Source: Phaeodactylibacter xiamenensis (lineage in GTDB: Bacteria > Bacteroidota > Bacteroidia > Chitinophagales > Saprospiraceae). Taken from it: a stretch of 64,000 bases of DNA. Made by a program: the position numbers and the translations under genes. Each line of letters opens with the position of its first letter. Positions within the stretch are counted from its first letter, which is position 1. Below, piece by piece: positions 1 through 64,000 of this stretch. Under the pieces are notes generated by a model, which worked only from the letters and a program-made list of their open reading frames with translations, was not told where the DNA came from and ran no database searches. Location: assembly GCF_000759025.1 (NCBI RefSeq), contig NZ_JPOS01000081.1, forward strand, positions 62,001 through 126,000, written 5' to 3'.

Positions 1-83
1 CAACCACCTATACATGACCTAGTTTTGATGAGAATCAATAAGTCCTGTCCTGACTTTAATTCAGGGAGGAAAAAACTAGTGTT

Positions 84-3000
84 ATGAAACAAAATTGCCT
101 AACCATTTTTCTGCTGTTGCTTGGTGGATTCCTGTACGCTCAGGAAGTCACCGTTAAGGGCACAGTACAGGATGCCGAATCAGGAGAGCCTTTGATCGGC
201 GTGAACGTTTTAATGCTTGGTGGTGGTGACTCTGGTGGTGCTAAAGGCACTATCACCGATTTCAATGGGGATTTTGAACTGCAAAATGTACCGGTCGGTA
301 CGGTCTTGCAGTTCTCTTACACGGGCTTTGAGTCGCTCACCAAAACAGTAGAGGGGGACACGCCGATGATCATAGAGATGGGCACCAATGCCGAGGTGCT
401 GGAAGAAGTCGTAGTCATTGGCTACGGTACCCAAAAGAAAAGAGATGTAACCGGGGCGGTTGCTATTGTCGATTCCAAAACCATTGACGAGCTGAAGCCT
501 ATTAAAATTGAGCAAGCCCTGCAAGGTACCACCCCTGGTGTGAATGTAACTCAGCAGTCCGGTTCGCCCGGTGCAGGCCTCGATATCCGTATCCGGGGGG
601 TATCCACCAACGGGCAGAACGCGCCACTGGTCATTATTGACGGATATCAGGGTGATTTGAATACCCTGAACCCAAGTGATATTGAGTCCATTACAGTACT
701 CAAAGATGCGCAGGCGGCGGTATACGGTACAATTGGTGCGAATGGCGTTATTTTGGTGACTACCAAGACCGGCCGTAAAAACAAGCCCCCTCAGCTGAGC
801 TACAATACCTATTACGGTCTGCAGGAAACATCCCGTACACTGCCGCTGCTCAACGCTACTGAGTACGCTCTGCTGCTCAACGAATCCTATGCGGCTGGCG
901 GGCAGGCTTTGCCTTATCCCAATGCAAGCGGGCTGAATGCCGGCACCAACTGGCAGGACGAAGTTTTCGATCAGGCACCTATGATGAGCCACGACGTTAC
1001 CGTTTCCGGTGGCTCAGACCGCGTGACCTACTCCCTTAGCGGTTCTCACCTGGAACAGCAGGGTATTGTTGGTGGGAATAAATCCAGCTTCCGGCGGAGT
1101 ACGGCACGCCTGTCTCTCGGTATTGATCTGGCTGATAACATCAAGCTGACCACCAACGCCATCTACTCTTACGTAGACCGCGATGCCCTCAACGAGAATG
1201 GCCTTGGCGCTGTCTTATTTAATGCCCTGAATACACCGCCCACACAGGCTGTGTTTGATGATGCGGGCGATTTCACCCTCGTGCCCAACACCCCTGGCCT
1301 GGGTATTGAGGTCATCAACCCGCTGGCGCAAATCGCCAATACTTTTAATGATTACGATCTGAACAAGCTGAATGGACAGACGACTCTGGACTGGACGGTG
1401 CTGGAAGGCCTGACGCTTACCGGCCGGGTAGGTTTCAATACGAGTAACAGTGAGGGGCGGACTTTCAATAAGCTCATCAGTTATGGCGGTAAAGTGTTTG
1501 ATGTTACACGGAGCAGTGTGAATCAAAACGCCATCAATGATAACAACTACTCGATTGATCTTTACGCTACTTACGAGCGGTCTTTCGGTAGTGCCCACAA
1601 CCTGACCCTGACCGGTGGTTCCACCATCTTCAGGGAAATAGGCAACGGGCTGTTTGCCACGGGATTCGATGTGCCGAATAACGCCTGGAATTTTGCCGAT
1701 ATCGCATTGGCCCTGGGCACAAGCCCGGATGGTGGACGTGACGTGGGCTCTTACGCCTACGATGAGCGCCGCTTATCCTACTTCGGCCGTGCACAGTACG
1801 ATTTTGATGGGAAATACCTGCTGAGTGCGATGCTCCGCCGGGATGCATCCACCAAATTTGGCCCGGAGAACCGGGTGGGGATTTTCCCATCCTTTACCGC
1901 AGGCTGGGTGTTGTCTGATGAAGACTTTTTCAATCCGGTTGGCAAAGTCGACCTGGCTAAACTTCGCGTAAGCTACGGTATTCTGGGTAATGATCAGATC
2001 GTCAATAATGGCTACATCGGCACCCTGAGTGGCGAGGCAACTTACGTTTTCGACGGCGCGCTGGTTAACGGCACCGCGATTGGTGCTTTGCCCAACCCGG
2101 AACTACAGTGGGAGGAAGCTGAGAAATTCAACGCCGGCATCGATCTGGCTCTTTTCGATTATAAAATTAATATCACGGCTGATTACTTCATCAATACCCG
2201 GGATAATCTGCTGATTTCCAATATTCCTGTTTCCGGTATTACTGGCACCTCCGCTCCCGGAGCGGCCTCTCCAACGGTTAATGCCGGTTCGGTGCGCAAC
2301 CAGGGGCTGGAATTTTCCATTGGTTACCAGCAGCGGTACGACAATGAGCTGAAGGTGAACTTTAACTACAATTTTACCACCCTCCGCAACGAAGTGCTGG
2401 AAGTTAACAACGGGACCGGCTTTATCGAAGGTGGCGCCTTCGGCGTTGGGCAGTTGGCCCCATCCCGTATGGAAGTAGGGCAGCCGATTGGCTACTTCTT
2501 TGGCTATCAGACGGACGGGATTTTTCAAAACGCAGCAGAAGTGGAAGCCCATCCTTCCCAAATTGCGTTGGGCGCAGAGGCGCAGCCGGGTGACCTTCGC
2601 TTTGTGGATATCAACGGAGACGGCGTGATCGATGCCGATGACCGCACTAATCTCGGTGACCCGATCCCGGATTTTACCATGGGCCTCAACTTGGGCTTTG
2701 AATACAAGCGGCTGGACTTCCGGGCATATATTTTCTCTTCCATTGGCAACGATATGGTCCGCAATTACGAGCGGGCGCTGTCTGATGTGAACCGCCTGGA
2801 CTACTATCTGGACCGCTGGACAGGGGAGGGCACGAGCACAGAGGTGCCGCGGGTAACAACTGCTGCGACCTCCAATCTGGTCTTCTCTGATTTTTATGTG
2901 GAAGACGCTTCATTTGTGCGCTTGCAGAATGTACAGTTGGGCTACACCCTGCCGCTTTCCTTCCTGCGCAATGACTTGTCTACGCTGCGCCTTTACGTCA

Positions 3001-3143
3001 GTGCGAACAACCTGCTGACGCTCACGCAGTACCGCGGCTTTGACCCCGCAGCCTCATCCGGTGCACCGATTGGCGGCGGTATCGACTACGGATTTTACCC
3101 CATTCCCCGCATCTTCATGTTCGGGGCAAACCTTAACCTGTAA
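84..3143 (+). CDS. susC: SusC/RagA-family TonB-dependent outer-membrane transporter
   Basis: This is the outer-membrane channel that, with its SusD lid, imports oligosaccharides using TonB energy. The 1019-residue protein has a signal peptide (about residues 1-19, ending LYAQ), a carboxypeptidase-regulatory-like domain (about 22-105), the SusC signature EEVVVIGYGTQKKRDVTGAV near residue 107, a TonB plug (to about 225) and a long beta-barrel. Length is normal for the family. The ATG is preceded by a purine-rich GGGAGGA about 13 bases upstream. SusD follows after 11 bases, then a surface lipoprotein and a GH16 beta-glucanase, so the likely cargo is a beta-1,3-glucan such as laminarin; that substrate is inferred from the neighbours. 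The promoter lies outside or at the very edge of the window. Confidence 0.96.
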   Translation: MKQNCLTIFLLLLGGFLYAQEVTVKGTVQDAESGEPLIGVNVLMLGGGDSGGAKGTITDFNGDFELQNVPVGTVLQFSYTGFESLTKTVEGDTPMIIEMGTNAEVLEEVVVIGYGTQKKRDVTGAVAIVDSKTIDELKPIKIEQALQGTTPGVNVTQQSGSPGAGLDIRIRGVSTNGQNAPLVIIDGYQGDLNTLNPSDIESITVLKDAQAAVYGTIGANGVILVTTKTGRKNKPPQLSYNTYYGLQETSRTLPLLNATEYALLLNESYAAGGQALPYPNASGLNAGTNWQDEVFDQAPMMSHDVTVSGGSDRVTYSLSGSHLEQQGIVGGNKSSFRRSTARLSLGIDLADNIKLTTNAIYSYVDRDALNENGLGAVLFNALNTPPTQAVFDDAGDFTLVPNTPGLGIEVINPLAQIANTFNDYDLNKLNGQTTLDWTVLEGLTLTGRVGFNTSNSEGRTFNKLISYGGKVFDVTRSSVNQNAINDNNYSIDLYATYERSFGSAHNLTLTGGSTIFREIGNGLFATGFDVPNNAWNFADIALALGTSPDGGRDVGSYAYDERRLSYFGRAQYDFDGKYLLSAMLRRDASTKFGPENRVGIFPSFTAGWVLSDEDFFNPVGKVDLAKLRVSYGILGNDQIVNNGYIGTLSGEATYVFDGALVNGTAIGALPNPELQWEEAEKFNAGIDLALFDYKINITADYFINTRDNLLISNIPVSGITGTSAPGAASPTVNAGSVRNQGLEFSIGYQQRYDNELKVNFNYNFTTLRNEVLEVNNGTGFIEGGAFGVGQLAPSRMEVGQPIGYFFGYQTDGIFQNAAEVEAHPSQIALGAEAQPGDLRFVDINGDGVIDADDRTNLGDPIPDFTMGLNLGFEYKRLDFRAYIFSSIGNDMVRNYERALSDVNRLDYYLDRWTGEGTSTEVPRVTTAATSNLVFSDFYVEDASFVRLQNVQLGYTLPLSFLRNDLSTLRLYVSANNLLTLTQYRGFDPAASSGAPIGGGIDYGFYPIPRIFMFGANLNL

Positions 3144-3154
3144 AATCGACCAAC

Positions 3155-4627
3155 ATGAAATCTTTCCTTCAAAAAATAGGGATTGTCCTGCTGGTACTGA
3201 CACTCAGTACAGCCTGTGAAAAGGAATTCATAGACCGGGCACCCGTTTACTCTATCGACTCGGAAAACTATTTCAACTCCGGGGACGACTATAATAATGC
3301 ATTGATTGCGGCCTACGATATCCTGCAGTCCACTTATGTGAATGTATTGCTGGGCGAGATCGCTTCCGATAACACCCTTTGTGGTGGCGAAAGTGCTACC
3401 GACGTGGTGGGCTTTCAGCAGATCGACGATATGATCCATACTCCAGTCAATAGCAACCTCCGGGATGTATGGAACTGGATGTTTGCCGGGGTTAGCCGCG
3501 CCAGCTATATTCTGGAATTCCAGGATAAGACAGATTTTCCCGGCAAAGCGCAGATTTTGGCGGAAGCCCGCTTCCTGCGTGCCTACTACCATTTTGAATT
3601 GGTCAAATGGTTTGGTCCGATTCCGCTGAAAGGGAATGAGCGCTTTGCGATCGGGGATGAGACCCGAATCCCACGCGCTCCAGTATCAGAAGTCTATGCT
3701 GCCATTGAGGAAGACCTGCAGTTTGCAGTAGAAAACCTGGCAGAGGCAGCTCCTCAGACCGGGCGGGTAACCAAAAGCGCTGCTCAGGCGCTGCTGGGTA
3801 AGGCCTACCTCTATCAGGACAAGTTTGCTGAAGCCGCAACCGTACTTCAGGAGGTGATCAACTCTGGCTTGTACGAGCTGGAACCGGACTACAGCGTCAT
3901 TTTCGAGCCGCAGGGCGAGAATGGCGTAGGCTCTGTTTTTGAAGTGCAGTACTCTGATGCTGAAGGTGCCGGTTTTGGCTGCCTGCAGTGCAGTGAAGGC
4001 AACGTAGCTGTAGGCTTCAATGGCATTCGTAACTATGTGGGTCCTGAGTTTGACAGCGGCTTTAGTTTCAACGTGCCGGTACAGGAAGCCTATGATGCTT
4101 ACGAGCCGGGCGACAGCCGCCGCGACAACGCCATTCTAAATATTAATGCCTGGGCGGAAGAGACCGGAGCGACTTTCGGAACAGGGTATGAGCACACGGG
4201 CTTTTTCAACCGCAAATACCTGCCGCGCAAGGGCGATTCCAATATCGGTGATCAGAACCTGACCAACCCCAACAACTACCGGGCGATCCGCTACGCAGAT
4301 GTTTTGCTGATGGCGGCTGAAGCCCTGAACCGGGGCAATATCGACGATGAGCTGGCACGCGAATACCTGAACCGGGTGCGCCGCCGCGCATTTGGTGATA
4401 TGGACCACGAGATCAGTGCCAGTGGTGGTGCGCTTACCGATTTCATCCTGGCAGAGCGCCGGCTGGAACTGGTAGGAGAGGGGCACCGCTTCTTTGACCT
4501 GGTCCGTACGGGCCGGGCTGCTGAAGCGATCGATGGTTTCCAGGAGGGCAAGCACGAGCTGTTCCCTGTCCCCTTTGAGGAAATCCAATTTTCGAATGGA
4601 AACTGGGAGCAAAACCCAGGCTACTAA
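3155..4627 (+). CDS. susD: SusD/RagB-family glycan-binding lipoprotein
   Basis: This is the surface lipoprotein that caps the SusC barrel and captures oligosaccharide. The 490-residue protein has a lipoprotein signal with lipobox LSTAC (Cys about 21). It carries the SusD N-terminal signature RFLRAYYHFELVKWFGPIPL near residue 147, a TPR-like region (YLYQDKFAEAATVLQEVI), and C-terminal RYADVLLMAAEALNR and ERRLELVGEGHRFFDLVRTG segments. Length and order of motifs are typical and nothing is missing. It sits between susC and the surface lipoprotein gene with gaps of about 11 bases on each side, so all are probably one transcript. Ligand specificity cannot be read from the sequence; the GH16 gene downstream suggests beta-glucan. 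Confidence 0.96.
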   Translation: MKSFLQKIGIVLLVLTLSTACEKEFIDRAPVYSIDSENYFNSGDDYNNALIAAYDILQSTYVNVLLGEIASDNTLCGGESATDVVGFQQIDDMIHTPVNSNLRDVWNWMFAGVSRASYILEFQDKTDFPGKAQILAEARFLRAYYHFELVKWFGPIPLKGNERFAIGDETRIPRAPVSEVYAAIEEDLQFAVENLAEAAPQTGRVTKSAAQALLGKAYLYQDKFAEAATVLQEVINSGLYELEPDYSVIFEPQGENGVGSVFEVQYSDAEGAGFGCLQCSEGNVAVGFNGIRNYVGPEFDSGFSFNVPVQEAYDAYEPGDSRRDNAILNINAWAEETGATFGTGYEHTGFFNRKYLPRKGDSNIGDQNLTNPNNYRAIRYADVLLMAAEALNRGNIDDELAREYLNRVRRRAFGDMDHEISASGGALTDFILAERRLELVGEGHRFFDLVRTGRAAEAIDGFQEGKHELFPVPFEEIQFSNGNWEQNPGY

Positions 4628-4638
4628 AATTGACAACC

Positions 4639-6189
4639 ATGCGTATTTTAAAATATCAGCTATTTCTGTTCCTCCTCATCGGCTTGTTCAGCTGCACGGA
4701 GGAAGATACGGTGCCTGAGCTGGAGGGCATACCGGCACCATCAAATATTTCCGCCCTATTCACCATCGCTTCTGACAATTCCGGCGATGTGACGATCTTG
4801 CCGGATGGGCAGGGCGTTACCCAATACACTGTTTTCTTTGGAGACGGCAGTGACGAAAGTGCCGAGCTGCAGCCCGGCGAAAGCGCTGAGCACACCTACA
4901 CCGAAGGCACCTACACCGTAGCCATTGACGCCATGGGCATAAATGGCAAAGTAACCAGCTACACCCAGGACCTGACCGTAGCCTTTGAGGCGCCTCAGAA
5001 CCTGGAGGTGACCATCGTGCCTGTGCCTGGGGATCCATTTTCCATAGATGTAGCGGCTACCGCTGAGCTAGAGACCTTTTTTGAAGTTTTCTTCGGAGAA
5101 ACCCCTGAGGAAGAACCAGTTGCCTTTATGGAAGGAGAAACGATACGGCATACCTACAGCGCCACTGGCGAGTATGTGGTCAGGGTTGTGGCCCGCAGTG
5201 GCGGAACAGGCAGTGCAGAAGCTACAGATACGGTGACCATTGCCAATCCACTACTGTTGCCGATTGACTTTGAGGACCCGACTCAGGAGTATGTTTTCTC
5301 CAATTTTGGCGGCGCAACCTCCACCGTAATAGATAATCCGGATATGTCGGCTGCGAACCCAAGCAGCCGGGTGGGGCAGTTGAATAAAATGGATGGCTCA
5401 GAAGTCTGGGCGGGTTCCTTCCTGGAGCTGGGCGAGCCTATTGATTTTGCTTCCGCACAAAAAATTGCGATCAAGACCTGGGCACCTGAGGCCGGTATAG
5501 ATATTCTGCTCAAGGTGGAGAATGCCGCTAACCCCGACTTATTCCATGAGGTGACCATGCAAAACACCGTTGCCAATGAGTGGGAAGAACTGGTCTTTGA
5601 TTTCAGCGAGGCTGACTTCGCCAATGACTACAACCGCGTAGTGGTTTTCTTCAAGTTTGGTACCCCCGGCGCGGGCGAAAATTACTACTTCGACGATATT
5701 GAAGTGACCGACGGCAGCGCCGAGCTGACTTTTCCGGTAGACTTTGAAAATCCAAATATCAACTACAGCTTCGAAGGGTTTGGCAGTGCTGGCGCTTCGG
5801 TGGTGGCTAACCCCGACATGACTGCCCCAAATGAGAGTGCCAATGTGGTGGAATTCATCAAAGCCGAAGGTTCACAGACCTGGGGCGGTGTATTCTTCGA
5901 CATGAGCAACCCGATCGACTTTTCTACCCAAAAGAAAGTCCGTATGAAGGTTTGGGCACCCGCTGCTGATGTACAGGTCCTACTCAAGTTTGAGAACCTG
6001 GGCAACGGCGATATTTTCATTGAGCGTCCGGTACAAAATACAGTCGCGAACCAATGGGAAGAGCTGGAATTTGACTTCACCGATGCTGATTTCTCCAATG
6101 AATATCAGCGCGTGGTGCTCTTCTTTGACTTTGGTAATGCCGGTACCGGTGAAGCCTACTATTTTGATGACATTCAACTTGTTGAGTAA
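4639..6189 (+). CDS. Surface glycan-binding lipoprotein with PKD-like domains and two CBM-like modules
   Basis: This is a lipoprotein of 516 residues in the SusE/F position of the PUL, probably exposed on the cell surface to bind polysaccharide. The signal ends in LFSC (Cys near residue 19). Two PKD-like domains follow (about 28-115 and 115-205; FFGDGSDESAELQPGE is the clear PKD motif). Then come two tandem modules of about 155 residues (about 208-365 and 366-516), each running from [LF]P[IV]DFE[ND]P to YYFDDI. The same module type (B) recurs three times in the 1322-residue secreted protein downstream. I chose the ATG at 4639 over a TTG nine bases upstream because it starts directly at the signal peptide. 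Glycan binding is inferred from position and beta-sandwich-like sequence. Confidence 0.85.
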   Translation: MRILKYQLFLFLLIGLFSCTEEDTVPELEGIPAPSNISALFTIASDNSGDVTILPDGQGVTQYTVFFGDGSDESAELQPGESAEHTYTEGTYTVAIDAMGINGKVTSYTQDLTVAFEAPQNLEVTIVPVPGDPFSIDVAATAELETFFEVFFGETPEEEPVAFMEGETIRHTYSATGEYVVRVVARSGGTGSAEATDTVTIANPLLLPIDFEDPTQEYVFSNFGGATSTVIDNPDMSAANPSSRVGQLNKMDGSEVWAGSFLELGEPIDFASAQKIAIKTWAPEAGIDILLKVENAANPDLFHEVTMQNTVANEWEELVFDFSEADFANDYNRVVVFFKFGTPGAGENYYFDDIEVTDGSAELTFPVDFENPNINYSFEGFGSAGASVVANPDMTAPNESANVVEFIKAEGSQTWGGVFFDMSNPIDFSTQKKVRMKVWAPAADVQVLLKFENLGNGDIFIERPVQNTVANQWEELEFDFTDADFSNEYQRVVLFFDFGNAGTGEAYYFDDIQLVE

Positions 6190-6201
6190 AAAAATCAGAC
6201 G

Positions 6202-7854
6202 ATGAAATTTTTTCCCATATCAATAATATTGCTCAGTGCGCTGGTCTTCTTTGGGTGTGAAAAAGAGGACTACGAGTTTGGTGAGATCACGGCTCCTTCC
6301 GGGCTGGAAGTAGCGGTGAACATTGCCGGAGCAGATGATGCCAACCCCTATGGTGACGGCAGCGGGCTGGTGACCTTTACGGCTACAGCGAGTGATGCCA
6401 TCACCTACAAATACGTATTCAGCGATGGTACCGAGCAGGTATCGCCAACCGGTAAATTTGCCAAGCGTTTTACTCAGGTTGGTGTGAATACCTATACCGT
6501 CACGACCATTGCATCCGGTAAAGCCGGCGTGTCCACTTCCTTTACACAGGAGGTAACAGTGCTCAGCAATTTCAACGATAATGAAGCCATGGAGCTCCTC
6601 ACCGGTGGAAGCTCCAAAACCTGGTACTGGGCCGCAGATGAGCCGGGGCACCTGGGCGTAGGCCAGAATGATGACAACGCCGAACTGAACTACTTTGCCA
6701 ATTACTATCAGGCTGCACCCTTTGAGAAAGACGGTGCGGATGAAAGCACCTGCCTCTATCAGGATGAAATGACCTTCTCTATGGATGGCAATCAGATGCT
6801 GTACCAGCTAAACAACAAGGGGCAAACCTACTTCAATTTTAATTTCGAAGGTGTGGCGGGTGGCTCGAATGGCTTTGACTACTGCTACGACTTTGAAGTA
6901 AATGATGAGCCTCAGGTGGTGTCCCTTAGCCCTTCGGAGTCCGTTGTGGCTATGAATGGTATCCCCGGGCTGACCCGCGGAACCGTCATGAACTTCACCG
7001 ATGGTGGTTTTATGAGCTACTACGTGGGTTCCTCCACCTATGAGATCCTGTCCGTCACTGAGAACCGCCTGGTAGTCCGGGTCGTACAGGGCAACGATCC
7101 TGGCCTGGCCTGGTACCATATATTTACCTCCACCAAGCCAGGAGCTGACGAGCCTGCGTTCGACAACCTGGTCTGGTCAGATGAGTTTGATACCAATGGT
7201 GCACCGGACGATGCCAACTGGAGCTACAATACCGGTACTGGCAGTAATGGCTGGGGCAACGGCGAGGCACAGTTTTACACCGACAGCCCGGATAACGTGA
7301 TCGTAGAAGACGGCTTGCTGAAGATAACCGCCCGCCGCGAAGAATTTGGCGGATCGCAGTTCACTTCTGCCCGTATTGTTTCAGAAGACAAATTCGAATT
7401 CACCTATGGCAGGGTGGACGTACGGGCAAAGCTGCCAACCGGTGGCGGTACCTGGCCGGCGATCTGGCTTTTAGGCGAAGACTATCAGACCAATACCTGG
7501 CCAGCCTGTGGCGAAATTGATATCATGGAGCACGTGGGCAACGAACAGGACCGTATTTTCTCTTCCCTGCACTTCCCCGGCAACTTTGCCGGTGATGCGG
7601 TAACACAGGCTACCGATCTGCCCGGTGCCTCTGAAGACTTCCACACTTACTCCGTGACCTGGACCGAAGACTTCATCCGCTTCCTGATTGATGATGAGGT
7701 GTACCACACCTTCGCCAATAATCCGGATTTGCCTTTCAATAGCGATTTCTTTCTGATCCTTAATGTCGCCATGGGCGGCAATTTTGGCGGAACAATCGAC
7801 CCGGCTTTCATGGAATCCACCATGGAAATCGACTGGGTGCGGGTATACCAATAA
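6202..7854 (+). CDS. GH16 endo-beta-1,3-glucanase (laminarinase-like) lipoprotein
   Basis: This enzyme should cleave beta-1,3(1,4)-glucan by a retaining mechanism at the cell surface. The 550-residue protein has a lipoprotein signal (LVFFGC), a PKD-like domain (about 25-122), a middle domain (about 125-310) and a C-terminal GH16 catalytic domain (about 315-550). The GH16 motif GEIDIMEH is intact: Glu438 is the expected nucleophile, Asp440 the helper and Glu443 the acid/base. WPAIWLLG precedes it, as in laminarinases. The middle domain (KTWYWAADEPGHLGVGQ, then CLYQDEMTF) resembles the small T9SS protein at 19957-20736. It is the last gene of the run that starts with susC, 12 bases after the surface lipoprotein, and a hairpin follows its stop. 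The exact linkage cut is inferred. Confidence 0.93.
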   Translation: MKFFPISIILLSALVFFGCEKEDYEFGEITAPSGLEVAVNIAGADDANPYGDGSGLVTFTATASDAITYKYVFSDGTEQVSPTGKFAKRFTQVGVNTYTVTTIASGKAGVSTSFTQEVTVLSNFNDNEAMELLTGGSSKTWYWAADEPGHLGVGQNDDNAELNYFANYYQAAPFEKDGADESTCLYQDEMTFSMDGNQMLYQLNNKGQTYFNFNFEGVAGGSNGFDYCYDFEVNDEPQVVSLSPSESVVAMNGIPGLTRGTVMNFTDGGFMSYYVGSSTYEILSVTENRLVVRVVQGNDPGLAWYHIFTSTKPGADEPAFDNLVWSDEFDTNGAPDDANWSYNTGTGSNGWGNGEAQFYTDSPDNVIVEDGLLKITARREEFGGSQFTSARIVSEDKFEFTYGRVDVRAKLPTGGGTWPAIWLLGEDYQTNTWPACGEIDIMEHVGNEQDRIFSSLHFPGNFAGDAVTQATDLPGASEDFHTYSVTWTEDFIRFLIDDEVYHTFANNPDLPFNSDFFLILNVAMGGNFGGTIDPAFMESTMEIDWVRVYQ

Positions 7855-7865
7855 GCTAATCAGCT

Positions 7866-7896
7866 GCTGCGGGCTGCCTAACCAATGGCCCGCAGC
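7866..7896 (+). terminator. Rho-independent-type hairpin ending the susC-GH16 operon
   Basis: A perfect 9-bp stem GCTGCGGGC / GCCCGCAGC with a 13-base loop lies 12 bases after the GH16 stop and is followed by the pyrimidine-rich stretch AACTTCTTTTCCTT. This marks a probable end of the susC-susD-lipoprotein-GH16 transcript and suggests the next gene has its own start or depends on read-through. Confidence 0.65.
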
Positions 7897-7950
7897 AACT
7901 TCTTTTCCTTAACTAAACTTTCCAATTGGACTTAAAAAACGTATGAGACT

Positions 7951-10900
7951 ATGAAAAAATTTACTTTCCTCCTGTTGTGCCTGATCCCGTTTTGGGGCAT
8001 GGCGCAATCTGAGCCCACAGTGGCTGCCCCTACGCCTACACAGGATGCAGGGGATGTGATTTCTTTGTTTAGCGATGCCTATACAGATGTTCCTGTGAAT
8101 ACGTACGCAGCCCCCTGGAGTGCCGGTATGGTATCAGATGTACAGGTCGATGGCAATGCGGCCAAGCTCTACACAAATCTGGACTTCGCGGGTATCGAAA
8201 TGCTTGACGATAACGCATTAGACCTGGTTGCAACTGGCATGACACACCTACACGTTGATGTATGGACACCGAATGCCACGACTTTCCGCATCAACATGGT
8301 CGACTTTGGTGGAGACGGCTTTGGTGGTGGTAATGACACCAACTTCAACCTGCCGTTTGAGAACTTCACGCAGGGCGAGTGGGTCAGTCTGGATATCCCA
8401 CTGACTGACTTTATGGGTATGAATCAGACGGATGTTTCTCAGTTGGTCCTATCTGCGGTACCGGCTGGCGAGGCTACCATTTACCTGGACAATCTGTTCT
8501 TTTACGCGGGCGTGCTGCCCCCGGCTCAGATGGACCTGCCGGTGACATTCGATGAAGACAACGTGTTGTACAGTACGATTGACTTTGGCGGCACCACTTC
8601 TATGCTGGTTGAAGATCCTGAAAATGCAGGCAATACCGTAGTGCAGACCGTAAAAATGGCTGGCGCTGAAATCTGGGCAGGTACAACCCTGTCTGAAAAC
8701 CTCGGCGGTACGCCCAACGATCCCGGTTTCGCAAGTGCGATCCCTTTCTCCTTTGCGGAAAGCGTAATTTCTGTACGCGTTTGGTCGCCCGTAGCTGATG
8801 TTCCGGTCCGCCTGAAGGTAGAGAACTCCATGGACGCCGGTATTTTTGTGGAAACCGAAGACACCACTACAGTTGCCGGCGCCTGGCAGACGCTGGAGTT
8901 TGAGTTTAAGAATCAGGTAGACGGTACTCCCGCTATCGACTACGCCGCGATGTATGACAAGTTGTCCATCTTCTTCGACTTTGGTACTTCTCCGGCTGCA
9001 GATGCAACCTACTACTGGGACGATGTCATCTTTACCGGCACGACTACTGTTGGCGGTACGACTCCTATGACCGCTGCGCCAACCCCAACTGAAGATCCTG
9101 CCAATGTAATTTCCCTGTTCAGTGATGCCTACACAGACGTACCAGTAAATACCTTCCTGGCGGTGTGGAGCAATGCCGGTTTGGAAGACATCGAAATCGA
9201 AGGCAATCCTACCAAACTGTACACCAACCTGGACTTTGCGGGTATTGAAATGCTGGATGACAATGCCCTTGACCTCGTTGCAGCCGGCATGACCCATCTG
9301 CATGTGGATGTTTGGACACCCAATGCGACGACTTTCCGTGTCAATATGGTCGATTTCGGTGGCGACGGCTTCGGTGGTGGCAATGATACCAACTTCAACC
9401 TGCCGTTTGAGAACTTCACCCCTGGCCAATGGGTCAGCCTGGATATTCCGCTGACGGACTTTATGGGGATGAATCAGACCGATGTTTCTCAGCTTGTGCT
9501 TTCAGCAGTGCCAGCCGGGGCGAGCACCATTTATCTGGATAACCTGTATTTCTACCAGGGCGTTACGCCCCCTGCGCAGATGGATCTGCCGGTGACATTC
9601 GATGAAGACAACGTGCTCTACAGCACAATCGATTTTGGTGGCACTTCCTCTATGCTGGTGGAAGACCCTGAGAACGCAGGCAATACCGTTGTACAGACCG
9701 TAAAAATGGCTGGCGCAGAAATCTGGGCAGGAACGACCCTGTCTGAGAACCTCGGCGGCACGCCAAATGACCCTGGTTTTGCCAGCGCCATCCCATTCTC
9801 CTTCGCAGAAAGTATAATTTCCGTTCGGGTTTGGTCACCGGCAGCTGGTATTCCCGTTCGACTGAAGGTGGAGTCTTCACTGGACGCCGGCATATTTGTA
9901 GAAACCGAAGCCAATACCACCGCAGCCGGAGCATGGCAGACGCTGGAGTTTGAATTTAAGAATCAAGTGGATGGCACACCAGCCATTGATTATGCAGCGA
10001 TGTACGACAAGCTGTCCATCTTCTTCGACTTCGGCACGTCCCCCATGGAGGATGTGACCTACTACTGGGACGATGTCATCTTTACCGGTACGACTACCGG
10101 AAGTCAGGAGCCGATGGTAGCTGCACCAACGCCAACCGAAGACGCTACCAACGTGATTTCCCTGTTCAGCGATGCTTATACGGATGTGCCTGTGAATACT
10201 TTCCTGGCCGTTTGGAGTAATGCAGGACTGGAAGATATCGAAATCGAAGGCAATCCAACGAAACTGTACACCAACCTGGACTTTGCCGGCATTGAGATGC
10301 TGGATGACAACGCCATTGACCTGGTCGCAGCCGAGATGACCCACCTGCACGTGGATGTGTGGACACCAAATGCCACGACTTTCCGGATCAACATGGTCGA
10401 TTTCGGTGGAGACGGCTTCGGTGGTGGTAATGACACCAACTTCGAGATTCCATTTGAGAACTTCACGCTCGGATCATGGGTAAGCCTGGACATTCCTCTA
10501 ACAGACTTTGAGGGCATGAACCAGGATGATGTTTCTCAGCTTGTGCTTTCAGCAGTGCCAGCCGGGGCGAGCACCATTTATCTGGACAACCTGTATTTCT
10601 ACAAGCAGGAAGTACAGACTGGCAACCAAATGGACTTGCCTGTAACCTTTGATGACCCTGAAGTACTGTACAACACTATTGACTTCGGCGGCACATCCTC
10701 TACCATTGTAGAAGATCCGGAAGCTGCAGGCAATATGGTGGTGGAGACCGTGAAGATGGCAGGCGCGGAAACCTGGGCCGGCACTACACTTTCCGAAAAC
10801 CTGGGCGGCACGCCCAACGATCCTGGTTTTGCCTCCGCCATCCCTTTCACGGATGAAGCGACTATCATTTCTGTGCGGGTGTGGTCACCTGCTGCCGATA

Positions 10901-11919
10901 TTCCGGTCCGCCTGAAGGTGGAGAATTCTATGGATGCAGCAGTATCCGTAGAGACAGAGACGCCAACCACAGAGGCTGGTGCATGGCAAACACTGGAGTT
11001 TGAATTCAAGAACAACGCGGGGGGGACACCGGCGCTCGATTATGAGGCTGTTTATAACAAGCTGTCCATTTTCTTCGACTTTGGTACTTCTCCGGCAGAA
11101 GACGTTACCTATTACTGGGATGATATCATCTTCACCGGAACCACCACCACAGGAGAGGATCCTACGCCAATGGAGCCTGCTCCAACACCTACTGTTGACC
11201 CCGCATTTGTGATTTCTATGTTCAGCGACGCCTATGCCGATGTACCGGTAGATACCTGGCTGACAACCTGGAGCGCAGCGAACCTGGAGGATATCGAGAT
11301 CGAAGGCAACCCAACTAAATTGTATACCGCGCTTGATTTTGCCGGTATAGAAACGGTTGGCCCCAACGCCATCGATTTGGTGTCTACAGAAATGACGCAC
11401 CTGCACGTGGATTTCTGGTCGCCTAACAGCACCACTTTCCGAATAAAGCTGGTCGACTTCGGTGGAGACGGCTTCGGTGGCGGCAACGATACCGAGTTTG
11501 AAATCCCGTTTGAACTGGCGCAGGAAGAATGGGTCAGCCTGGATATTCCACTGGTCGACTTTGAGGGCATGAATCAGGATGATGTCTCACAGTTTATCAT
11601 TTCTTCTCTGCCGGCAGGAGGGTCCACGGTTTACCTGGACAACGTCTATTACTACGATGCTGATCCTAGCAGTACGAATGCCCCTGAACTCGGTGTGGCT
11701 AAGGCCTTCCCGAACCCGGGCCACGATAACTTTACCATTACTGCACCAGCTATTATGGACGAGGTGATCCTTTATAATGCTTCCGGTCAGGTTGTTAGGA
11801 CCTGGCAGCCACTGAGCACGCAGTTGAATGTGGATGCTTCTAATTTGAACCCCGGCGTTTACGTCGCTATGGTTCAGTCTGGCAGCCGCCTGATGGTGGT
11901 ACGCCTGATCAAGCAGTAA
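7951..11919 (+). CDS. Giant secreted T9SS protein with seven alternating CBM-like modules (A-B-A-B-A-B-A)
   Basis: This is a 1322-residue secreted protein without a recognisable catalytic domain. After a signal peptide (residues 1-18, ending GMAQ) come four A modules of about 160 residues (starting near residues 27, 377, 726, 1078, each from PTPT and containing FGGDGFGGGNDT and YLDN[LV]) and three B modules of about 170 residues (starting at 194, 544, 894, each from MDLPVTFD). The C-terminal 80 residues are a type IX secretion sorting domain (FPNPGHDNFTI, then LNPGVYVAMV). The repeat unit is about 1050 bases. A modules resemble binding modules seen on Bacteroidota laminarinases; B modules match those of the surface lipoprotein at 4639-6189. 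A multivalent beta-glucan binder or sheath protein is my inference. Confidence 0.88.
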   Translation: MKKFTFLLLCLIPFWGMAQSEPTVAAPTPTQDAGDVISLFSDAYTDVPVNTYAAPWSAGMVSDVQVDGNAAKLYTNLDFAGIEMLDDNALDLVATGMTHLHVDVWTPNATTFRINMVDFGGDGFGGGNDTNFNLPFENFTQGEWVSLDIPLTDFMGMNQTDVSQLVLSAVPAGEATIYLDNLFFYAGVLPPAQMDLPVTFDEDNVLYSTIDFGGTTSMLVEDPENAGNTVVQTVKMAGAEIWAGTTLSENLGGTPNDPGFASAIPFSFAESVISVRVWSPVADVPVRLKVENSMDAGIFVETEDTTTVAGAWQTLEFEFKNQVDGTPAIDYAAMYDKLSIFFDFGTSPAADATYYWDDVIFTGTTTVGGTTPMTAAPTPTEDPANVISLFSDAYTDVPVNTFLAVWSNAGLEDIEIEGNPTKLYTNLDFAGIEMLDDNALDLVAAGMTHLHVDVWTPNATTFRVNMVDFGGDGFGGGNDTNFNLPFENFTPGQWVSLDIPLTDFMGMNQTDVSQLVLSAVPAGASTIYLDNLYFYQGVTPPAQMDLPVTFDEDNVLYSTIDFGGTSSMLVEDPENAGNTVVQTVKMAGAEIWAGTTLSENLGGTPNDPGFASAIPFSFAESIISVRVWSPAAGIPVRLKVESSLDAGIFVETEANTTAAGAWQTLEFEFKNQVDGTPAIDYAAMYDKLSIFFDFGTSPMEDVTYYWDDVIFTGTTTGSQEPMVAAPTPTEDATNVISLFSDAYTDVPVNTFLAVWSNAGLEDIEIEGNPTKLYTNLDFAGIEMLDDNAIDLVAAEMTHLHVDVWTPNATTFRINMVDFGGDGFGGGNDTNFEIPFENFTLGSWVSLDIPLTDFEGMNQDDVSQLVLSAVPAGASTIYLDNLYFYKQEVQTGNQMDLPVTFDDPEVLYNTIDFGGTSSTIVEDPEAAGNMVVETVKMAGAETWAGTTLSENLGGTPNDPGFASAIPFTDEATIISVRVWSPAADIPVRLKVENSMDAAVSVETETPTTEAGAWQTLEFEFKNNAGGTPALDYEAVYNKLSIFFDFGTSPAEDVTYYWDDIIFTGTTTTGEDPTPMEPAPTPTVDPAFVISMFSDAYADVPVDTWLTTWSAANLEDIEIEGNPTKLYTALDFAGIETVGPNAIDLVSTEMTHLHVDFWSPNSTTFRIKLVDFGGDGFGGGNDTEFEIPFELAQEEWVSLDIPLVDFEGMNQDDVSQFIISSLPAGGSTVYLDNVYYYDADPSSTNAPELGVAKAFPNPGHDNFTITAPAIMDEVILYNASGQVVRTWQPLSTQLNVDASNLNPGVYVAMVQSGSRLMVVRLIKQ
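8029..11660 (+). repeat. In-frame tandem repeat of about 1050 bp coding the A-B module pairs
   Basis: Equivalent points recur at nearly constant spacing: the A-module PTPT codons begin at 8029, 9079, 10126 and 11182, and the B-module MDLPVTF codons at 8530, 9580 and 10630 (exactly 1050 bases apart). Long stretches are nearly identical at the DNA level between units one and two (for example around 8530-9000 and 9580-10050), implying recent duplication or gene conversion. Such repeats are prone to copy-number change and to collapse in short-read assembly. Confidence 0.93.
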
Positions 11920-11969
11920 ACCAAAAATCAGGTTTCATACTACGTATTTTTTGAGCTACAATTGGATGG

Positions 11970-11995
11970 AACCCTGTCTCTTCGGAGGCAGGGTT
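11970..11995. terminator. Bidirectional hairpin terminator between convergent genes
   Basis: AACCCTG (11970-11976) pairs perfectly with CAGGGTT (11989-11995) around a short loop containing CTTCGG, and TTTCTTGTTG follows on the plus strand. It lies between the plus-strand module-array gene and the convergent minus-strand aldo/keto reductase and could serve both. Confidence 0.7.
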
Positions 11996-12010
11996 TCTTG
12001 TTGTAGGAAG

Positions 12011-12919
12011 CTATGCGACTTCTGATCCGGTGGAAGCCTGCAACAGTTCAAACCATTCCTCCCGGCTTAGCATGATATGTGTTGCATCGGCTGCTGCCTT
12101 GAGGCGTTCTATACGAGCAGTGCCCACCACGGGCAGTATACCGGAAGGGTGCCGCATCAGCCAGGCCAGCAGCAGCTGATCTACTCTGATATCTTGTTCC
12201 CGTCTTTCGATGATCGCCTGTGCAGTGCTAAGAATGCGTTGCGCTTGCTCATCCGGCGAAGCGCTGAAGATGCTACCTCCACCCAGTGGCGACCATGCCA
12301 TAGGTCGGATCCGGTGCTGCTGGCACTGATCGAGGGTGCCATCGGTGAAGGGGGGCAGGTGGAATAGGGAGGCTTCTACCTGATTGGTGACGAGTGGAAA
12401 ACGGCTGTTGAGCAAGTCAAACTGCGCGCGCGTGAAATTAGATACCCCAAAATAGCGCACCTTCCCTTCCTTCTTCAGATATTCGAACTCCCCGGCAATC
12501 AAATCAGCGTCCATCAAGGGGCTGGGCCGGTGGATGAGCAGGAGGTCAATGTAGTCTGTGTTCAAATTGCGCAGAGACCGGTCTACGGAGGCGCGGATGT
12601 GCTCCGGGCTGGTATCGTACGACTTGATGCGGTGGTGGGGCCGCTGTGGCACCTGCATTTTGATGCCGCATTTGGTCACCAGCTGTATTTTGTCCCGAAG
12701 GCTTGGCTGAAGCTTCAGCGCCTCACCAAATTCCGCTTCGGTGGTGTAGTTGCCATAGATATCCGCGTGGTCGAAAGTGGTCACTCCATAAGCCACACTT
12801 TCTTCAATCAGGCGCAGCATGTCCCGGGTGTTGAGCTGATGCCCCCAAAGCCCCCATTTCATAACGCCAAAAACGATACGGGAAAATCGGGGGCCGTGCT
12901 CAGAAAGGGAAGTGGTCAT
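12011..12919 (-). CDS. Aldo/keto reductase (YdhF-like)
   Basis: This is an NAD(P)H-dependent aldo/keto reductase of 302 residues, cytoplasmic with no signal peptide. The AKR catalytic tetrad is visible: Asp50 and Tyr55 (FDHADIYG), Lys83 (VTKCGIK) and His130 (LLLIHRP). Later AKR landmarks also appear: FGVSNF, then VTNQVEASLFHL and MAWSPLGGG. The RPHHRIKSYDTSPEHI segment and overall length fit the YdhF-like subgroup. It starts with ATG at 12919. Neighbours do not suggest a specific substrate; it is separated by 224 bases from the next upstream minus-strand gene and may be transcribed alone. Substrate is unknown. Confidence 0.9.
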   Translation of the reverse strand: MTTSLSEHGPRFSRIVFGVMKWGLWGHQLNTRDMLRLIEESVAYGVTTFDHADIYGNYTTEAEFGEALKLQPSLRDKIQLVTKCGIKMQVPQRPHHRIKSYDTSPEHIRASVDRSLRNLNTDYIDLLLIHRPSPLMDADLIAGEFEYLKKEGKVRYFGVSNFTRAQFDLLNSRFPLVTNQVEASLFHLPPFTDGTLDQCQQHRIRPMAWSPLGGGSIFSASPDEQAQRILSTAQAIIERREQDIRVDQLLLAWLMRHPSGILPVVGTARIERLKAAADATHIMLSREEWFELLQASTGSEVA

Positions 12920-13143
12920 AAGTCTGTGGTTTTACGTTGGGCTAAAGGTAGCAAGCTCTTGGGGATTCCTATCGAACTATGTTTTACTTTAATTTTTGCT
13001 TTTACTCAGTTAGAATTTTCTGACTTTTTGATTTTTAAAATGGAATGCAGGGGTTTCTATGTGGCCAAAGGTTTAAGCCATGGGCTGAGGCTCCCGTGTT
13101 GCTTTGGGTCGCCTGATTGGCTCAAGCCTTGATGGGCAGGCCA

Positions 13144-14013
13144 TTAGCCTCCTGCATCCGGAGCTGCCGGCTCTTCACCGAGCAGAAGGCTGACGAAATA
13201 GTCCGGCAGCATCACATGCACTGGGTGTTCCTGCCCGGGCAGTGCAATAAGGGGTGTTTGGAAAGGCAGCAACGCCTGTAAATAGGTCGAATTCTCAAAA
13301 GGGACAAGGGTGTCGGCGGTGCCATGAATGAGGGTCGTGGGCACCATCACAGACTGAAACAGGGGCAGGGCTTCCCGGAGCGCCTGCGGGTGCCCCAGCT
13401 TTTCTACATTGGAAACCCAAATCGGGCAGGGGAGCAGGTACCGGAAAAGCTGGAAATTGATACAGTAGGAGATACCGAAGGTCACTTCCAGTTCCGGGTC
13501 ATAAGCACCGGAAATCCCATAAATATGTTGTATACGCTCCGGTGCCAATGCCCCAAGTGTCACCGCAACCGGCGCTCCGTAACTATGCCCGACAACCACA
13601 ACAGGTTTGGACTGGGCCCTGAGAATGGGGAGCAGCGCCTGGCCTTGTGCCGTAACAGAGGGCTCGGCTCTCTTGGGGCGAGTGCCGCCGTAACCGGGGC
13701 GCTCCGGGATGAGGAGATAGTATTGCTCGTAAATCCGGTCCCGCTTAGCGATGGCCAGCCAGTCGAACAGCCCACCCGGCGCACCGTGGATAAGCAATAA
13801 GGGCGTCTTGGTGGTGTCGCCAATTTGCAGGTAGCGTACCTCATCGGGCGTGAATTTGATAATTAAAGGCTGTTCTACCTTACTGTACAGCCAGCGGGCA
13901 CCCTTTTCGTAACTTAGAAACCGGTCAGCCCCTGCTATCAATAGTAACAGGAGCACCGTCAGCCCGCCGAGGCTGATCAGCACCCATTTCAGGATTCGTT
14001 TTACTTTTTTCAT
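13144..14013 (-). CDS. Membrane-anchored alpha/beta hydrolase
   Basis: This is an alpha/beta-hydrolase-fold enzyme of 289 residues. An N-terminal hydrophobic segment (about 10-30, VLISLGGLTVLLLLLIAGA) should anchor it in the membrane. The nucleophile elbow GHSYG gives Ser144. The likely acid is Asp in IHGTADTLVP (about 237) and the likely base His in GQEHPVHV. HGAPGG (near 76) supplies the oxyanion region. I chose the ATG at 14013 because it starts at the basic KKVKR and anchor, and because it overlaps the upstream gene's stop as ATGA, indicating translational coupling to the giant PKD protein. The substrate is unknown. Confidence 0.85.
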   Translation of the reverse strand: MKKVKRILKWVLISLGGLTVLLLLLIAGADRFLSYEKGARWLYSKVEQPLIIKFTPDEVRYLQIGDTTKTPLLLIHGAPGGLFDWLAIAKRDRIYEQYYLLIPERPGYGGTRPKRAEPSVTAQGQALLPILRAQSKPVVVVGHSYGAPVAVTLGALAPERIQHIYGISGAYDPELEVTFGISYCINFQLFRYLLPCPIWVSNVEKLGHPQALREALPLFQSVMVPTTLIHGTADTLVPFENSTYLQALLPFQTPLIALPGQEHPVHVMLPDYFVSLLLGEEPAAPDAGG

Positions 14014-17000
14014 CGTAGCTTTAACAACCGCTCCTGCCAGAAGTAGTTTGTTGTCTCCACTCTCAGTAAATAAGTGCCGGCAGGGTAGGGCGTCAATGGG
14101 ATACGCAGTTCTGATCCGGTCAGTACCCAACGCGCGGCTTCCTGCCCCTGCAGCGTATACAGCACTACCTGCCCTTCAGTCAGCCCGGGCACGACGAGCC
14201 AGGCTACCTCATTCGCCGGATTGGGGAAAAGCCTTACCTGTTCACTCCCGGGCTCTAGGGTACTCACAATCACGACTTCAATGGTATCACAGTAGGTATT
14301 GCTGCCGCAGAGGTCGGTAGCGGTCAGGCAGACCGGATAGAACCCAGACTGCTCATAGGTATGAATGGGATTGGGTATACCGGAGGTATTCCCATCTCCA
14401 AAATCCCAGCTCCAGTCTGTGACGGTGTTGTCGGCCAGTTGGAAAAAGCTCACGGTGCCATCTTCTCCAATCCAGTTGTAGTTGACCCAGGGCGGGGAGC
14501 AAGTCACCGTTATGGAATCACAAAACTGGGTGCTGCCGCAAATGCTGCTGGCGGTGAGGCAGACCTGGTAGGAGCCGGGTTGGGCATACGTATGCATAGG
14601 AGCCTGTTGGGTGCTGCTTTGACCGTCACCGAATGTCCATAGCCAGGCGACTGCATCGGTGGTAGAGCTGTCCAGGAAAGTGGCCAGAAGTTCGTCAGCG
14701 GTGAAGCCGAAGTCAGCCTGAGGTGGCGTGCAGCTTACGGTGATGAGCTCACAGCGCTGGGTAGACCCGCAAACACTGGAAGCCTGCAGGCAGACCAGGT
14801 AGTTGCCTGGGCTATTAAAGGTATGGGTGGGGTTTTGTGCAGTACTGCTGTTGCCATCCCCAAAGGTCCAAAACCAGGTGCTCGGAATATTGGTGGAAAC
14901 ATCGGTAAAGTCTACGGCAAGCTCTGAATTCATGTAAGTGAAATTGGACTGGGGAGCATTGCAGGTGATGCCGATGGTTTGGCAAGTCTGTGAAGTCCCG
15001 CAAATACTGCTGACGGACAGGCAAACGGTGTAGATGCCCGGTTCGGGGAAAGTATGTGCGGGGTTCTCCAGGTCGCTGGTGGTGCCATCTCCGAAATTCC
15101 AGGACCAGGAGGTGGGATTATTGGTGCTGGCATCCGCGAAGATGAGGTTAAGCTGATTGGGGGTGTATTCGAAATCAGCCTCAGGCGCGGCGCAGCTCAC
15201 GGAGATGGTCTGGCAGGATTCTGTAGTGCCGCATACACTGCCAACCGTTAAGCAAACGGTGTAGGTCCCGGGGGCACCGTAGGCATGCGTGGGGTCGGAC
15301 AGGGTGGAAGTTGTGCCGTCTCCAAAATCCCAGGCCCAGCTGGCCGGATCAGCCGTTGAGGCATCGGTGAAAGCCACCTCCAGTTCGTTGGGCTGGAAGG
15401 AAAACTGTGCCTGAGGCGCTGCACAGCTTACCTGCACGGTTTCACAGTCAGTGGCACTGCCACAAAGGCTGCTGGCTTCCAGGCAAACAGTGTAGGTTCC
15501 GGGCTGACTATAGGTGTGCACCGGGTTCGGCCCGGTTGCGGAATTTCCATCCCCAAAGGTCCAGAACCAGCTCGTGGGGTTGTTGGTGCTGGCATCAGTG
15601 AAAGATACCGAAAGTTCATCTTCCTGTACTGCAAATATAGGTTGGGGCGCATTGCAGGACACGGTGACCTGAGAGCAGGCCGTATTGGAGCCGCAAATGC
15701 TTTCGGCAGTCAGGCAGACTTCATAAGTGCCGGGAGCAGCGTAGCTGTGCGCCGGGTTTTGCTGGGCAGACCCATTCCCATCTCCAAAGGTCCATGACCA
15801 GTTGGTGGGCGCATTCGTGGTATTATCCTGAAAGTTCACCAGCAGCTCATCTGCGGTATTGGTAAAAGCAGGGTCCGGTGCTGCACAGCTGACAGCGATC
15901 TGCTGGCAGGACTGATTACTGCCGCAGGTATTGCTGCTGATGAGGCAGATGGTATAGGTGCCCGGCGCATTGAAGGTGTACGTCGGATTGGGTATGGTGC
16001 TACTGCCGCCATCTCCAAAATCCCAGTCCCATTCGGTAGGGGTGTTGGGGCTCAGGTCGGTGAGGGCAATGGTGAGTTCATCAACTTGAACTTCAAAACT
16101 GGCTTGTGGCTCCGGGCAGTCGATAATTACAGGAGCACAAAACTCATCAGAACCGCAGATACTGCTGGTCGTCAGGCAAACCTCGTAAGTACCGGTAGAC
16201 CCGTAGGTATGGGAAGGGTTCTGCTGGGTGGAGGTGTTGCCGTCGCCAAAGTCCCAGCCCCACTGCGCGGGGTTATTGGAAGAGGCATCAAAAAAGGAAA
16301 CGCTAAGCAGATTAGATACCTGCTCAAAAGCAGCATTAGGTGCCGGGCAACCAACGGATTCGGTTTGGCAAACGATATCGCTCACGCCGCATTCGTTGGT
16401 TGCAGTGAGGCAGATTTCGTAGGTGCCGGGAGAGGAGTAGGTGTGCATGGCGTTGGCTTGCGTAGCGCTGTTCCCATCCCCAAAATCCCAGGACCAGACA
16501 GTGGCGGTACCGGGCAGGTTGGCCGTGAAGGTGTAAGAAAGCCCATTCGCAGAACCAGCAAAAGTGGCGCTGGGCGGAAGGCAGGCAATGTCAATGGTCG
16601 TGCAGGTGCTTAAAAGCCCGCAGGGGCCATTGGATTGCAGGCAAACTTCGAATACTCCCGTACTCGGAAAGGTGAAGCTGAAACTGCTCCCCCCGCCAAC
16701 GCCTTGACCGTTGACCTGCCAAAACCAACTGTTGGCCTGGACGAATGAGGTATCGGTAAAAGTAGCTTCAAGGCCATCCAGGTCAACGCTGAAGCCAAGG
16801 GGCGCATTGCTACAGTCCAGCTCAATAGTCTCGCAGATCACATCGCTGCCGCACACACTTGATGCAATCAGGCAGACTTCATAGCTGCCGGAACCAGGGA
16901 AAAGGTATTCAGGAGAAGGGCCGGTAAGGGTATCCTGCCCGTCAATGACCCAGGCCCACTGTTGAACACCGCCATTGGAATTGTCCTGAAAGCTGACCAG

Positions 17001-19427
17001 CAGATTGTCTGACTCATAGGTGAAGCCGGCCTGTGGAGGCAGGCAGCTGACTGAAACCGTATCACAGATTGCTGAGTTGCCACATATATTCTCTATGCTG
17101 AGACAGATTTCATAAATCCCCGGGGCATCGTAATTATGGAATAAAGCTGGCCCGTTGGCGGTGGTGCCATCCCCGAAATCCCAGGACCAGGAGTCTGGGA
17201 AGTTAGCGCTTTGATCCTCCACGAAAACTGCCAGGTCTGTGATTTCGATTGTGAAGGCGGCAGCCGGAGGCGGGCAGGTAACAGCTACATTCCTGCACGA
17301 TGTATCCGTTCCGCAAGCGCCGTCCACGGAAAGGCAAACCTGGTAGGTGCCCGGCGCATCATAGGTATGCTGAGGGTTTTGGCTGTCTGAGGCATTGCCA
17401 TCTCCGAAATCCCAGGACCAGCTATTCGTGCCGGCACTGGAGCCATCGGTGAAGGCGACGCTTAGATCGTCATCAGCGAAGTCAAAATCAGCTTCCACAT
17501 CGCCGCAGTTGACCTGTACCAGCTCGCAGGTGGATGCGTTGCCGCAATTGTTGAGCACTACCAGGCAGACAAAGTAGTTGCCTGGCTCGCTGTAGGAGTG
17601 GGTAGGGTTTTGCTGTCCGGAGGAATTGCCATCGCCGAAGTCCCATATCCATTCATTGGGCATGCCGAAGGAGAAATCCTGGAAGCTGACTTCCAGCCCG
17701 TTGTTGTTGTGGGCAAAGAATACTTCCGGAGGGGTGCAGGAGGTCTGTAGCTGCTTGCAAACGGTAGTACTTCCGCAATCCCCGACAGTGGTCAGGCAGG
17801 CCGTGAAGGTGCCGGTAATGGGAAAGGTGTGGACCACCGTCGCGCCGGTATCCTGTGCCCCATCGCTGAAGTCCCAAAAATACTGATTGGTCCCCGTGTC
17901 GCCCTGCCCCTGAAAGCTGGCGGTCAGTCCTGTAACCTGAAAGGAAAAATCGGCCTGAGCCTGGCAAAACTCACCTTCGGTAATCTGATAAAGCGTATCC
18001 GCATCCGGGTCTTCCAAATGATCAATATTGCCGTTTGGCCAGCGTACGATGATACTATCGAGGGTTGTACTTGCTCCCAAACCGAAGTGCGCCCGCAGCC
18101 CGCAGTGGATGCCGTAGCCTTCGCCGCTCCGGATTTCGCGGACCTGTCGCCCCCATGGCCCGTAGATTTCGACTCTTGCTCCTACGCCATTGGGATTGGC
18201 GTCCGTGCCCTTGAGGGCGACCTCCACGTAGTGATTGTTGTTCCCGGCATTGATCAGCAGTTTGTCTGGCTGAGTACCGGTTTGATTGAAGCCCAGGCCG
18301 TAGCCCGCGTATATATCCACAAAGCCATCTGCATTGAAATCCCCAACCACCGCACTGTGGATTCTGCCCGGGGTAGGGATCGCATTATTGACTCTTACGA
18401 AAGTAGAATTGCCCTGATTGCGTAGTATGGCGTGGCTGGCTCCGATAGACGTGTAGAGCAGGTCCAGGCGCCCGTCATTGTCAAAGTCAGTAAAAATCGC
18501 CTGCACGCCCAGGCCCGTTCCGGCTAAAGCTTCCGGTATATTGCTATTGCTGGTGATGTTGGTAAAAGTGCCGTTGCCGTTATTGCGGTAGAGGGCGTTG
18601 GGGATATCATGGTTGATCACGAAAGCATCATAGTCGCCATCGTTATCAATGTCGCCAAATGCAGTGGAAATACTCTGCCCCATCGGGAGCAGTCCTGCAA
18701 AGGCAGCCACTTCGGTGAAGTCATCATCATCGTCATTGCGGAAGAGCAAATTGAGGCGCCGGCCGTCAGTGGCATCAGTTACGCCGAGGCGGTACTTGGA
18801 GATGTAGAGGTCGGATGCGCCATCGTTGTTGTAATCCGTCCAAACGGTACCGTAATTTCCCGAGTTGTCCGAGGGGACACTTGAAATAGGGTTGATCAGG
18901 TTATAATCCAGGGAGAATACATTATTCCCGAGGTTGCGGAAAGGAGCGCTAAGCCCATCCTGATGGGCTGCGAAAAGGTCGAGGTCGCCGTCATTATCCA
19001 TGTCAGCCATATTGGTGCCCTGTAAGAAATAATTACCAGGGTCGATGACTAATGCCGTGTAATCGGTGCCATCATCATTGGCCAAAAATAACCGCAGGGC
19101 ATTGTAAGAACCGCCGGTCAGAATATCATTGTAACCATTGCCATCTACATCACCTACTGCGATGCCATTGGAGGGGTTGTTCAGGGACTGAACGTAAAAG
19201 CCGCTAAAAAACGGCGTGTTAGCCTGCTGGTATTCAATATAGAGTTCCTGACGGTTGTCAAGGATCACAAGGTCCTGCAAGCCGTCTCCATTCATATCAG
19301 CGGCAGCCATAGGCGTCCCGGAAAGCAAACCGACATTATCGAGGTAAATGGTAGAGTCAAGGAAGCTAATCTGCCCGAATACAGGCAGTACAATTCCAAG
19401 GCAGGCGAGGAGTAAATAGTTTCTCAT
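14010..19427 (-). CDS. Giant T9SS protein: FG-GAP/VCBS repeats, ASPIC domain, 16 cysteine-framed PKD repeats
   Basis: This 1805-residue secreted protein has, after a signal peptide (1-18), seven FG-GAP/VCBS calcium-loop repeats (DMNGDGLQDL, DVDGNGYNDI, DMDNDGDLDL and others) to about residue 400. An ASPIC/UnbV domain follows (VRWPNGNIDHL, to about 485), then sixteen PKD repeats of about 77 residues (WDFGDG, HTY, PGTY.VCL cores), then a T9SS sorting domain (VRLFPNPANE to the end). Nearly every PKD unit has four cysteines in the pattern CL-x6-8-CG-x4-6-C-x6-C, suggesting a chain of disulfide-pinned domains. No catalytic domain is seen. A long adhesive or structural surface fibre is the natural inference. 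The downstream alpha/beta hydrolase overlaps its stop by four bases. Confidence 0.9.
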   Translation of the reverse strand: MRNYLLLACLGIVLPVFGQISFLDSTIYLDNVGLLSGTPMAAADMNGDGLQDLVILDNRQELYIEYQQANTPFFSGFYVQSLNNPSNGIAVGDVDGNGYNDILTGGSYNALRLFLANDDGTDYTALVIDPGNYFLQGTNMADMDNDGDLDLFAAHQDGLSAPFRNLGNNVFSLDYNLINPISSVPSDNSGNYGTVWTDYNNDGASDLYISKYRLGVTDATDGRRLNLLFRNDDDDDFTEVAAFAGLLPMGQSISTAFGDIDNDGDYDAFVINHDIPNALYRNNGNGTFTNITSNSNIPEALAGTGLGVQAIFTDFDNDGRLDLLYTSIGASHAILRNQGNSTFVRVNNAIPTPGRIHSAVVGDFNADGFVDIYAGYGLGFNQTGTQPDKLLINAGNNNHYVEVALKGTDANPNGVGARVEIYGPWGRQVREIRSGEGYGIHCGLRAHFGLGASTTLDSIIVRWPNGNIDHLEDPDADTLYQITEGEFCQAQADFSFQVTGLTASFQGQGDTGTNQYFWDFSDGAQDTGATVVHTFPITGTFTACLTTVGDCGSTTVCKQLQTSCTPPEVFFAHNNNGLEVSFQDFSFGMPNEWIWDFGDGNSSGQQNPTHSYSEPGNYFVCLVVLNNCGNASTCELVQVNCGDVEADFDFADDDLSVAFTDGSSAGTNSWSWDFGDGNASDSQNPQHTYDAPGTYQVCLSVDGACGTDTSCRNVAVTCPPPAAAFTIEITDLAVFVEDQSANFPDSWSWDFGDGTTANGPALFHNYDAPGIYEICLSIENICGNSAICDTVSVSCLPPQAGFTYESDNLLVSFQDNSNGGVQQWAWVIDGQDTLTGPSPEYLFPGSGSYEVCLIASSVCGSDVICETIELDCSNAPLGFSVDLDGLEATFTDTSFVQANSWFWQVNGQGVGGGSSFSFTFPSTGVFEVCLQSNGPCGLLSTCTTIDIACLPPSATFAGSANGLSYTFTANLPGTATVWSWDFGDGNSATQANAMHTYSSPGTYEICLTATNECGVSDIVCQTESVGCPAPNAAFEQVSNLLSVSFFDASSNNPAQWGWDFGDGNTSTQQNPSHTYGSTGTYEVCLTTSSICGSDEFCAPVIIDCPEPQASFEVQVDELTIALTDLSPNTPTEWDWDFGDGGSSTIPNPTYTFNAPGTYTICLISSNTCGSNQSCQQIAVSCAAPDPAFTNTADELLVNFQDNTTNAPTNWSWTFGDGNGSAQQNPAHSYAAPGTYEVCLTAESICGSNTACSQVTVSCNAPQPIFAVQEDELSVSFTDASTNNPTSWFWTFGDGNSATGPNPVHTYSQPGTYTVCLEASSLCGSATDCETVQVSCAAPQAQFSFQPNELEVAFTDASTADPASWAWDFGDGTTSTLSDPTHAYGAPGTYTVCLTVGSVCGTTESCQTISVSCAAPEADFEYTPNQLNLIFADASTNNPTSWSWNFGDGTTSDLENPAHTFPEPGIYTVCLSVSSICGTSQTCQTIGITCNAPQSNFTYMNSELAVDFTDVSTNIPSTWFWTFGDGNSSTAQNPTHTFNSPGNYLVCLQASSVCGSTQRCELITVSCTPPQADFGFTADELLATFLDSSTTDAVAWLWTFGDGQSSTQQAPMHTYAQPGSYQVCLTASSICGSTQFCDSITVTCSPPWVNYNWIGEDGTVSFFQLADNTVTDWSWDFGDGNTSGIPNPIHTYEQSGFYPVCLTATDLCGSNTYCDTIEVVIVSTLEPGSEQVRLFPNPANEVAWLVVPGLTEGQVVLYTLQGQEAARWVLTGSELRIPLTPYPAGTYLLRVETTNYFWQERLLKLR
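14268..17970 (-). repeat. 16-unit PKD-coding repeat array
   Basis: Sixteen units of about 231 bases code PKD domains back to back. The codons for the W[DT]FGDG core recur regularly; units five and six (near 16880-17040 and 16600-16790) have lost the canonical GDG turn (WVIDGQD, WQVNGQG), showing drift. The DNA copies are clearly diverged, unlike the module array at 8029-11660, so this expansion is older. Confidence 0.88.
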
Positions 19428-19560
19428 AGGATTATGTTACAGTATGGCAAACTTCCGGTTTGCCTGGTATGGGATTATCCGTTTTCAGTATATACTGCAA
19501 TCCAGCCCTTAAAGTTACACAACTTTGAGAAAATCAAGTTGAATTTGCACAGACCGATTG
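19428..19560 (-). promoter_or_regulatory. Probable leader/promoter region of the PKD protein gene
   Basis: Upstream of the minus-strand ATG lie two palindromes: GGCAAAC-ttccg-GTTTGCC (19446-19464), which would fold in the 5' leader, and AAAGTT-acac-AACTTT (19511-19526), which could be an operator. On the minus strand the second contains TAACTTTA, one base from the Bacteroidota -7 consensus TAnnTTTG, but a well-spaced TTG is not clear. Function is a guess. Confidence 0.3.
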
Positions 19561-19715
19561 CCGAGTGGGGAGGAGCAAAGCCGGTTTGTTAAGGCTTTGA
19601 TAAACTGAAAACAATTACCTTGAAAGCTTGTACCTAGCCATTTAGGAGTATTTACTCTTTGAGCCTAATTCTATGATCCTGTGTAATTACTACGTTCCCA
19701 TAGTGCAAAAAAGCA

Positions 19716-19744
19716 CAATAGAGGCCCCGAAGAAACCTCTATTG
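19716..19744 (-). terminator. Hairpin terminator for the minus-strand T9SS gene
   Basis: CAATAGAGG (19716-19724) and CCTCTATTG (19736-19744) form a perfect 9-bp stem. Read on the minus strand the stem is followed by TGCTTTTTTGC, giving the expected T-run. It lies downstream of the gene at 19957-20736, beyond the palindromic element. Confidence 0.6.
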
Positions 19745-19747
19745 CAC

Positions 19748-19910
19748 TTATAGTTCTCCAAGGCGAGATTAATGCATTTTGACTTGCTCTTTTTTCCGCT
19801 CGCTGCGTTGAAAAGCCTCGCCGTCCGTACGGATGCCTGCGTTTTTCGCCTTGCGAGCGAAAAAAATACCTGCGTCAACTTTGCACAAATCCTGCCTTGG
19901 AGAACTATAA
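19748..19910. repeat. 163-bp near-palindromic MITE-like element
   Basis: A perfect 16-bp terminal inverted repeat (TTATAGTTCTCCAAGG at 19748-19763; its complement at 19895-19910) bounds a segment that is itself an imperfect palindrome. An inner arm of about 13 bp (TTTTTTCCGCTCGC near 19790, GCGAGCGAAAAAA near 19854) pairs with one mismatch, and the exact centre is the perfect palindrome TCCGTACGGA (19824-19833). If the element begins at TAGTTCTCC it is flanked by TA on both sides, as for IS630/Tc1-type MITEs. No transposase is encoded. It could instead be a large extragenic palindrome. Confidence 0.55.
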
Positions 19911-19956
19911 TTAATCTAACAGGGAGGCGGATACGATCCGTCTCTACCTCAGTATT

Positions 19957-20736
19957 TTACTGGATCGCCAACTTCTCAACAGAAATTTGGTTGCCTCTGC
20001 GAGACTCTACGATGTAGAGACCGCTAGCCAGGTCAGATACATCCAGCACCTGGTTCATAGATGGGTTCATCTGTACCTTTACTACTTTTCCTGTGATATC
20101 ACGGATTGTGATCATGTCCAGTGACTCATCAGAAGAAATATGAACCTGGTTGGTAGCTGGGTTAGGGAAAATACGGAATTGGTCAGCAACGAGCTCGTCT
20201 GTACTGGATATCCCTCTTACGAATTCGTAATGCCAGTAACCACCACCGAAGTCGATGTCGACGATCAGGTTATCACCATCAAGTATAAATTGGTAGGTGA
20301 TAGATTCAGGAGCGTTAGCAGGATCATTAAGCTCCCCATTGTTGTGCACTTTCGGCAGGCCCAGGTGCGCACCTACGCCATTAAGGGTAAGGGTACCGTC
20401 GCCATTATCCGTCCATGTAGCATCATTAGAACCATCGTGGGGAGCTACTGGCGTGTCACAACCTTGTTCGCCCGTGGTCTGCCATCCTTCCAGCCAAGTT
20501 GAGCCCTGCATAATGTTCTCAAAGGAGCCATCTGCGTTAAAGACAAACTGATCGTCAAACAGGCAAGGACGGTCAGAAGGACCGTTATCTCCGATTGACC
20601 ACCATGAAAAATCATTTTCCGCTGGTCCAACAGCCAAGGAAGTAGCAGTAGGGGCTAACAGCCAGGTGCCTTCCAACTGACCAAAGGCCAGCGTCATAGA
20701 GAACAAACAAACAAATAATGTGTAGAATTTTTTCAT
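19957..20736 (-). CDS. Small T9SS-secreted protein sharing a domain with the GH16 enzyme
   Basis: This 259-residue secreted protein has a signal peptide (1-19, ending AFGQ), one domain (about 20-175) and a T9SS sorting domain (FRIFPNPATNQVHI to the end, with LASGLYIV). The domain reads GTWLLAPTATSLAVGP, then WWS, CLFDDQFVFNADGSF and GGGYWHYEF. The same pattern (KTWYWAADEPGHLGVGQ, CLYQDEMTF) forms the middle domain of the GH16 laminarinase-like protein at 6202-7854. I know this kind of domain from Bacteroidota beta-glucan loci, so a role in binding beta-glucan is inferred. It has no catalytic residues I recognise. It stands alone on its strand. Confidence 0.8.
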   Translation of the reverse strand: MKKFYTLFVCLFSMTLAFGQLEGTWLLAPTATSLAVGPAENDFSWWSIGDNGPSDRPCLFDDQFVFNADGSFENIMQGSTWLEGWQTTGEQGCDTPVAPHDGSNDATWTDNGDGTLTLNGVGAHLGLPKVHNNGELNDPANAPESITYQFILDGDNLIVDIDFGGGYWHYEFVRGISSTDELVADQFRIFPNPATNQVHISSDESLDMITIRDITGKVVKVQMNPSMNQVLDVSDLASGLYIVESRRGNQISVEKLAIQ

Positions 20737-21159
20737 AACAAATTGGATTAAAAAAACATTTAACTAAATACTTCATAATAGACCAGGGACAACCATCACC
20801 GTAAACGACCATTGTAACTCTTGGTTAACAGTAGTAAATAGAGTTTGGTATTTCAAAGTTGGTAGTTACCTAGAACTAAATTTAGGATTGTAAATATAAT
20901 TTGTGTAGATTGAATACCTCTAATTTTTACTCAATTTTTATTGCTTCTTACGATTAATAGATGAATAAAAAAAGAAATGACGCCAATATTACTTTAATGC
21001 TCACAAATTTCCTGATCGTAGATGGTATTTACCATTAACACCTGTAGCACTTCGCCGTGGTTTTTCAATGCAAATCAAACCTAATAATTACTCCGGCTCT
21101 AATCACACAGCGGTCAGAGATGTGGGAAAAATAATAGTGTCTGCCAATAGCTGATCTAA
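20737..21159. other. AT-rich intergenic region
   Basis: No gene is seen in these 423 bases. The half next to the T9SS gene is very AT-rich and probably holds its promoter, but I find no convincing TTG/TAnnTTTG pair. A small perfect palindrome ATGGTA-tt-TACCAT sits at 21022-21035. Nothing else is recognised. Confidence 0.5.
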
Positions 21160-22065
21160 TCAAATCATCTGCCAGCGTGTAGGCTGCCAGCTTGCCCAGT
21201 CAAACCGGGGCACAAATCGCGGCGCAAGTTCACGCAGCCGTTTTACCCTGTCCTTTATCTTGGGGTGGGAGCTGAGAATTGTAGGGACTTTAATGCCACG
21301 GGGTGACTGAAAACGGGCCAGCCAGCCGCCTTTATTGTAGTAGTCGAGTGTCTCCAGTGCATCTGCTAATGCATTCGGGTCTCCGGTCAGCCGGGCGGCC
21401 TCCAAGTCGGCGTCGTACTCGCGGCTGCGGGAAAAAGCCTGTACCATGAGTGTCACGAGCGTGGGTGCCAGGAGCAGCAGGGCTATAGCCATCCACGAAA
21501 CGGTCGCTTCTCCCATGAAGAAAAGGGGGAGATTGATGAAAAGCAATATTTGTCCAAACAGGGAGAAAAACCGGGTATACCGGCTAAACAGTTTGACCAT
21601 CGACTTCAATTGCAGGTCATTATTTCGGATGTGGCTGATTTCATGAGCTAAAATACCAGAGAGCCCCCTGAGGTCCATTGTGGAGAGCAAACCGTGGGTA
21701 ATGGCGATGGCAGGGTCTTTTTTGCTACCGGTAGCAAAGGCATTCAGGCTGTTGTTGGGCACATAGTATAGCTTCGGAGTAGCCGGGAGACCCGCTCGCT
21801 GAGCGAGTTGCTGAAGCAGCCTCGAAAGCTGAGGCGCCTGTTGGGGATGCAATGGCCGACCTCCATGAAAACGCATTATCATCTGGCTCGATACCCTTGT
21901 GCTCATCCCCAAAGTGATGAGCCCGAAGGCACCTGCCCAAAGCAGACCGGTAAATCCCAAAAGGGTATAACCCAGCCCAAGCATCAATGCCAGCATACTG
22001 ATGAATAAGGCGCCTGCCCGGAGGGTATTCTGAAATTTCTGATTTTTATACTGTGCTTCGCTCAT
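21160..22065 (-). CDS. M48 family zinc metalloprotease (HtpX-like)
   Basis: This is an integral membrane zinc endopeptidase of the M48/HtpX type, probably acting in membrane protein quality control. The 301-residue protein has hydrophobic segments near residues 17-35, 38-54, 168-184 and 188-210. The zinc motif HEISH gives His141, Glu142 and His145, and the third ligand is likely Glu216 in SREYDADLEAARLTG. The substrate-groove segment NAFATG is at 108-113. Length matches HtpX (about 290). No partner is adjacent; xylA lies upstream beyond a strong hairpin. I hold back the gene name because paralogous M48 proteins are common in Bacteroidota. Confidence 0.9.
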   Translation of the reverse strand: MSEAQYKNQKFQNTLRAGALFISMLALMLGLGYTLLGFTGLLWAGAFGLITLGMSTRVSSQMIMRFHGGRPLHPQQAPQLSRLLQQLAQRAGLPATPKLYYVPNNSLNAFATGSKKDPAIAITHGLLSTMDLRGLSGILAHEISHIRNNDLQLKSMVKLFSRYTRFFSLFGQILLFINLPLFFMGEATVSWMAIALLLLAPTLVTLMVQAFSRSREYDADLEAARLTGDPNALADALETLDYYNKGGWLARFQSPRGIKVPTILSSHPKIKDRVKRLRELAPRFVPRFDWASWQPTRWQMI

Positions 22066-22121
22066 TAGTCATGGTCATGGTTCGCTCTTTAAACAGCAAA
22101 ACCGATACCATGTGGTAAATG

Positions 22122-22167
22122 CTGCCAGAATGACGTAGCTTGACTTTTATTGGTGTCATTCTGGCAG
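22122..22167 (-). terminator. 13-bp perfect hairpin after xylA
   Basis: CTGCCAGAATGAC (22122-22134) and GTCATTCTGGCAG (22155-22167) pair perfectly around a 20-base loop. It begins 10 bases after the xylA stop. There is no good T-run beyond it on the minus strand, so it may be a transcript-stabilising 3' structure rather than a classical terminator. A smaller palindrome TACCA-tg-TGGTA (22106-22117) lies just beyond. Confidence 0.5.
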
Positions 22168-22176
22168 TAAGATCAC

Positions 22177-23505
22177 CTAGATGTATTGATTGATAATGTT
22201 TTCAAAGTACTCCTGACGGCCACTGTGCTGTACCAGCCGGATATTGTGGCGGGCGATGCGGTCCAGGTCCTCCAGGCTCAGCTTGCCGGCTTCAAAATCC
22301 TTGCCCTCGCTATGGTCGAATGAGCTGTAACGGTCCTTGCGCAACTGCCGGTAGTGGGATTCCTGCAGGATGCGGTCAGCGGATAGGAGTGCCCGGGCAA
22401 ATACGTCCATCCCGCCAATATGGGCATGGAATAAGTCCGCCAGGTCGGTACTGTTGCGCCGGGTCTTGGCATCAAAGTTAATGCCGCCGCCCTGCAGCCC
22501 ACCGGCCTCCAGAATGACCAACAGTGCTTCCGTTACCTCGTAAATATTGACCGGGAACTGATCGGTATCCCAGCCATTCTGATAGTCTCCCCGGTTGGCA
22601 TCAATACTGCCCAGTAGCCCGGCATCGGCAGCGACCTGCAGTTCGTGCTGGAAAGTGTGCAGGGCCAGGGTGGCGTGATTGACTTCGACGTTGATTTTAA
22701 AGTCGTCCATCAGGTCGTTGGCCCGCAGGAAGCCGGTTACGGTTGCCGCATCAAAATCATACTGATGTTTGGTGGGCTCCATAGGCTTGGGCTCAATGAA
22801 GAAGTTGCCTTTGAAGCCTTGCTTGCGGGCGTAGTCTTTGGCCGTGTGCAGGAAGGTCGCCAGGTGGTCCAGCTCGCGCTTCATATCGGTATTGAGCAGA
22901 GAGAAATAGCCTTCCCGGCCGCCCCAGAAGACGTAGTTCTCACCGCCCAGCTTGATCGTGGCATCGAGGGCGAGCTTCACCTGTGCCCCGGCGTGGGCTA
23001 CCACAGCAAAGTCAGGGTTCGTTGCCGCGCCGTTCATATAGCGGGGGTGGGAAAACAGGTTGGCAGTACCCCACAACAGGCCAACTCCTGATGCTTCCAT
23101 TTTTTCCTTCGCGTAATCCGTGATGGCGTCCAGGCGTTGCTCAAACTCAGCCAGGCTGTCCCCTTCGTCGATGAGGTCTACATCGTGGAAGCAAAAGAAT
23201 GGAATGTTCATTTTGGTGATGAATTCGAAGGCCGCATCCATTTTGTCCTTTGCCCGTAGCAACGGGTCTGCCGCTTCATCCCAGGGAAACTGCATGGTGC
23301 CCGGTCCGAAGGGGTCTGCCCCGGTATTGCAGAAGCTGTGCCAGTAGGCGACTGCAAAACGGAAATGCTCTTTCATGCTCTTGCCGGCCACCACGCGGTC
23401 GGCATCGTAGTATTTGAAAGCCAGTGGGTTTTTGGATTCGGGCCCTTCGTAGGCAATTTGGTGAATGCCTTTGAAATACTCTTTTTGTCCTTTGATCACT
23501 TTCAT
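22177..23505 (-). CDS. xylA: Xylose isomerase
   Basis: This cytoplasmic enzyme converts D-xylose to D-xylulose with two divalent metals. It is 442 residues, the class II length. Conserved elements are in place: FCFHDVD (His107 and Asp110, the catalytic His/Asp pair), the metal-binding stretch [32 protein letters not shown], and GSIDANRGD. Its ATG overlaps the upstream xylB stop as ATGA, so it is translationally coupled as the last gene of the eight-gene operon that starts at the mutarotase-like lipoprotein. The GH10 and GH3 genes nearby are expected to supply xylose. Confidence 0.97.
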
Positions 23506-25001
23506 GGTGTAATGGTTTTTTGTAAAGCCTTTTCCCAGGCCTTATAGGCGGCCCGGTAGGCATCAATATCGGTAGACTGAGGCTCGTATTGCCCCACTTT
23601 TTTTAGATTTTGATGGATGGCGCTGAGGTCATCCCAATGCCCGGCACCCACTGCTGCTGCCTGTGCAGCCCCAATGGCTCCGGTGGTTTCCATTATCTCG
23701 ATGGTGCAACCACTGAGGCTGGCAACCGTATGACCAAAAATGGCTGATTGAAAGAGGTTGTCATTCCCTACGCGGATGACTTCCATTTTCAGTCCCATAT
23801 CCCGAAGGATTCCCATACCGTAGATGAAGGAAAAAGCGATGCCTTCCAGTCCGGCACGCAGCAGATGGGCTTTACCATGCCGGTTAAAATCCAGTCCGAG
23901 CACCTGAGCGCCCACCTGTTGGTCATTAAGGATACGCTCTGCGCCATTGCCGAAGGGAAGGGCGGTCAGCCCATCCGCGCCGATGGGGGCTTTGGCGGCT
24001 TCTGCCTCCAGGGTTTCGTAAGGGGTGCCCGGTGCCAGCATTTTACGGAGCCAGCTGTACTGTATACCGGTGCCGTTGATGCACATCAGTACACCTATAT
24101 GTGGGGCATCGGGTTGGTAGTTGACGTGGGCAAAACCATTGACCCGGCTCTGAGGGTCGTAAAGCGGCTGATCGGTAACGGCGTAAACGACGCCCGAAGT
24201 GCCGCCCGTTGCAGCCACTTCACCCGGGTGCAGCACACCCAGGGAAAGGGCATTATTAGGCTGGTCACCTGCCCGGTAGGAGATGAGCGTGCCAGGGGAT
24301 ATCCCCAATTCATCTGCCGCTGTCGCGCTGATTTTGCTTTGGATGCCTATGCCCGGGGCAATATCAGGTAGCAGCGCCGGATCGATATCGTAAACCCTGA
24401 GCACATCAGAAGAGACCTGCCGGTCGGCAAAGTCCCAGAAAATCCCTTCGGAAAGGCCGGTAATGGTGGTTTGAATCTGCCCGCTCATCCGCATGGCAAT
24501 GTAGTCCCCGGGGAGCATAATTTTGTGGATACGGGCATAGGTATCAGGCTCTTCCTGTTGCACCCACCGGAGTTTGGAAGCTGTAAAATTGCCCGGACTG
24601 TTGAGCAGGTGCTTAAGGGCGTGTTCCTGACCAATGGCTGCCAAGCCATTCTGTCCGGTCGTTACCGCCCGGCTGTCACACCAGATAATGGAAGGGCGTA
24701 CCATTTGCTGCTGCTCGTCTACAAGGACAAGGCCGTGCATTTGGTAGGCTATACCGATGCTGCCAATTGCTGATCCGGGCACGCCGGTTTGTTCCAGCAA
24801 CTGCCGGGTAACGGCTTTGATACAGCCCCACCAGAATTCAGGGTCCTGTTCCGCCCAGCCGGGCTGCGGTGCCTGAATCGGCATTTCCTGTTCCGGATAG
24901 CTGCTTCTGCCAACCGCTGCCCCATCTTCCAGGCGGATTAATGCGGCTTTGACGGAAGAGCTGCCCAGGTCAAAGCCTATACTGTACTGTGGTACGCTCA
25001 T
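23502..25001 (-). CDS. xylB: Xylulokinase (FGGY family)
   Basis: This kinase phosphorylates D-xylulose to xylulose 5-phosphate with ATP, feeding the pentose phosphate pathway. The 499-residue protein opens with the FGGY phosphate-1 motif [14 protein letters not shown], has QMHGLVLVD near residue 88, the catalytic-Asp region [15 protein letters not shown] (near 240) and a second FGGY-type signature [13 protein letters not shown]. The length is typical. It overlaps the upstream sulfatase stop and the downstream xylA start by four bases each (ATGA), an unusually tight coupling of a sulfatase to pentose catabolism. Confidence 0.96.
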
Positions 25002-26404
25002 GGTTTTTGTTTTTGTTGCTCAAGCCACGCTTTCTGCCGGTCATAGTGGATATTATCTGCCGGGGCTCTCACCTTTAATAGCGGTGGAAGGGTTCCCAGG
25101 GAGGCTTGGAAATCTTCCATCGCCTGTAGCAGTTCCGCTGCTTTTTCCTGGTGCTTCGGCAGGAGGTTGTCCTTTTCGCTCCTATCGGCTTTGAGATTGA
25201 AAAGTAGCGTATCGTGCGCTGGCACACCAGCGCGCCAGGACTTGAATTCATTACCGGGGTAGGGCATTTTTATTTTCCAGTCCCCCTTTCGGAAGGCACG
25301 GAGTTCGCCATCGTAGTAATAAGCCAGGGTGCGTTCACCAAGCGGTTTTTGCTTCAGAAGGTGTGCAGATATATCCTGCCCGTCTATCGGGCGGTCGTCA
25401 GGAAGCGTACCGCCTGCCAGTGTGACCAGGGTGGGGAAGAGGTCAATTGTGCTGACCAGCTCCTCGCTTTCCATAGGTTCAATCTGCCCTTTCCATTGGA
25501 TGATGCCCGGTACGCGCATGCCGCCTTCAAAAGTGAATTGTTTGCCTTCCCGAAGCGGTCCGGCAGAGCCTCCATCCGGGCCAAATGCCAGCCACGGGCC
25601 ATTATCGCTGGTGAAAATGACGATGGTGTTATCATCCAGCTTTTTGGCTTCCAGTTTTTTGAGAATTTGCCCTACGCTCCAGTCGATTTCCTCAATCACA
25701 TCGCCGTACAGGCCCCGGGGGCTTTTCCCTTCGAAGTCTTCGGAGGCATACAGGGGGACATGCGGCATAGAGTGGGCCACGTACAGGAAAAAGGGCGATC
25801 CTGCCTTCCGGTCAATGAAGTCCAGTGCCTTTTCAGTGTAGGTACGTGTGGTGTAACGCTGATCTACATCTTCTTCTACTACTTCATTGCCATCGAGGTA
25901 GACTACAGCCTCCATGTCATTGCTATAGGGAATGCCAAAGTATTCATCAAAACCCTGCTGTAAAGGTAGGTAGCGGTGGTGATGCCCGAGGTGCCATTTG
26001 CCTACGCAGCTGGTAGCGTAGCCTTGTTCTTTTAAAGCTTCAGCAAGTGTGATTTCCTCCGGCGCCATGCCCGTCCAGCTTTCCGGGAAGAACACCGACT
26101 GTATGCCCATGCGGATGGGGTAGCGCCCGGTGAGCAGGCCCGCCCGGGAAGGACTGCAGACTGGAGAGATGGAGTAAAACTCCGTGCATCGGGCCCCTTC
26201 CGCGGCCATTTGGTCCAGGTTTGGTGTCCGGATAGTCGTATTGCCGTAGCAGCCCAGGTCGCCGTAGCCCAGGTCATCGGTGAAAATTAAGACCACATTG
26301 GGTTTTTCCGGTAGGGTTTCTCCATTGAAAAGGGTGAAAGATAACAATCCCAGAACCGGTACCAGCAAGCAAAGCATTATGAAGCGTAAATTTGGCATAG
26401 GCAT
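24998..26404 (-). CDS. Family S1 sulfatase
   Basis: This is a formylglycine-dependent sulfatase of 468 residues, exported by an N-terminal signal (about 1-28). The active-site motif CSPSR places the cysteine that becomes formylglycine near residue 83. The metal-binding N-terminal motif is FTDDLGYGDLGCYG, KWHLGHHHRY supplies further active-site residues, and SDNGPWLAFG the late metal ligands. A formylglycine-generating enzyme must be supplied from elsewhere. I chose the ATG at 26404 over TTG at 26407; an ATG at 26398 is also possible. It is translationally coupled to xylB. The sulfated sugar is not identifiable from sequence, but operon content suggests sulfated xylose or another residue of a xylan-like chain. 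Confidence 0.94.
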   Translation of the reverse strand: MPMPNLRFIMLCLLVPVLGLLSFTLFNGETLPEKPNVVLIFTDDLGYGDLGCYGNTTIRTPNLDQMAAEGARCTEFYSISPVCSPSRAGLLTGRYPIRMGIQSVFFPESWTGMAPEEITLAEALKEQGYATSCVGKWHLGHHHRYLPLQQGFDEYFGIPYSNDMEAVVYLDGNEVVEEDVDQRYTTRTYTEKALDFIDRKAGSPFFLYVAHSMPHVPLYASEDFEGKSPRGLYGDVIEEIDWSVGQILKKLEAKKLDDNTIVIFTSDNGPWLAFGPDGGSAGPLREGKQFTFEGGMRVPGIIQWKGQIEPMESEELVSTIDLFPTLVTLAGGTLPDDRPIDGQDISAHLLKQKPLGERTLAYYYDGELRAFRKGDWKIKMPYPGNEFKSWRAGVPAHDTLLFNLKADRSEKDNLLPKHQEKAAELLQAMEDFQASLGTLPPLLKVRAPADNIHYDRQKAWLEQQKQKP

Positions 26405-26453
26405 CAATTTGAAATCCTCAATTTAAATAAATGCAGGCAGTGACCGGGTATAG

Positions 26454-28511
26454 CTACCTGGTTTTTTCGGCGACGAGCAAAACAGCGTCAGCAGGTATCC
26501 AGCCGGGCTTGCCATTGGTCTGTACCCTGACTTTTACAGTGTCACCCGCGCTAAAGTTACGGTAGGGCAGCTCCAGCCATTCCCGGTCGCGTTCGCTCAG
26601 GCTGAAGGCCTCCCTTGCTTTTTCTTCCCCATAAGTGGTTTGGATGTGGATGCTGTCCGCCCAGGGGGCAGGCTTCATCGGCTGCGGGATGTAGTAGGCG
26701 ACTTTGTAGCGCCCGCTCCGTTCAACCGGTAGTAAAAATTCAGCGGAGGCTCCTGTTACCTCATTATTCGTAATCAGGGCATACTTTTTGTAACGGCCAC
26801 CCAGGTTATGCTGCTCCCAATTGCCGTTAATTATGGCCCGCCCTTCGTCCTCATTATCTGATAGGATATCTGGCAGAGTGCCGTCCAGGTAAGGGTCTTC
26901 TTCAAGCTTTTTTTGCAGTTTTGGAATGTCGATTTCCTGTACGCTGCTACGCTGATCGATAGCCATCGAGGCGGCCACAGCTGCTGTTTGGGCCAGTACC
27001 ATAAAGACCGGCTCCATCCGGATAGAACCGTAGGCAATATGGGAGGCAGACAGGCAAACCGGGACCAACAGATTGGTACACTCCTCCTGCTTAGGGGTTA
27101 GAGCATGGTAGGCAATCGGGTAGGGAGGAAAGCCTCCCACCTGCACATCCCCTTCATTGCGTACCATGGCTTTGCCATTTTCATGGACCACTACGCGCTG
27201 ACAATTGTGAGAATCCATGGTATAGGCAGCCATACCAATTGCACCGGGTGCAATACTGTCCCCCAGGCAGTGGTGCTCGGTCATTACGTATTCGCCAATC
27301 ATCCTTCGGGCTTCCCGGATGTAAAGCTTGTAGGGGAAGTAGTTGTTGTCAGTGAATTCATCTTTGGCCCAGCCCCAACTGCTCATTTCGGCCCTGATGT
27401 CGGGTGTTACTCCCGGATCGTGGCTTAGAAAGTAGAGCAGCCCCCGAATGTACGATTCATGGTCGGCTTCAATTTCAGCCCTGCGTTCGTAGCTACCTTC
27501 GGGGTAATCGTAATTCATACCGATCATATCGGTAGAAAGCGGCCCCTTGTTATTGACATCCGTTTTGCCGTTTGGCATGTGCACAATACGGAGGTAGAAC
27601 CAGCCCAGCTTTTGTTGCCAACCGATACCATCTCTGGCTTGAATGACTCTTTTCAGGAGCTCATATTTAGTGGAATCGTAATCAGCAGGCCGTTCGAAAG
27701 GTACCTGATTGGTCGTGTCCTGTGTCAGGCACAGCCGGTAATTATAAGCCTGTATTTTGTCGTCTCCCGAGCCCTGTTCGGCCAGGGGCTCCGGGCTGAT
27801 GCCCCAGCATAGCCCGCTGCTGGAATCGCCTTCAATGCGGTAGGGGTCGATATGGTAGGGCTCCTCGTCATTGGGTGGGAACTGATGTTTGTCCAGCAGT
27901 TGGACACCGCTAAGGGTTTCATTATAAGTGCTGTTGGGCTCCCGTCCGGCGATATAGGAAACACCAGCCATGGCCAGTAGATCCCCCACGTAAGTGGCAT
28001 CGATAAACTGACGTGCCTTTACACTACGCGTTGGAAAATCCGGTTGACTCGCATCTTCCACGGTAATTTCCTGGATTTCGGTACCTTTTTTTCTCAGTTT
28101 AGTCAGCCGGTGTTCGTACCAGACTTCCACATTGGCCTCCCGGATATAATCCTGGAAGACTTTTTCTGCCTTGTGTGGCTCAAACGTCCAGGCCTCCATC
28201 CGGTCGTATTCGTCTCCTAACCGGCGGTAGAAATCCCGGCTCAGCCCGGTCACGGCATACTTGTTGCCGATATCTGTGGCGCCCAACCCGCCGGAGCTAA
28301 GCCCTCCCAGGTGGAGGTCTGGGGAAATTAACAGTACCGTTTTACCCATTTTAGCTGCAGCATAGGCCGCAATTACCCCTGCTGAAGAACCGCCGTACAC
28401 GCAGATATCATAATCGTAGGCATTGGTCTTTGCGGGCTCTTCGCAGCCAACAAAAAGGGCAAGGGAAAGTAAAAGGAGAAAAGCGATTGTTTTTGGCATA
28501 GCATTTATCAT
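26454..28511 (-). CDS. FAD-dependent oxidoreductase lipoprotein with C-terminal golvesin-like domain
   Basis: This is a 685-residue lipoprotein (lipobox LFVGC) with an FAD-binding Rossmann start YDICVYGGSSAGVIAAYAAA (near residue 32), GGLSSGGLGATDIG and a late FIDATYVGDLLAMAG, matching the FAD-dependent oxidoreductase family often annotated in glycan loci (PF12831-like). Residues about 575-685 form a beta-rich golvesin/xanthan-lyase-type domain (SGRYKVAYYIPQ, then AGDTVKVRVQ). It shares one base with the upstream sulfatase stop (TAATG) and is followed after 49 bases by another sulfatase. The reaction is unknown; oxidation or elimination on a sugar is possible. A paralogue sits at 53922 with its extra domain at the other end. 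Confidence 0.85.
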   Translation of the reverse strand: MINAMPKTIAFLLLLSLALFVGCEEPAKTNAYDYDICVYGGSSAGVIAAYAAAKMGKTVLLISPDLHLGGLSSGGLGATDIGNKYAVTGLSRDFYRRLGDEYDRMEAWTFEPHKAEKVFQDYIREANVEVWYEHRLTKLRKKGTEIQEITVEDASQPDFPTRSVKARQFIDATYVGDLLAMAGVSYIAGREPNSTYNETLSGVQLLDKHQFPPNDEEPYHIDPYRIEGDSSSGLCWGISPEPLAEQGSGDDKIQAYNYRLCLTQDTTNQVPFERPADYDSTKYELLKRVIQARDGIGWQQKLGWFYLRIVHMPNGKTDVNNKGPLSTDMIGMNYDYPEGSYERRAEIEADHESYIRGLLYFLSHDPGVTPDIRAEMSSWGWAKDEFTDNNYFPYKLYIREARRMIGEYVMTEHHCLGDSIAPGAIGMAAYTMDSHNCQRVVVHENGKAMVRNEGDVQVGGFPPYPIAYHALTPKQEECTNLLVPVCLSASHIAYGSIRMEPVFMVLAQTAAVAASMAIDQRSSVQEIDIPKLQKKLEEDPYLDGTLPDILSDNEDEGRAIINGNWEQHNLGGRYKKYALITNNEVTGASAEFLLPVERSGRYKVAYYIPQPMKPAPWADSIHIQTTYGEEKAREAFSLSERDREWLELPYRNFSAGDTVKVRVQTNGKPGWIPADAVLLVAEKTR

Positions 28512-29872
28512 TATTTACGAACGGAAGGCATTTGAGCATCCACCTCTGTCCGCCAGTTTTTAAGTTTGTTATAAAGCTGATCTTTGATTTCCGGGAGTGA
28601 GTCTGCCAAATTGTAGGATTCGCCCGGATCGTGCCCCAGATCATACAATTCAAGTGCTCCTGCCTGTCCGAGTAGTGCTCGTTGGTGCCACTCGATTAGC
28701 TTATAGCGGCCGCTTCGTACAGCACTGGCCGGACGCATGCCAGAGCCCCGGTGGTAATGGGGGTAGTGCCAGAAGAGTGGCCGGGATTCCAGGCGATCAG
28801 TCGCTCCTTTTAGCAAGGGAAGCAGGTTTTTTCCGTCCAGTTCCAGATGGTCAACCGGGGCTTGGGCTATAGCGGCCAGAGTAGGGTAGAGGTCGACAGA
28901 AGTCATGAATTCTTCAGTCATGCTACCCTCAGCAATCTTACCAGGCCAGCGCAAAATGAGCGGTACGCGGATGCCCCCTTCGTACAGCCAGCCCTTGCCC
29001 GCTCTGAAAGGGGCCTGATCGGCATACGTGGACTTGCCGCCGTTGTCAGAATAGAAAATCACCAGCGTCTCTTCTTCCAGCCCCAGGTCATCAAGGGTAC
29101 GGAGGACTTTCCCTACACCATCATCCAGGCGCTCGGTTATGGCAGCAATCACGGGGTCTACGCCATGCCTTTCCTGCGTACTATCTCTGGCAAAGCGCTG
29201 TACCCGCTCTGCACTTTCCATGACCGGGTCATGAATGGCATTATGACTGAGGTAGAGGAAAAAGGTGCTGTCTCGGTTGCGTCGTAAAAATTCCATTGCC
29301 CGGGTGGTAATGGTGTCTACATTATGCGGATCGTCTTCGGCATTGGTCTCTGCCCCCGGCTTGTAGGTGATCAGTTGCTCATCGAAGCCCTGTTGCAGGG
29401 GATTATGGCTTGTACTTCCCGGAGGGCGCTTTTCTTTGCTTAAGTGCCATTTACCAAAGTGAGCGGTGCGGTAGCCCGATTGGCGGAGGGTTTCAGCAAG
29501 GGTCTGCACCTCCAACGGGAGGAACTTCTGCCAGTCCGGTTGTTCCAGCAGGCTGTCCGGGAAAGCCTCTCCCTTCAGGAAGTCCGTCAGGTGTAGCCGT
29601 GCCGGATGCTGCCCGCTCATAATGGCTGCCCGGGTAGGGGAACAGACCGCCGCTGCCGCATACGCTTGTGTGAAACGGATGCCCTCAGCGGCCAGCTGAT
29701 CGATATTTGGGGTACGGTAAGCGGCTCCACCGTAACAGCCCAGTTGGCTCCATCCCAGATCATCAGCGAGGATAAAGACTATATTGGGCGGCTTCGGCAG
29801 TTCTTCAGGGGAATGGCACCCCATAAAGCCTAAAAAAGCAACACACCCTATCCAAATCCATCTCATTTGCAT
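28511..29872 (-). CDS. Family S1 sulfatase lipoprotein
   Basis: This is a 453-residue sulfatase with a lipobox FMGC (Cys19), so it is probably anchored to the outer or inner membrane. The active-site motif CSPTR has its formylglycine cysteine at residue 77. LADDLGWSQLGCYGG, HFGKWHLSKEKRPPG and YSDNGGKSTYADQAPFR give the metal and sulfate-binding positions. It overlaps the upstream sulfatase stop and the downstream FAD gene start by one base each (TAATG). It differs clearly from the flanking sulfatases, so a distinct sulfate position or sugar is likely. Substrate is inferred only at the level of a sulfated plant or algal glycan. Confidence 0.94.
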   Translation of the reverse strand: MQMRWIWIGCVAFLGFMGCHSPEELPKPPNIVFILADDLGWSQLGCYGGAAYRTPNIDQLAAEGIRFTQAYAAAAVCSPTRAAIMSGQHPARLHLTDFLKGEAFPDSLLEQPDWQKFLPLEVQTLAETLRQSGYRTAHFGKWHLSKEKRPPGSTSHNPLQQGFDEQLITYKPGAETNAEDDPHNVDTITTRAMEFLRRNRDSTFFLYLSHNAIHDPVMESAERVQRFARDSTQERHGVDPVIAAITERLDDGVGKVLRTLDDLGLEEETLVIFYSDNGGKSTYADQAPFRAGKGWLYEGGIRVPLILRWPGKIAEGSMTEEFMTSVDLYPTLAAIAQAPVDHLELDGKNLLPLLKGATDRLESRPLFWHYPHYHRGSGMRPASAVRSGRYKLIEWHQRALLGQAGALELYDLGHDPGESYNLADSLPEIKDQLYNKLKNWRTEVDAQMPSVRK

Positions 29873-31458
29873 TAATATCCCAGTTTTTCCAGTTCACGGC
29901 GGTGCACTACGCCCACCTGACTGGCCCATTTTCGATAATCGGCTTTCAGTTCTTCCACCTTTTCCGGGTACCGGCTGCTCAGGTCATTTTGCTCGGTGCG
30001 GTCTTCCGGGATGTGGTACAATGCCCATTGATCCTCCGGGTAAGCAGAGACCAGTTTCCAGGGGCCTTTCCTTACGGCGCGGTTGCCGCGGTGTTCCCAG
30101 AAGAGGGTTTCATGCCCTTCCCGGCTTTCTCCCCGCAGCAGGTTCACAAAGCTTTTGCCTTGTAGCGGTGTCAGGGCGTTGCCCCTCAGGCTGTCCGGAT
30201 AAGGTACCTGTGCCAGTTCCAGGCAGGTGGGCACGATGTCCATGATGTGAACGACCTGTGTGTCAATCCCCGGCTTTGGAATGAGCTTCGGATAATGCGC
30301 AATGAGTGGTGAGGAAATGCCGCCTTCGTGCACCCAGTGCTTGTACATCCGGAAGGGGGTATTGCTGACGTTAGCCCAGGCGCGGCCAAGGGATTCGTAG
30401 GAACCAGGGCCTCCAACCGGCCCTTTGAGCTTGCTATAGCTGCCCCAGAGCCCGGTTTCCTCGTGGCTGCCTCCGTTATCAGACAAGAAGAGGATGAGCG
30501 TATTGTCTAACGCACCCTTTTCTTCCAGTTTGGCGATGATTCGGCCTACGCCCTCATCCAGGATTTCGAGCTGAGCAGCATAGATCGCCATTTTGAGATC
30601 GAGGCTGTCCTTTTGTGCCTCCGATAGGTCCGACCAGTTCAGGACTTGATCATCCGGTGGGCTTAATTCGAGGTCTTGAGGCAAAATGCCCTTTTCCTGC
30701 ATTACCGTCAACCGGTTTTGCCGGAGGGTGCTCAGGCCAAGCTTGAACTGGCCGATGTATTTTTCATAAACGGAGCGGGGCGCCTGAAGCGGGAAGTGTG
30801 GGGCAATATGTGCCAGGTAAAGAAAGAACGGAGCCTCCTCAGCTACAGCCTGATCCACGAAGCGCACGGCAAAATCATTGAAGGCGTGGGTGGTATAGTA
30901 GGAGCTGTCCGGCTCAAGGATGCTGTCATTGAGCACGACGTGCCGCTTTTTGTGGAAAGGGTAGTAGTAAACCCCGCCGCCTTCCGGGATGCCGTAAAAC
31001 TGTTCAAACCCCCGTTGGGTTGGCCAGTATTCCGGTGCGCTGCCCAGATGCCACTTGCCAGACATAAACGTTTGATAACCGGCAGGTTGTAGCAGTTCAG
31101 CTAAAGTAGCGCATTGGTCATTCAACCGGCCCCGGTAGGCCGGTAGCTGAAAATCATCGGTCATTTCGCCCACCCCTGCCTGATGCTGGTAAAGCCCGGT
31201 AAGTAGGGCCGCACGGCTGGGGCAGCAGCGGGAGGTGTTGTAAAACTGTGAAAAGACAATCCCGTTCTCCGCCAGCCGGTCCAGGTTGGGCGTCCGGATG
31301 CGTGACCCAAACCACCCCAGATCGGAGTACCCCATATCATCGGCCATGATGAGCAGGATGTTCGGGCGGTCGTTTGCCTCGGCTTCCTTTGAATTTTGTG
31401 CGCAACCCGTAAGCAACCAAAGGCTTAACAGGATGAGGGTGAATCGTTGAACTTGCAT
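29872..31458 (-). CDS. Family S1 sulfatase (arylsulfatase-like) lipoprotein
   Basis: This 528-residue sulfatase has lipobox LLTGC (Cys19). Its active-site motif is CCPSR (formylglycine at Cys78), within SQFYNTSRCCPSRAALLTG, typical of the large arylsulfatase-type subfamily. MADDMGYSDLGWFG, GKWHLGSAPEYWPTQRGF and LSDNGGSHEETG complete the site. It starts four bases after the GH3 stop and ends in a TAATG overlap with the next sulfatase, so the two are co-translated. Three different sulfatases in one operon point to a multiply sulfated substrate. Confidence 0.94.
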   Translation of the reverse strand: MQVQRFTLILLSLWLLTGCAQNSKEAEANDRPNILLIMADDMGYSDLGWFGSRIRTPNLDRLAENGIVFSQFYNTSRCCPSRAALLTGLYQHQAGVGEMTDDFQLPAYRGRLNDQCATLAELLQPAGYQTFMSGKWHLGSAPEYWPTQRGFEQFYGIPEGGGVYYYPFHKKRHVVLNDSILEPDSSYYTTHAFNDFAVRFVDQAVAEEAPFFLYLAHIAPHFPLQAPRSVYEKYIGQFKLGLSTLRQNRLTVMQEKGILPQDLELSPPDDQVLNWSDLSEAQKDSLDLKMAIYAAQLEILDEGVGRIIAKLEEKGALDNTLILFLSDNGGSHEETGLWGSYSKLKGPVGGPGSYESLGRAWANVSNTPFRMYKHWVHEGGISSPLIAHYPKLIPKPGIDTQVVHIMDIVPTCLELAQVPYPDSLRGNALTPLQGKSFVNLLRGESREGHETLFWEHRGNRAVRKGPWKLVSAYPEDQWALYHIPEDRTEQNDLSSRYPEKVEELKADYRKWASQVGVVHRRELEKLGY

Positions 31459-31462
31459 GAAC

Positions 31463-33652
31463 TTACTTTTTCAAGTTTAGGTTCAGGCTGACCGGAGCAG
31501 GTATGCCAAGCGCTTTTGAACGGGCTGTAGGCACGGCCCCACTAGCATAGAGCTGTACCGGGCCCTCAGGCAAATAGGCTTTACCCGATTCATCGTAAAG
31601 CTGCAGGTCACTGGCTTTTACCTCAAATTGTACGGTCTTGGTTTGTCCGGGCGCTAGGTAGACTCTTTCTACGCCTTTGAGGTCAAACAGCGGAGCGGCG
31701 TCACCCGCTTCCGGCCAGCTGGCATAGAGCTGCACCACTTCTTCGGCACCGGTTTGCCCGGTGTTACTTACGGTAGCAGAAACGGTGGTGCGGTCTCCAC
31801 TGCTCAGGTTTTTGGAGTTAGCAGAGATGGACTCGTATTCAAAGGTCGTGTAGCTCAGCCCGTATCCGAATGGGTAGAGCGGTTCTTCCTTCATATAGCG
31901 GTAGGTCCGCCCTGTCATGCCGTAGTCTTCGTAGGGTGGCAGCTGGTCCAGGGATTTGGGGAAGGTAATGGGGAGCCTGCCGGAAGGCGATGCTGATCCG
32001 AAAAGGAGGTCGGCGACAGCGTTGCCCCCTTCCTCACCCGGATACCAGACCCAAAGGATAGCATCCACGAGATCTTCGACTTCCGCCAGAGCGACAGGGC
32101 TGCCGCCCGTCACCACCAGGATGATCGGGGTATCCCCACGGCTGCGGAGGGTTTTCAAAAACTTAATTTGATTAGCAGGTAGGCCCAGTTCAGTTCGGTC
32201 ACCTTTGTGGGCGGAAGCGATAGACTCGCCTTCTTCGCCCTCAATCAGCCCGGAAATGCCCATGACGGCTACCACGGCATCAAGGCTCATGGCGCTGCCG
32301 GTCACCCAGTCTACGGGGTTGGCGTTATCCTGATAGGGGCGGACACCATATTTGTAGAATACCTTGGTGCCTATACCGATTTTGTTGGTGATGCCTTCCA
32401 GTACGGTGACTGCATTACCGGTCACGCCGTAGTAATTAGCCAGCAGGATGTCTGTGCTTGCTGCATGCGGCCCAACCACAGCAATGCTCTCCAGGTTGCG
32501 GGATAACGGCAGAATACCGTCGTTTTTCAACAGGACTATGGACTGACGCGCGGCCTCACGGGAAAGGGCGCGGTGCTCGGGGCTGTTGACGACTTCCGGG
32601 GAAATCGCATCAAAAGGGTTGCTGCCCGGCGGATCGAACAGGCCGAGCCTGAACCGGGTGCGCCAGAGGGTCTTAAGGGTTTGATCCACCAGCGCTTCGG
32701 TAACGAGGCCCCGCTCGACAGCTTGTTGCAGCCCTTTGGCATAAGTGCCGCCGCAATTCACATCAACGCCGGCTTCGAGCGCCAGAGCGGCAGATTCCAC
32801 GACGTCTTCGGTGATGTTATGCCCGCTGTGGAAGTCGGTCAGGGCACCGCAGTCCGATACCATGTGCCCTTTGAACCCCCATTCCTCCCGCAGGATTTGC
32901 TGTATCAGTTCCGGGCTGCCACAGCAGGGCTCGCCATACACGCGGTTGTAGGCACACATGACGGCCTCCACTTTGGCTTCTTCCACCAGGCTTTGAAAAG
33001 CCGGCAGGTAAGTTTCCCGGAAATCGCGGCGGGAGGGCACCGCATCAAAAGAGTGGCGCAGTGCCTCCGGCCCGGAATGCACAGCGTAGTGCTTGGCACA
33101 GGCCGCCGTTTTCAGGTATTGAGGGTTGTTGCCCTGCAAGCCTCGTACAAAGGCACTGCCGAGCAGCCCTGAAAGGCAGGGGTCTTCCCCGTAGGTTTCC
33201 TGCCCCCGGCCCCAGCGCGGATCGCGGAAGATATTGATGTTGGGCGACCAGAATGTCAGTCCGGCGTATTGAGCGTTTATGCCGCGCTGAATAGCGGCGT
33301 TGTACTTGGCCCTGGCTTCACCGGATATGGCATTGGCCACCTGGTAAATGAGATCTTCATTGAAGGTGGCGGCCATGCCTATCGCCTGAGGGAAGACCGT
33401 GGCTTTGCCATTACGTGCTACACCGTGGAGGGCTTCATTCCACCAATTGTAGGCGGGGATACCCGGGCGCGGGATCGCCGGTGCAGCGTGTTGAAGCTGC
33501 AGCACTTTTTCTTCCAGGGTGAGCCTGCCGACCACATCATTCAGGCGTTCTTCCAGATCAAGGTTCGGATTGAGGAAAGGATACTTCTGCGCAAGGATGG
33601 GCATTTGGAGCAGTAATGTCAGTGCAACAGTAAATAACAGGTATTTTTTCAT
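31463..33652 (-). CDS. GH3 glycoside hydrolase (beta-xylosidase/beta-glucosidase type)
   Basis: This is an exported retaining exo-glycosidase of 729 residues. It has a signal peptide (about 1-22, ending PILAQ), a GH3 N-terminal barrel, a GH3 C-terminal alpha/beta sandwich and a fibronectin-III-like tail (VSATVSNTGQTGAEEVVQLY). The nucleophile motif is GHMVSDCGAL (Asp). The SDCGA form and NWWNEALHGVAR near the start are typical of GH3 beta-xylosidases, and xylA/xylB lie in the same operon, so xylosidase is my preferred reading. I chose the ATG at 33652: it begins at the signal peptide and lies four bases after the upstream stop; codons further upstream overlap the neighbouring gene. Confidence 0.93.
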   Translation of the reverse strand: MKKYLLFTVALTLLLQMPILAQKYPFLNPNLDLEERLNDVVGRLTLEEKVLQLQHAAPAIPRPGIPAYNWWNEALHGVARNGKATVFPQAIGMAATFNEDLIYQVANAISGEARAKYNAAIQRGINAQYAGLTFWSPNINIFRDPRWGRGQETYGEDPCLSGLLGSAFVRGLQGNNPQYLKTAACAKHYAVHSGPEALRHSFDAVPSRRDFRETYLPAFQSLVEEAKVEAVMCAYNRVYGEPCCGSPELIQQILREEWGFKGHMVSDCGALTDFHSGHNITEDVVESAALALEAGVDVNCGGTYAKGLQQAVERGLVTEALVDQTLKTLWRTRFRLGLFDPPGSNPFDAISPEVVNSPEHRALSREAARQSIVLLKNDGILPLSRNLESIAVVGPHAASTDILLANYYGVTGNAVTVLEGITNKIGIGTKVFYKYGVRPYQDNANPVDWVTGSAMSLDAVVAVMGISGLIEGEEGESIASAHKGDRTELGLPANQIKFLKTLRSRGDTPIILVVTGGSPVALAEVEDLVDAILWVWYPGEEGGNAVADLLFGSASPSGRLPITFPKSLDQLPPYEDYGMTGRTYRYMKEEPLYPFGYGLSYTTFEYESISANSKNLSSGDRTTVSATVSNTGQTGAEEVVQLYASWPEAGDAAPLFDLKGVERVYLAPGQTKTVQFEVKASDLQLYDESGKAYLPEGPVQLYASGAVPTARSKALGIPAPVSLNLNLKK

Positions 33653-33656
33653 GGTG

Positions 33657-34781
33657 CTAAAGCGGGTTTGGTAGGGTAATCGTATTCGCTGAACCAGCAG
33701 CGCCTTTAAGGTAAAGAATGATTTGATCATCCCGGACTTCGATGTCTTCAACACTGCTGACATTTGGAGCAGGCAGCATAAAGCCGGCGAAGGATTTTTC
33801 CAGGGTTTCCCCGGCATCGATGTATTCAAAAGAAGTTTGACCTCTAAAGCGGGTGTCCTTCATGATTAGCTGCTCGTAGGGCGCCCCTATACCAGTGGTG
33901 CCGAATTCCAGGCCCTTGGCAGCAGGTTGGCCATCAGCGGAGTGGTTCCAGATATTGATCCAGGGGTATTCCGAAAGACGCCAGATGTAGCCCAGGATCA
34001 GTCCCTGTTCGGGCTGCAGGGCAGCGACCCAGCCGTAGGTTGCGGTATCCGGGAAAAGGTGGGTCGTGACGTAATTTTCTTCCTCATCCGTCCGGCGCAT
34101 ATCGATGGTCCGTCCGGTAGTGTCAGCAACGCCCTGCGGCCATTCATAGGCCAGGCGGTGGGGGTCAGGCAGGGCAAATTTTTGATTGAACCCGTGGTGG
34201 GCATTGGTGTGGACTGTTAGGGCAGGAGACAGGAAAGGCGGACCGAGGGTGATATGTTGAACCACATTAGTCGGCCGGCTTAGCGAAAAGGTATTGGTAA
34301 AACTTTCGCTGACCCTGAATACAGGCGCATTGGGCAGAAGGGAGACGGAACGTGCGACGACCATGCCATCCAGCGGGGCGCCAGCGTTCATTTTAACTTC
34401 CGTTTTGGTTTGCTGACTGATAGTCCAAAGGCTATTGGCAGGCTCTCCGTTATGTGGTACACCAGCGGCCATTTCCCCTTTGGAAGGTTGCCCCCAGCGG
34501 CCCAGGCAGAGGAAGTGCCCCTGGAACGGAGCCCCGGATTTATTATTCTCAGGCATTTGTTCGGCGGTGACGCCCCAGGTCAGTGGGTTGACCGGGTTTT
34601 CGTTATGAAGAATTTGGGTGAACGCCCCACCGTAGGCATCAATGGTGACCTGAAGCTGATTGTTGCTCAGGGTGATTGGTGTGCTTTCCGCAACCGGATT
34701 TTCCCTTGTTTCCTCAGCACTTGGAGTGCCGCAGCCCAGAGTAAGCACTGCCAGGCTGATGCCCAAAAGCCATTTTCTCAT
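33657..34781 (-). CDS. Lipoprotein with galactose-mutarotase-like fold
   Basis: This is a 374-residue lipoprotein (lipobox LTLGC). Its sequence pattern (ITLSNNQLQVTIDAYGGAFT, then NPLTWG and HHGFNQKF) resembles the beta-sandwich of aldose 1-epimerases and DUF4380-like proteins, but I cannot see a complete mutarotase catalytic set. It is the first gene of the eight-gene operon, four bases ahead of GH3. A role in handling or sensing a released sugar in the periplasm is plausible. The ATG at 34781 begins the signal peptide; an upstream in-frame extension to 34856 lacks signal features and is rejected. Confidence 0.75.
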   Translation of the reverse strand: MRKWLLGISLAVLTLGCGTPSAEETRENPVAESTPITLSNNQLQVTIDAYGGAFTQILHNENPVNPLTWGVTAEQMPENNKSGAPFQGHFLCLGRWGQPSKGEMAAGVPHNGEPANSLWTISQQTKTEVKMNAGAPLDGMVVARSVSLLPNAPVFRVSESFTNTFSLSRPTNVVQHITLGPPFLSPALTVHTNAHHGFNQKFALPDPHRLAYEWPQGVADTTGRTIDMRRTDEEENYVTTHLFPDTATYGWVAALQPEQGLILGYIWRLSEYPWINIWNHSADGQPAAKGLEFGTTGIGAPYEQLIMKDTRFRGQTSFEYIDAGETLEKSFAGFMLPAPNVSSVEDIEVRDDQIILYLKGAAGSANTITLPNPL

Positions 34782-34944
34782 CTTTTTGGTCGTATTGGTC
34801 TCTGTCTTGATGTGTGCAGCCAACGCTTTTTGTAACCCCGAAAACGGGTCTTCCATCGTGGGTATTTACATTGAGCATTGAAAGTGAGGTTACAACCTTA
34901 TGACACTTTACTCCCCCAACTGAGATTACCATTATACTGCGCCT
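34782..34944. promoter_or_regulatory. Divergent promoter region between two glycan operons
   Basis: These 163 bases separate the minus-strand sulfatase/xyl operon from the plus-strand esterase/kdu operon. A dyad AGGTT-ac-AACCT (34887-34898), flanked by AAAGTG and CACTTT, sits in the middle and could be a shared operator. On the minus strand it includes TAAGGTTG, one base off the -7 consensus. The CAAGCGCTTG palindrome of the lacI region is absent here. Confidence 0.4.
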
Positions 34945-36972
34945 ATGAATCTGCTTAGACTTCTATTGTTTCTCGGTCTTTTTTCCTGCATACAACCGGT
35001 TGGGCTTTTCGGGCAGCTTGTCCTGCCTGCTTTTTTCTCAGATGGTATGGTGTTGCAACGGGATACCGATATCCGAATATGGGGCAAGGCGGCACCCGGT
35101 AGTAAAGTGACCGTTGAGTGGCAGGGGAAGGCCTCAGAGGTAAAGGCAGACAGGGCAGGGCAGTGGACATTCGAGGGTGCGCCTCTGAGTGCAGGCGGTC
35201 CGCATACCCTTCGGATAAGCAACAGAAAAGAGACCATCACCATTGAGGATATTTTGATTGGAGATGTGTGGATATGTTCCGGGCAGTCCAATATGGAGTG
35301 GCCAGTCAGCCGTTCCAACAACGCTGAGGCAGAAATAGAAGGATCAAATTATCCCGAGGTTCGCCTCTTTGATCTTCCCCGGCAAAGATCCTTCACCCCG
35401 CTGGAATTTTTCAAGGAAAAAGCGACCTGGAAAAAAGCGGTAGGGGAAAATATCGCCACCTTCTCGGCAGTCGCATTCTACTTTGGGCGGGAGTTGCATT
35501 ACGAAGAAGGCGTTCCCATTGGGCTGATCAGCACCAACTGGGGAGGCACAAATGTGGAAACCTGGACCAGCGGGCCGGGCCTGAAAGGTTTTCCGGATAT
35601 TTACCGTAAAGTGAAATACATGGAAAACCAGCCGAAGACCATTGAAGAACTCGAGGAAGAACAAAATGAAGCGCTCAGGCAGTGGGAGGAGGCGTATTTT
35701 GAAAAATACGATCAGGGAGAAGACAATCGCTGGCCATCCGCGGGCCTGGATGATGAGGAATGGGATGAGATTGATCTTCCAAAGGATTTGCAATCCGTTG
35801 GGTTAGGGGATTTTGACGGGGTGATTTGGTTCCGAAAGACCTTCACCATGCCGGAAGCATTAAAAGGAAAAGACCTGTTTTTGCGGCTGGGCTATATTGA
35901 TGACTTCGACGAAGTGTGGATTAACGGGCAGTCTATAGGGCGTACCAGTGATGTAAATTTCTGGAGGTCTTACCCTGTTTCCGCCAGTTTGTTTAATGAA
36001 TTAGGGACAAATACGATCGCTGTAAAAATTCTGCATAGAAGTGGTCGTGGAGGGCTGGTCGAGGAACGTAAAGACAAGTTTGGTCTTTCCCAAAGCCGGT
36101 ACGAGATTTTAGATAGCGATTTGAGTCTTACGGTTGACTGGAAATACAAGGCTGCGGAAGAATTAGGCACAGTTATTCCTGATCCTCCGGCTGAAGTAGC
36201 TCCCATAAAGCCGAATGATTACCCTTCTATGCTTTACAATGCCATGATCCATCCCTTCACCAGGCTGCCTATCAAAGGGGCGATTTGGTATCAGGGCGAA
36301 TCGAATGCCAGCCGGGCTTATGAATACCGGAAGTTATTTCCAAACATGATTGCTGACTGGCGCAGGGAGTGGGGGCAGGAATTCCCGTTTTTCTGGGTGC
36401 AGCTTGCGAATTTCCGGGCATCAAAAGACAAACCCGGAGACAGTGAGTGGGCGGAACTAAGAGAGGCTCAGGCTTTAGCGCTTAAGCTCCCCAAAACAGG
36501 AATCGCCACGGCAATCGATATAGGCGAAGCGGATGATATCCATCCACGAAATAAACAAGAGGTCGGGCACCGGCTGGCCCTGTCGGCTTTAAAGGTGGCC
36601 TATGGCAGGGAGGTGGTACACAGCGGGCCCGTTTTTGACGCTGCTGTCTTCGGGGGGCGGGAAGTTACCCTCTCCTTCTCCGGCATCGGTTCCGGATTAA
36701 CAGTAATGGATAAGGATGGTATTCTCCATGGGTTCTCCATTGCAGGAGCTGATAAGGAATTTCACTGGGCACAAGCCCGGATTGCCGGCGACAAGGTCAT
36801 TGTGCACTGCCCGGATGTTGAAGAACCCGTAGCCGTAAGATACGCGTGGGCCGATAATCCGCACCATGCAAATTTGTATAACCAGGAAGGCCTTCCTGCT
36901 CTTCCATTTCGGACGGATGACTGGCCGGGCATTACCATAGACAAAACATTTAAACCACAAATAAGACCATGA
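34945..36972 (+). CDS. SGNH-type sialate O-acetylesterase/CE20-like carbohydrate esterase
   Basis: This is an exported carbohydrate O-acetylesterase of 675 residues. It has a signal peptide (about 1-23), an N-terminal beta domain, and an SGNH esterase with block I Ser115 in CSGQSNMEWP, an IWYQGESNA motif near residue 449, and the Asp/His pair in DDIHPRNK near 533. Between the esterase halves (about 270-370) lies an inserted sugar-binding jelly-roll (DLFLRLGYIDDFDEVWING). That arrangement resembles CE20 xylan acetylesterases as well as sialate O-acetylesterases. With xylan-directed neighbours, removing acetyl groups from xylan-type chains is the likelier job. Its stop overlaps the kduI start (ATGA). 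It is the first gene of its operon. Confidence 0.88.
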   Translation: MNLLRLLLFLGLFSCIQPVGLFGQLVLPAFFSDGMVLQRDTDIRIWGKAAPGSKVTVEWQGKASEVKADRAGQWTFEGAPLSAGGPHTLRISNRKETITIEDILIGDVWICSGQSNMEWPVSRSNNAEAEIEGSNYPEVRLFDLPRQRSFTPLEFFKEKATWKKAVGENIATFSAVAFYFGRELHYEEGVPIGLISTNWGGTNVETWTSGPGLKGFPDIYRKVKYMENQPKTIEELEEEQNEALRQWEEAYFEKYDQGEDNRWPSAGLDDEEWDEIDLPKDLQSVGLGDFDGVIWFRKTFTMPEALKGKDLFLRLGYIDDFDEVWINGQSIGRTSDVNFWRSYPVSASLFNELGTNTIAVKILHRSGRGGLVEERKDKFGLSQSRYEILDSDLSLTVDWKYKAAEELGTVIPDPPAEVAPIKPNDYPSMLYNAMIHPFTRLPIKGAIWYQGESNASRAYEYRKLFPNMIADWRREWGQEFPFFWVQLANFRASKDKPGDSEWAELREAQALALKLPKTGIATAIDIGEADDIHPRNKQEVGHRLALSALKVAYGREVVHSGPVFDAAVFGGREVTLSFSGIGSGLTVMDKDGILHGFSIAGADKEFHWAQARIAGDKVIVHCPDVEEPVAVRYAWADNPHHANLYNQEGLPALPFRTDDWPGITIDKTFKPQIRP

Positions 36973-37811
36973 GTACCCATTTTAAATCTTACTATGCGAC
37001 CAACCCCAGAGATTTTAAGGCATACGATACCCAAAGGCTCAGGGAAGACTTTTTGCTTACCCCAATCATGGAGGATGGTACTATACAACTTAATTACCTG
37101 CACTACGACCGGTTTATTGCCGGCGGGGCGGTCCCAACGGACAAGCCGCTAAAGCTTGAGGTCATCGACCCCCTGAAGGCCGACTATTTCCTGGAGCGCC
37201 GGGAATTGGGCATCATCAATATTGGCGGTACCGGCACGGTCTCGGTGGATGGCACGGATTATGAACTGGGGTACCGGGAAGCGCTTTATGTGGGGCGTGG
37301 CAACAAGGAAGTGGTTTTCAAAAGCAGTGACGCTGCAAAACCTGCGCACTTTTACCTCAATTCGACCCCGGCACATCATGCCTATCCCACAAAAAAGATC
37401 ACAGAAGCCGATGCTGAGGTAGTCGAGCTGGGCGCTCTTGAGACTGCCAACCACCGGGTCATCCGCAAGCTGATCGTCAATAGCGTGGTGGAAGTATGCC
37501 AATTGCAAATGGGTATGACGCAGCTGAAAACCGGCAGCGTTTGGAATACCATGCCGGCCCACACACACGACCGCCGCATGGAAGTGTATCTGTACTTCGA
37601 ACTTCCCGAAGATCAGGCTGCCTGCCACTTCCTCGGTGAACCCACAGAAACCCGCCATCTTTGGCTGAAGAACGAAGAAGCGGCTATCTCCCCGCCCTGG
37701 TCTATCCATGCCGGTTCAGGCACTACCAACTACACTTTTATCTGGGGTATGGCTGGTGAAAACCTCGACTACGGCGACATGGACAAATGCGCAATTACAG
37801 ATTTGAAATAA
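36969..37811 (+). CDS. kduI: 5-dehydro-4-deoxy-D-glucuronate isomerase (DKI isomerase)
   Basis: This cytoplasmic zinc isomerase converts 5-keto-4-deoxyuronate to 2,5-diketo-3-deoxygluconate. It is 280 residues, the normal length. The four zinc ligands are visible: His198, His200 and Glu205 in PAHTHDRRMEVY, and His247 in PPWSIHAGSG. Its presence means the organism processes unsaturated uronates released by a lyase and an unsaturated-uronyl hydrolase, but neither of the usual partners (GH88/GH105) lies in this window. It is translationally coupled to the esterase upstream and followed after six bases by kduD. Confidence 0.97.
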   Translation: MSTHFKSYYATNPRDFKAYDTQRLREDFLLTPIMEDGTIQLNYLHYDRFIAGGAVPTDKPLKLEVIDPLKADYFLERRELGIINIGGTGTVSVDGTDYELGYREALYVGRGNKEVVFKSSDAAKPAHFYLNSTPAHHAYPTKKITEADAEVVELGALETANHRVIRKLIVNSVVEVCQLQMGMTQLKTGSVWNTMPAHTHDRRMEVYLYFELPEDQAACHFLGEPTETRHLWLKNEEAAISPPWSIHAGSGTTNYTFIWGMAGENLDYGDMDKCAITDLK

Positions 37812-37817
37812 AGATAC

Positions 37818-38609
37818 ATGAACCAATTATTTGATTTGACAGGAAAGGTTGCTCTGATTACCGGTGGCACCCATGGGCTCGGCATGGCGATGGCTATGGG
37901 GCTGGGTAAAGCGGGGGCTACATTGGTGATCAACGGGCATTCTTCTCAGGAAAAGATTGACAAAGCCCTGGAAGCTTACCGGGCGGAGGGCATCACTGCG
38001 CACGGGTATCTGTTTGATGTGACACAGGAGGCAGCAGTAATTGACAACGTTGCCCGCATCGAATCTGAGGTAGGGCCTATTGATATTCTCGTCAATAATG
38101 CGGGGATCATCAAGCGCATTCCGCTCGTTGAGATGAGCGTGGAGGAATGGGATCAGGTCATTCGTACCGATCTAACGGGCGTGTTTATCATGTCCAAGCA
38201 CGTCGTGAAAGGCATGATGGAGCGCGGTTCGGGCAAGATCATCAACATCTGCTCCATGATGAGCGAGCTGGGTCGCAACACCGTAGGGGCCTACGCGGCA
38301 GCCAAAGGCGGCCTGAAAATGCTCACGCAAAATATGGCGACCGAATGGGCAAAGCACAACATTCAGGTTAATGGCATCGGGCCGGGCTACTTTGCGACCA
38401 GCCAAACGGCACCCATCCGGGTAGACGGGCATCCGTTCAATGATTTTATTATACAGCGTACGCCTGCGGGCCGCTGGGGTGATCCGGAAGACCTGGCCGG
38501 TACTGCCGTTTTTCTCGCAGCCCCGGCCAGTGATTTTATCAACGGACAGGTGATTTACGTAGATGGCGGCATTTTGGCGACCATCGGGCGGCCCGCTAAC
38601 GAGGCTTAG
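37818..38609 (+). CDS. kduD: 2-dehydro-3-deoxy-D-gluconate 5-dehydrogenase (SDR family)
   Basis: This NAD(H)-dependent short-chain dehydrogenase reduces 2,5-diketo-3-deoxygluconate to 2-keto-3-deoxygluconate, the step after KduI. The 263-residue protein has the cofactor motif TGGTHGLG (15-22), NNAG (93-96) and the catalytic Ser146, Tyr159 and Lys163 (YAAAK). WGDPEDLAG and YVDGG near the C-terminus are typical of KduD. It lies six bases after kduI and ends tail-to-tail with the GH10 gene, twelve bases apart, with no clear terminator between. Confidence 0.95.
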   Translation: MNQLFDLTGKVALITGGTHGLGMAMAMGLGKAGATLVINGHSSQEKIDKALEAYRAEGITAHGYLFDVTQEAAVIDNVARIESEVGPIDILVNNAGIIKRIPLVEMSVEEWDQVIRTDLTGVFIMSKHVVKGMMERGSGKIINICSMMSELGRNTVGAYAAAKGGLKMLTQNMATEWAKHNIQVNGIGPGYFATSQTAPIRVDGHPFNDFIIQRTPAGRWGDPEDLAGTAVFLAAPASDFINGQVIYVDGGILATIGRPANEA

Positions 38610-38621
38610 CCAGTAGTGGGT

Positions 38622-40142
38622 TTAAAGGACAGTTTTAAAGACCAATCGGGTATCCGGCGCAGCTTCATCCACTGCAAAAGGGTGCCCGATTTTCGTTTGG
38701 GCGGGTTGAGATTCCAACTGAGCCAGGTAGCTGCCGCAGAAGCCCCGGAAAGTGACCTGCCCTTTTTCGTCGGTAGTTGCTGTGGTCCGGGTTGTCCAGT
38801 CCTCGTGTATGCGTTGGCGGACTTTTTCATAAAGCGGCTTCAGGGTATGCCCGGAACCCGAACCAGGCTGAAAACTGACAGCCATGCCCATAAACCCCCA
38901 AAAGTAAAAGGACTCCACTGCGGGGTGCCCGAATGCTACCGTCAGATAGTCCATGACATACTGGTCACGTAGGGATTCCGCTTCTTCTTCCGTTAGGTTT
39001 TCCTGCGTTTTTGTTTCGCCCAGCGACCGCCATTCCTCAGAAGACAGGATTTTTTCTTCCTGTCCGCCGGGCATCAGGCTTTTAGTGTGGGCCCAAAACT
39101 CTGTTATGCTAAGGGGCAGCCCGGCAGCCGCCATTTGATCGTACAGCTCGGTCTGCTCCGATGGGTTCAGCCAGCCGGTATGGCTTTGGAGGCCTAGGGT
39201 GTTGGGCGGGTAGCCGGCATTCTGCAGCCGTTCCACGAGTTCGAGATAGCGTTTGCGTTGGCGCTGAGTAGTAACGCCCTCTCCATTCTGATCCACTAGA
39301 CCGGGTTTGTTGACCACTCCTATGCCATAGTCATTGATAACGAACTTCGCTCCGGGCGATTCTTCCCGGCCCCAGCGGATCACTTTGGAAATGTAATCTA
39401 CCAGGTTGTCCATACTTTCGGTATAGGGCCAGGTCCGGTTGGGCAGGTTCTTCGGGGCAGGTTCCCAAAGGGCTTCATTGACGGCATCCCATAGTTTTAC
39501 CTTACCATCGTAGCGGGCGGTCAGGTTGCGCACCCGCACCTCCACGAACTTCATAAAAGTTTCGTAGTCATACTTCTTTGCCCAATCCGGCACGGCTTTC
39601 GGAATAGACCAAAACAAGGGATGCCCTTTGGCGGTCAGCCCATTGGCATTGGCCCAATTGACCGATTCTTCAAAACTTTCCAGTTTCAGGTCGCCCTGAA
39701 AGTCCATCGTTTTGGTGCCATAGGTTCGGGGGCGCTCCGTCCAGTAGACGGTGGTGTTCAGGCTGTTGAAGACGTCTTTAAAGCGTTTTCGGTAGTATTC
39801 CAGCCGGGTTTCCTGACTCTGTCCGGCCCGGAACATATTGCTCATGCCCCAGTTGTTGTCGCCAAACAGAAACTGATGCTGCAGCTGCACGATGTCGACC
39901 TCCCGGTTGGGAAGGGGCTGGCCCCAGCGGTCGAGGAAGGTAAGGGTGACCGGGCGTTTGCGAATTTGGTCGATGTTGGTTCGCGCCCGTACCAGCGCAC
40001 TTTTGGAAGGGTGTTGGAAAAAGGCTGGCCCGTATTCCTCACGATGGTTGGATGCCATAGCAGGCAGAGGGGCTCCCAGTGTGGCAGCCCCAAGCCCGAT
40101 ACGGGATAATCGTCTGACAAAAGATCGGCGGTTCAGTGGCAT
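38622..40142 (-). CDS. GH10 endo-beta-1,4-xylanase with Tat signal
   Basis: This retaining endo-xylanase should cut xylan backbones. The 506-residue protein has a twin-arginine type signal (NRRSFVRRLSRIGLG, cleavage near residue 30). A short beta domain (about 60-95, LTFLDRWGQPLPNREVDI) precedes the GH10 barrel. The acid/base is Glu223 in DAVNEALWEP and the nucleophile Glu348 in LSITEFW. A C-terminal extension (about 455-506) looks like a small beta domain. It lies five bases downstream of a broken GH42 gene, so both were one transcript. Nearby xylA/xylB and GH3 support xylan as target. Confidence 0.94.
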   Translation of the reverse strand: MPLNRRSFVRRLSRIGLGAATLGAPLPAMASNHREEYGPAFFQHPSKSALVRARTNIDQIRKRPVTLTFLDRWGQPLPNREVDIVQLQHQFLFGDNNWGMSNMFRAGQSQETRLEYYRKRFKDVFNSLNTTVYWTERPRTYGTKTMDFQGDLKLESFEESVNWANANGLTAKGHPLFWSIPKAVPDWAKKYDYETFMKFVEVRVRNLTARYDGKVKLWDAVNEALWEPAPKNLPNRTWPYTESMDNLVDYISKVIRWGREESPGAKFVINDYGIGVVNKPGLVDQNGEGVTTQRQRKRYLELVERLQNAGYPPNTLGLQSHTGWLNPSEQTELYDQMAAAGLPLSITEFWAHTKSLMPGGQEEKILSSEEWRSLGETKTQENLTEEEAESLRDQYVMDYLTVAFGHPAVESFYFWGFMGMAVSFQPGSGSGHTLKPLYEKVRQRIHEDWTTRTTATTDEKGQVTFRGFCGSYLAQLESQPAQTKIGHPFAVDEAAPDTRLVFKTVL

Positions 40143-40147
40143 AAGGA

Positions 40148-41777
40148 TTATTTTCTTTGCAAGACTCTGACCTCATAGGGCGCCAGTTCCTGTTCTGCGC
40201 TGTAGGGTTTGCCGGTCAGAATGTCGGTGTACTTTCCTTTGGGCAGTTCTATAGTTTTGGGCTCAGCAGTGATATTATCGAGAATAAAACCTTCCTGCTT
40301 AATACCTTTTCTGTGCACAACGAGCGGGCCAGCATCTCCTTCGACCAGGGGCTCAATACTTTGTTCTTTAGCATAGTGGCGCAGTAATGGCCCCAAGTGT
40401 CCACGGCCGGGGTCGGTGCCCAACAGCACCACCTTACCCTTGCCCACTGTGTTTTCCATGATGGCCGCTTTCTCAGCGTGCATACCATTGATATAGGCAG
40501 CAATGACCCGGCCATCTTTTGAAGACAAGGCTTCAGACCAAAGCCCGGCCTGCCCTTCCGGTAAGTCCAGAGGACCGTTGTATGTCATTTTCAGGGGAAT
40601 CTCTGCGGGGCGAAGCTTGGTACCCACCGGTATGCGGCTATCGACTGCAATGCCAGACCATTCTGCAATGTCAACCATGGCATGGTCGGTGAAGGAAGTC
40701 CAGTATTCCGTCCGGTAGCCGGTCATGGGCCCGAGGATAAGCGTACCGCCATTTTCCACCCAGGTTTTGAGGTGGGCGCGATGGTCATCGGAAATCATAG
40801 GCAGCAGCGGAAGGTAGAGTAATTTATACCCTTTAAGGTCGGCGCCGGGCATAAGTACGTCCCGGTGTAAGTGTTGATCCTGCAGGGCGAGGTAAAAACG
40901 GTAGGTCCAGTCAGTATAATAGCGGATGTCATTGGCGTACTGCTCTATACGCAGGCCCATATCCGCTTCGTGGTCATAGAAAATACCGATTTTTGCCGGG
41001 GTGACGGGGGCATGGAGCAGGAAATCGCTGCTTTTTTGCAGGTCAGCCCCCAGTTGCTTCAAATCATCATAATTGGCAACCGGCTTGCCCCAGGCATTGA
41101 GGATGGAGCCATGCGGCATTTCCTGCCCGGCCCGGTGCTGCCGCCAAAGCCAGAAGATGGCGCCCTGTCCACCGAGGGCATAGTTCATCCACAGGGCAGT
41201 ATGCATACTGCCATCGGGCTGGTGGAGGAACCAGGTATTTCCTTTGGCGCCACCACCGGAGTTGTTGGGGGCGGTTTCAAAGAGCCAGTGCATCCCTTTT
41301 TAAAATCCCCGCATACGGTCGTAGTTGCTCAGTACCCGGTCGTATGCCTCGAAACTATGGTAATTGTTGACTGCCATGAAATCAAGGTCTTCAAACAGGT
41401 CTTCGTAGTTGGTGGCCTGCCCGGGCATGGAGTCATGCGTGATAGGCCGGTCAGAGTACTGACGGATCGCTGCCAGTTGTATCGCCTGAAAGTTGACTAC
41501 GGACTCGCTTTGGAAGCGCTTCCATGTCATATTCCCCTTCCCTGGGCTCCATTTTGGACCAGGAGAATTCGGCCATTCGGACTACGTTCATGAAAAGCTC
41601 CTTCATGTGTTGTATGTCCTCGGAGACACGTTCCCGGGGCCATGTTTCCGGGTAGTAGGAAGCGCCGTAGTAAATTTTATCTGCAGGAATGGCCTGATCA
41701 TCAGTTTCCTGACCACACAGCAATAAGGGTAGCCCGGCAAAAAGCAGGCTTAGCAGGAGTGAATTGAATTTGAGCAT
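40148..41777 (-). pseudogene. GH42 beta-galactosidase, broken by deletion, frameshift and an in-frame stop
   Basis: The N-terminus has a signal peptide and the GH42 start YYGASYYPETWPRE, then SKMEPREGEYD. At about 41515-41530 the reading frame changes and the sequence jumps to RFQSESVVNFQAIQLAAIR. Compared with the intact-length GH42 at 58005 this skips about 160 codons, including the acid/base Glu region. The frame continues to RMRGF, where TAA (41300-41302) replaces a sense codon before FETAPNNSGGG, which holds the nucleophile Glu. The rest (to 40148) is in the same frame and intact. The gene cannot make an active enzyme. A perfect 14-bp palindrome TGGAAGCGCTTCCA (41511-41524) lies at the deletion junction. 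Confidence 0.88.
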
Positions 41778-41834
41778 TGGTAATTGTTCCTTTTCGCAAA
41801 GGAGGCATTTAGCTGTGCTCCGTAACCAGTAGAC

Positions 41835-42878
41835 TTAGCCGGATTTTCGGAGCCGGGTAGAGTCCCGGCAGATCAATTCCGTATCAAGCACCACTTTCTG
41901 GTGGATGTAGCTGCCGTTCTGGTCGGAATTGATTTCTTCAATCAGTTTTTGCACCGCCAGTTGCCCCATCGCTTTGCTCGGCTGCCGGATAGAGGTGACG
42001 GAAGGCTTCATGAATGCCGAGAAAGGCTCCTCAGAAAACCCGATCACGCCCAACTCTTCAGGCACTTTGAGGCCCAGTTCTTCAGCGCGGGCAATGGTAC
42101 TGATGGCGGTCAGGTTGTTGGCGGTAAAGATGGCATTAGGCGGGTTTTCCAGCGCGAGCAGTTCGTTAGCGATCCGGGTGCCCTCCTCAAAAGAAAGGTT
42201 AGAGCTGTATTTGACCCACTCGTCCTTTAAGGGAAGCCCTGCTTCTTTTACGGCCTGCTGAAAACCTCTTAAGCGGTCGGCATACATGAGCTGTTTGGTC
42301 GGGCCCGACAAATAGGCAATTTTGGTATATCCCTGGTCGATGAGGTGCTGTGTCCCCTCGAATGAGCCCCGGTAGTCATCAACAACAATTTTGGTGATGC
42401 CTTTCAAAGCATTCGTCACCCGGTCTACCAAAACCACTTTAATGCCCTGTTCCATGGCTTTTTCAAAATGCTCAAAGGACTCGGTTTCCAGTGACAGGGT
42501 CGCTACGATGCCGGCTACCCGGCTGGCAATGAGCGTATCCATATAGGTTTTCTCCCGTTCGTAGGAGTTATTGGTTTGGCACACGATGACGGAATAGCCC
42601 ATTTCGAATGCAGTCTCTTCTATATTGTGCACCAGGGACGAGAGGAACTCCCGGTTGAGCTGGGGCACAATCACGCCAATCACCTTGGTCTGATTAGTGG
42701 AGAGGCTGGTGGCCAGGGCATTTTTTTGAAAACCAAGCCTCAAGGCTACAGCCCTTACTTTGGCTTTGGTCTTGGGGCTGATCCGGGCATCATCATTAAG
42801 GGCACGGGAAACAGTAGATATCGAAACACCGGCGGCCTCAGCCACATCGTAGATGTTTATTCTGCTTTTTTTCTTCAT
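41835..42878 (-). CDS. LacI-family transcriptional regulator (copy 1)
   Basis: This is a DNA-binding repressor of 347 residues. The helix-turn-helix is at the N-terminus (INIYDVAEAAGVSISTVSRA), followed by the LacI hinge region and a periplasmic-binding-protein-like sugar sensor (IGVIVPQLNREFLSSLVHNI to the end). The ATG at 42878 starts directly at the KKKSR basic run; longer starts add non-homologous sequence. It is a close paralogue of the next LacI upstream, with the same length and long identical stretches such as FEKAMEQGIKVVLVDRV. A CAAGCGCTTG palindrome, the classic LacI-type half-site arrangement, sits about 135 bases upstream. It is 57 bases upstream of the broken GH42 and could be co-transcribed with GH42-GH10. 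Confidence 0.93.
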   Translation of the reverse strand: MKKKSRINIYDVAEAAGVSISTVSRALNDDARISPKTKAKVRAVALRLGFQKNALATSLSTNQTKVIGVIVPQLNREFLSSLVHNIEETAFEMGYSVIVCQTNNSYEREKTYMDTLIASRVAGIVATLSLETESFEHFEKAMEQGIKVVLVDRVTNALKGITKIVVDDYRGSFEGTQHLIDQGYTKIAYLSGPTKQLMYADRLRGFQQAVKEAGLPLKDEWVKYSSNLSFEEGTRIANELLALENPPNAIFTANNLTAISTIARAEELGLKVPEELGVIGFSEEPFSAFMKPSVTSIRQPSKAMGQLAVQKLIEEINSDQNGSYIHQKVVLDTELICRDSTRLRKSG

Positions 42879-43012
42879 TTTACCGTTTGTTAGAACGTGT
42901 GCCCAATTGGTCAAAACCATGAATTCCGGGCGGCCTTTAGTTCAACGATTCTTTGAACGTGCTTCTGTAAGTATGGTTCCGCAAAATTAATTGATTTTAT
43001 TTAATGAATCTA

Positions 43013-43022
43013 CAAGCGCTTG
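43013..43022. promoter_or_regulatory. LacI-type operator O1 (CAAGCGCTTG)
   Basis: This perfect palindrome with context TACAAGCGCTTGCA lies between the two lacI genes, upstream of copy 1. It is one of three identical 10-bp cores in 1.4 kb. The AAGCGCTT centre fits the general LacI/GalR operator style. Autoregulation is inferred. Confidence 0.7.
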
Positions 43023-43049
43023 CATGGCAGCATTTGGCAAGCAGCGCAA

Positions 43050-44093
43050 TTATCTTTTGCACAGGCGGTTGGTGGATTCCCGGGGGATGAGTTCGGTGTC
43101 CAGGATTATTTTCTGGTGGATGTAGCTTTCACCGGGGTCGGCATTGATTTCTTCGACTAGTTTTTGCACCGCCAGTTTTCCCATTTCCGTACTGGGTTGC
43201 CGTATAGAAGTTACGGAGGGCTGCATAAAGGCAGAAAAAGGCTCCTCTGAGAAACCGATCACCCCGAGATCTTCGGGCACCCTGATGCCGATCTGACGCG
43301 CATAGGCGATCGTGCTAATCGCAGCCAGGTTGTTGGCCGTGAATATTGCATTGGGCTTGTCCTTACGGCTAAGGATTTTTTTGGCGATCCGGGTCCCTTC
43401 TTCATAAGAGAGGTCATCAGAGTATTCTATCCATTCGGGGTTCAGCGGGAGGCCAGCGACTTTCAGTGCTTGTTCAAAACCCCTCAGGCGATCGGCGTAG
43501 AGCAATTGCTTGGTTGGGCCTGAGACGTAGGCTATTTTGTCATACCCCTGCCCGATAATGTGCTGTGTGCCTTCGAAGGCCGTTTGGTAGTCATCGATGA
43601 CAATCTTGGTCGTCGATTTAATTTTTGGTGAAACCCGGTCTACCAGCACCACTTTGATGCCTTGCTCCTTGGCTTTTTCAAAGTGCTCATAGGAGTCGGT
43701 TTCGAGGGAGAGCGTGGCGATAATGCCGGCGACCCGGCTTGCGATGAGGGTATCCATATAGGTTTTCTCCCGTTCATGGGAGTTATTGGTCTGGCAAATG
43801 ATCACCGAGTACCCCATGGCAAAAGCCGTATCCTCAAGGGTGTGTACGAGAGAGGAAAGAAAGCCGCGGTTCAGTTCCGAAACCAGAACGCCAATCACTT
43901 TGGACTGATTGGTCGACAAACTGGTTGCAATCGCATTTTTCTGAAAGCCAAGCCTCCTGGCTGCAGCTTTTACCTTGACTTTTGTTTTGGCACTGATACG
44001 GGCATCGTCGTTCAGGGCGCGGGACACAGTAGAGATAGAAAAACCGGCCTCTTCTGCGACATCATAAATATTTACCCTGGTTTTCTTTTTCAT
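43050..44093 (-). CDS. LacI-family transcriptional regulator (copy 2)
   Basis: This second LacI-type repressor also has 347 residues, with helix-turn-helix VNIYDVAEEAGFSISTVSRA and a ligand-binding domain beginning IGVLVSELNRGFLSSLVHTL. It is strongly similar to copy 1 across its length, so the pair arose by tandem duplication and has since diverged in the sensor part. Nearly identical DNA-recognition helices suggest both read the same operator, while different ligand pockets could respond to different sugars. An operator copy lies 149 bases upstream of its ATG, in the region shared with the divergent sigma-factor gene. Confidence 0.93.
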   Translation of the reverse strand: MKKKTRVNIYDVAEEAGFSISTVSRALNDDARISAKTKVKVKAAARRLGFQKNAIATSLSTNQSKVIGVLVSELNRGFLSSLVHTLEDTAFAMGYSVIICQTNNSHEREKTYMDTLIASRVAGIIATLSLETDSYEHFEKAKEQGIKVVLVDRVSPKIKSTTKIVIDDYQTAFEGTQHIIGQGYDKIAYVSGPTKQLLYADRLRGFEQALKVAGLPLNPEWIEYSDDLSYEEGTRIAKKILSRKDKPNAIFTANNLAAISTIAYARQIGIRVPEDLGVIGFSEEPFSAFMQPSVTSIRQPSTEMGKLAVQKLVEEINADPGESYIHQKIILDTELIPRESTNRLCKR

Positions 44094-44241
44094 CGGGCTG
44101 CTGATTTGAGCGTGAAGCTGCTTCGCCGAAATCAGGGATGCCCAATCATAATTCCGGCGAGGCCTCGGTTAAAAAATACCTTTCTTTTTTAACGGTAAAC
44201 TATGGATTTGCAAAAATAGAGCAATTTTGTTGATAATTTAT

Positions 44242-44251
44242 CAAGCGCTTG
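44242..44251. promoter_or_regulatory. LacI-type operator O2 (CAAGCGCTTG)
   Basis: This is the second perfect copy, in context TATCAAGCGCTTGCGC. It lies nearer the lacI copy 2 start and could mediate its autoregulation. Confidence 0.7.
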
Positions 44252-44368
44252 CGCCAGTGCGCACTGCAAAAGTAGAAACGATGATTTATATCTTATTTTA
44301 TTGGATTTATCGACCGAAAAACCAAAGTTATAATTGTTCAAAGATTTTTCAACAAATAAAAAGTTGTA

Positions 44369-44378
44369 CAAGCGCTTG
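44369..44378. promoter_or_regulatory. LacI-type operator O3 (CAAGCGCTTG) overlapping the sigma-factor promoter
   Basis: This is the third perfect copy, in context TGTACAAGCGCTTGCATA, extended on both sides as in O1. Its last three bases are the TTG that would serve as the -33 element of the sigma-factor promoter, so bound repressor should block RNA polymerase. Confidence 0.72.
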
Positions 44379-44406
44379 CATAAGTAAAAGCAGATTGCTA
44401 GATTTA
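44376..44406 (+). promoter_or_regulatory. Candidate Bacteroidota promoter of the sigma-factor gene
   Basis: TTG (44376-44378), a 20-base spacer and TAGATTTA (44399-44406, seven of the eight positions of TAnnTTTG counting the free ones) match the known Bacteroidota housekeeping promoter layout. The start codon lies about 67 bases beyond. The -33 part is embedded in operator O3. Confidence 0.5.
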
Positions 44407-44473
44407 CGTCATCATTCGGCTAATACCCGATCGTGTGAAACCAAATTCGATAGTTCAAGACCAATACCGAATT

Positions 44474-45070
44474 ATGGAAAACCAGAACCCGTCCAACGTC
44501 CATCAAAAAAACTGGCAAGCCTATTTGAATGGCAATGATCAGGCCTTCGAGAATTTATATATGGCTTTTGCCGATCGTTTGTACATCTATGGTTCCAATC
44601 TCACCATAGACAAAGCATTGGTGGAAGATGCCATTCAGGAAATCTTCTGCAAATTGTACCAGAGAGACAAAGACCTGATCGAGGTCAAAAATATCCGGAG
44701 TTATTTGTTTGTAGCGCTGCGCAATCATATCCGGAAAAGCCTGAGCACGGACCGCAACCACGAGGAACACCAAAAGCGGTATCAGGCTATGCAGCCGCTG
44801 AGCGAAGAGGTGCCGACGCCCTCGATGGGTTGCGAGGGGCAACCGCTACAGGCGCATGTACGCCGGGCTATTGATGATCTGCCTCCGCGTCAAAAAGAGG
44901 TGCTTTGCCTCCGCTTCTTCGAAGGCTTCGATTACTACGAGATTTCCGATATCATGAAAATCTCCTATCAGGTAGCCCGCAACTATGCTTCCCGTGGAAT
45001 GAAGCGCCTGAGGGCGGACTTGTTCACAGACCCAAAAGTGCAGTATAAAAGTGTAGTCATGGCGGTTTAA
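44474..45070 (+). CDS. ECF-type RNA polymerase sigma-70 factor
   Basis: This 198-residue alternative sigma factor has region 2 (AFENLYMAFADRLYIYG, then DAIQEIFCKLYQR) and region 4 (DLPPRQKEVLCLRFFEGFDY with helix-turn-helix EISDIMKISYQVARNYASR). In Bacteroidota such sigma factors sit with a FecR-type anti-sigma and a SusC/TonB receptor. Here a short FecR-like fragment and a susC follow. I chose the ATG at 44474; a GTG at 44435 in frame would add 13 residues without homology. Its promoter overlaps a LacI-type operator, so the local repressors probably gate the whole downstream PUL. Confidence 0.9.
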   Translation: MENQNPSNVHQKNWQAYLNGNDQAFENLYMAFADRLYIYGSNLTIDKALVEDAIQEIFCKLYQRDKDLIEVKNIRSYLFVALRNHIRKSLSTDRNHEEHQKRYQAMQPLSEEVPTPSMGCEGQPLQAHVRRAIDDLPPRQKEVLCLRFFEGFDYYEISDIMKISYQVARNYASRGMKRLRADLFTDPKVQYKSVVMAV

Positions 45071-45204
45071 AAAAGGGTTTTTCCTTAATAATTCCCCTTT
45101 TTGCCGGGAAAAAGCAACTTTATTTTGATTACAGTTGCTTTGCTTTCAAGAACCTTTGGTCGAGTTATCACAAATTATCCGGTTCTATCAGAACGAAAGG
45201 TAAC

Positions 45205-45456
45205 ATGACCAAAAAGCATTCCACACCGCTGACTGCTGAACAGTTGCTGAATGACGACCAGTTCGTCAGGACTGTTTTGGAAAGCCGTTCCTCAGTCGCA
45301 ACCTATCATCAAACCCATCTCCGGCAATTTGGAGATGTTGCAGATGTTGTTGAGGATGCCAGGAGCGCAATACTGAGCATGCAGCGACATTTCCAGGCAA
45401 AGTCACCTTCACAAAAAACATTAGCCACAATATTGGAAAAGATTCGGTCAAGCTGA
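45205..45456 (+). CDS. Small FecR-like N-terminal (anti-sigma) domain protein
   Basis: This 83-residue protein has no signal or membrane segment. The pattern LLNDDQFVRTVLESRSSVAT, a middle helix near VEDARSAILSMQ and the C-terminal ATILEKIRSS resemble the cytoplasmic N-terminal domain of FecR-type anti-sigma factors, which binds the sigma factor. The usual transmembrane helix and periplasmic domain are absent, and only 53 bases remain before susC. It has a reasonable Shine-Dalgarno (GAAAGG) and lies between sigma factor and susC, the FecR position. It could be a soluble mini anti-sigma or the stub left by a deletion. The assignment rests on pattern and position, so I hold it loosely. Confidence 0.6.
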   Translation: MTKKHSTPLTAEQLLNDDQFVRTVLESRSSVATYHQTHLRQFGDVADVVEDARSAILSMQRHFQAKSPSQKTLATILEKIRSS

Positions 45457-45509
45457 CCGCAATCATATTACGTGTTGAAACTTAATTCATTAACCTAACT
45501 GTCTAGCTT

Positions 45510-48500
45510 ATGAAAAGCTTTACACTCCCATTGCTATGCCTGATGCTAGTCTTCAGTGCAGGAGCAGTACACGCTAGAGGGGACGCTGCTCCCGGGGCCA
45601 ACCCCGGGGCGGAATCCCTCTCCAAATTTATTCCTGAAGATGACGTGAAAGTACAAGGTGTGGTCACCGACGATGCCGGTGAGCCCCTTATCGGCGTAAA
45701 CGTCCTTGAAAAAGGCAATCCGACCAATGGTACCATCACAGATGTGGATGGCGCCTTCCAGCTTACCGTTGCCGACGATAATGCCACCTTAGTATTCACC
45801 TACATTGGTTACCAGAAAAAAGAAATGCCCCTGAATGGGTAAACCAATGTCAGTGTAACCCTCAAGACAAGCGCTTCCGTATTGGATGAGGTGGTTGTGG
45901 TGGGTTATGGTACGCAGGTCAAGCGGGACATGCTTGGTGCGGTATCCTCTATTGAAGGCAAAGAGCTTACCGCTTTCAGTGCGACTTCCATGGACCAATC
46001 CTTACAAGGACTTGCAGCCGGTGTTCAGGTAACCGGTAGCTCTGGTGTGCCAGGTGCGCCTACCCGTGTACTGATTCGGGGTACCAACTCCCTGTTTTCA
46101 GGTACGGAACCCTTGTGGATTATCGATGGTATGATCCTAAGTGGTCAGGGTGGTGGCGAAATCGGTGGCTTCGGTCGGAACGCTGGTGGTGCAGTAGGAC
46201 TGAACCCCCTTGCTACAATTAACCCTAACGATATTGAGTCTGTTGAAGTCCTTAAGGATGCAGCTGCGACAGCGGTTTACGGTTCTCGTGGTGCAAACGG
46301 CGTAATCATCGTTACGACCAAATCGGGTAAGGGTGGAAAAGGGACACTAGACCTGAATGTGAACTACGGTATTTCTGACGTGGTACGCGGACCCAATGAA
46401 ATAGGTTTCGTGGATGGTCCTACCTGGCTGGCGCTAGCTGATGAATCCCGTTTGAATGCAGGTCTTGCCGAATTCGATCCAAACGAAGTTCTGGTTTCAG
46501 GCCGTGATCCTAATGCCGTTCTAACGCGTGATCAGCTCGCCGATGTCAACTACTTTGACGAAGTGCTTCGGCAGGGTTCTTCAACAGATATAAACCTTTC
46601 TTCTTCACGGGCTACCGAAAATCTGAATTACTATATTTCTGGTAACTACCGTAGAGATGAAAGTATATTGGTAGGAGATTTGATGGAGCGGATGTCATTG
46701 CGTTCCAACTTTGATTTCAAGCCCCTAGAAAACCTCAGCATAGGCACCCGTCTACAGCTCAGCTATGTAAATCGGGAACGGGCAGCAAACGGTGGTGCTC
46801 CGGGTGGAAATGCCAACGTCGGCAATGGAGGTTATAACTTTGCTAATACTGGAATTATTCCAATTCTTCCTTTATTCCATCCGACAGTAACGGGTCGTAA
46901 CGGTAACCCGATCTTGTTTGATCCGCTTTCCGGACGTAATGTACTGGCTAACCTTGACCGGGCAAACTACATCAATGATCAAGATACTTATCGTGCTATT
47001 GCCGGTGTGAACCTGCAATACAATATCCCATTTGTTCAGGGGTTGTCTATCCGGTCAGAACTGGCAGCAGATTTTCTACATGCTAGTAACATCGAATGGG
47101 CCAATACAGTCATCCGCGAGGATAGTAAGTATGGATTTGACAATGCTCAGACGTTCCAGCGAATCAACTATAAGTTATGATCGTCAATTCGGTCGCCTAC
47201 ACGCTATCAACCTTACGGCTGGTACGGAATCTACTTCAGAAGGGTAGCGCCGCCGTAATATCGAGGCGCAGCAGCTTTTCGGAACGCAGCAGGAGTTGAA
47301 TCAGCCAGGCGATGTACAGCGTGTTACTGCAGGCTTCGGCGGAGAACAGTACTTCCGTGGCTACTTTGGCCGGCTGAACTATAAGTTCATGGATCGCTAT
47401 ATGATTGGGGCAAGCTATCGCTACGACGGCTCCTCCATCTTTACGGAAGACTTCCGCTGGGGTAACTTCCTGGCCCTTTCTGCAGGCTGGGTGGTCTCTG
47501 ACGAGCCCTTCCTGGTTAATAATGAAGTCATCAACTTCCTGAAGTTCCGCGGTAGCTTTGGTCAGACGGGCAACTCTGCCATTAATCCGCAAGCTACCGC
47601 TACAACTTATGCACAATGGGGCCGTTACGGTGATACTGGTGCGGGTGACCTGCTCAGCACAATCGCTAATACAGCCGTAACTTGGGAAACCACAGATGCT
47701 TATGATGTAGGCGCTGACTTTGAGCTCTTCGAAGGGCGGATAAGCGGTACGGTAAGTTACTACGTGCAGGACGTACGTGATATGCTCTTCCAGGTTCCAA
47801 TCCCTCAATCATCCGGTATTTTCAATAGTAATCCTACTATATGGGACAACGTAGGTGATATGCAAAACCGAGGCTGGGAAGTGGAGCTGAACACCGTAAA
47901 TATTGACCGCGGTAATTTCCAGTGGAGAATGGGCATCAACTTCGCTACGAATGAAAATCAGGTGACCCGCCTGGCCGGGGAAGATGCAGAGATAGTTAAT
48001 GTTAACAACAACGGTCTAGTTACCCGCGAGGGCGATCAGGTCGGATTTTTCCGTTTAGCCCGTTATGCTGGTATACATCCCGAAGGAGGCTATGAGCTGA
48101 TTGAGGAAATGGACCTGGAGTTATTTGCAGAAACAGGTGAGCGTGTAGCAACTGGCAACTTAATCCCTGCCACCCGTGCCAATCTTTCTACTCACTTATT
48201 TGATAATACCGATAGAGGTAGTTTGCCGACCTTCTTTGGTGGTTTTAACAACAGCTTCACCTACAAGAATTTCAGTTTGAGCGCTTTGATCAGCTTCTCC
48301 GGTGGCAACTACATTTATGATGTAGCCCGGGAGAACTCCGTCTATGTGAATAGTGCTAAGCCTTACCGCGAAGAAATTGTAGGTAACTACTGGCAGAATC
48401 CCGGTGATGATGCTGAGTTCCCGGCACTAAGCTGGAATCAGCGCTACGATGTGATTAACGAAGATGGAACGATTGAAGAAAACGTACGTTTTGATCCACA

Positions 48501-48720
48501 ACGTTCCGGTCATGCGCATGATAAGTACTTACAGAAAGGGGACTTTATCCGTATGCGAGCGCTGTCCTTTTTCTACAACCTGCCACGTGGTGTAGCAGAT
48601 TCTTTGCGTATGCAGAACATTCGCCTTGGATTTACAGTTAACAACCTGTTCACTATTACCGGATACGAAGGCTATGACCCCGAGGTAGTTAATCTGGGTG
48701 ATGGCCTTGGTGGCTCCAGT
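45510..48720 (+). pseudogene. susC: susC remnant (TonB-dependent transporter) with stops and frameshift
   Basis: A SusC-type transporter can be followed from a signal peptide (ending VHARG), through the regulatory-like domain (VQGVVTDDAGEPLIGVNVLE), signature DEVVVVGYGTQVKRDMLGAV, plug (GSRGANGVIIVTTKSGKG) and barrel to GYEGYDPEVVNLGDGL. It is interrupted by TAA at 45840-45842 (expected Gln before TNVSV), a frame change near 47165-47180 (FQRINYKL in one frame continues as ISYDRQFGRLHAINL in another) and TAG at 47245-47247. The C-terminal strand is missing: the reading frame runs straight into SusD-like sequence. As written it cannot make a working transporter. Confidence 0.88.
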
Positions 48721-49215
48721 AACTGGAAGCACCCGCGCCGCTTCGCCTGGTACAATGCAAACCGTGAGCGTACAACTGGATTGGAGGACAACGGTGGTAG
48801 ATTTATAGTTTGCAGTGATGCCTTCCTGGAAGCCGCAGGCTGGCAAAACCCTGATGGTACAGAAAGTGCAGATGCCGCCAATGATTTACGGTATCAGCAG
48901 TTGTTCATAAGGGTTCCAGCGGGTGAAGATCCTCGTGGTCAGTTCTCAACTACCCGTGACTATGTCTGGAATGATAAGTATTACAGAGCGGGCGACCGTG
49001 AGACTAACCTGCCTGTACTCCGCCTCGCAGATATCGTGTTGCTCCGTGCGTTCCTGCGTGCGGATTCAGGCGACAACGGTGGTGCACGCGCTGACCTGAA
49101 TATGGTTCGCAACCGCGCTGGTACGGAATGTGTACTGCAATTTCGCACTAACGTATTCCACCCACGGCTATTCTGGGTAGACTTGACTGTCTCGGCGTAC
49201 GAGCCTTATTCTTGA
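48720..49215 (+). pseudogene. susD: susD remnant fused in frame to the susC remnant
   Basis: From about 48720 the frame reads RRFAWYNANRERTTG, VWNDKYYRAGDRETNLPVLR and ADIVLLRAFLRADSGDNGGA, which is the late part of a SusD protein (compare the C-terminal region of the SusD at 3155-4627). The SusD start, signal, N-terminal signature and TPR region are absent, as is the expected ERRLEL...GHR segment after NMVRNRAG. The last 30 residues match nothing I recognise. A deletion of roughly 1 kb or more joining susC to susD is the simplest explanation. The exact junction cannot be fixed by eye. Confidence 0.75.
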
Positions 49216-49425
49216 AGGATTTTCATAAGAACTTCCTCCTTATTATTTAGAGCCACCAAATAAAAACCATTGCCTATGTTCTCCACCGCCAACCTCCGCG
49301 CCTTAGAAGGCTTTCTCAATAACACCAGACATTTTTCAATAAAGATTGATTTTTTCAGCCTCCGCACGCCCCCTGCCCCCCTAAAGGCGGGAACCTCAGC
49401 ACGCAAAAACCAATCCCTTTCACTC

Positions 49426-52400
49426 ATGAAATCCTGTTTGTCTGGTGGTTTGGGCTTCCTCATTACCCTGCTCCTGCTTTCCGGATGTGAAAACGCTGAG
49501 CCTTCAGAGGCCGGAGAGCAAGCTGCTACCGACGACACTACCGAATTCGTCTCCCTGACCTCAGACCAAACCGGCATCGACTTCGCTAACAACCTGCCGG
49601 AAGATGCCTACCGCAACATCATGCGCTATCAGTACTTCTACAACGGGGGTGGCGTTGCCATCGGCGATGTGAACGGGGACGGGCTGCCGGATGTGTGCTT
49701 TTCTTCCAATACCGGAGCGCCCCGCCTTTACCTCAATCAGGGAGAGCTGAAATTCCGCGAAGCCAAAAACGCCGGGCTCGACCTGCCTGCCAAAGCCACC
49801 TGGAATACCGGCCTTAGCATGGTGGATGTCAACGGAGACGACCACCTAGATATTTACCTCTGCCGATCGGGCAACCTACAGCTGGCCAATCGCATGAACC
49901 TACTCTACATCAACAAGGGGGACGGTACCTTCAAGGAGCGGGCTGCCCTGTTTGGGCTGAACGACCCGGGCTACTCCGTGCAGGCCAACTTCTTTGATTA
50001 CGATAAGGATGGTGATCTCGATATGTACCTCGCCAACCACGGCATCAACTTTTACGGGCGCGACCCACAGGGCAAGGTTTCCAATGCCCCTGATCAGTAC
50101 TCGGGCGATAAGCTTTACCGCAACGACGGCGACCGCTTTACCAACGTCACCAAAGAAGCCGGTATTTTGGAGCAGGCATACAGTTATGGGCTGGGTGTTG
50201 GCATCGGTGACCTGAATCAGGATGGCTGGGACGATATTTACGTGTCCAATGACTTCTTTGAGCACGATTACCTGTACTGGAATCAGGGCGATGGCACTTT
50301 CCGGGAAAGTATAAAGACTGCTGCCCGTCAGACTTCCTACTTCGGCATGGGCAATACGAATACCGATTTGAATAACGACCAACTGCTAGATATCATGGTG
50401 GTGGATATGACTGCTGAGGACCACTACCGCCGCCACGCCAACCTCGCCGGGCTGAGCTACGAAAAGTTCTGGGACTTCGTGGACAAGGGCTATCACTACC
50501 AGTACATGTTCAACAGCCTGAATATCAACAATGGCAATGCCACTTTCAGCAATCAGGCGCAGCTGGCGGGCATCGCTCAGACCGACTGGAGCTGGGCACC
50601 GCTGGCAGCCGATTTCAATAACGATGGTCTGACCGACCTCTACATCACCAACGGGCTGCGCAAGGATGTCCTCAATCTGGATTTCATCAACAATATCGAC
50701 AAGCGCTTCGCCAAATACATCGGTGCCAACGGGCAACTCCCGGAAGACCGCTTCGTGGAAATGCTGCAGACCATGCCTTCCGAAAAAGTGGGCAACTTCT
50801 TCTACCGAAACGAGGGCGATTTGCAATTTACAGATGTCCGGGAGCAGTGGGGCGCAAACACCCCTTCCTTCTCTACCGGGGCCGCTTATGTCGACCTCGA
50901 TCAGGACGGCGATCTTGATCTTGTCGTCAACAACATCGACGCCCCCGCTTTTGTCTTCGAAAACCAAAAGACCGAAGGCCCCTTCCTGCGCATTGAACTG
51001 CAGGGGCAGGGCAGGAATAAATTTGGCTGGGGCGCCAAAGTCCGGGTTACTTCCGGTGAGGCCACGCAATTGCAGCAGCAGTATCCCATCTGCGGGTATC
51101 AGTCTTCCGTGGAGCCGGTATTGCACTTTGGGTTGCCCGCTGATGCCCCGGTAAGGGTAGAGGTGGAATGGGCCGATGGGAAAGTCATCATTTTAGAAAA
51201 TGTACAACCCAATCAAACCCTGCAAATCGATCAAAAATCAGCAGGAACCGCATCTCCAGCTCCCGCACCACCGGCTACAGCTTTTGAACCCGGACCCGAC
51301 CTCAACCAAAAACACACCGAAAACGATTTCAACGACTTCAAACGGGAATTTCTCCTGCCCCACAAAATGTCCGCCCTTGGGCCCAACCTCGCCGTTACTG
51401 ATGTCAATGGCGATGGGCTGCACGACTATTTCCTGGGCGGTGCCAAGGGGCTGCCCGCTTCTCTCCATCTGCAAAAACCAGATGGTACTTTCCAGCAGGT
51501 ACGCAACCCCTGGCTCGACGAGCGCCTGCACGAGGACGGTGGCGCTGCCTTTTTTGACGCAGACGGGGATCAGGATATGGACCTCTACGTTGCCTCCGGT
51601 GGCAATGAATACGAGATCGGCTCCAAATACTATCAGGACCGGTTATACCTGAATGACGGAGAGGGCGCATTCACGCGCGCTGCTGATGCACTACCTGATC
51701 TTCGCAGCAGCAATGGCCCGGTCGCCGCTGCGGACTACGATGGCGATGGCGATGTCGATTTATTTGTAGGTGGACGGCAAACGCCCGGTGCCTATCCAAC
51801 CGGCACTCAGAGCTACCTCCTGCAAAACGATGGTCAGGGGCGCTTTACAGATGTTACCCCACAACTCGCTCCGGAAGGATTGACCGGCATGGTGACCGAT
51901 GCCCTGTGGACCGACTTCAACGGCGATGAGCAACCTGATCTCATCGTAGTCGGAGCCTGGATGACGCCCCGTTTTTTCAGCCAATCCGATGGTGCTTTCA
52001 AAGAGGTGATCGCTTCCACCGGGCTGGAGAATATCAGCGGCTGGTACTTTAGTTTGGATGGTGCCGACTTTGATGGGGATGGCGATACCGACTATGTCTT
52101 GGGCAACCTCGGGCTCAACCACCGCTTCAAAGCCACGCCTGAAGCCCCCTTTGCCATCTACGCTGCTGATTTTGATGAGAATGGCACCTTGGACATGGTT
52201 CCAACCTACTATTACGAAGGTAAAGAATACCCCCTCTACGGGCGGAGCGTGATGCAGGATCAGCTGGTCAGCGTGAAAAAAGCCTATCCATCCTATACCG
52301 ACTACGCCCGTGCCACGGTGCAGGACATCTTCACGGCCCCGGCATTGGCGAAAGCCCAAAAAGCAGAAGCCCAAACCTTTGCCAGCCTTTACCTCGAAAA

Positions 52401-52755
52401 CAAAGGCAACGGGCAGTTTGAAGCCCGCCCTTTGCCCCGCCCCGCACAGGTGAGCCCGATAATGGATATGGCTATAGACGATTACAATGGGGATGGTTCG
52501 ATGGACATAATCATAGCAGGCAACCTGTACGGCTTTGAGTACCGGACCGCTCGCGCCGATGCCGGCAACGGTTTGCTGATGCTGGGGGACGGGCAGGGGC
52601 ATTTTGAGTCACAGTCTATATCCGAAAGCGGCATTTTCCTGCCCGGCGATGTCAAAGCACTGGCTCCTTTGCAGTATCAGGGCAAAACAGGCTTGCTGAT
52701 TGGTCAAAGCGATGGGCCTGTAGCGTTGCTGCTGCTCAAAAAAGCTTTGCAGTAA
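49426..52755 (+). CDS. FG-GAP/VCBS-repeat and ASPIC/UnbV lipoprotein
   Basis: This 1109-residue lipoprotein (lipobox LLSGC) lies in the PUL behind the susCD remnant. Seven FG-GAP/VCBS repeats (DVNGDGLPDV, DYDKDGDLDM, DLNQDGWDDI and others) are followed by an ASPIC/UnbV domain (NKFGWGAKVRV, VEVEWADGKVIIL) and seven more FG-GAP repeats. Two seven-blade propellers flanking ASPIC is the natural reading. The calcium-loop aspartates are intact. Such proteins often follow SusC/SusD pairs in Bacteroidota and are thought to bind glycans, but the function is not established. I chose the ATG at 49426 because it starts the signal; in-frame codons upstream (TTG at 49270) precede low-complexity, non-protein-like sequence. 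It is undamaged, unlike its neighbours. Confidence 0.87.
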   Translation: MKSCLSGGLGFLITLLLLSGCENAEPSEAGEQAATDDTTEFVSLTSDQTGIDFANNLPEDAYRNIMRYQYFYNGGGVAIGDVNGDGLPDVCFSSNTGAPRLYLNQGELKFREAKNAGLDLPAKATWNTGLSMVDVNGDDHLDIYLCRSGNLQLANRMNLLYINKGDGTFKERAALFGLNDPGYSVQANFFDYDKDGDLDMYLANHGINFYGRDPQGKVSNAPDQYSGDKLYRNDGDRFTNVTKEAGILEQAYSYGLGVGIGDLNQDGWDDIYVSNDFFEHDYLYWNQGDGTFRESIKTAARQTSYFGMGNTNTDLNNDQLLDIMVVDMTAEDHYRRHANLAGLSYEKFWDFVDKGYHYQYMFNSLNINNGNATFSNQAQLAGIAQTDWSWAPLAADFNNDGLTDLYITNGLRKDVLNLDFINNIDKRFAKYIGANGQLPEDRFVEMLQTMPSEKVGNFFYRNEGDLQFTDVREQWGANTPSFSTGAAYVDLDQDGDLDLVVNNIDAPAFVFENQKTEGPFLRIELQGQGRNKFGWGAKVRVTSGEATQLQQQYPICGYQSSVEPVLHFGLPADAPVRVEVEWADGKVIILENVQPNQTLQIDQKSAGTASPAPAPPATAFEPGPDLNQKHTENDFNDFKREFLLPHKMSALGPNLAVTDVNGDGLHDYFLGGAKGLPASLHLQKPDGTFQQVRNPWLDERLHEDGGAAFFDADGDQDMDLYVASGGNEYEIGSKYYQDRLYLNDGEGAFTRAADALPDLRSSNGPVAAADYDGDGDVDLFVGGRQTPGAYPTGTQSYLLQNDGQGRFTDVTPQLAPEGLTGMVTDALWTDFNGDEQPDLIVVGAWMTPRFFSQSDGAFKEVIASTGLENISGWYFSLDGADFDGDGDTDYVLGNLGLNHRFKATPEAPFAIYAADFDENGTLDMVPTYYYEGKEYPLYGRSVMQDQLVSVKKAYPSYTDYARATVQDIFTAPALAKAQKAEAQTFASLYLENKGNGQFEARPLPRPAQVSPIMDMAIDDYNGDGSMDIIIAGNLYGFEYRTARADAGNGLLMLGDGQGHFESQSISESGIFLPGDVKALAPLQYQGKTGLLIGQSDGPVALLLLKKALQ

Positions 52756-52780
52756 CCACCTAACCTTTCAAAACGAAGCA

Positions 52781-53911
52781 ATGGAAAGAAGATCATTCCT
52801 GGAAAAAATAGCCGCCTCCGGATTGGGAGCGATGGCGCTTCCCGCCTGGATGCATGGGCAATCGAACAGCACTTTGCCCTTTTCAACCGCTGATCCGGAA
52901 GTACAACCCACCGCCGCACAGCAGGCTTGGATGGACATGGGCTTCGGGCTATTCATCCACTTCGGCATCAATACCTACTACGACACGGAGTGGAGCGACG
53001 GCACCCTGGACCAGGTGAAGTTCAATCCCACCAAGCTGGATACCGATCAGTGGTGTGCCACGGCTAAGGCAGCGGGCATGAAATACGTCGTGCTCATCAC
53101 CAAGCACCACGATGGCTTCTGTCTTTGGCCCACGAAGCAAACAAAGTATTCCGTCAGCGCAACGCCCTGGAAAGGCGACCTGGTGGCAGAAGTTGTCAAT
53201 TCCGCCGAAAAACACGGGCTGAAGGTCGGCTTTTACTACTCCCTTTGGGACCGGCACGAAAAGAGCCACGATACAGACGAGTGGGCCTACATCGACTTCA
53301 TGAAGCGGCAGTTGGAAGAACTACTGACCGGCTACGGGCCCATCGTGGAAATGTGGTTTGACGGCTTTTGGAAAAAACAGCAGACCGGCTGGTCAAAGAA
53401 AAATAAGGAACTGGAAGGCGAGGCCGAAAAGGAAGCCTTCAACGCCGCCCGCAATCAAAAATTCATTGAGGCCTGGCGCATGGAAGGTGCCTACCGCTGG
53501 CAGATGGACCATGTCTATCAGTTCATCAAAAGCCTGCAGCCGGATTGCCTGGTCATGAATAATTCCACCACCGCTTATCCCGGTGTGCCCCTGCATCCGG
53601 TTGATATCCGCAGCGGCGAGAAGTACACCGAAGTGGCGGATGACCAGAAAGTCTGGAACTGGCTGGGCAAAGACCGTTACCTGCCGCTTCAGATTGAGAC
53701 CACGATGTCTACCAAAGGCGACAAAAAATTCCCTTCCGGCAACTGGTTCTGGCACGATTGGGACAAATCCGTCCTGGAAAAGGAGAAAATCCTGCACTAC
53801 CTGAGCGTGGCCCAAAAGATGAAAGCCAACCTGCCGCTCAACGTAGGCCCAAGTGATCAGGGGCTGCTGCGGGAGGTGGATGAGCAGACGCTGAAAGGAT
53901 TACGAAGCTAA
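52781..53911 (+). CDS. GH29 alpha-L-fucosidase with Tat-like signal
   Basis: This retaining alpha-fucosidase has 376 residues. It carries a Tat-like signal (ERRSFLEKIAASGLGAMALP). GH29 hallmarks are FGLFIHFG (54-62), KHHDGFCLW (108-116) and the nucleophile Asp194 in EMWFDGFW. NVGPSDQG near the end is also typical. A short catalytic-domain-only length suggests no extra binding module. It starts 25 bases after the FG-GAP gene and is followed by an FAD oxidoreductase ten bases later. With GH42 in the same run, the second PUL probably targeted a fucose- and galactose-containing glycan. The open reading frame is intact. Confidence 0.94.
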   Translation: MERRSFLEKIAASGLGAMALPAWMHGQSNSTLPFSTADPEVQPTAAQQAWMDMGFGLFIHFGINTYYDTEWSDGTLDQVKFNPTKLDTDQWCATAKAAGMKYVVLITKHHDGFCLWPTKQTKYSVSATPWKGDLVAEVVNSAEKHGLKVGFYYSLWDRHEKSHDTDEWAYIDFMKRQLEELLTGYGPIVEMWFDGFWKKQQTGWSKKNKELEGEAEKEAFNAARNQKFIEAWRMEGAYRWQMDHVYQFIKSLQPDCLVMNNSTTAYPGVPLHPVDIRSGEKYTEVADDQKVWNWLGKDRYLPLQIETTMSTKGDKKFPSGNWFWHDWDKSVLEKEKILHYLSVAQKMKANLPLNVGPSDQGLLREVDEQTLKGLRS

Positions 53912-53921
53912 AAACCGAGTG

Positions 53922-55770
53922 ATGAAAAACGTTTGCCAATACTGGATATTTGCATTGTTGTTATGTAGCAGCGTGTTTCAGAGCACCGCACAGGAAGGCA
54001 TTCTGCTGGAAGCCGAAAGCTTTCTGTACCCCGGTGGCTGGGTGGTCGACCCCCAGTTCGTGCAGCAAATGGGTTCACCCTACCTGATGGCGCACGGCAT
54101 GGGGCAGCCGGTGGACCCGGCAAAAACTGCAGTTAAAATCGATAAAGCAGGGACTTATAATGTCTGGGCAGGTACCAAAAATTGGGCGCCTGGCAATTGG
54201 GCACCACCCGGTCAATTCCTTCTAAAAGTAAACGGCGAGGCTCTGCCTGACACACTGGGGAGAAACCCCGGCTGGGGCTGGGCGTACGCTGGCAAAGCCA
54301 AACTTCAAGCCGGGACTGCCAACCTTGAGCTGGTCGACCTGACCGGCTTCAACGGTCGCTGCGATGCCATATTCCTGAGCCAGGGAGAGGTGCCGCCGCC
54401 CGACTACGGCAAAAAGCTAGCCGAATGGCGCCGCCAAATGCATCAGGAACCTTTGGCTCCGGAAAGGGAGAAATCCTATGACCTGGTGGTAACCGGTGGG
54501 GGCATTGCGGGTTGTGCGGCTGCCATTGGCGCAGCCGAGCAAGGTTTAAAAGTTGCCCTGATTCACGATCGCCCCGTGTTGGGTGGAAATGCCAGCAGCG
54601 AAATCCGGGTGCACACCCTCGGGATTTACGGAAAATTCGAACGCATACTTCGCCTGCTGGATACCGAGCACTACCCGAATGGCTCTGCGGAAGCCAAAAA
54701 AGATCAGGAGAAGCGGGACAAAAACGTCAAAGCCTATAAAAATATCGACCTCTTTCTCAACTGGCGTGCCTATGATGCCGTATCCGAAGACAGCACCATT
54801 CAGTACGTGGACGCCCGGCATACTGCAACGAATGAAAGAATGCGATTCGGTGCCCCCTTATTTGTCGATGCCACGGGCGATGGCTGGATTGGCTACTGGG
54901 CGGGGGCGGAGTATTCCTACGGACGGGAAAGCGTCAACAAATACGGTGAAGAATGGGACGAGTGGGGCGAACTGTGGAGCCCGGAAGAAGCTGACAATTT
55001 TGTCATGGGCTCTTCCATACTCTGGCAAACCCATCAGGGAGAGGAGGCGACCGACTTCCCCCAACAGCCCTGGGCTGTTGCCGTTGCACGGGAACACAAG
55101 GCTACAGCCGGGGAGTGGTACTGGGAATTCTCCCGCAATGACTTGCACCAAATCGAAGATGGAGAAGAAATCCGCGATCACCTGCTGAAAGCCATTTACG
55201 GTTCCTTTGCCAATGCCAAGGCACTCCCGGAAAACAGCCACTATCAGCTGACCTGGGTGTCCTATCTGCTGGGGAAACGGGAATCCCGCCGGTTGCTGGG
55301 CGATCATATTTTCACTTTTCAGGATGTGGTCAATAATACCCCCTTCCCAGACTCCGTGGTAATGGAAGACCGGGCCGTAGACGTCCATTATCAGCGTAAC
55401 CTGAGGGACGAAGAGAAGCCGGATTTTCTATCCGAAGCTCTTTTTTACCGGACCGACCGGTACTACATTCCCTACCGGAGTTTGTACTCCAGAAATATAG
55501 ACAACCTGTTTATGGCTGGCCGCTGCTTTAGCTGTTCTCACATTGGGCTGGGCAGTCCCCGTGTTATGCGGACCACCGGGCAAATGGGCGCGGCTGTTGC
55601 CCCAGTATCATTTGATGACCCAAAATCAGCTAAAGGCCTATTTGTCTTTCTGGGAAGACCGGAAACTGCCGGCGGATGTCCGGAATCAATTGACCGAAGC
55701 GAGCCACAATCCAAATTACCCCTACGCCTATCTCATCGAACGATTTTTAGAAGCTCAGAAGACGCCTTAA
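53922..55770 (+). pseudogene. FAD-dependent oxidoreductase, frameshifted near its 3' end
   Basis: After a signal peptide (to about residue 22) comes a beta-rich golvesin-like domain (about 25-150, AGTYNVWAGTKNW, then FNGRCDAIFLSQ). An FAD Rossmann domain begins YDLVVTGGGIAGCAAAIGAA (near 185) and continues to NLFMAGRCFSCSHIGLGSPR, the usual FAD C-terminal motif. After MRTTGQMGAAV (about 55600) the frame changes: sensible protein continues in another frame as YHLMTQNQLKAYLSFWEDR and stops at 55770, seven bases before the next start. The original frame runs on to 55877 through implausible sequence and overlaps the next gene. A small deletion with loss of the FAD-closing segment is likely. The first 560 residues look intact, so residual function is not excluded. 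Confidence 0.75.
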
Positions 55771-55776
55771 ACAATT

Positions 55777-57999
55777 ATGACGAAATCAATCCTACTCAGC
55801 TTATGCCTGCTAATTGCAGTGGGCAGCCTACTGCCTGCACAGTCCGCCGTTTGGTCCGTAGACAGCTACCCCGATGAGCCCGGGCTGCAAATGCGCATGG
55901 CCCCTATGCTGCCCCGGATCGCTGCCGAAGGCTTTGCCAAACGCAGCCTGGCCAACTCCAAATGCCCGGACACCGGGCTGCCGCTAAAAACCTGGGCGGT
56001 AAAGGGCGAAACGATTTACTCGCCTTATACCGGCAGGGCCTATCAGCAGGGAGATACCGGCTACTTCGGCCCAAAGGCACGCAATGAAGAGGGTGAAATT
56101 TCTGCCTTCGGTGGCGACCCCCTGAAATACGAATTACAATCGGCTACGGCGCAGCTGCTGCTCCATCCTGGTGATGCACTTGCCCGCGGATTTCTAAGCA
56201 TTCCCGGCAATCTCCGGCAGCAGTACCACTTTGCCTGCAACAACTGGGCGCGGTTCTATCCGTACCTGGCTGACGAAATGGGGGAGGACTGGAAAGCCCG
56301 ATTCCATGATGCAGTAGCGGACTATGAGGAAACACGCCGTCCTTCCGATGGCAACCGGGAGTATGCACCGATGAGCCATCCCCATGATTTGGTAGGAGAG
56401 GAGGGGACTTTGCTCGGCGGCAATACCATTGAAGGAGGGACGGAAAACCACAAAACCATGTGGCGCACATCCTGCCTGGTGTACAGCCAATGGATGCCCG
56501 AAGGGGCCAAAATTTCCGGTTACGATTTGCCGGAAGCAGAGACGAGGGTGCGGGCTTTTCTCACCGAATACGCCGAACGCATGTTGCAAACCGGTAACGG
56601 AGAGTACGACTCCCAGATTTATTACCCCTATTCCATCGAAGGGTATATGAACCTTTACGATTTTGCCAAAAAGCCGGAGGACCGGGCATTGGCGAAATTC
56701 ACCCTCGACTACTACTTCGCCACCACTGCCCTGAAGCTGGTAGACGGGCATATCGCTGGTGGGATGAAGCGTGGCTATTTGCCGAAAGGCGAGCCCGACA
56801 AAATGGAAAAGCTGTTCTGGGGCTATTTTGATGACGTCAGCCGCGATATGTCGGAAGCGGTGACCACCGTGCATCAGGCCACAACGCGCTACTGGCCCAA
56901 TACCATTATTTCGAAGATTGCACGAGGAGAAGTAGCATTGCCCTACGAGGCCCGAATGCCCCGCCCGTTCTACCACATGGACCGTAAAAATGGTTTTCAG
57001 GAGTCCTTCTACCGGTCGAACACCTTCGGGTTGGGCAATGTGTACATGAGCATCGTCGACAACCCCAATCAGCAGATGGTCTGGTCCCTCATGGTGGAAG
57101 GGGAGGACGACCCGCTGGGCTTTACCGGTGGTCAGCCGCTGCGGTTGACGACCTCCGGGCACAGCCCGTACACGCAGACCCTGCACAGCAAAAACACCCT
57201 CCTTCTCCTGTCCGCTCCATCCGAATTGGATGAAAAACAGCATCCGGAATTTAATATTTCTGATAAGCGGATCAACCCCTGGCATCTGCCCGATAGCGCA
57301 CAGGCCCGTGAGTTTGAGCTGGCCAACCGCTGGAAGTACGCCACGGAGCCCTTACAACCGGTAAGCCCACCCGCTGAAGATGAATTGGAAGCCTTTTGGG
57401 AGCAAAAGAAATACAGCGCTGCCTCCTGGCTGCTCATCCCCAAACAAGTGGAGCTGGTCAAGGAAACCGACCGGCAGCTGATTTGGAAAGCCCCGAATAC
57501 CTGGGTGGCGGTCTGGCCCATAGGTACTGATTACTTTATGATTGACGCCTCTGCTGAAGCCATTGCCAAGGTGGAGGACAAAACCTGGTGAAGCGTACTG
57601 GAACAGTACATCGTCCTGGTCGTCACGGGGCAGCAGTCCGGGTACGCTTTGGAGGTGCTGGAAGGAGCCGGCCATCCGGATTTGAACGCCGTGCTGGCGA
57701 GCCTGAAAACTGCTGATTTGGAAACTCAGGGGCTCAAAAAGAACAAGACCCTCACTTACCAATCCACACTAGGCGAAAAGCTGGAAATGACCTACCGCCC
57801 TGACCGCCTGAAAGCCTACGGGCGCATTGATGGCACGCCTTTGGATTTTGAGAACTGGGCAGGGGGCGCTGTGTATGAAAGCCCCTACCTTCGCGTCAAA
57901 GACGGTGTAATGGACGTGGAAGACGGCACCGAAGGCTACTGGGTGTTTTTCCGGGACGGACAGCCCGTTTACGAATTACTGAACGAGAAAAACGACTAA
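55777..57999 (+). pseudogene. Unassigned secreted protein, probable alpha/alpha-toroid, with an in-frame TGA
   Basis: This is a 740-codon reading frame interrupted by TGA at codon 605 (57589-57591); the same frame continues to 57999. A signal peptide (1-22, ending LPAQS) is clear. Residues about 120-400 are alpha-helical with LGGNTIEGGTENHKTMWRTS, QIYYPYSIEGYMNLYDFA and YWPNTIISKIARGE, resembling alpha/alpha-toroid lyases or hydrolases. Residues about 400-740 look beta-rich (GFQESFYRSNTFGLGNVYMS), like the sandwich that follows such toroids. I do not recognise the family. The polypeptide up to the stop keeps the entire helical part. Next to GH29 and GH42, and with kduI/kduD in the window, a polysaccharide lyase is a fair hypothesis. 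Confidence 0.65.
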
Positions 58000-58004
58000 G
58001 GTCC

Positions 58005-60104
58005 ATGAAAAAGTTATTCCTTGCATGGTGTTTGATTTTTGGCTACAGCCTGCTATCGGCACAGCCCTATGATTTTGGGCATCCCATGCCCGTGGGGGCC
58101 TACTACTACCCGGAGCACTGGCCCGAAGCACAGTGGGACCGTGACCTGGATAAAATGGCGGAACTGGGCTTTCAGTTTACCCACTTCGGAGAATTCGCCT
58201 GGGCGATGATGGAACCGGAGGAAGGGCAGTTTGACTTTGAATGGCTGGACAAAGCGGTAGGGCTTGCGGACAAGCACGGGCTAAAAGTCATCATGTGCAC
58301 CCCCACGCCAATGCCCCCCGCCTGACTCACCGAAAAGCACCCGGAAATCCTGACGGTCAACGATCAGGGTCTGACGCAGCACCGCGGGAGCCGCCTGCAC
58401 GTATCCTACAACCATCCCACTTACCGCTACTACACGGAGCGCATCGTGCGCAAGCTGGCAGAACGCTACGGAAAGGACGAGCGCATCTGGGGCTGGCAGG
58501 TGGACAATGAGCCGCACTATGGCGTATTGTATGATTATTCCGAAGGGCACGAGCGGGCTTTTCAGGATTGGCTCAGAGAGAAGTACGGCAGCATCGATAG
58601 CCTTAATACTGCATGGGGCGCTGTCTTTTGCAGCCAATCCTACAACCATTTTGGACAAATCGAAATTCCCAATAAGAACCGGGCGCCACAGGGCGCGAAT
58701 CCTCATGCGCTGCTTGATTTTCAGCGCTTCAATGCAGAGGAACTGGCCGAAGCCCTGAGGTTTCAGGCCGATCTGCTCAAAAGGTTGGTGGACAAGCGGC
58801 AGTGGGTGACCACGAACTACGCTTATTTCAAATTCCTGCCTTCTGTCGATCCCTCCCTGAATCAGGAGGACTTTGATTTTGCTGCCCACACCATGTACCT
58901 GACAAGCGGATATTTGAGCGATGAGGGCGGTCCCCTTGCCCATCGGTTGGGGAGTGGGCTGGAGCTGGCTTTTTCCCAGGAATTTGCGGCGTCGGTCAAC
59001 GGCTACACCGGCATCATGGAGTTGCAACCCGGCCAAATCAACTGGGGCGTCATCAATCCGCAGCCGCTGCCCGGGGCGGTGCGTATGTGGGGCTGGCACG
59101 CCTTTGGGCTGGGCGATGAATTTGTATGCACCTACCGGTTCCGGCAGCCCCTCTTTGGCGGAGAACAAACCCACAAAGGCGTCATGGAAACCGATGGGGT
59201 GACGGTAGCCCGCGGCGGGAAAGAGTACGTACAGTTTATTGAAGAATTGCAACAGCTTACGAAAAGCGGCGACCTGAAAGCCGATGCGACTATGCCTGCC
59301 GCGCTTAAAGCCTGCAAAACCGCCTTTTACTGGGAACAGGACAACCTCTGGAGCCTGGGCAATCAGCCCCACCACAGCGACTGGGACAGCTGGGCCCACC
59401 ACTATACCTACTACCAAAACCTAAAGCGGCTGGGCGCTCCGGTTACCTTCGTTAGCCCCGGCGAAGCGGTTGACCCTGAGGAATATCCTTTTTGGGTGGT
59501 CCCCGCCGCGCACATGATTGATCCGTCGCAGGTAAACATCTGGGAAGACTATGCAAGGGCAGGCGGCCAACTGATCCTGAGCGTGCGCACCGGTACGAAA
59601 GACCACAACAGCCATATTTGGGAAGCCCTGCTGCAGGAGCCCATCTGGGATTTGATCGGTGCCCGGGTGGAATACTACGACCACCTCCCAGCCAAATACC
59701 CCGCACAGGTGAGCATGGATGGCGAGACCTACCCCTGGCACATCTGGGGCGATGTACTGACTCCGATGGAAGGCACAACGGTACTGGCTAGTCACGATAG
59801 CGAGTACTACAAAGGCGCACCGGCGGTTGTTTCCCGCGATCTGGGCGCAGGCAGCGTGACCTACACCGGCGTATGGTCGGACAACTGGGAGCTGGAATAC
59901 GAGGTGTTGCGGGCAGTCTATGGTAAGGCTGGTGCTAAAATCCTCAATCTACCCCCTTACGTCTTCACCGAATGGCGGGATGGGGTTTACATCGCCGTCA
60001 ACTACAGTTCGAAGGCCGTGGAAGCGCCGGTGCCGGATGGTGCGAAAGTGCTGTTGGGCGGGCGGCAGTTGGAGCCGGGTGGTGTGACGGTTTGGGTGGA
60101 GTAG
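58005..60104 (+). pseudogene. GH42 beta-galactosidase with an in-frame TGA
   Basis: This is a 699-codon GH42 frame with a signal peptide (to about residue 21, SAQPY). The GH42 start VGAYYYPEHWPEAQW, acid/base Glu in WGWQVDNEPHYG and nucleophile Glu in TGIMELQPGQINWG are present, followed by the trimerisation-type domain and a C-terminal beta domain. Codon 107 is TGA (58323-58325) in PMPPA-stop-LTEKHPEIL; GH42 proteins usually have Trp there, so TGG to TGA is the likely change. Everything else is intact. Either it is a recent pseudogene, a sequencing error, or suppressed. It begins six bases after the preceding gene. Confidence 0.82.
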
Positions 60105-60133
60105 GGGGCTTCGTTTATTAAACAAACCCAAAA

Positions 60134-60161
60134 CGGGCATCCGAAAGCCTTCGGATGCCCG
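60134..60161. terminator. Strong bidirectional hairpin terminator
   Basis: CGGGCATCCGAA (60134-60145) and TTCGGATGCCCG (60150-60161) form a perfect 12-bp stem with a 4-base loop between convergent genes. On the minus strand TTTTGGGTTTG follows, and on the plus strand CTGTTATTG, so it fits the minus-strand gene best but can serve both. Confidence 0.85.
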
Positions 60162-60186
60162 CTGTTATTGTAGCTCAAAAAAAGTT

Positions 60187-61590
60187 TTAAATCCGCTTTG
60201 CCCGCGGCTGCAGGTCCGTTAGCTCGGCGATCCGTACCGGGCGGTCGGATTCAATGCTGTTGCGGGCGGCCACGCCAATGAGTACGGACATGGCGCCATC
60301 GCGTACGCCTGCGGCTCTTTCGTAGGGGTCTTCTTTTTCCGGGTGGACAAAGATTTTATCGTGCAGGCGCTTGTCGCCACCGCCGTGGCCGCCACGTTCG
60401 TAGCCGACCATGATACGCTCGTAGTCATTCCACAGGTTGTGCGCGATGAGGGGCTTGTAGTTGATTTCGCCGGCATTCTGATTCATTTCCTGTGCGTGCA
60501 GCTCTGCCTGACTCACATCCTGTTCTTCCACGTAGGGGATGTCCTGCCAGGCTTCCAGGCGGCCGTCGGTGCCGTTGAAGGCAATGCGCCAGCCTTCGAA
60601 GGGGGAGTAGGTGGTCAGGGAGTAGTTCACGAAGACGTTGTTGGCGTATTTGATCTGTGCCGACATTTTATCGTAAATGTTGATCTCCTCCCGGAACAGG
60701 CAGTTGTCCCGGATGTACCCGTCGTGGTGCTCGTTTTTGGTGTAGAGGTTGGTCAGGAACTCGTTTTTGGTGATATCCCAGTGGAATGCGCATTTGTCTT
60801 TGTGGGCGCAATCGCGGCAATTGTTGCCCCGGAAGGGCCCGTTGCTTCCGTAGTGCTCCAGGTCGCCGTAGGCAAAGACTTCCTCAGGGTCGGAATCGAG
60901 CCACCAGTTAAGCAAATCAAAATGGTGGGTGGCTTTGTGCACCCATAGCGTACCACCTGCCTGCCGCAGCCCGTGCCAGCGCCGGAAGTAGGACGCCCCG
61001 TGGTAGGTGTTCAGGTACCAGTTGAAGTCCACCGAGGTGACCTTGCCGATCTTTTCCTCCATCAGGAGTTCCTTGATCTTGGTCATGTACGGGCTCCAGC
61101 GGTAGTTGAAGCCAACGATCAGGTTCTTGTTGGACCGGCGCTCGGCATCAATGATCTCCTGGCATTTGAACTCATCGGTAGTCATGGGCTTTTCCGTTAG
61201 CACATCACAGCCCATATCGAGCCCCTTAATGATAAACTCGTGGTGGTTGGAGTCTTTGGTGGTGACAATCACCAGGTCGGGCTTCCTTTCCTGCACCATC
61301 TTTTCGAAATTGGCGTAGGTCGGGCAGCTCACCTGCATTTCCTTCAGGGCAAACTCCAGCCGGCCCGGGTTGATATCGCAAAGCCCCACAAATTCAAGGA
61401 TGTCGGAATATTTTTCCACCAGCCTCCGCCCCCAGAAGGTGATGCCGCGGATGCCGGTGCCCACGAGGGCAATTTTGAGTTTTTCACCTTTTAGAATAGG
61501 GCTCCAAAGGGTGCTGCCCGCCACGGCGGTACCTGCGGAAAGGCTGCTGAGCATGGTCAGAAAATGTCTTCGGTTGATTTCGGTTGGCAT
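60187..61590 (-). CDS. Gfo/Idh/MocA-family oxidoreductase with Tat-like signal
   Basis: This NAD(P)-dependent sugar oxidoreductase-like protein has 467 residues. The ATG at 61590 starts a Tat-like signal (INRRHFLTMLSSLSAGTAVA). The Rossmann domain reads KIALVGTGIRGITFWGRRLV, the family signature EKPMTT follows, and the C-terminal domain contains THHFDLLNWWLDSD. An unusual cysteine cluster CRDCAHKDKC (near residue 245) might bind a metal. Upstream in-frame codons to 61770 overlap the DUF4861 gene and lack homology. Tat export suggests it carries its cofactor out folded, as in some GH109-like proteins; glycosidase activity by an NAD mechanism is possible but unproven. Confidence 0.87.
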   Translation of the reverse strand: MPTEINRRHFLTMLSSLSAGTAVAGSTLWSPILKGEKLKIALVGTGIRGITFWGRRLVEKYSDILEFVGLCDINPGRLEFALKEMQVSCPTYANFEKMVQERKPDLVIVTTKDSNHHEFIIKGLDMGCDVLTEKPMTTDEFKCQEIIDAERRSNKNLIVGFNYRWSPYMTKIKELLMEEKIGKVTSVDFNWYLNTYHGASYFRRWHGLRQAGGTLWVHKATHHFDLLNWWLDSDPEEVFAYGDLEHYGSNGPFRGNNCRDCAHKDKCAFHWDITKNEFLTNLYTKNEHHDGYIRDNCLFREEINIYDKMSAQIKYANNVFVNYSLTTYSPFEGWRIAFNGTDGRLEAWQDIPYVEEQDVSQAELHAQEMNQNAGEINYKPLIAHNLWNDYERIMVGYERGGHGGGDKRLHDKIFVHPEKEDPYERAAGVRDGAMSVLIGVAARNSIESDRPVRIAELTDLQPRAKRI

Positions 61591-61621
61591 AATTTGAATC
61601 GGTTTAGCTGTTTTCAAGGCA

Positions 61622-62863
61622 CTATTTATTGCTTTCCATCCGGAAGGCTGTCCCCCACTGTGCTGCTTCCTGCTCCAGGTGTTCCCGGAATTCCCGGATG
61701 CCGCGTATTTGCATGGGGTCTTCTTCCCAAACCGCCATAAAACGATAGGTTGCGGCTTCGTTGCTGGCATTAAGGATCATTAGGTGGTCGAGTTCGCTAT
61801 CGTAGAGTACGGGTTCCTGGGATTCCTTAGCCATTAGTGCGAAGCCGAGCTGCTGCCCGTGGTAGGACTGATTGTCCCAGTTGTAGTAGGTCTGTACGCC
61901 ATCATACCGCTTGGCATTAATTTGGTCGGTATGCTTGACGATGCCGGTGGCAAACTTCATCCCGTCCGGCAGGGGTGTTTTAGATTGCATCCGCACCTCC
62001 GTCCACTGATGGCCGGCCTGTATTTCAAAATCCACCGTGAGGTCCAGCCGGAAAGTGTCCACCTCCAGCCCCTCAAAGTTTACCCGCAGTATGCTACGCA
62101 AAGGGCCGTTGGCTATAATATCAATATCTTTTTTTGCCGTTTTAGAAAGGGCATAGGCTTTTTCCCGGTACCAGATGGCGGGGCTGCCAATACCCAGAGA
62201 GTTGCCCACTTTGAGAATGTCAGAGCCCCAGTCCTTCAGGTCGTGGTAGTCCCAGCCCACCGTATCCATGACCATGTCCCGGACTTTCTTGCCGTAAATA
62301 TCGGTGCGGAAGCGATCGTCCATATAAAAGCGGTAAGCCACCAGGTCGTTCTCCCAAACGGGTCCTTCAAACATGACCCACATGTTTTGGGGGGTGAGAT
62401 CACCGGGTACGGTCAGGGCTTCCCGTTGGGTATAATCCGCGAGCATTTCCCGGGCCGTCTCCGGGGCAAAGGGGCGGTCCTGTACCTTGAAGACGATTTG
62501 CGAACGCTGGGAGGCCTCAAAGGAGTCTGGGGCTGGCTGATAGGAGAGGCTACGGGAAGATTTGCCCTTGAGGTCGGTCAGGAAGAATAAAGTTTCCGGC
62601 GTACCATCACCATCCAGATCATCCTGTTGTGCGGGCAGCCAGGCTTCAGCCCCGGCGTCGTAGAGTGCCCATCCCGGCTTGCTGTTTTCCGGGATAGCGG
62701 CCTCAAAGCCTGCATCTTTAAAAGTGGTGGTTTCCGGATTGGAAACTGTAATGGTATAGTCGTCGCTGTTGCCGGCCGCTTGATCAGCCCCGCAACTGCT
62801 GAGCAGGCTCAGGGCAAGTCCGGCCCCAAAAAAGCGTAAGTAAGAAAAAGATGGGATCCGCAT
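61622..62863 (-). CDS. DUF4861-family lipoprotein
   Basis: This is a 413-residue lipoprotein (lipobox LLSSC) that I place in the DUF4861 family from its pattern (YTITVSNPETTTFKDAGFE near the start, WVMFEGPVWENDLVAYRFYMDDR, DWGSDILKVGNSLGIGSPA, and GVQTYYNWDNQSYHGQQLG). Members occur in uronate-containing polysaccharide loci and have a beta-sandwich look, but no activity is established to my knowledge. I chose the ATG at 62863 for its signal; ATGs at 62905 and 62938 are in frame. It is first in a two-gene run with the Gfo/Idh gene, 31 bases apart. Confidence 0.75.
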   Translation of the reverse strand: MRIPSFSYLRFFGAGLALSLLSSCGADQAAGNSDDYTITVSNPETTTFKDAGFEAAIPENSKPGWALYDAGAEAWLPAQQDDLDGDGTPETLFFLTDLKGKSSRSLSYQPAPDSFEASQRSQIVFKVQDRPFAPETAREMLADYTQREALTVPGDLTPQNMWVMFEGPVWENDLVAYRFYMDDRFRTDIYGKKVRDMVMDTVGWDYHDLKDWGSDILKVGNSLGIGSPAIWYREKAYALSKTAKKDIDIIANGPLRSILRVNFEGLEVDTFRLDLTVDFEIQAGHQWTEVRMQSKTPLPDGMKFATGIVKHTDQINAKRYDGVQTYYNWDNQSYHGQQLGFALMAKESQEPVLYDSELDHLMILNASNEAATYRFMAVWEEDPMQIRGIREFREHLEQEAAQWGTAFRMESNK

Positions 62864-63210
62864 ATTCCGGTTGGTTTTGATGAGTGTGCTCCTAAAAATA
62901 TTCATCCTGATTGGAATGGTGGTAAAAAAACAGACCATTCTTTGGGAGGGTAGCCTGCAAGGGGCTTTTGTAACCTATTCGGGCTTGTGTCGCGCATTTT
63001 TGGAGTGGCATGGAATTTTGCGAAGGAAGTAGTTGCACCAAAAGAGTAGGATGCAGTCCCAGTCTGCCCATTTCATACTTCTTTTTCGCGACAACATTGC
63101 AAGTTGATTTGAAATTTACTATCTTGTGTTGAGAAGAGTGCATCTCCGTAAAAATACCGGAATATTTATAGAGCGCGCAAACCATCTCTAATGCTATAAA
63201 ATTTTACCAA
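62864..63210. other. Divergent intergenic region
   Basis: These 347 bases separate the DUF4861 gene (minus) from the outer-membrane protein gene (plus). Apart from the promoter candidate described separately I see no gene, repeat or operator. Confidence 0.5.
63097..63127 (+). promoter_or_regulatory. Candidate promoter of the right-edge outer-membrane protein gene
   Basis: TTG (63097-63099), 20 bases, then TATCTTGT (63120-63127). This is close to TTG-N19-21-TAnnTTTG but with two mismatches at the end of the -7 box. It lies about 85 bases before the ATG. Weak evidence. Confidence 0.33.
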
Positions 63211-64000
63211 ATGAAAAAATTATTACTCCTCTCTTTGCTCAGTCTGGCTTCTCACGCATTGCTACAGGCACAAATTGAAAAAGGCGCGCTTACCTTAAGA
63301 GGGGCAGCCGGATTGGAATACTTATCTGCAGCCGAAGAAGAATATAGCGGGCTGACTTATGAACTAGGGACCAGAATTGGATGGATGCTCACAGACCATT
63401 GGCTGCTGGGTACAAGCCTGGGGGTAGTTGGAATCGGTGGCAGTGGTGCCGTTTACTTTGCTGCGCCGGAGGTGCGGTATTATTTCAATCCGGGCTCGGA
63501 AAAAAACAATTACTACGGTGGATTCAGATACAGCTTTAATTCCGAAGGGGGCGATTACTCCACCTATGAGTTCCAGTTGGGGTTGAACCGGTTTATAAAC
63601 GAGCAGGTCGCCTTTGATGCCAATCTTGTTTATTCGGTACAACCCGAGGAGGAACATACCCTATTGCTGTCTATAGGGCTACAGCCTTTTATAAACAAAG
63701 CAGACAGAGCCGAATGGAAGTCTGCAGCCTCTGCTTTTAACAAAGGCGACTTATTGATTAATCCCAGTTTTGGTTCCGGCTCTTATAGAGGAGGCAGTTT
63801 CCTAGAGATGATGTTCAATCCTGATCTTGGATTGTTCCTTAGTGAGCAAACCTTGATAGGTGTAAACCTCAACGCCTCTTTTCTAACTGTTACTGGCAGT
63901 TTAAGAGAATTTAACCCAGCAACGATTACCGAGCTATCCATCGCCCCTTACCTCCGGCACTACCTCAGTAAGGAGCAAAACCACTGGCGTTGGTATGGTC
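63211..64000 (+). CDS. Outer-membrane beta-barrel protein (partial, runs off the window)
   Basis: The frame is open from ATG 63211 to the window end (263 codons), so the C-terminus is missing. A signal peptide (about 1-21, ending LLQAQ) is followed by alternating beta-strand sequence. A first barrel-like unit covers about 25-165 (LTLRGAAGLEYLS, YELGTRIGWML, APEVRYYF, LLLSIGLQPFIN). A second similar unit begins near 185 (LLINPSFGSGSYRG, MFNPDLGLFLSEQTLIGVNL, SIAPYLRHYL). This looks like a duplicated eight-stranded OmpX/OmpW-like barrel common in Bacteroidota. The function is unknown; no carbohydrate link is evident. Confidence 0.7.
   Translation, partial: MKKLLLLSLLSLASHALLQAQIEKGALTLRGAAGLEYLSAAEEEYSGLTYELGTRIGWMLTDHWLLGTSLGVVGIGGSGAVYFAAPEVRYYFNPGSEKNNYYGGFRYSFNSEGGDYSTYEFQLGLNRFINEQVAFDANLVYSVQPEEEHTLLLSIGLQPFINKADRAEWKSAASAFNKGDLLINPSFGSGSYRGGSFLEMMFNPDLGLFLSEQTLIGVNLNASFLTVTGSLREFNPATITELSIAPYLRHYLSKEQNHWRWYG

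Follow-up and report, generated by a model that had tools for sequence, protein, structure and literature searches.

Predicted LacI operators at a tandem repressor pair and at an ECF sigma gene with a FecR stub in Phaeodactylibacter xiamenensis

The window analysed here, a stretch of 64,000 nucleotides from Phaeodactylibacter xiamenensis, contains the palindrome CAAGCGCTTG three times, twice upstream of tandem lacI genes (O1 and O2) and once upstream of a gene for an ECF sigma factor (O3). The reading we favour, with modest confidence, is that O1–O3 are the operators of a local, autoregulated pair of LacI repressors that gates the sigma factor, whose FecR partner is a stub. The observations behind this reading are the sites and their positions, their confinement in the genome at up to one mismatch, the architectures of homologous loci, the homology of the stub, and the broken state of susC. 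The features, with dN/dS values calculated against the sister species (G002), are:

41835..42878, minus strand: lacI A, LacI-family regulator of 347 aa (identified by Pfam; dN/dS 0.093)
43013..43022, no strand assigned: O1, predicted LacI-type operator CAAGCGCTTG, 134 bp upstream of the lacI A ATG
43050..44093, minus strand: lacI B, LacI-family regulator of 347 aa, 77% identical to LacI A (identified by Pfam and alignment)
44242..44251, no strand assigned: O2, predicted LacI-type operator CAAGCGCTTG, 148 bp upstream of the lacI B ATG
44369..44378, no strand assigned: O3, predicted LacI-type operator CAAGCGCTTG, 95 bp upstream of the sigma ATG
44474..45070, plus strand: ECF sigma factor of 198 aa with sigma70 regions 2 and 4 (dN/dS 0.047)
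45205..45456, plus strand: FecR stub of 83 aa, N-terminal part only (identified by hhalign to FecR homologues; same length in G002)
45510..48700, plus strand: broken susC, with two stops (the first, in frame, ending at 45842; the second near 47245), a frameshift between 47180 and 47296, and a junction with susD at about 48700 produced by a deletion
48700..49215, plus strand: remnant of susD (C-terminal part), its frame continuous with that of the susC barrel piece

The window contains exactly three copies of CAAGCGCTTG, as the original prediction had it, and this is beyond chance: dinucleotide shuffles of the window gave a mean of 0.17 copies, and none of 100 shuffles reached three. Matches with up to two mismatches are at chance level in the window (35 observed vs 36 expected). 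A search of the whole 7.87-Mb assembly (164 contigs), which had been suggested as a check, found eight exact copies, compared with one for a reversed-pattern control. The palindrome is thus not frequent away from glycan genes in this genome; all five copies beyond the window (L001–L004 and L013) lie within ORFs, called mechanically and 151 to 813 aa long, one of which is rpoC-like by eye. When the search is widened to places no more than one mismatch from the 12-mer GCAAGCGCTTGC, from which O3 itself differs at one base, the genome holds 36, of which 33 are outside the window. One of the 33 is the rpoC-like exact copy; among the 32 others, all examined, 30 fall within ORFs (mechanically called, 100 aa or longer) and the remaining two between genes. 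Both intergenic places are without a central CG: GCAAGAGCTTGC, 48 bp before an rpoN-like gene (L191:1501), and GCAAGCCCTTGC, which precedes a dnaA-like gene (L210:1501), the genes being named by eye. O1, O2 and O3 are therefore the only intergenic, CG-centred places in the genome within one mismatch of GCAAGCGCTTGC, and the visible regulon of the LacI pair consists of the pair itself and the sigma operon. The same one-mismatch 12-mer search of the genome yielded nothing convincing by way of a wider regulon.

Palindromes with a central CG that lie upstream of their own lacI gene have the hallmarks of LacI/GalR-family operators, and O1 and O2 are predicted operators in this sense. According to passages of a large survey of LacI-family transcription factors, 72% are autoregulated, and their sites usually have a central CG and in more than 75% of cases lie 30–140 bp upstream (PMC4052901). 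Relatives within the window's family were compared through 43 available LacI upstream regions (up to 300 bp each), a set that leaves out the lacI pairs of the window and of G002 and the fragment in G004. A perfect CAANCGNTTG occurs in 20 of the 43, in the variant forms CAATCGATTG (16 regions), CAAACGTTTG (3), CAAGCGCTTG (1) and CAACCGGTTG (0), and every other perfect 10-bp palindrome is limited to three of them or fewer. Judged by this context, CAAGCGCTTG behaves as a predicted LacI-type operator, and O1–O3, taken as LacI operators, would be ordinary.

Outside the genus, the closest LacI homologues are found in G251 (49% identity) and G106 (45%). Both genomes have GCAAGCGCTTGC upstream of a Gfo/Idh/MocA gene, which is the next gene in G106 and one gene away in G251; no CAANCGNTTG-type site precedes lacI itself in the available flank of either. 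Exact CAAGCGCTTG copies number four in G251 and three in G106; of the copies examined, each genome has one within an ORF, and G251 has one further copy that is intergenic and away from LacI. In the genome of a relative, G019, CAAGCGCTTG is found 24 times (control 0), and one copy lies 65 bp before a LacI gene (L033), which may point to a larger LacI regulon. The conserved serine of the recognition helix is preceded by P, S or A in the 16 CAATCGATTG cases (one of them read by eye), whereas in the CAAGCGCTTG cases (the window, G251, G106 and L033) the preceding residue is I, L or E. Passages on the LacI family describe a recognition code resting mainly on two such residues (PMC2978694). Since the CAAACGTTTG cases are mixed in this respect (A, I and V), the recognition pair is a tendency and not a clean code; thus, L028 has the same pair (I, S), yet CAAACGTTTG stands upstream.

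The operators are placed 20–23 bp before boxes resembling the −7 element, that is, each at or just upstream of an expected −33 element:

42982..42989, minus strand: candidate −7 box TAATTTTG of lacI A, exact, 23 bp after the CTTG half of O1
44211..44218, minus strand: candidate −7 box TATTTTTG of lacI B, exact, 23 bp after the CTTG half of O2
44399..44406, plus strand: candidate −7 box TAGATTTA of the sigma gene, imperfect (one mismatch), 20 bp after the CTTG of O3

Only three of the 311 CTTG occurrences in the window are followed by an exact box at 17–23 bp. The original prediction drew attention to O3 and overlooked that O1 and O2 share its placement toward the lacI genes, with spacers of 23 bp as against 20 bp for O3. 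Three exact −7 boxes read toward lacI B, two further ones starting at 44267 and 44323. O3 was said to supply the −33 TTG of the sigma promoter; a CTTG does lie at the appropriate distance upstream of TAGATTTA, but the box is imperfect. It also carries a G at −10, a base whose occurrence there in F. johnsoniae promoters is described as 'virtually zero' in a passage of PMC6847099; in F. johnsoniae, according to part of another report, the −33 motif was not identified (PMC7366714). The mismatch and the G at −10 make the sigma promoter a weak call. If an alternative box with one mismatch, TATAATTG at 44329, were used, O3 would be downstream of the start. A sigma promoter overlapping O3 is, in our opinion, plausible.

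Under the favoured reading, the repressors would, without inducer, occupy the −33 regions of the lacI A, lacI B and sigma promoters, or the DNA just upstream, and this occupancy would keep the operon of sigma, FecR stub and SusC/D off. A cytoplasmic sugar would free the repressors, and the ECF sigma factor would be made. It would then be without its usual surface control, FecR being reduced to an N-terminal fragment like those that make E. coli FecI constitutive, and LacI-controlled transcription would be what still gates it. In this scheme we infer that the repressors bind and repress, that an inducer releases them, that the promoters are used as described and that sigma is constitutively active in the presence of the stub.

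The sigma factor has Pfam matches above cut-off to PF04542, PF08281 and PF04545. The stub has no Pfam match of its own and, in an hhalign comparison (probability 83, E 9e-6), aligns co-linearly with residues 4–82 of FecR homologues from G065 and G019, which accompany homologues of the sigma factor, are full length (340 and 339 aa, respectively) and contain FecR and FecR_C domains. The transmembrane and periplasmic parts of FecR, which trans-envelope signalling would require, are absent from the window locus. Relative to G002, the stub has a dN/dS of 0.285, calculated from 26 changes, and is less constrained than the sigma factor (0.047) and lacI A (0.093). In passages of a study of the E. coli system, FecR fragments 1–59, 1–61, 1–65, 1–68 and 1–116 are reported to give citrate-independent FecI activity, fragment 1–85 to give constitutive FecA synthesis, and Fur to repress fecIR (PMC9249621). 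By analogy with these activating fragments, which the stub resembles, the sigma factor would be active once made, so that LacI would be the gate that remains. No LacI was found beside the sigma homologues of G065 and G019 in the stretches examined. The G019 homologue (L096, gene at 10160), which has the full FecR, is preceded by GAAAACGATTGC, one mismatch from GCAANCGNTTGC by eye; such a site before a sigma gene that has no adjacent LacI would count against a simple story in which the operator was gained at the window locus.

The output of the operon is broken. In addition to the stops and frameshift given above, a deletion of about 1.07 kb, as measured against G002, has joined the end of susC to the C-terminal part of SusD, and the window thus lacks the intact susC and susD of a functional SusCD polysaccharide-utilization locus. 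The SusC of G002 lacks the part that matches window positions 45705–47337, and its N-terminal and barrel pieces are out of frame, as judged from coordinates; its SusD reads open over 515 codons. A close intact SusC was not found at any other place in the window's genome, where the most similar one is 41% identical. The CarboxypepD-like domain starts at residue 48 in the window SusC, compared with residues 142 and 162 in G065 and G019; the N-terminal extension of these homologues, which has no Pfam match and was assigned to STN by eye, is therefore absent from the window. The surviving pieces are strongly constrained (dN/dS vs G002 0.036 for the SusC barrel and 0.074 for the SusD C-terminal piece), which indicates that the loss is recent.

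The proposal that the repressors act through the sigma factor stands in part: the sole non-self target seen for them is an operon that begins with sigma, so any wider effect would have to run through it, but the SusC output is broken in both species. With the transporter recently broken in this genome and in its sister, the switch may drive little, or may drive other sigma targets.

Several other differences between the sister genomes deserve mention. A stretch of about 467 bp that G002 and G004 both have is missing from the GH42-like gene (window 40148–41800). A candidate palindrome, GAAGCGCTTC at 41513, was dropped, being inside the longer GH42-like reading in G004 and absent from G002. The alignment with G002 has a 6-bp overlap at the GH42-like junction, and likewise at the SusC–SusD deletion. 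Two stretches of the window, 51261–52260 (about 1 kb) and 54823–57133 (about 2.3 kb), are absent from the matching place in G002. G004 is the sole other contig of the genus found to carry lacI A, and it ends inside that gene.

Between positions 42583 and 44484, the window and G002 are 99.2% identical (15 differences in 1902 bp); just outside this tract, identity falls to 83% in the adjoining part of lacI A and 85% in sigma. The tract spans lacI B, O1–O3 and the N-terminal 28% of lacI A, and was likely exchanged between the two species in recent times. Across lacI B, DNA identity is 99.6%, with one residue different. In G002, O1 is altered at one base, O2 at two and O3 not at all; the operators account for three of the 15 differences, all in O1 and O2 (P about 0.001 over the tract, 0.018 when only noncoding bases are considered). 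This excess is the opposite of what purifying selection would be expected to leave. The CTTG halves and the −7 boxes are kept in G002. It follows that the autoregulatory sites differ between the species and the sigma site is common to both.

These observations bear on the strongest alternative, that of a decaying polysaccharide-utilization locus in which the repressors still work on old operators and the sigma factor and its operon have lost their job, so that the arrangement is a relic and not a two-tier switch. SusC is broken in two species by different lesions and SusD is broken in the window, the neighbouring GH42-like gene is shortened, O1 and O2 differ in G002, and no close intact SusC copy was found in the genome. 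On the other hand, lacI A, lacI B and sigma are all intact, and constraint on sigma, lacI A, the SusC barrel and the SusD C-terminal piece is strong enough to make any decay recent. We regard the relic as unlikely, though it is the alternative to be taken most seriously.

Other loci in which lacI adjoins an ECF sigma gene argue for the gate. At five other such loci within the family, GCAANCGNTTGC is found before lacI and at or before sigma in every case (5/5), all sites being exact but for a single mismatch in the G003 site before lacI. A larger set of 60 ECF-sigma loci was assembled from the best 30 of a family search and the best 30 of a phylum search, ranked by similarity to two LacI-linked sigma factors; it thus comprises neither all matches nor a random sample. 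LacI lies within about 1.5 kb of available flank at 14 of the 60 (L123, L125–L134, L145, L153 and L155, of which L153 and L155 are outside the window's family). An operator with at most one mismatch is present at the sigma gene in 9 of these 14 linked loci vs 1 of the 46 unlinked (Fisher 1.2e-6). Among loci with 1 kb or more of sequence after sigma, a single tblastn query found FecR at 1 of 11 linked vs 32 of 45 unlinked (Fisher 2.6e-4); L123, L127 and L145 (linked) and L137 (unlinked), in which the sequence ends less than 300 bp after sigma, were left out of this count and kept for that of operators. The family set alone gives the same direction, with operators at 7 of 12 linked vs 1 of 18 unlinked sigma genes (0.0025) and FecR at 0 of 9 vs 9 of 17 (0.009). 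Since related loci are not independent and FecR detection was crude, the P values given here make the association look stronger than it is; its direction is clear. Of the linked loci, five have no site at sigma; at these, an operator with 0 or 1 mismatch is found at lacI itself, with sigma following at a distance of no more than about 200 bp. Both exceptions were counted: L155, a linked locus of the phylum sample, has FecR, and L124, an unlinked locus of the family sample, has an operator. Sigma factors of this kind, gated by LacI and poor in FecR, look like a recurrent variant that would be analogous to Fur-gated FecI. The position of O3 near the sigma start fits the linked arrangement, with the 83-aa FecR stub still present beside sigma. 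The window sigma is 26% identical to the LacI-linked sigma of G003 and belongs to a different subgroup; its link to LacI was therefore probably a separate event.

The same survey weighs on a second alternative, according to which O2 and O3 control lacI B by looping, O3 being an auxiliary autoregulatory site and sigma no true target. The DNA helix has 10.5 bp per turn, and the centres of O2 and O3, 127 bp apart, are separated by about 12 helical turns, which is near integral; moreover, three exact −7 boxes read toward lacI B. However, it is O3 that is common to G002 and O2 that is altered there, and LacI-linked sigma genes elsewhere have an operator of their own in 9 of 14 cases. We consider looping without a sigma target to be quite improbable.

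The tandem paralogues of the original prediction are real genes, both on the minus strand, with Pfam matches to PF00356, PF13377 and PF00532 above cut-off that correspond to a LacI helix-turn-helix and to sugar-binding or periplasmic-binding-like domains. Their heads are identical at 51 of 61 positions, and residues 19–30, which cover the recognition helix, do not differ. The genome has five genes with a LacI helix-turn-helix. Another of these (L103:6758, G000:C39) has CAATCGATTG upstream and a divergent TonB-dependent-receptor-like gene. A scan of named genomes for relatives of the LacI pair returned one locus, in the sister MAG. In G002, lacI A (L043:16280–17323) is B-like in its middle by eye, which suggests exchange between the tandem copies. 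The further claim, that the operators are shared by two repressors whose different sensors integrate two sugars, can draw on both copies being intact in two species and on sensor halves that differ at 73 of 287 aligned columns, but we reject it as unsupported and very improbable, since the sensor halves are 75% identical (214/287) and the mid-protein likeness of G002 lacI A to lacI B is as expected after exchange between copies.

The original prediction also called this regulation atypical of SusC/SusD loci. That is fair with respect to the three types of regulator named for Bacteroides polysaccharide-utilization loci in passages of PMC3878776, namely SusR-like, hybrid two-component and ECF sigma/anti-sigma; it is less so in view of the lacI-linked ECF sigma genes at 14 of 60 similarity-chosen loci. 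For uronate use, regulators of LacI type are predicted in Bacteroides as well, according to a passage of the same paper (PMC3878776). No description of a LacI-gated ECF sigma factor was found in the search results and passages covered; a text search for the palindrome brought up nothing apparent on LacI regulation in the titles and the beginnings of abstracts among the papers listed, and a search of the Phaeodactylibacter literature nothing relevant. The novelty is the proposed sigma-factor gate with a cut-down anti-sigma factor and not the LacI operators themselves.

A broader reading may be offered tentatively, as one that could well prove wrong: ECF sigma factors of Bacteroidota may have been moved repeatedly, by way of LacI, from surface sensing to cytoplasmic sugar sensing, and the window may capture such a conversion midway. 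The marks of a midway state would be a FecR cut to the kind of fragment that activates sigma, the loss of the SusC extension, and the presence of a LacI operator where sigma has its promoter. If so, a LacI-gated ECF sigma factor without a working anti-sigma factor would constitute a further route of control, in which sugars are sensed inside the cell and not at its surface. It would, in addition, show one layer of regulation giving way to another in nature, together with a natural FecR truncation resembling those constructed in E. coli. The comparison of linked and unlinked loci predicts that, wherever an ECF sigma gene has lacI as its neighbour, sigma or the lacI–sigma pair will be preceded by a LacI operator and FecR will usually be missing.

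Among known systems, the local regulons of LacI/GalR regulators, as described in passages of PMC4052901, share with the window a palindrome with central CG, predicted autoregulation and adjacency to genes of sugar use, the window sites being 95–148 bp upstream; unlike them, the window has a sigma operon as the sole non-self target seen, and its repressor is duplicated in tandem. The Fur–FecI–FecR–FecA system of E. coli, as given in passages of PMC9249621, is similar in that a cytoplasmic repressor gates an ECF sigma factor serving a TonB-dependent receptor. It differs in that the repressor of the window is of LacI type and not Fur, FecR is an 83-aa stub, and the receptor is broken and without the N-terminal extension of its homologues. 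The Bacteroides arrangement of ECF sigma, anti-sigma and SusC (passages of PMC3878776) is matched by the window order of sigma, FecR-like gene, SusC and SusD remnant, and the sigma homologue loci of G065 and G019 have sigma, full FecR and SusC; in contrast, the window has no transmembrane or periplasmic FecR and has a LacI-type operator at sigma. Finally, the loci in which lacI neighbours an ECF sigma gene (G003, G023, G119, G383, G327 and others) resemble the window in having LacI-type operators before lacI and often before sigma, and differ from it in the sigma subgroup (26% identity) and in having FecR beside only 1 of the 11 with sufficient flank.
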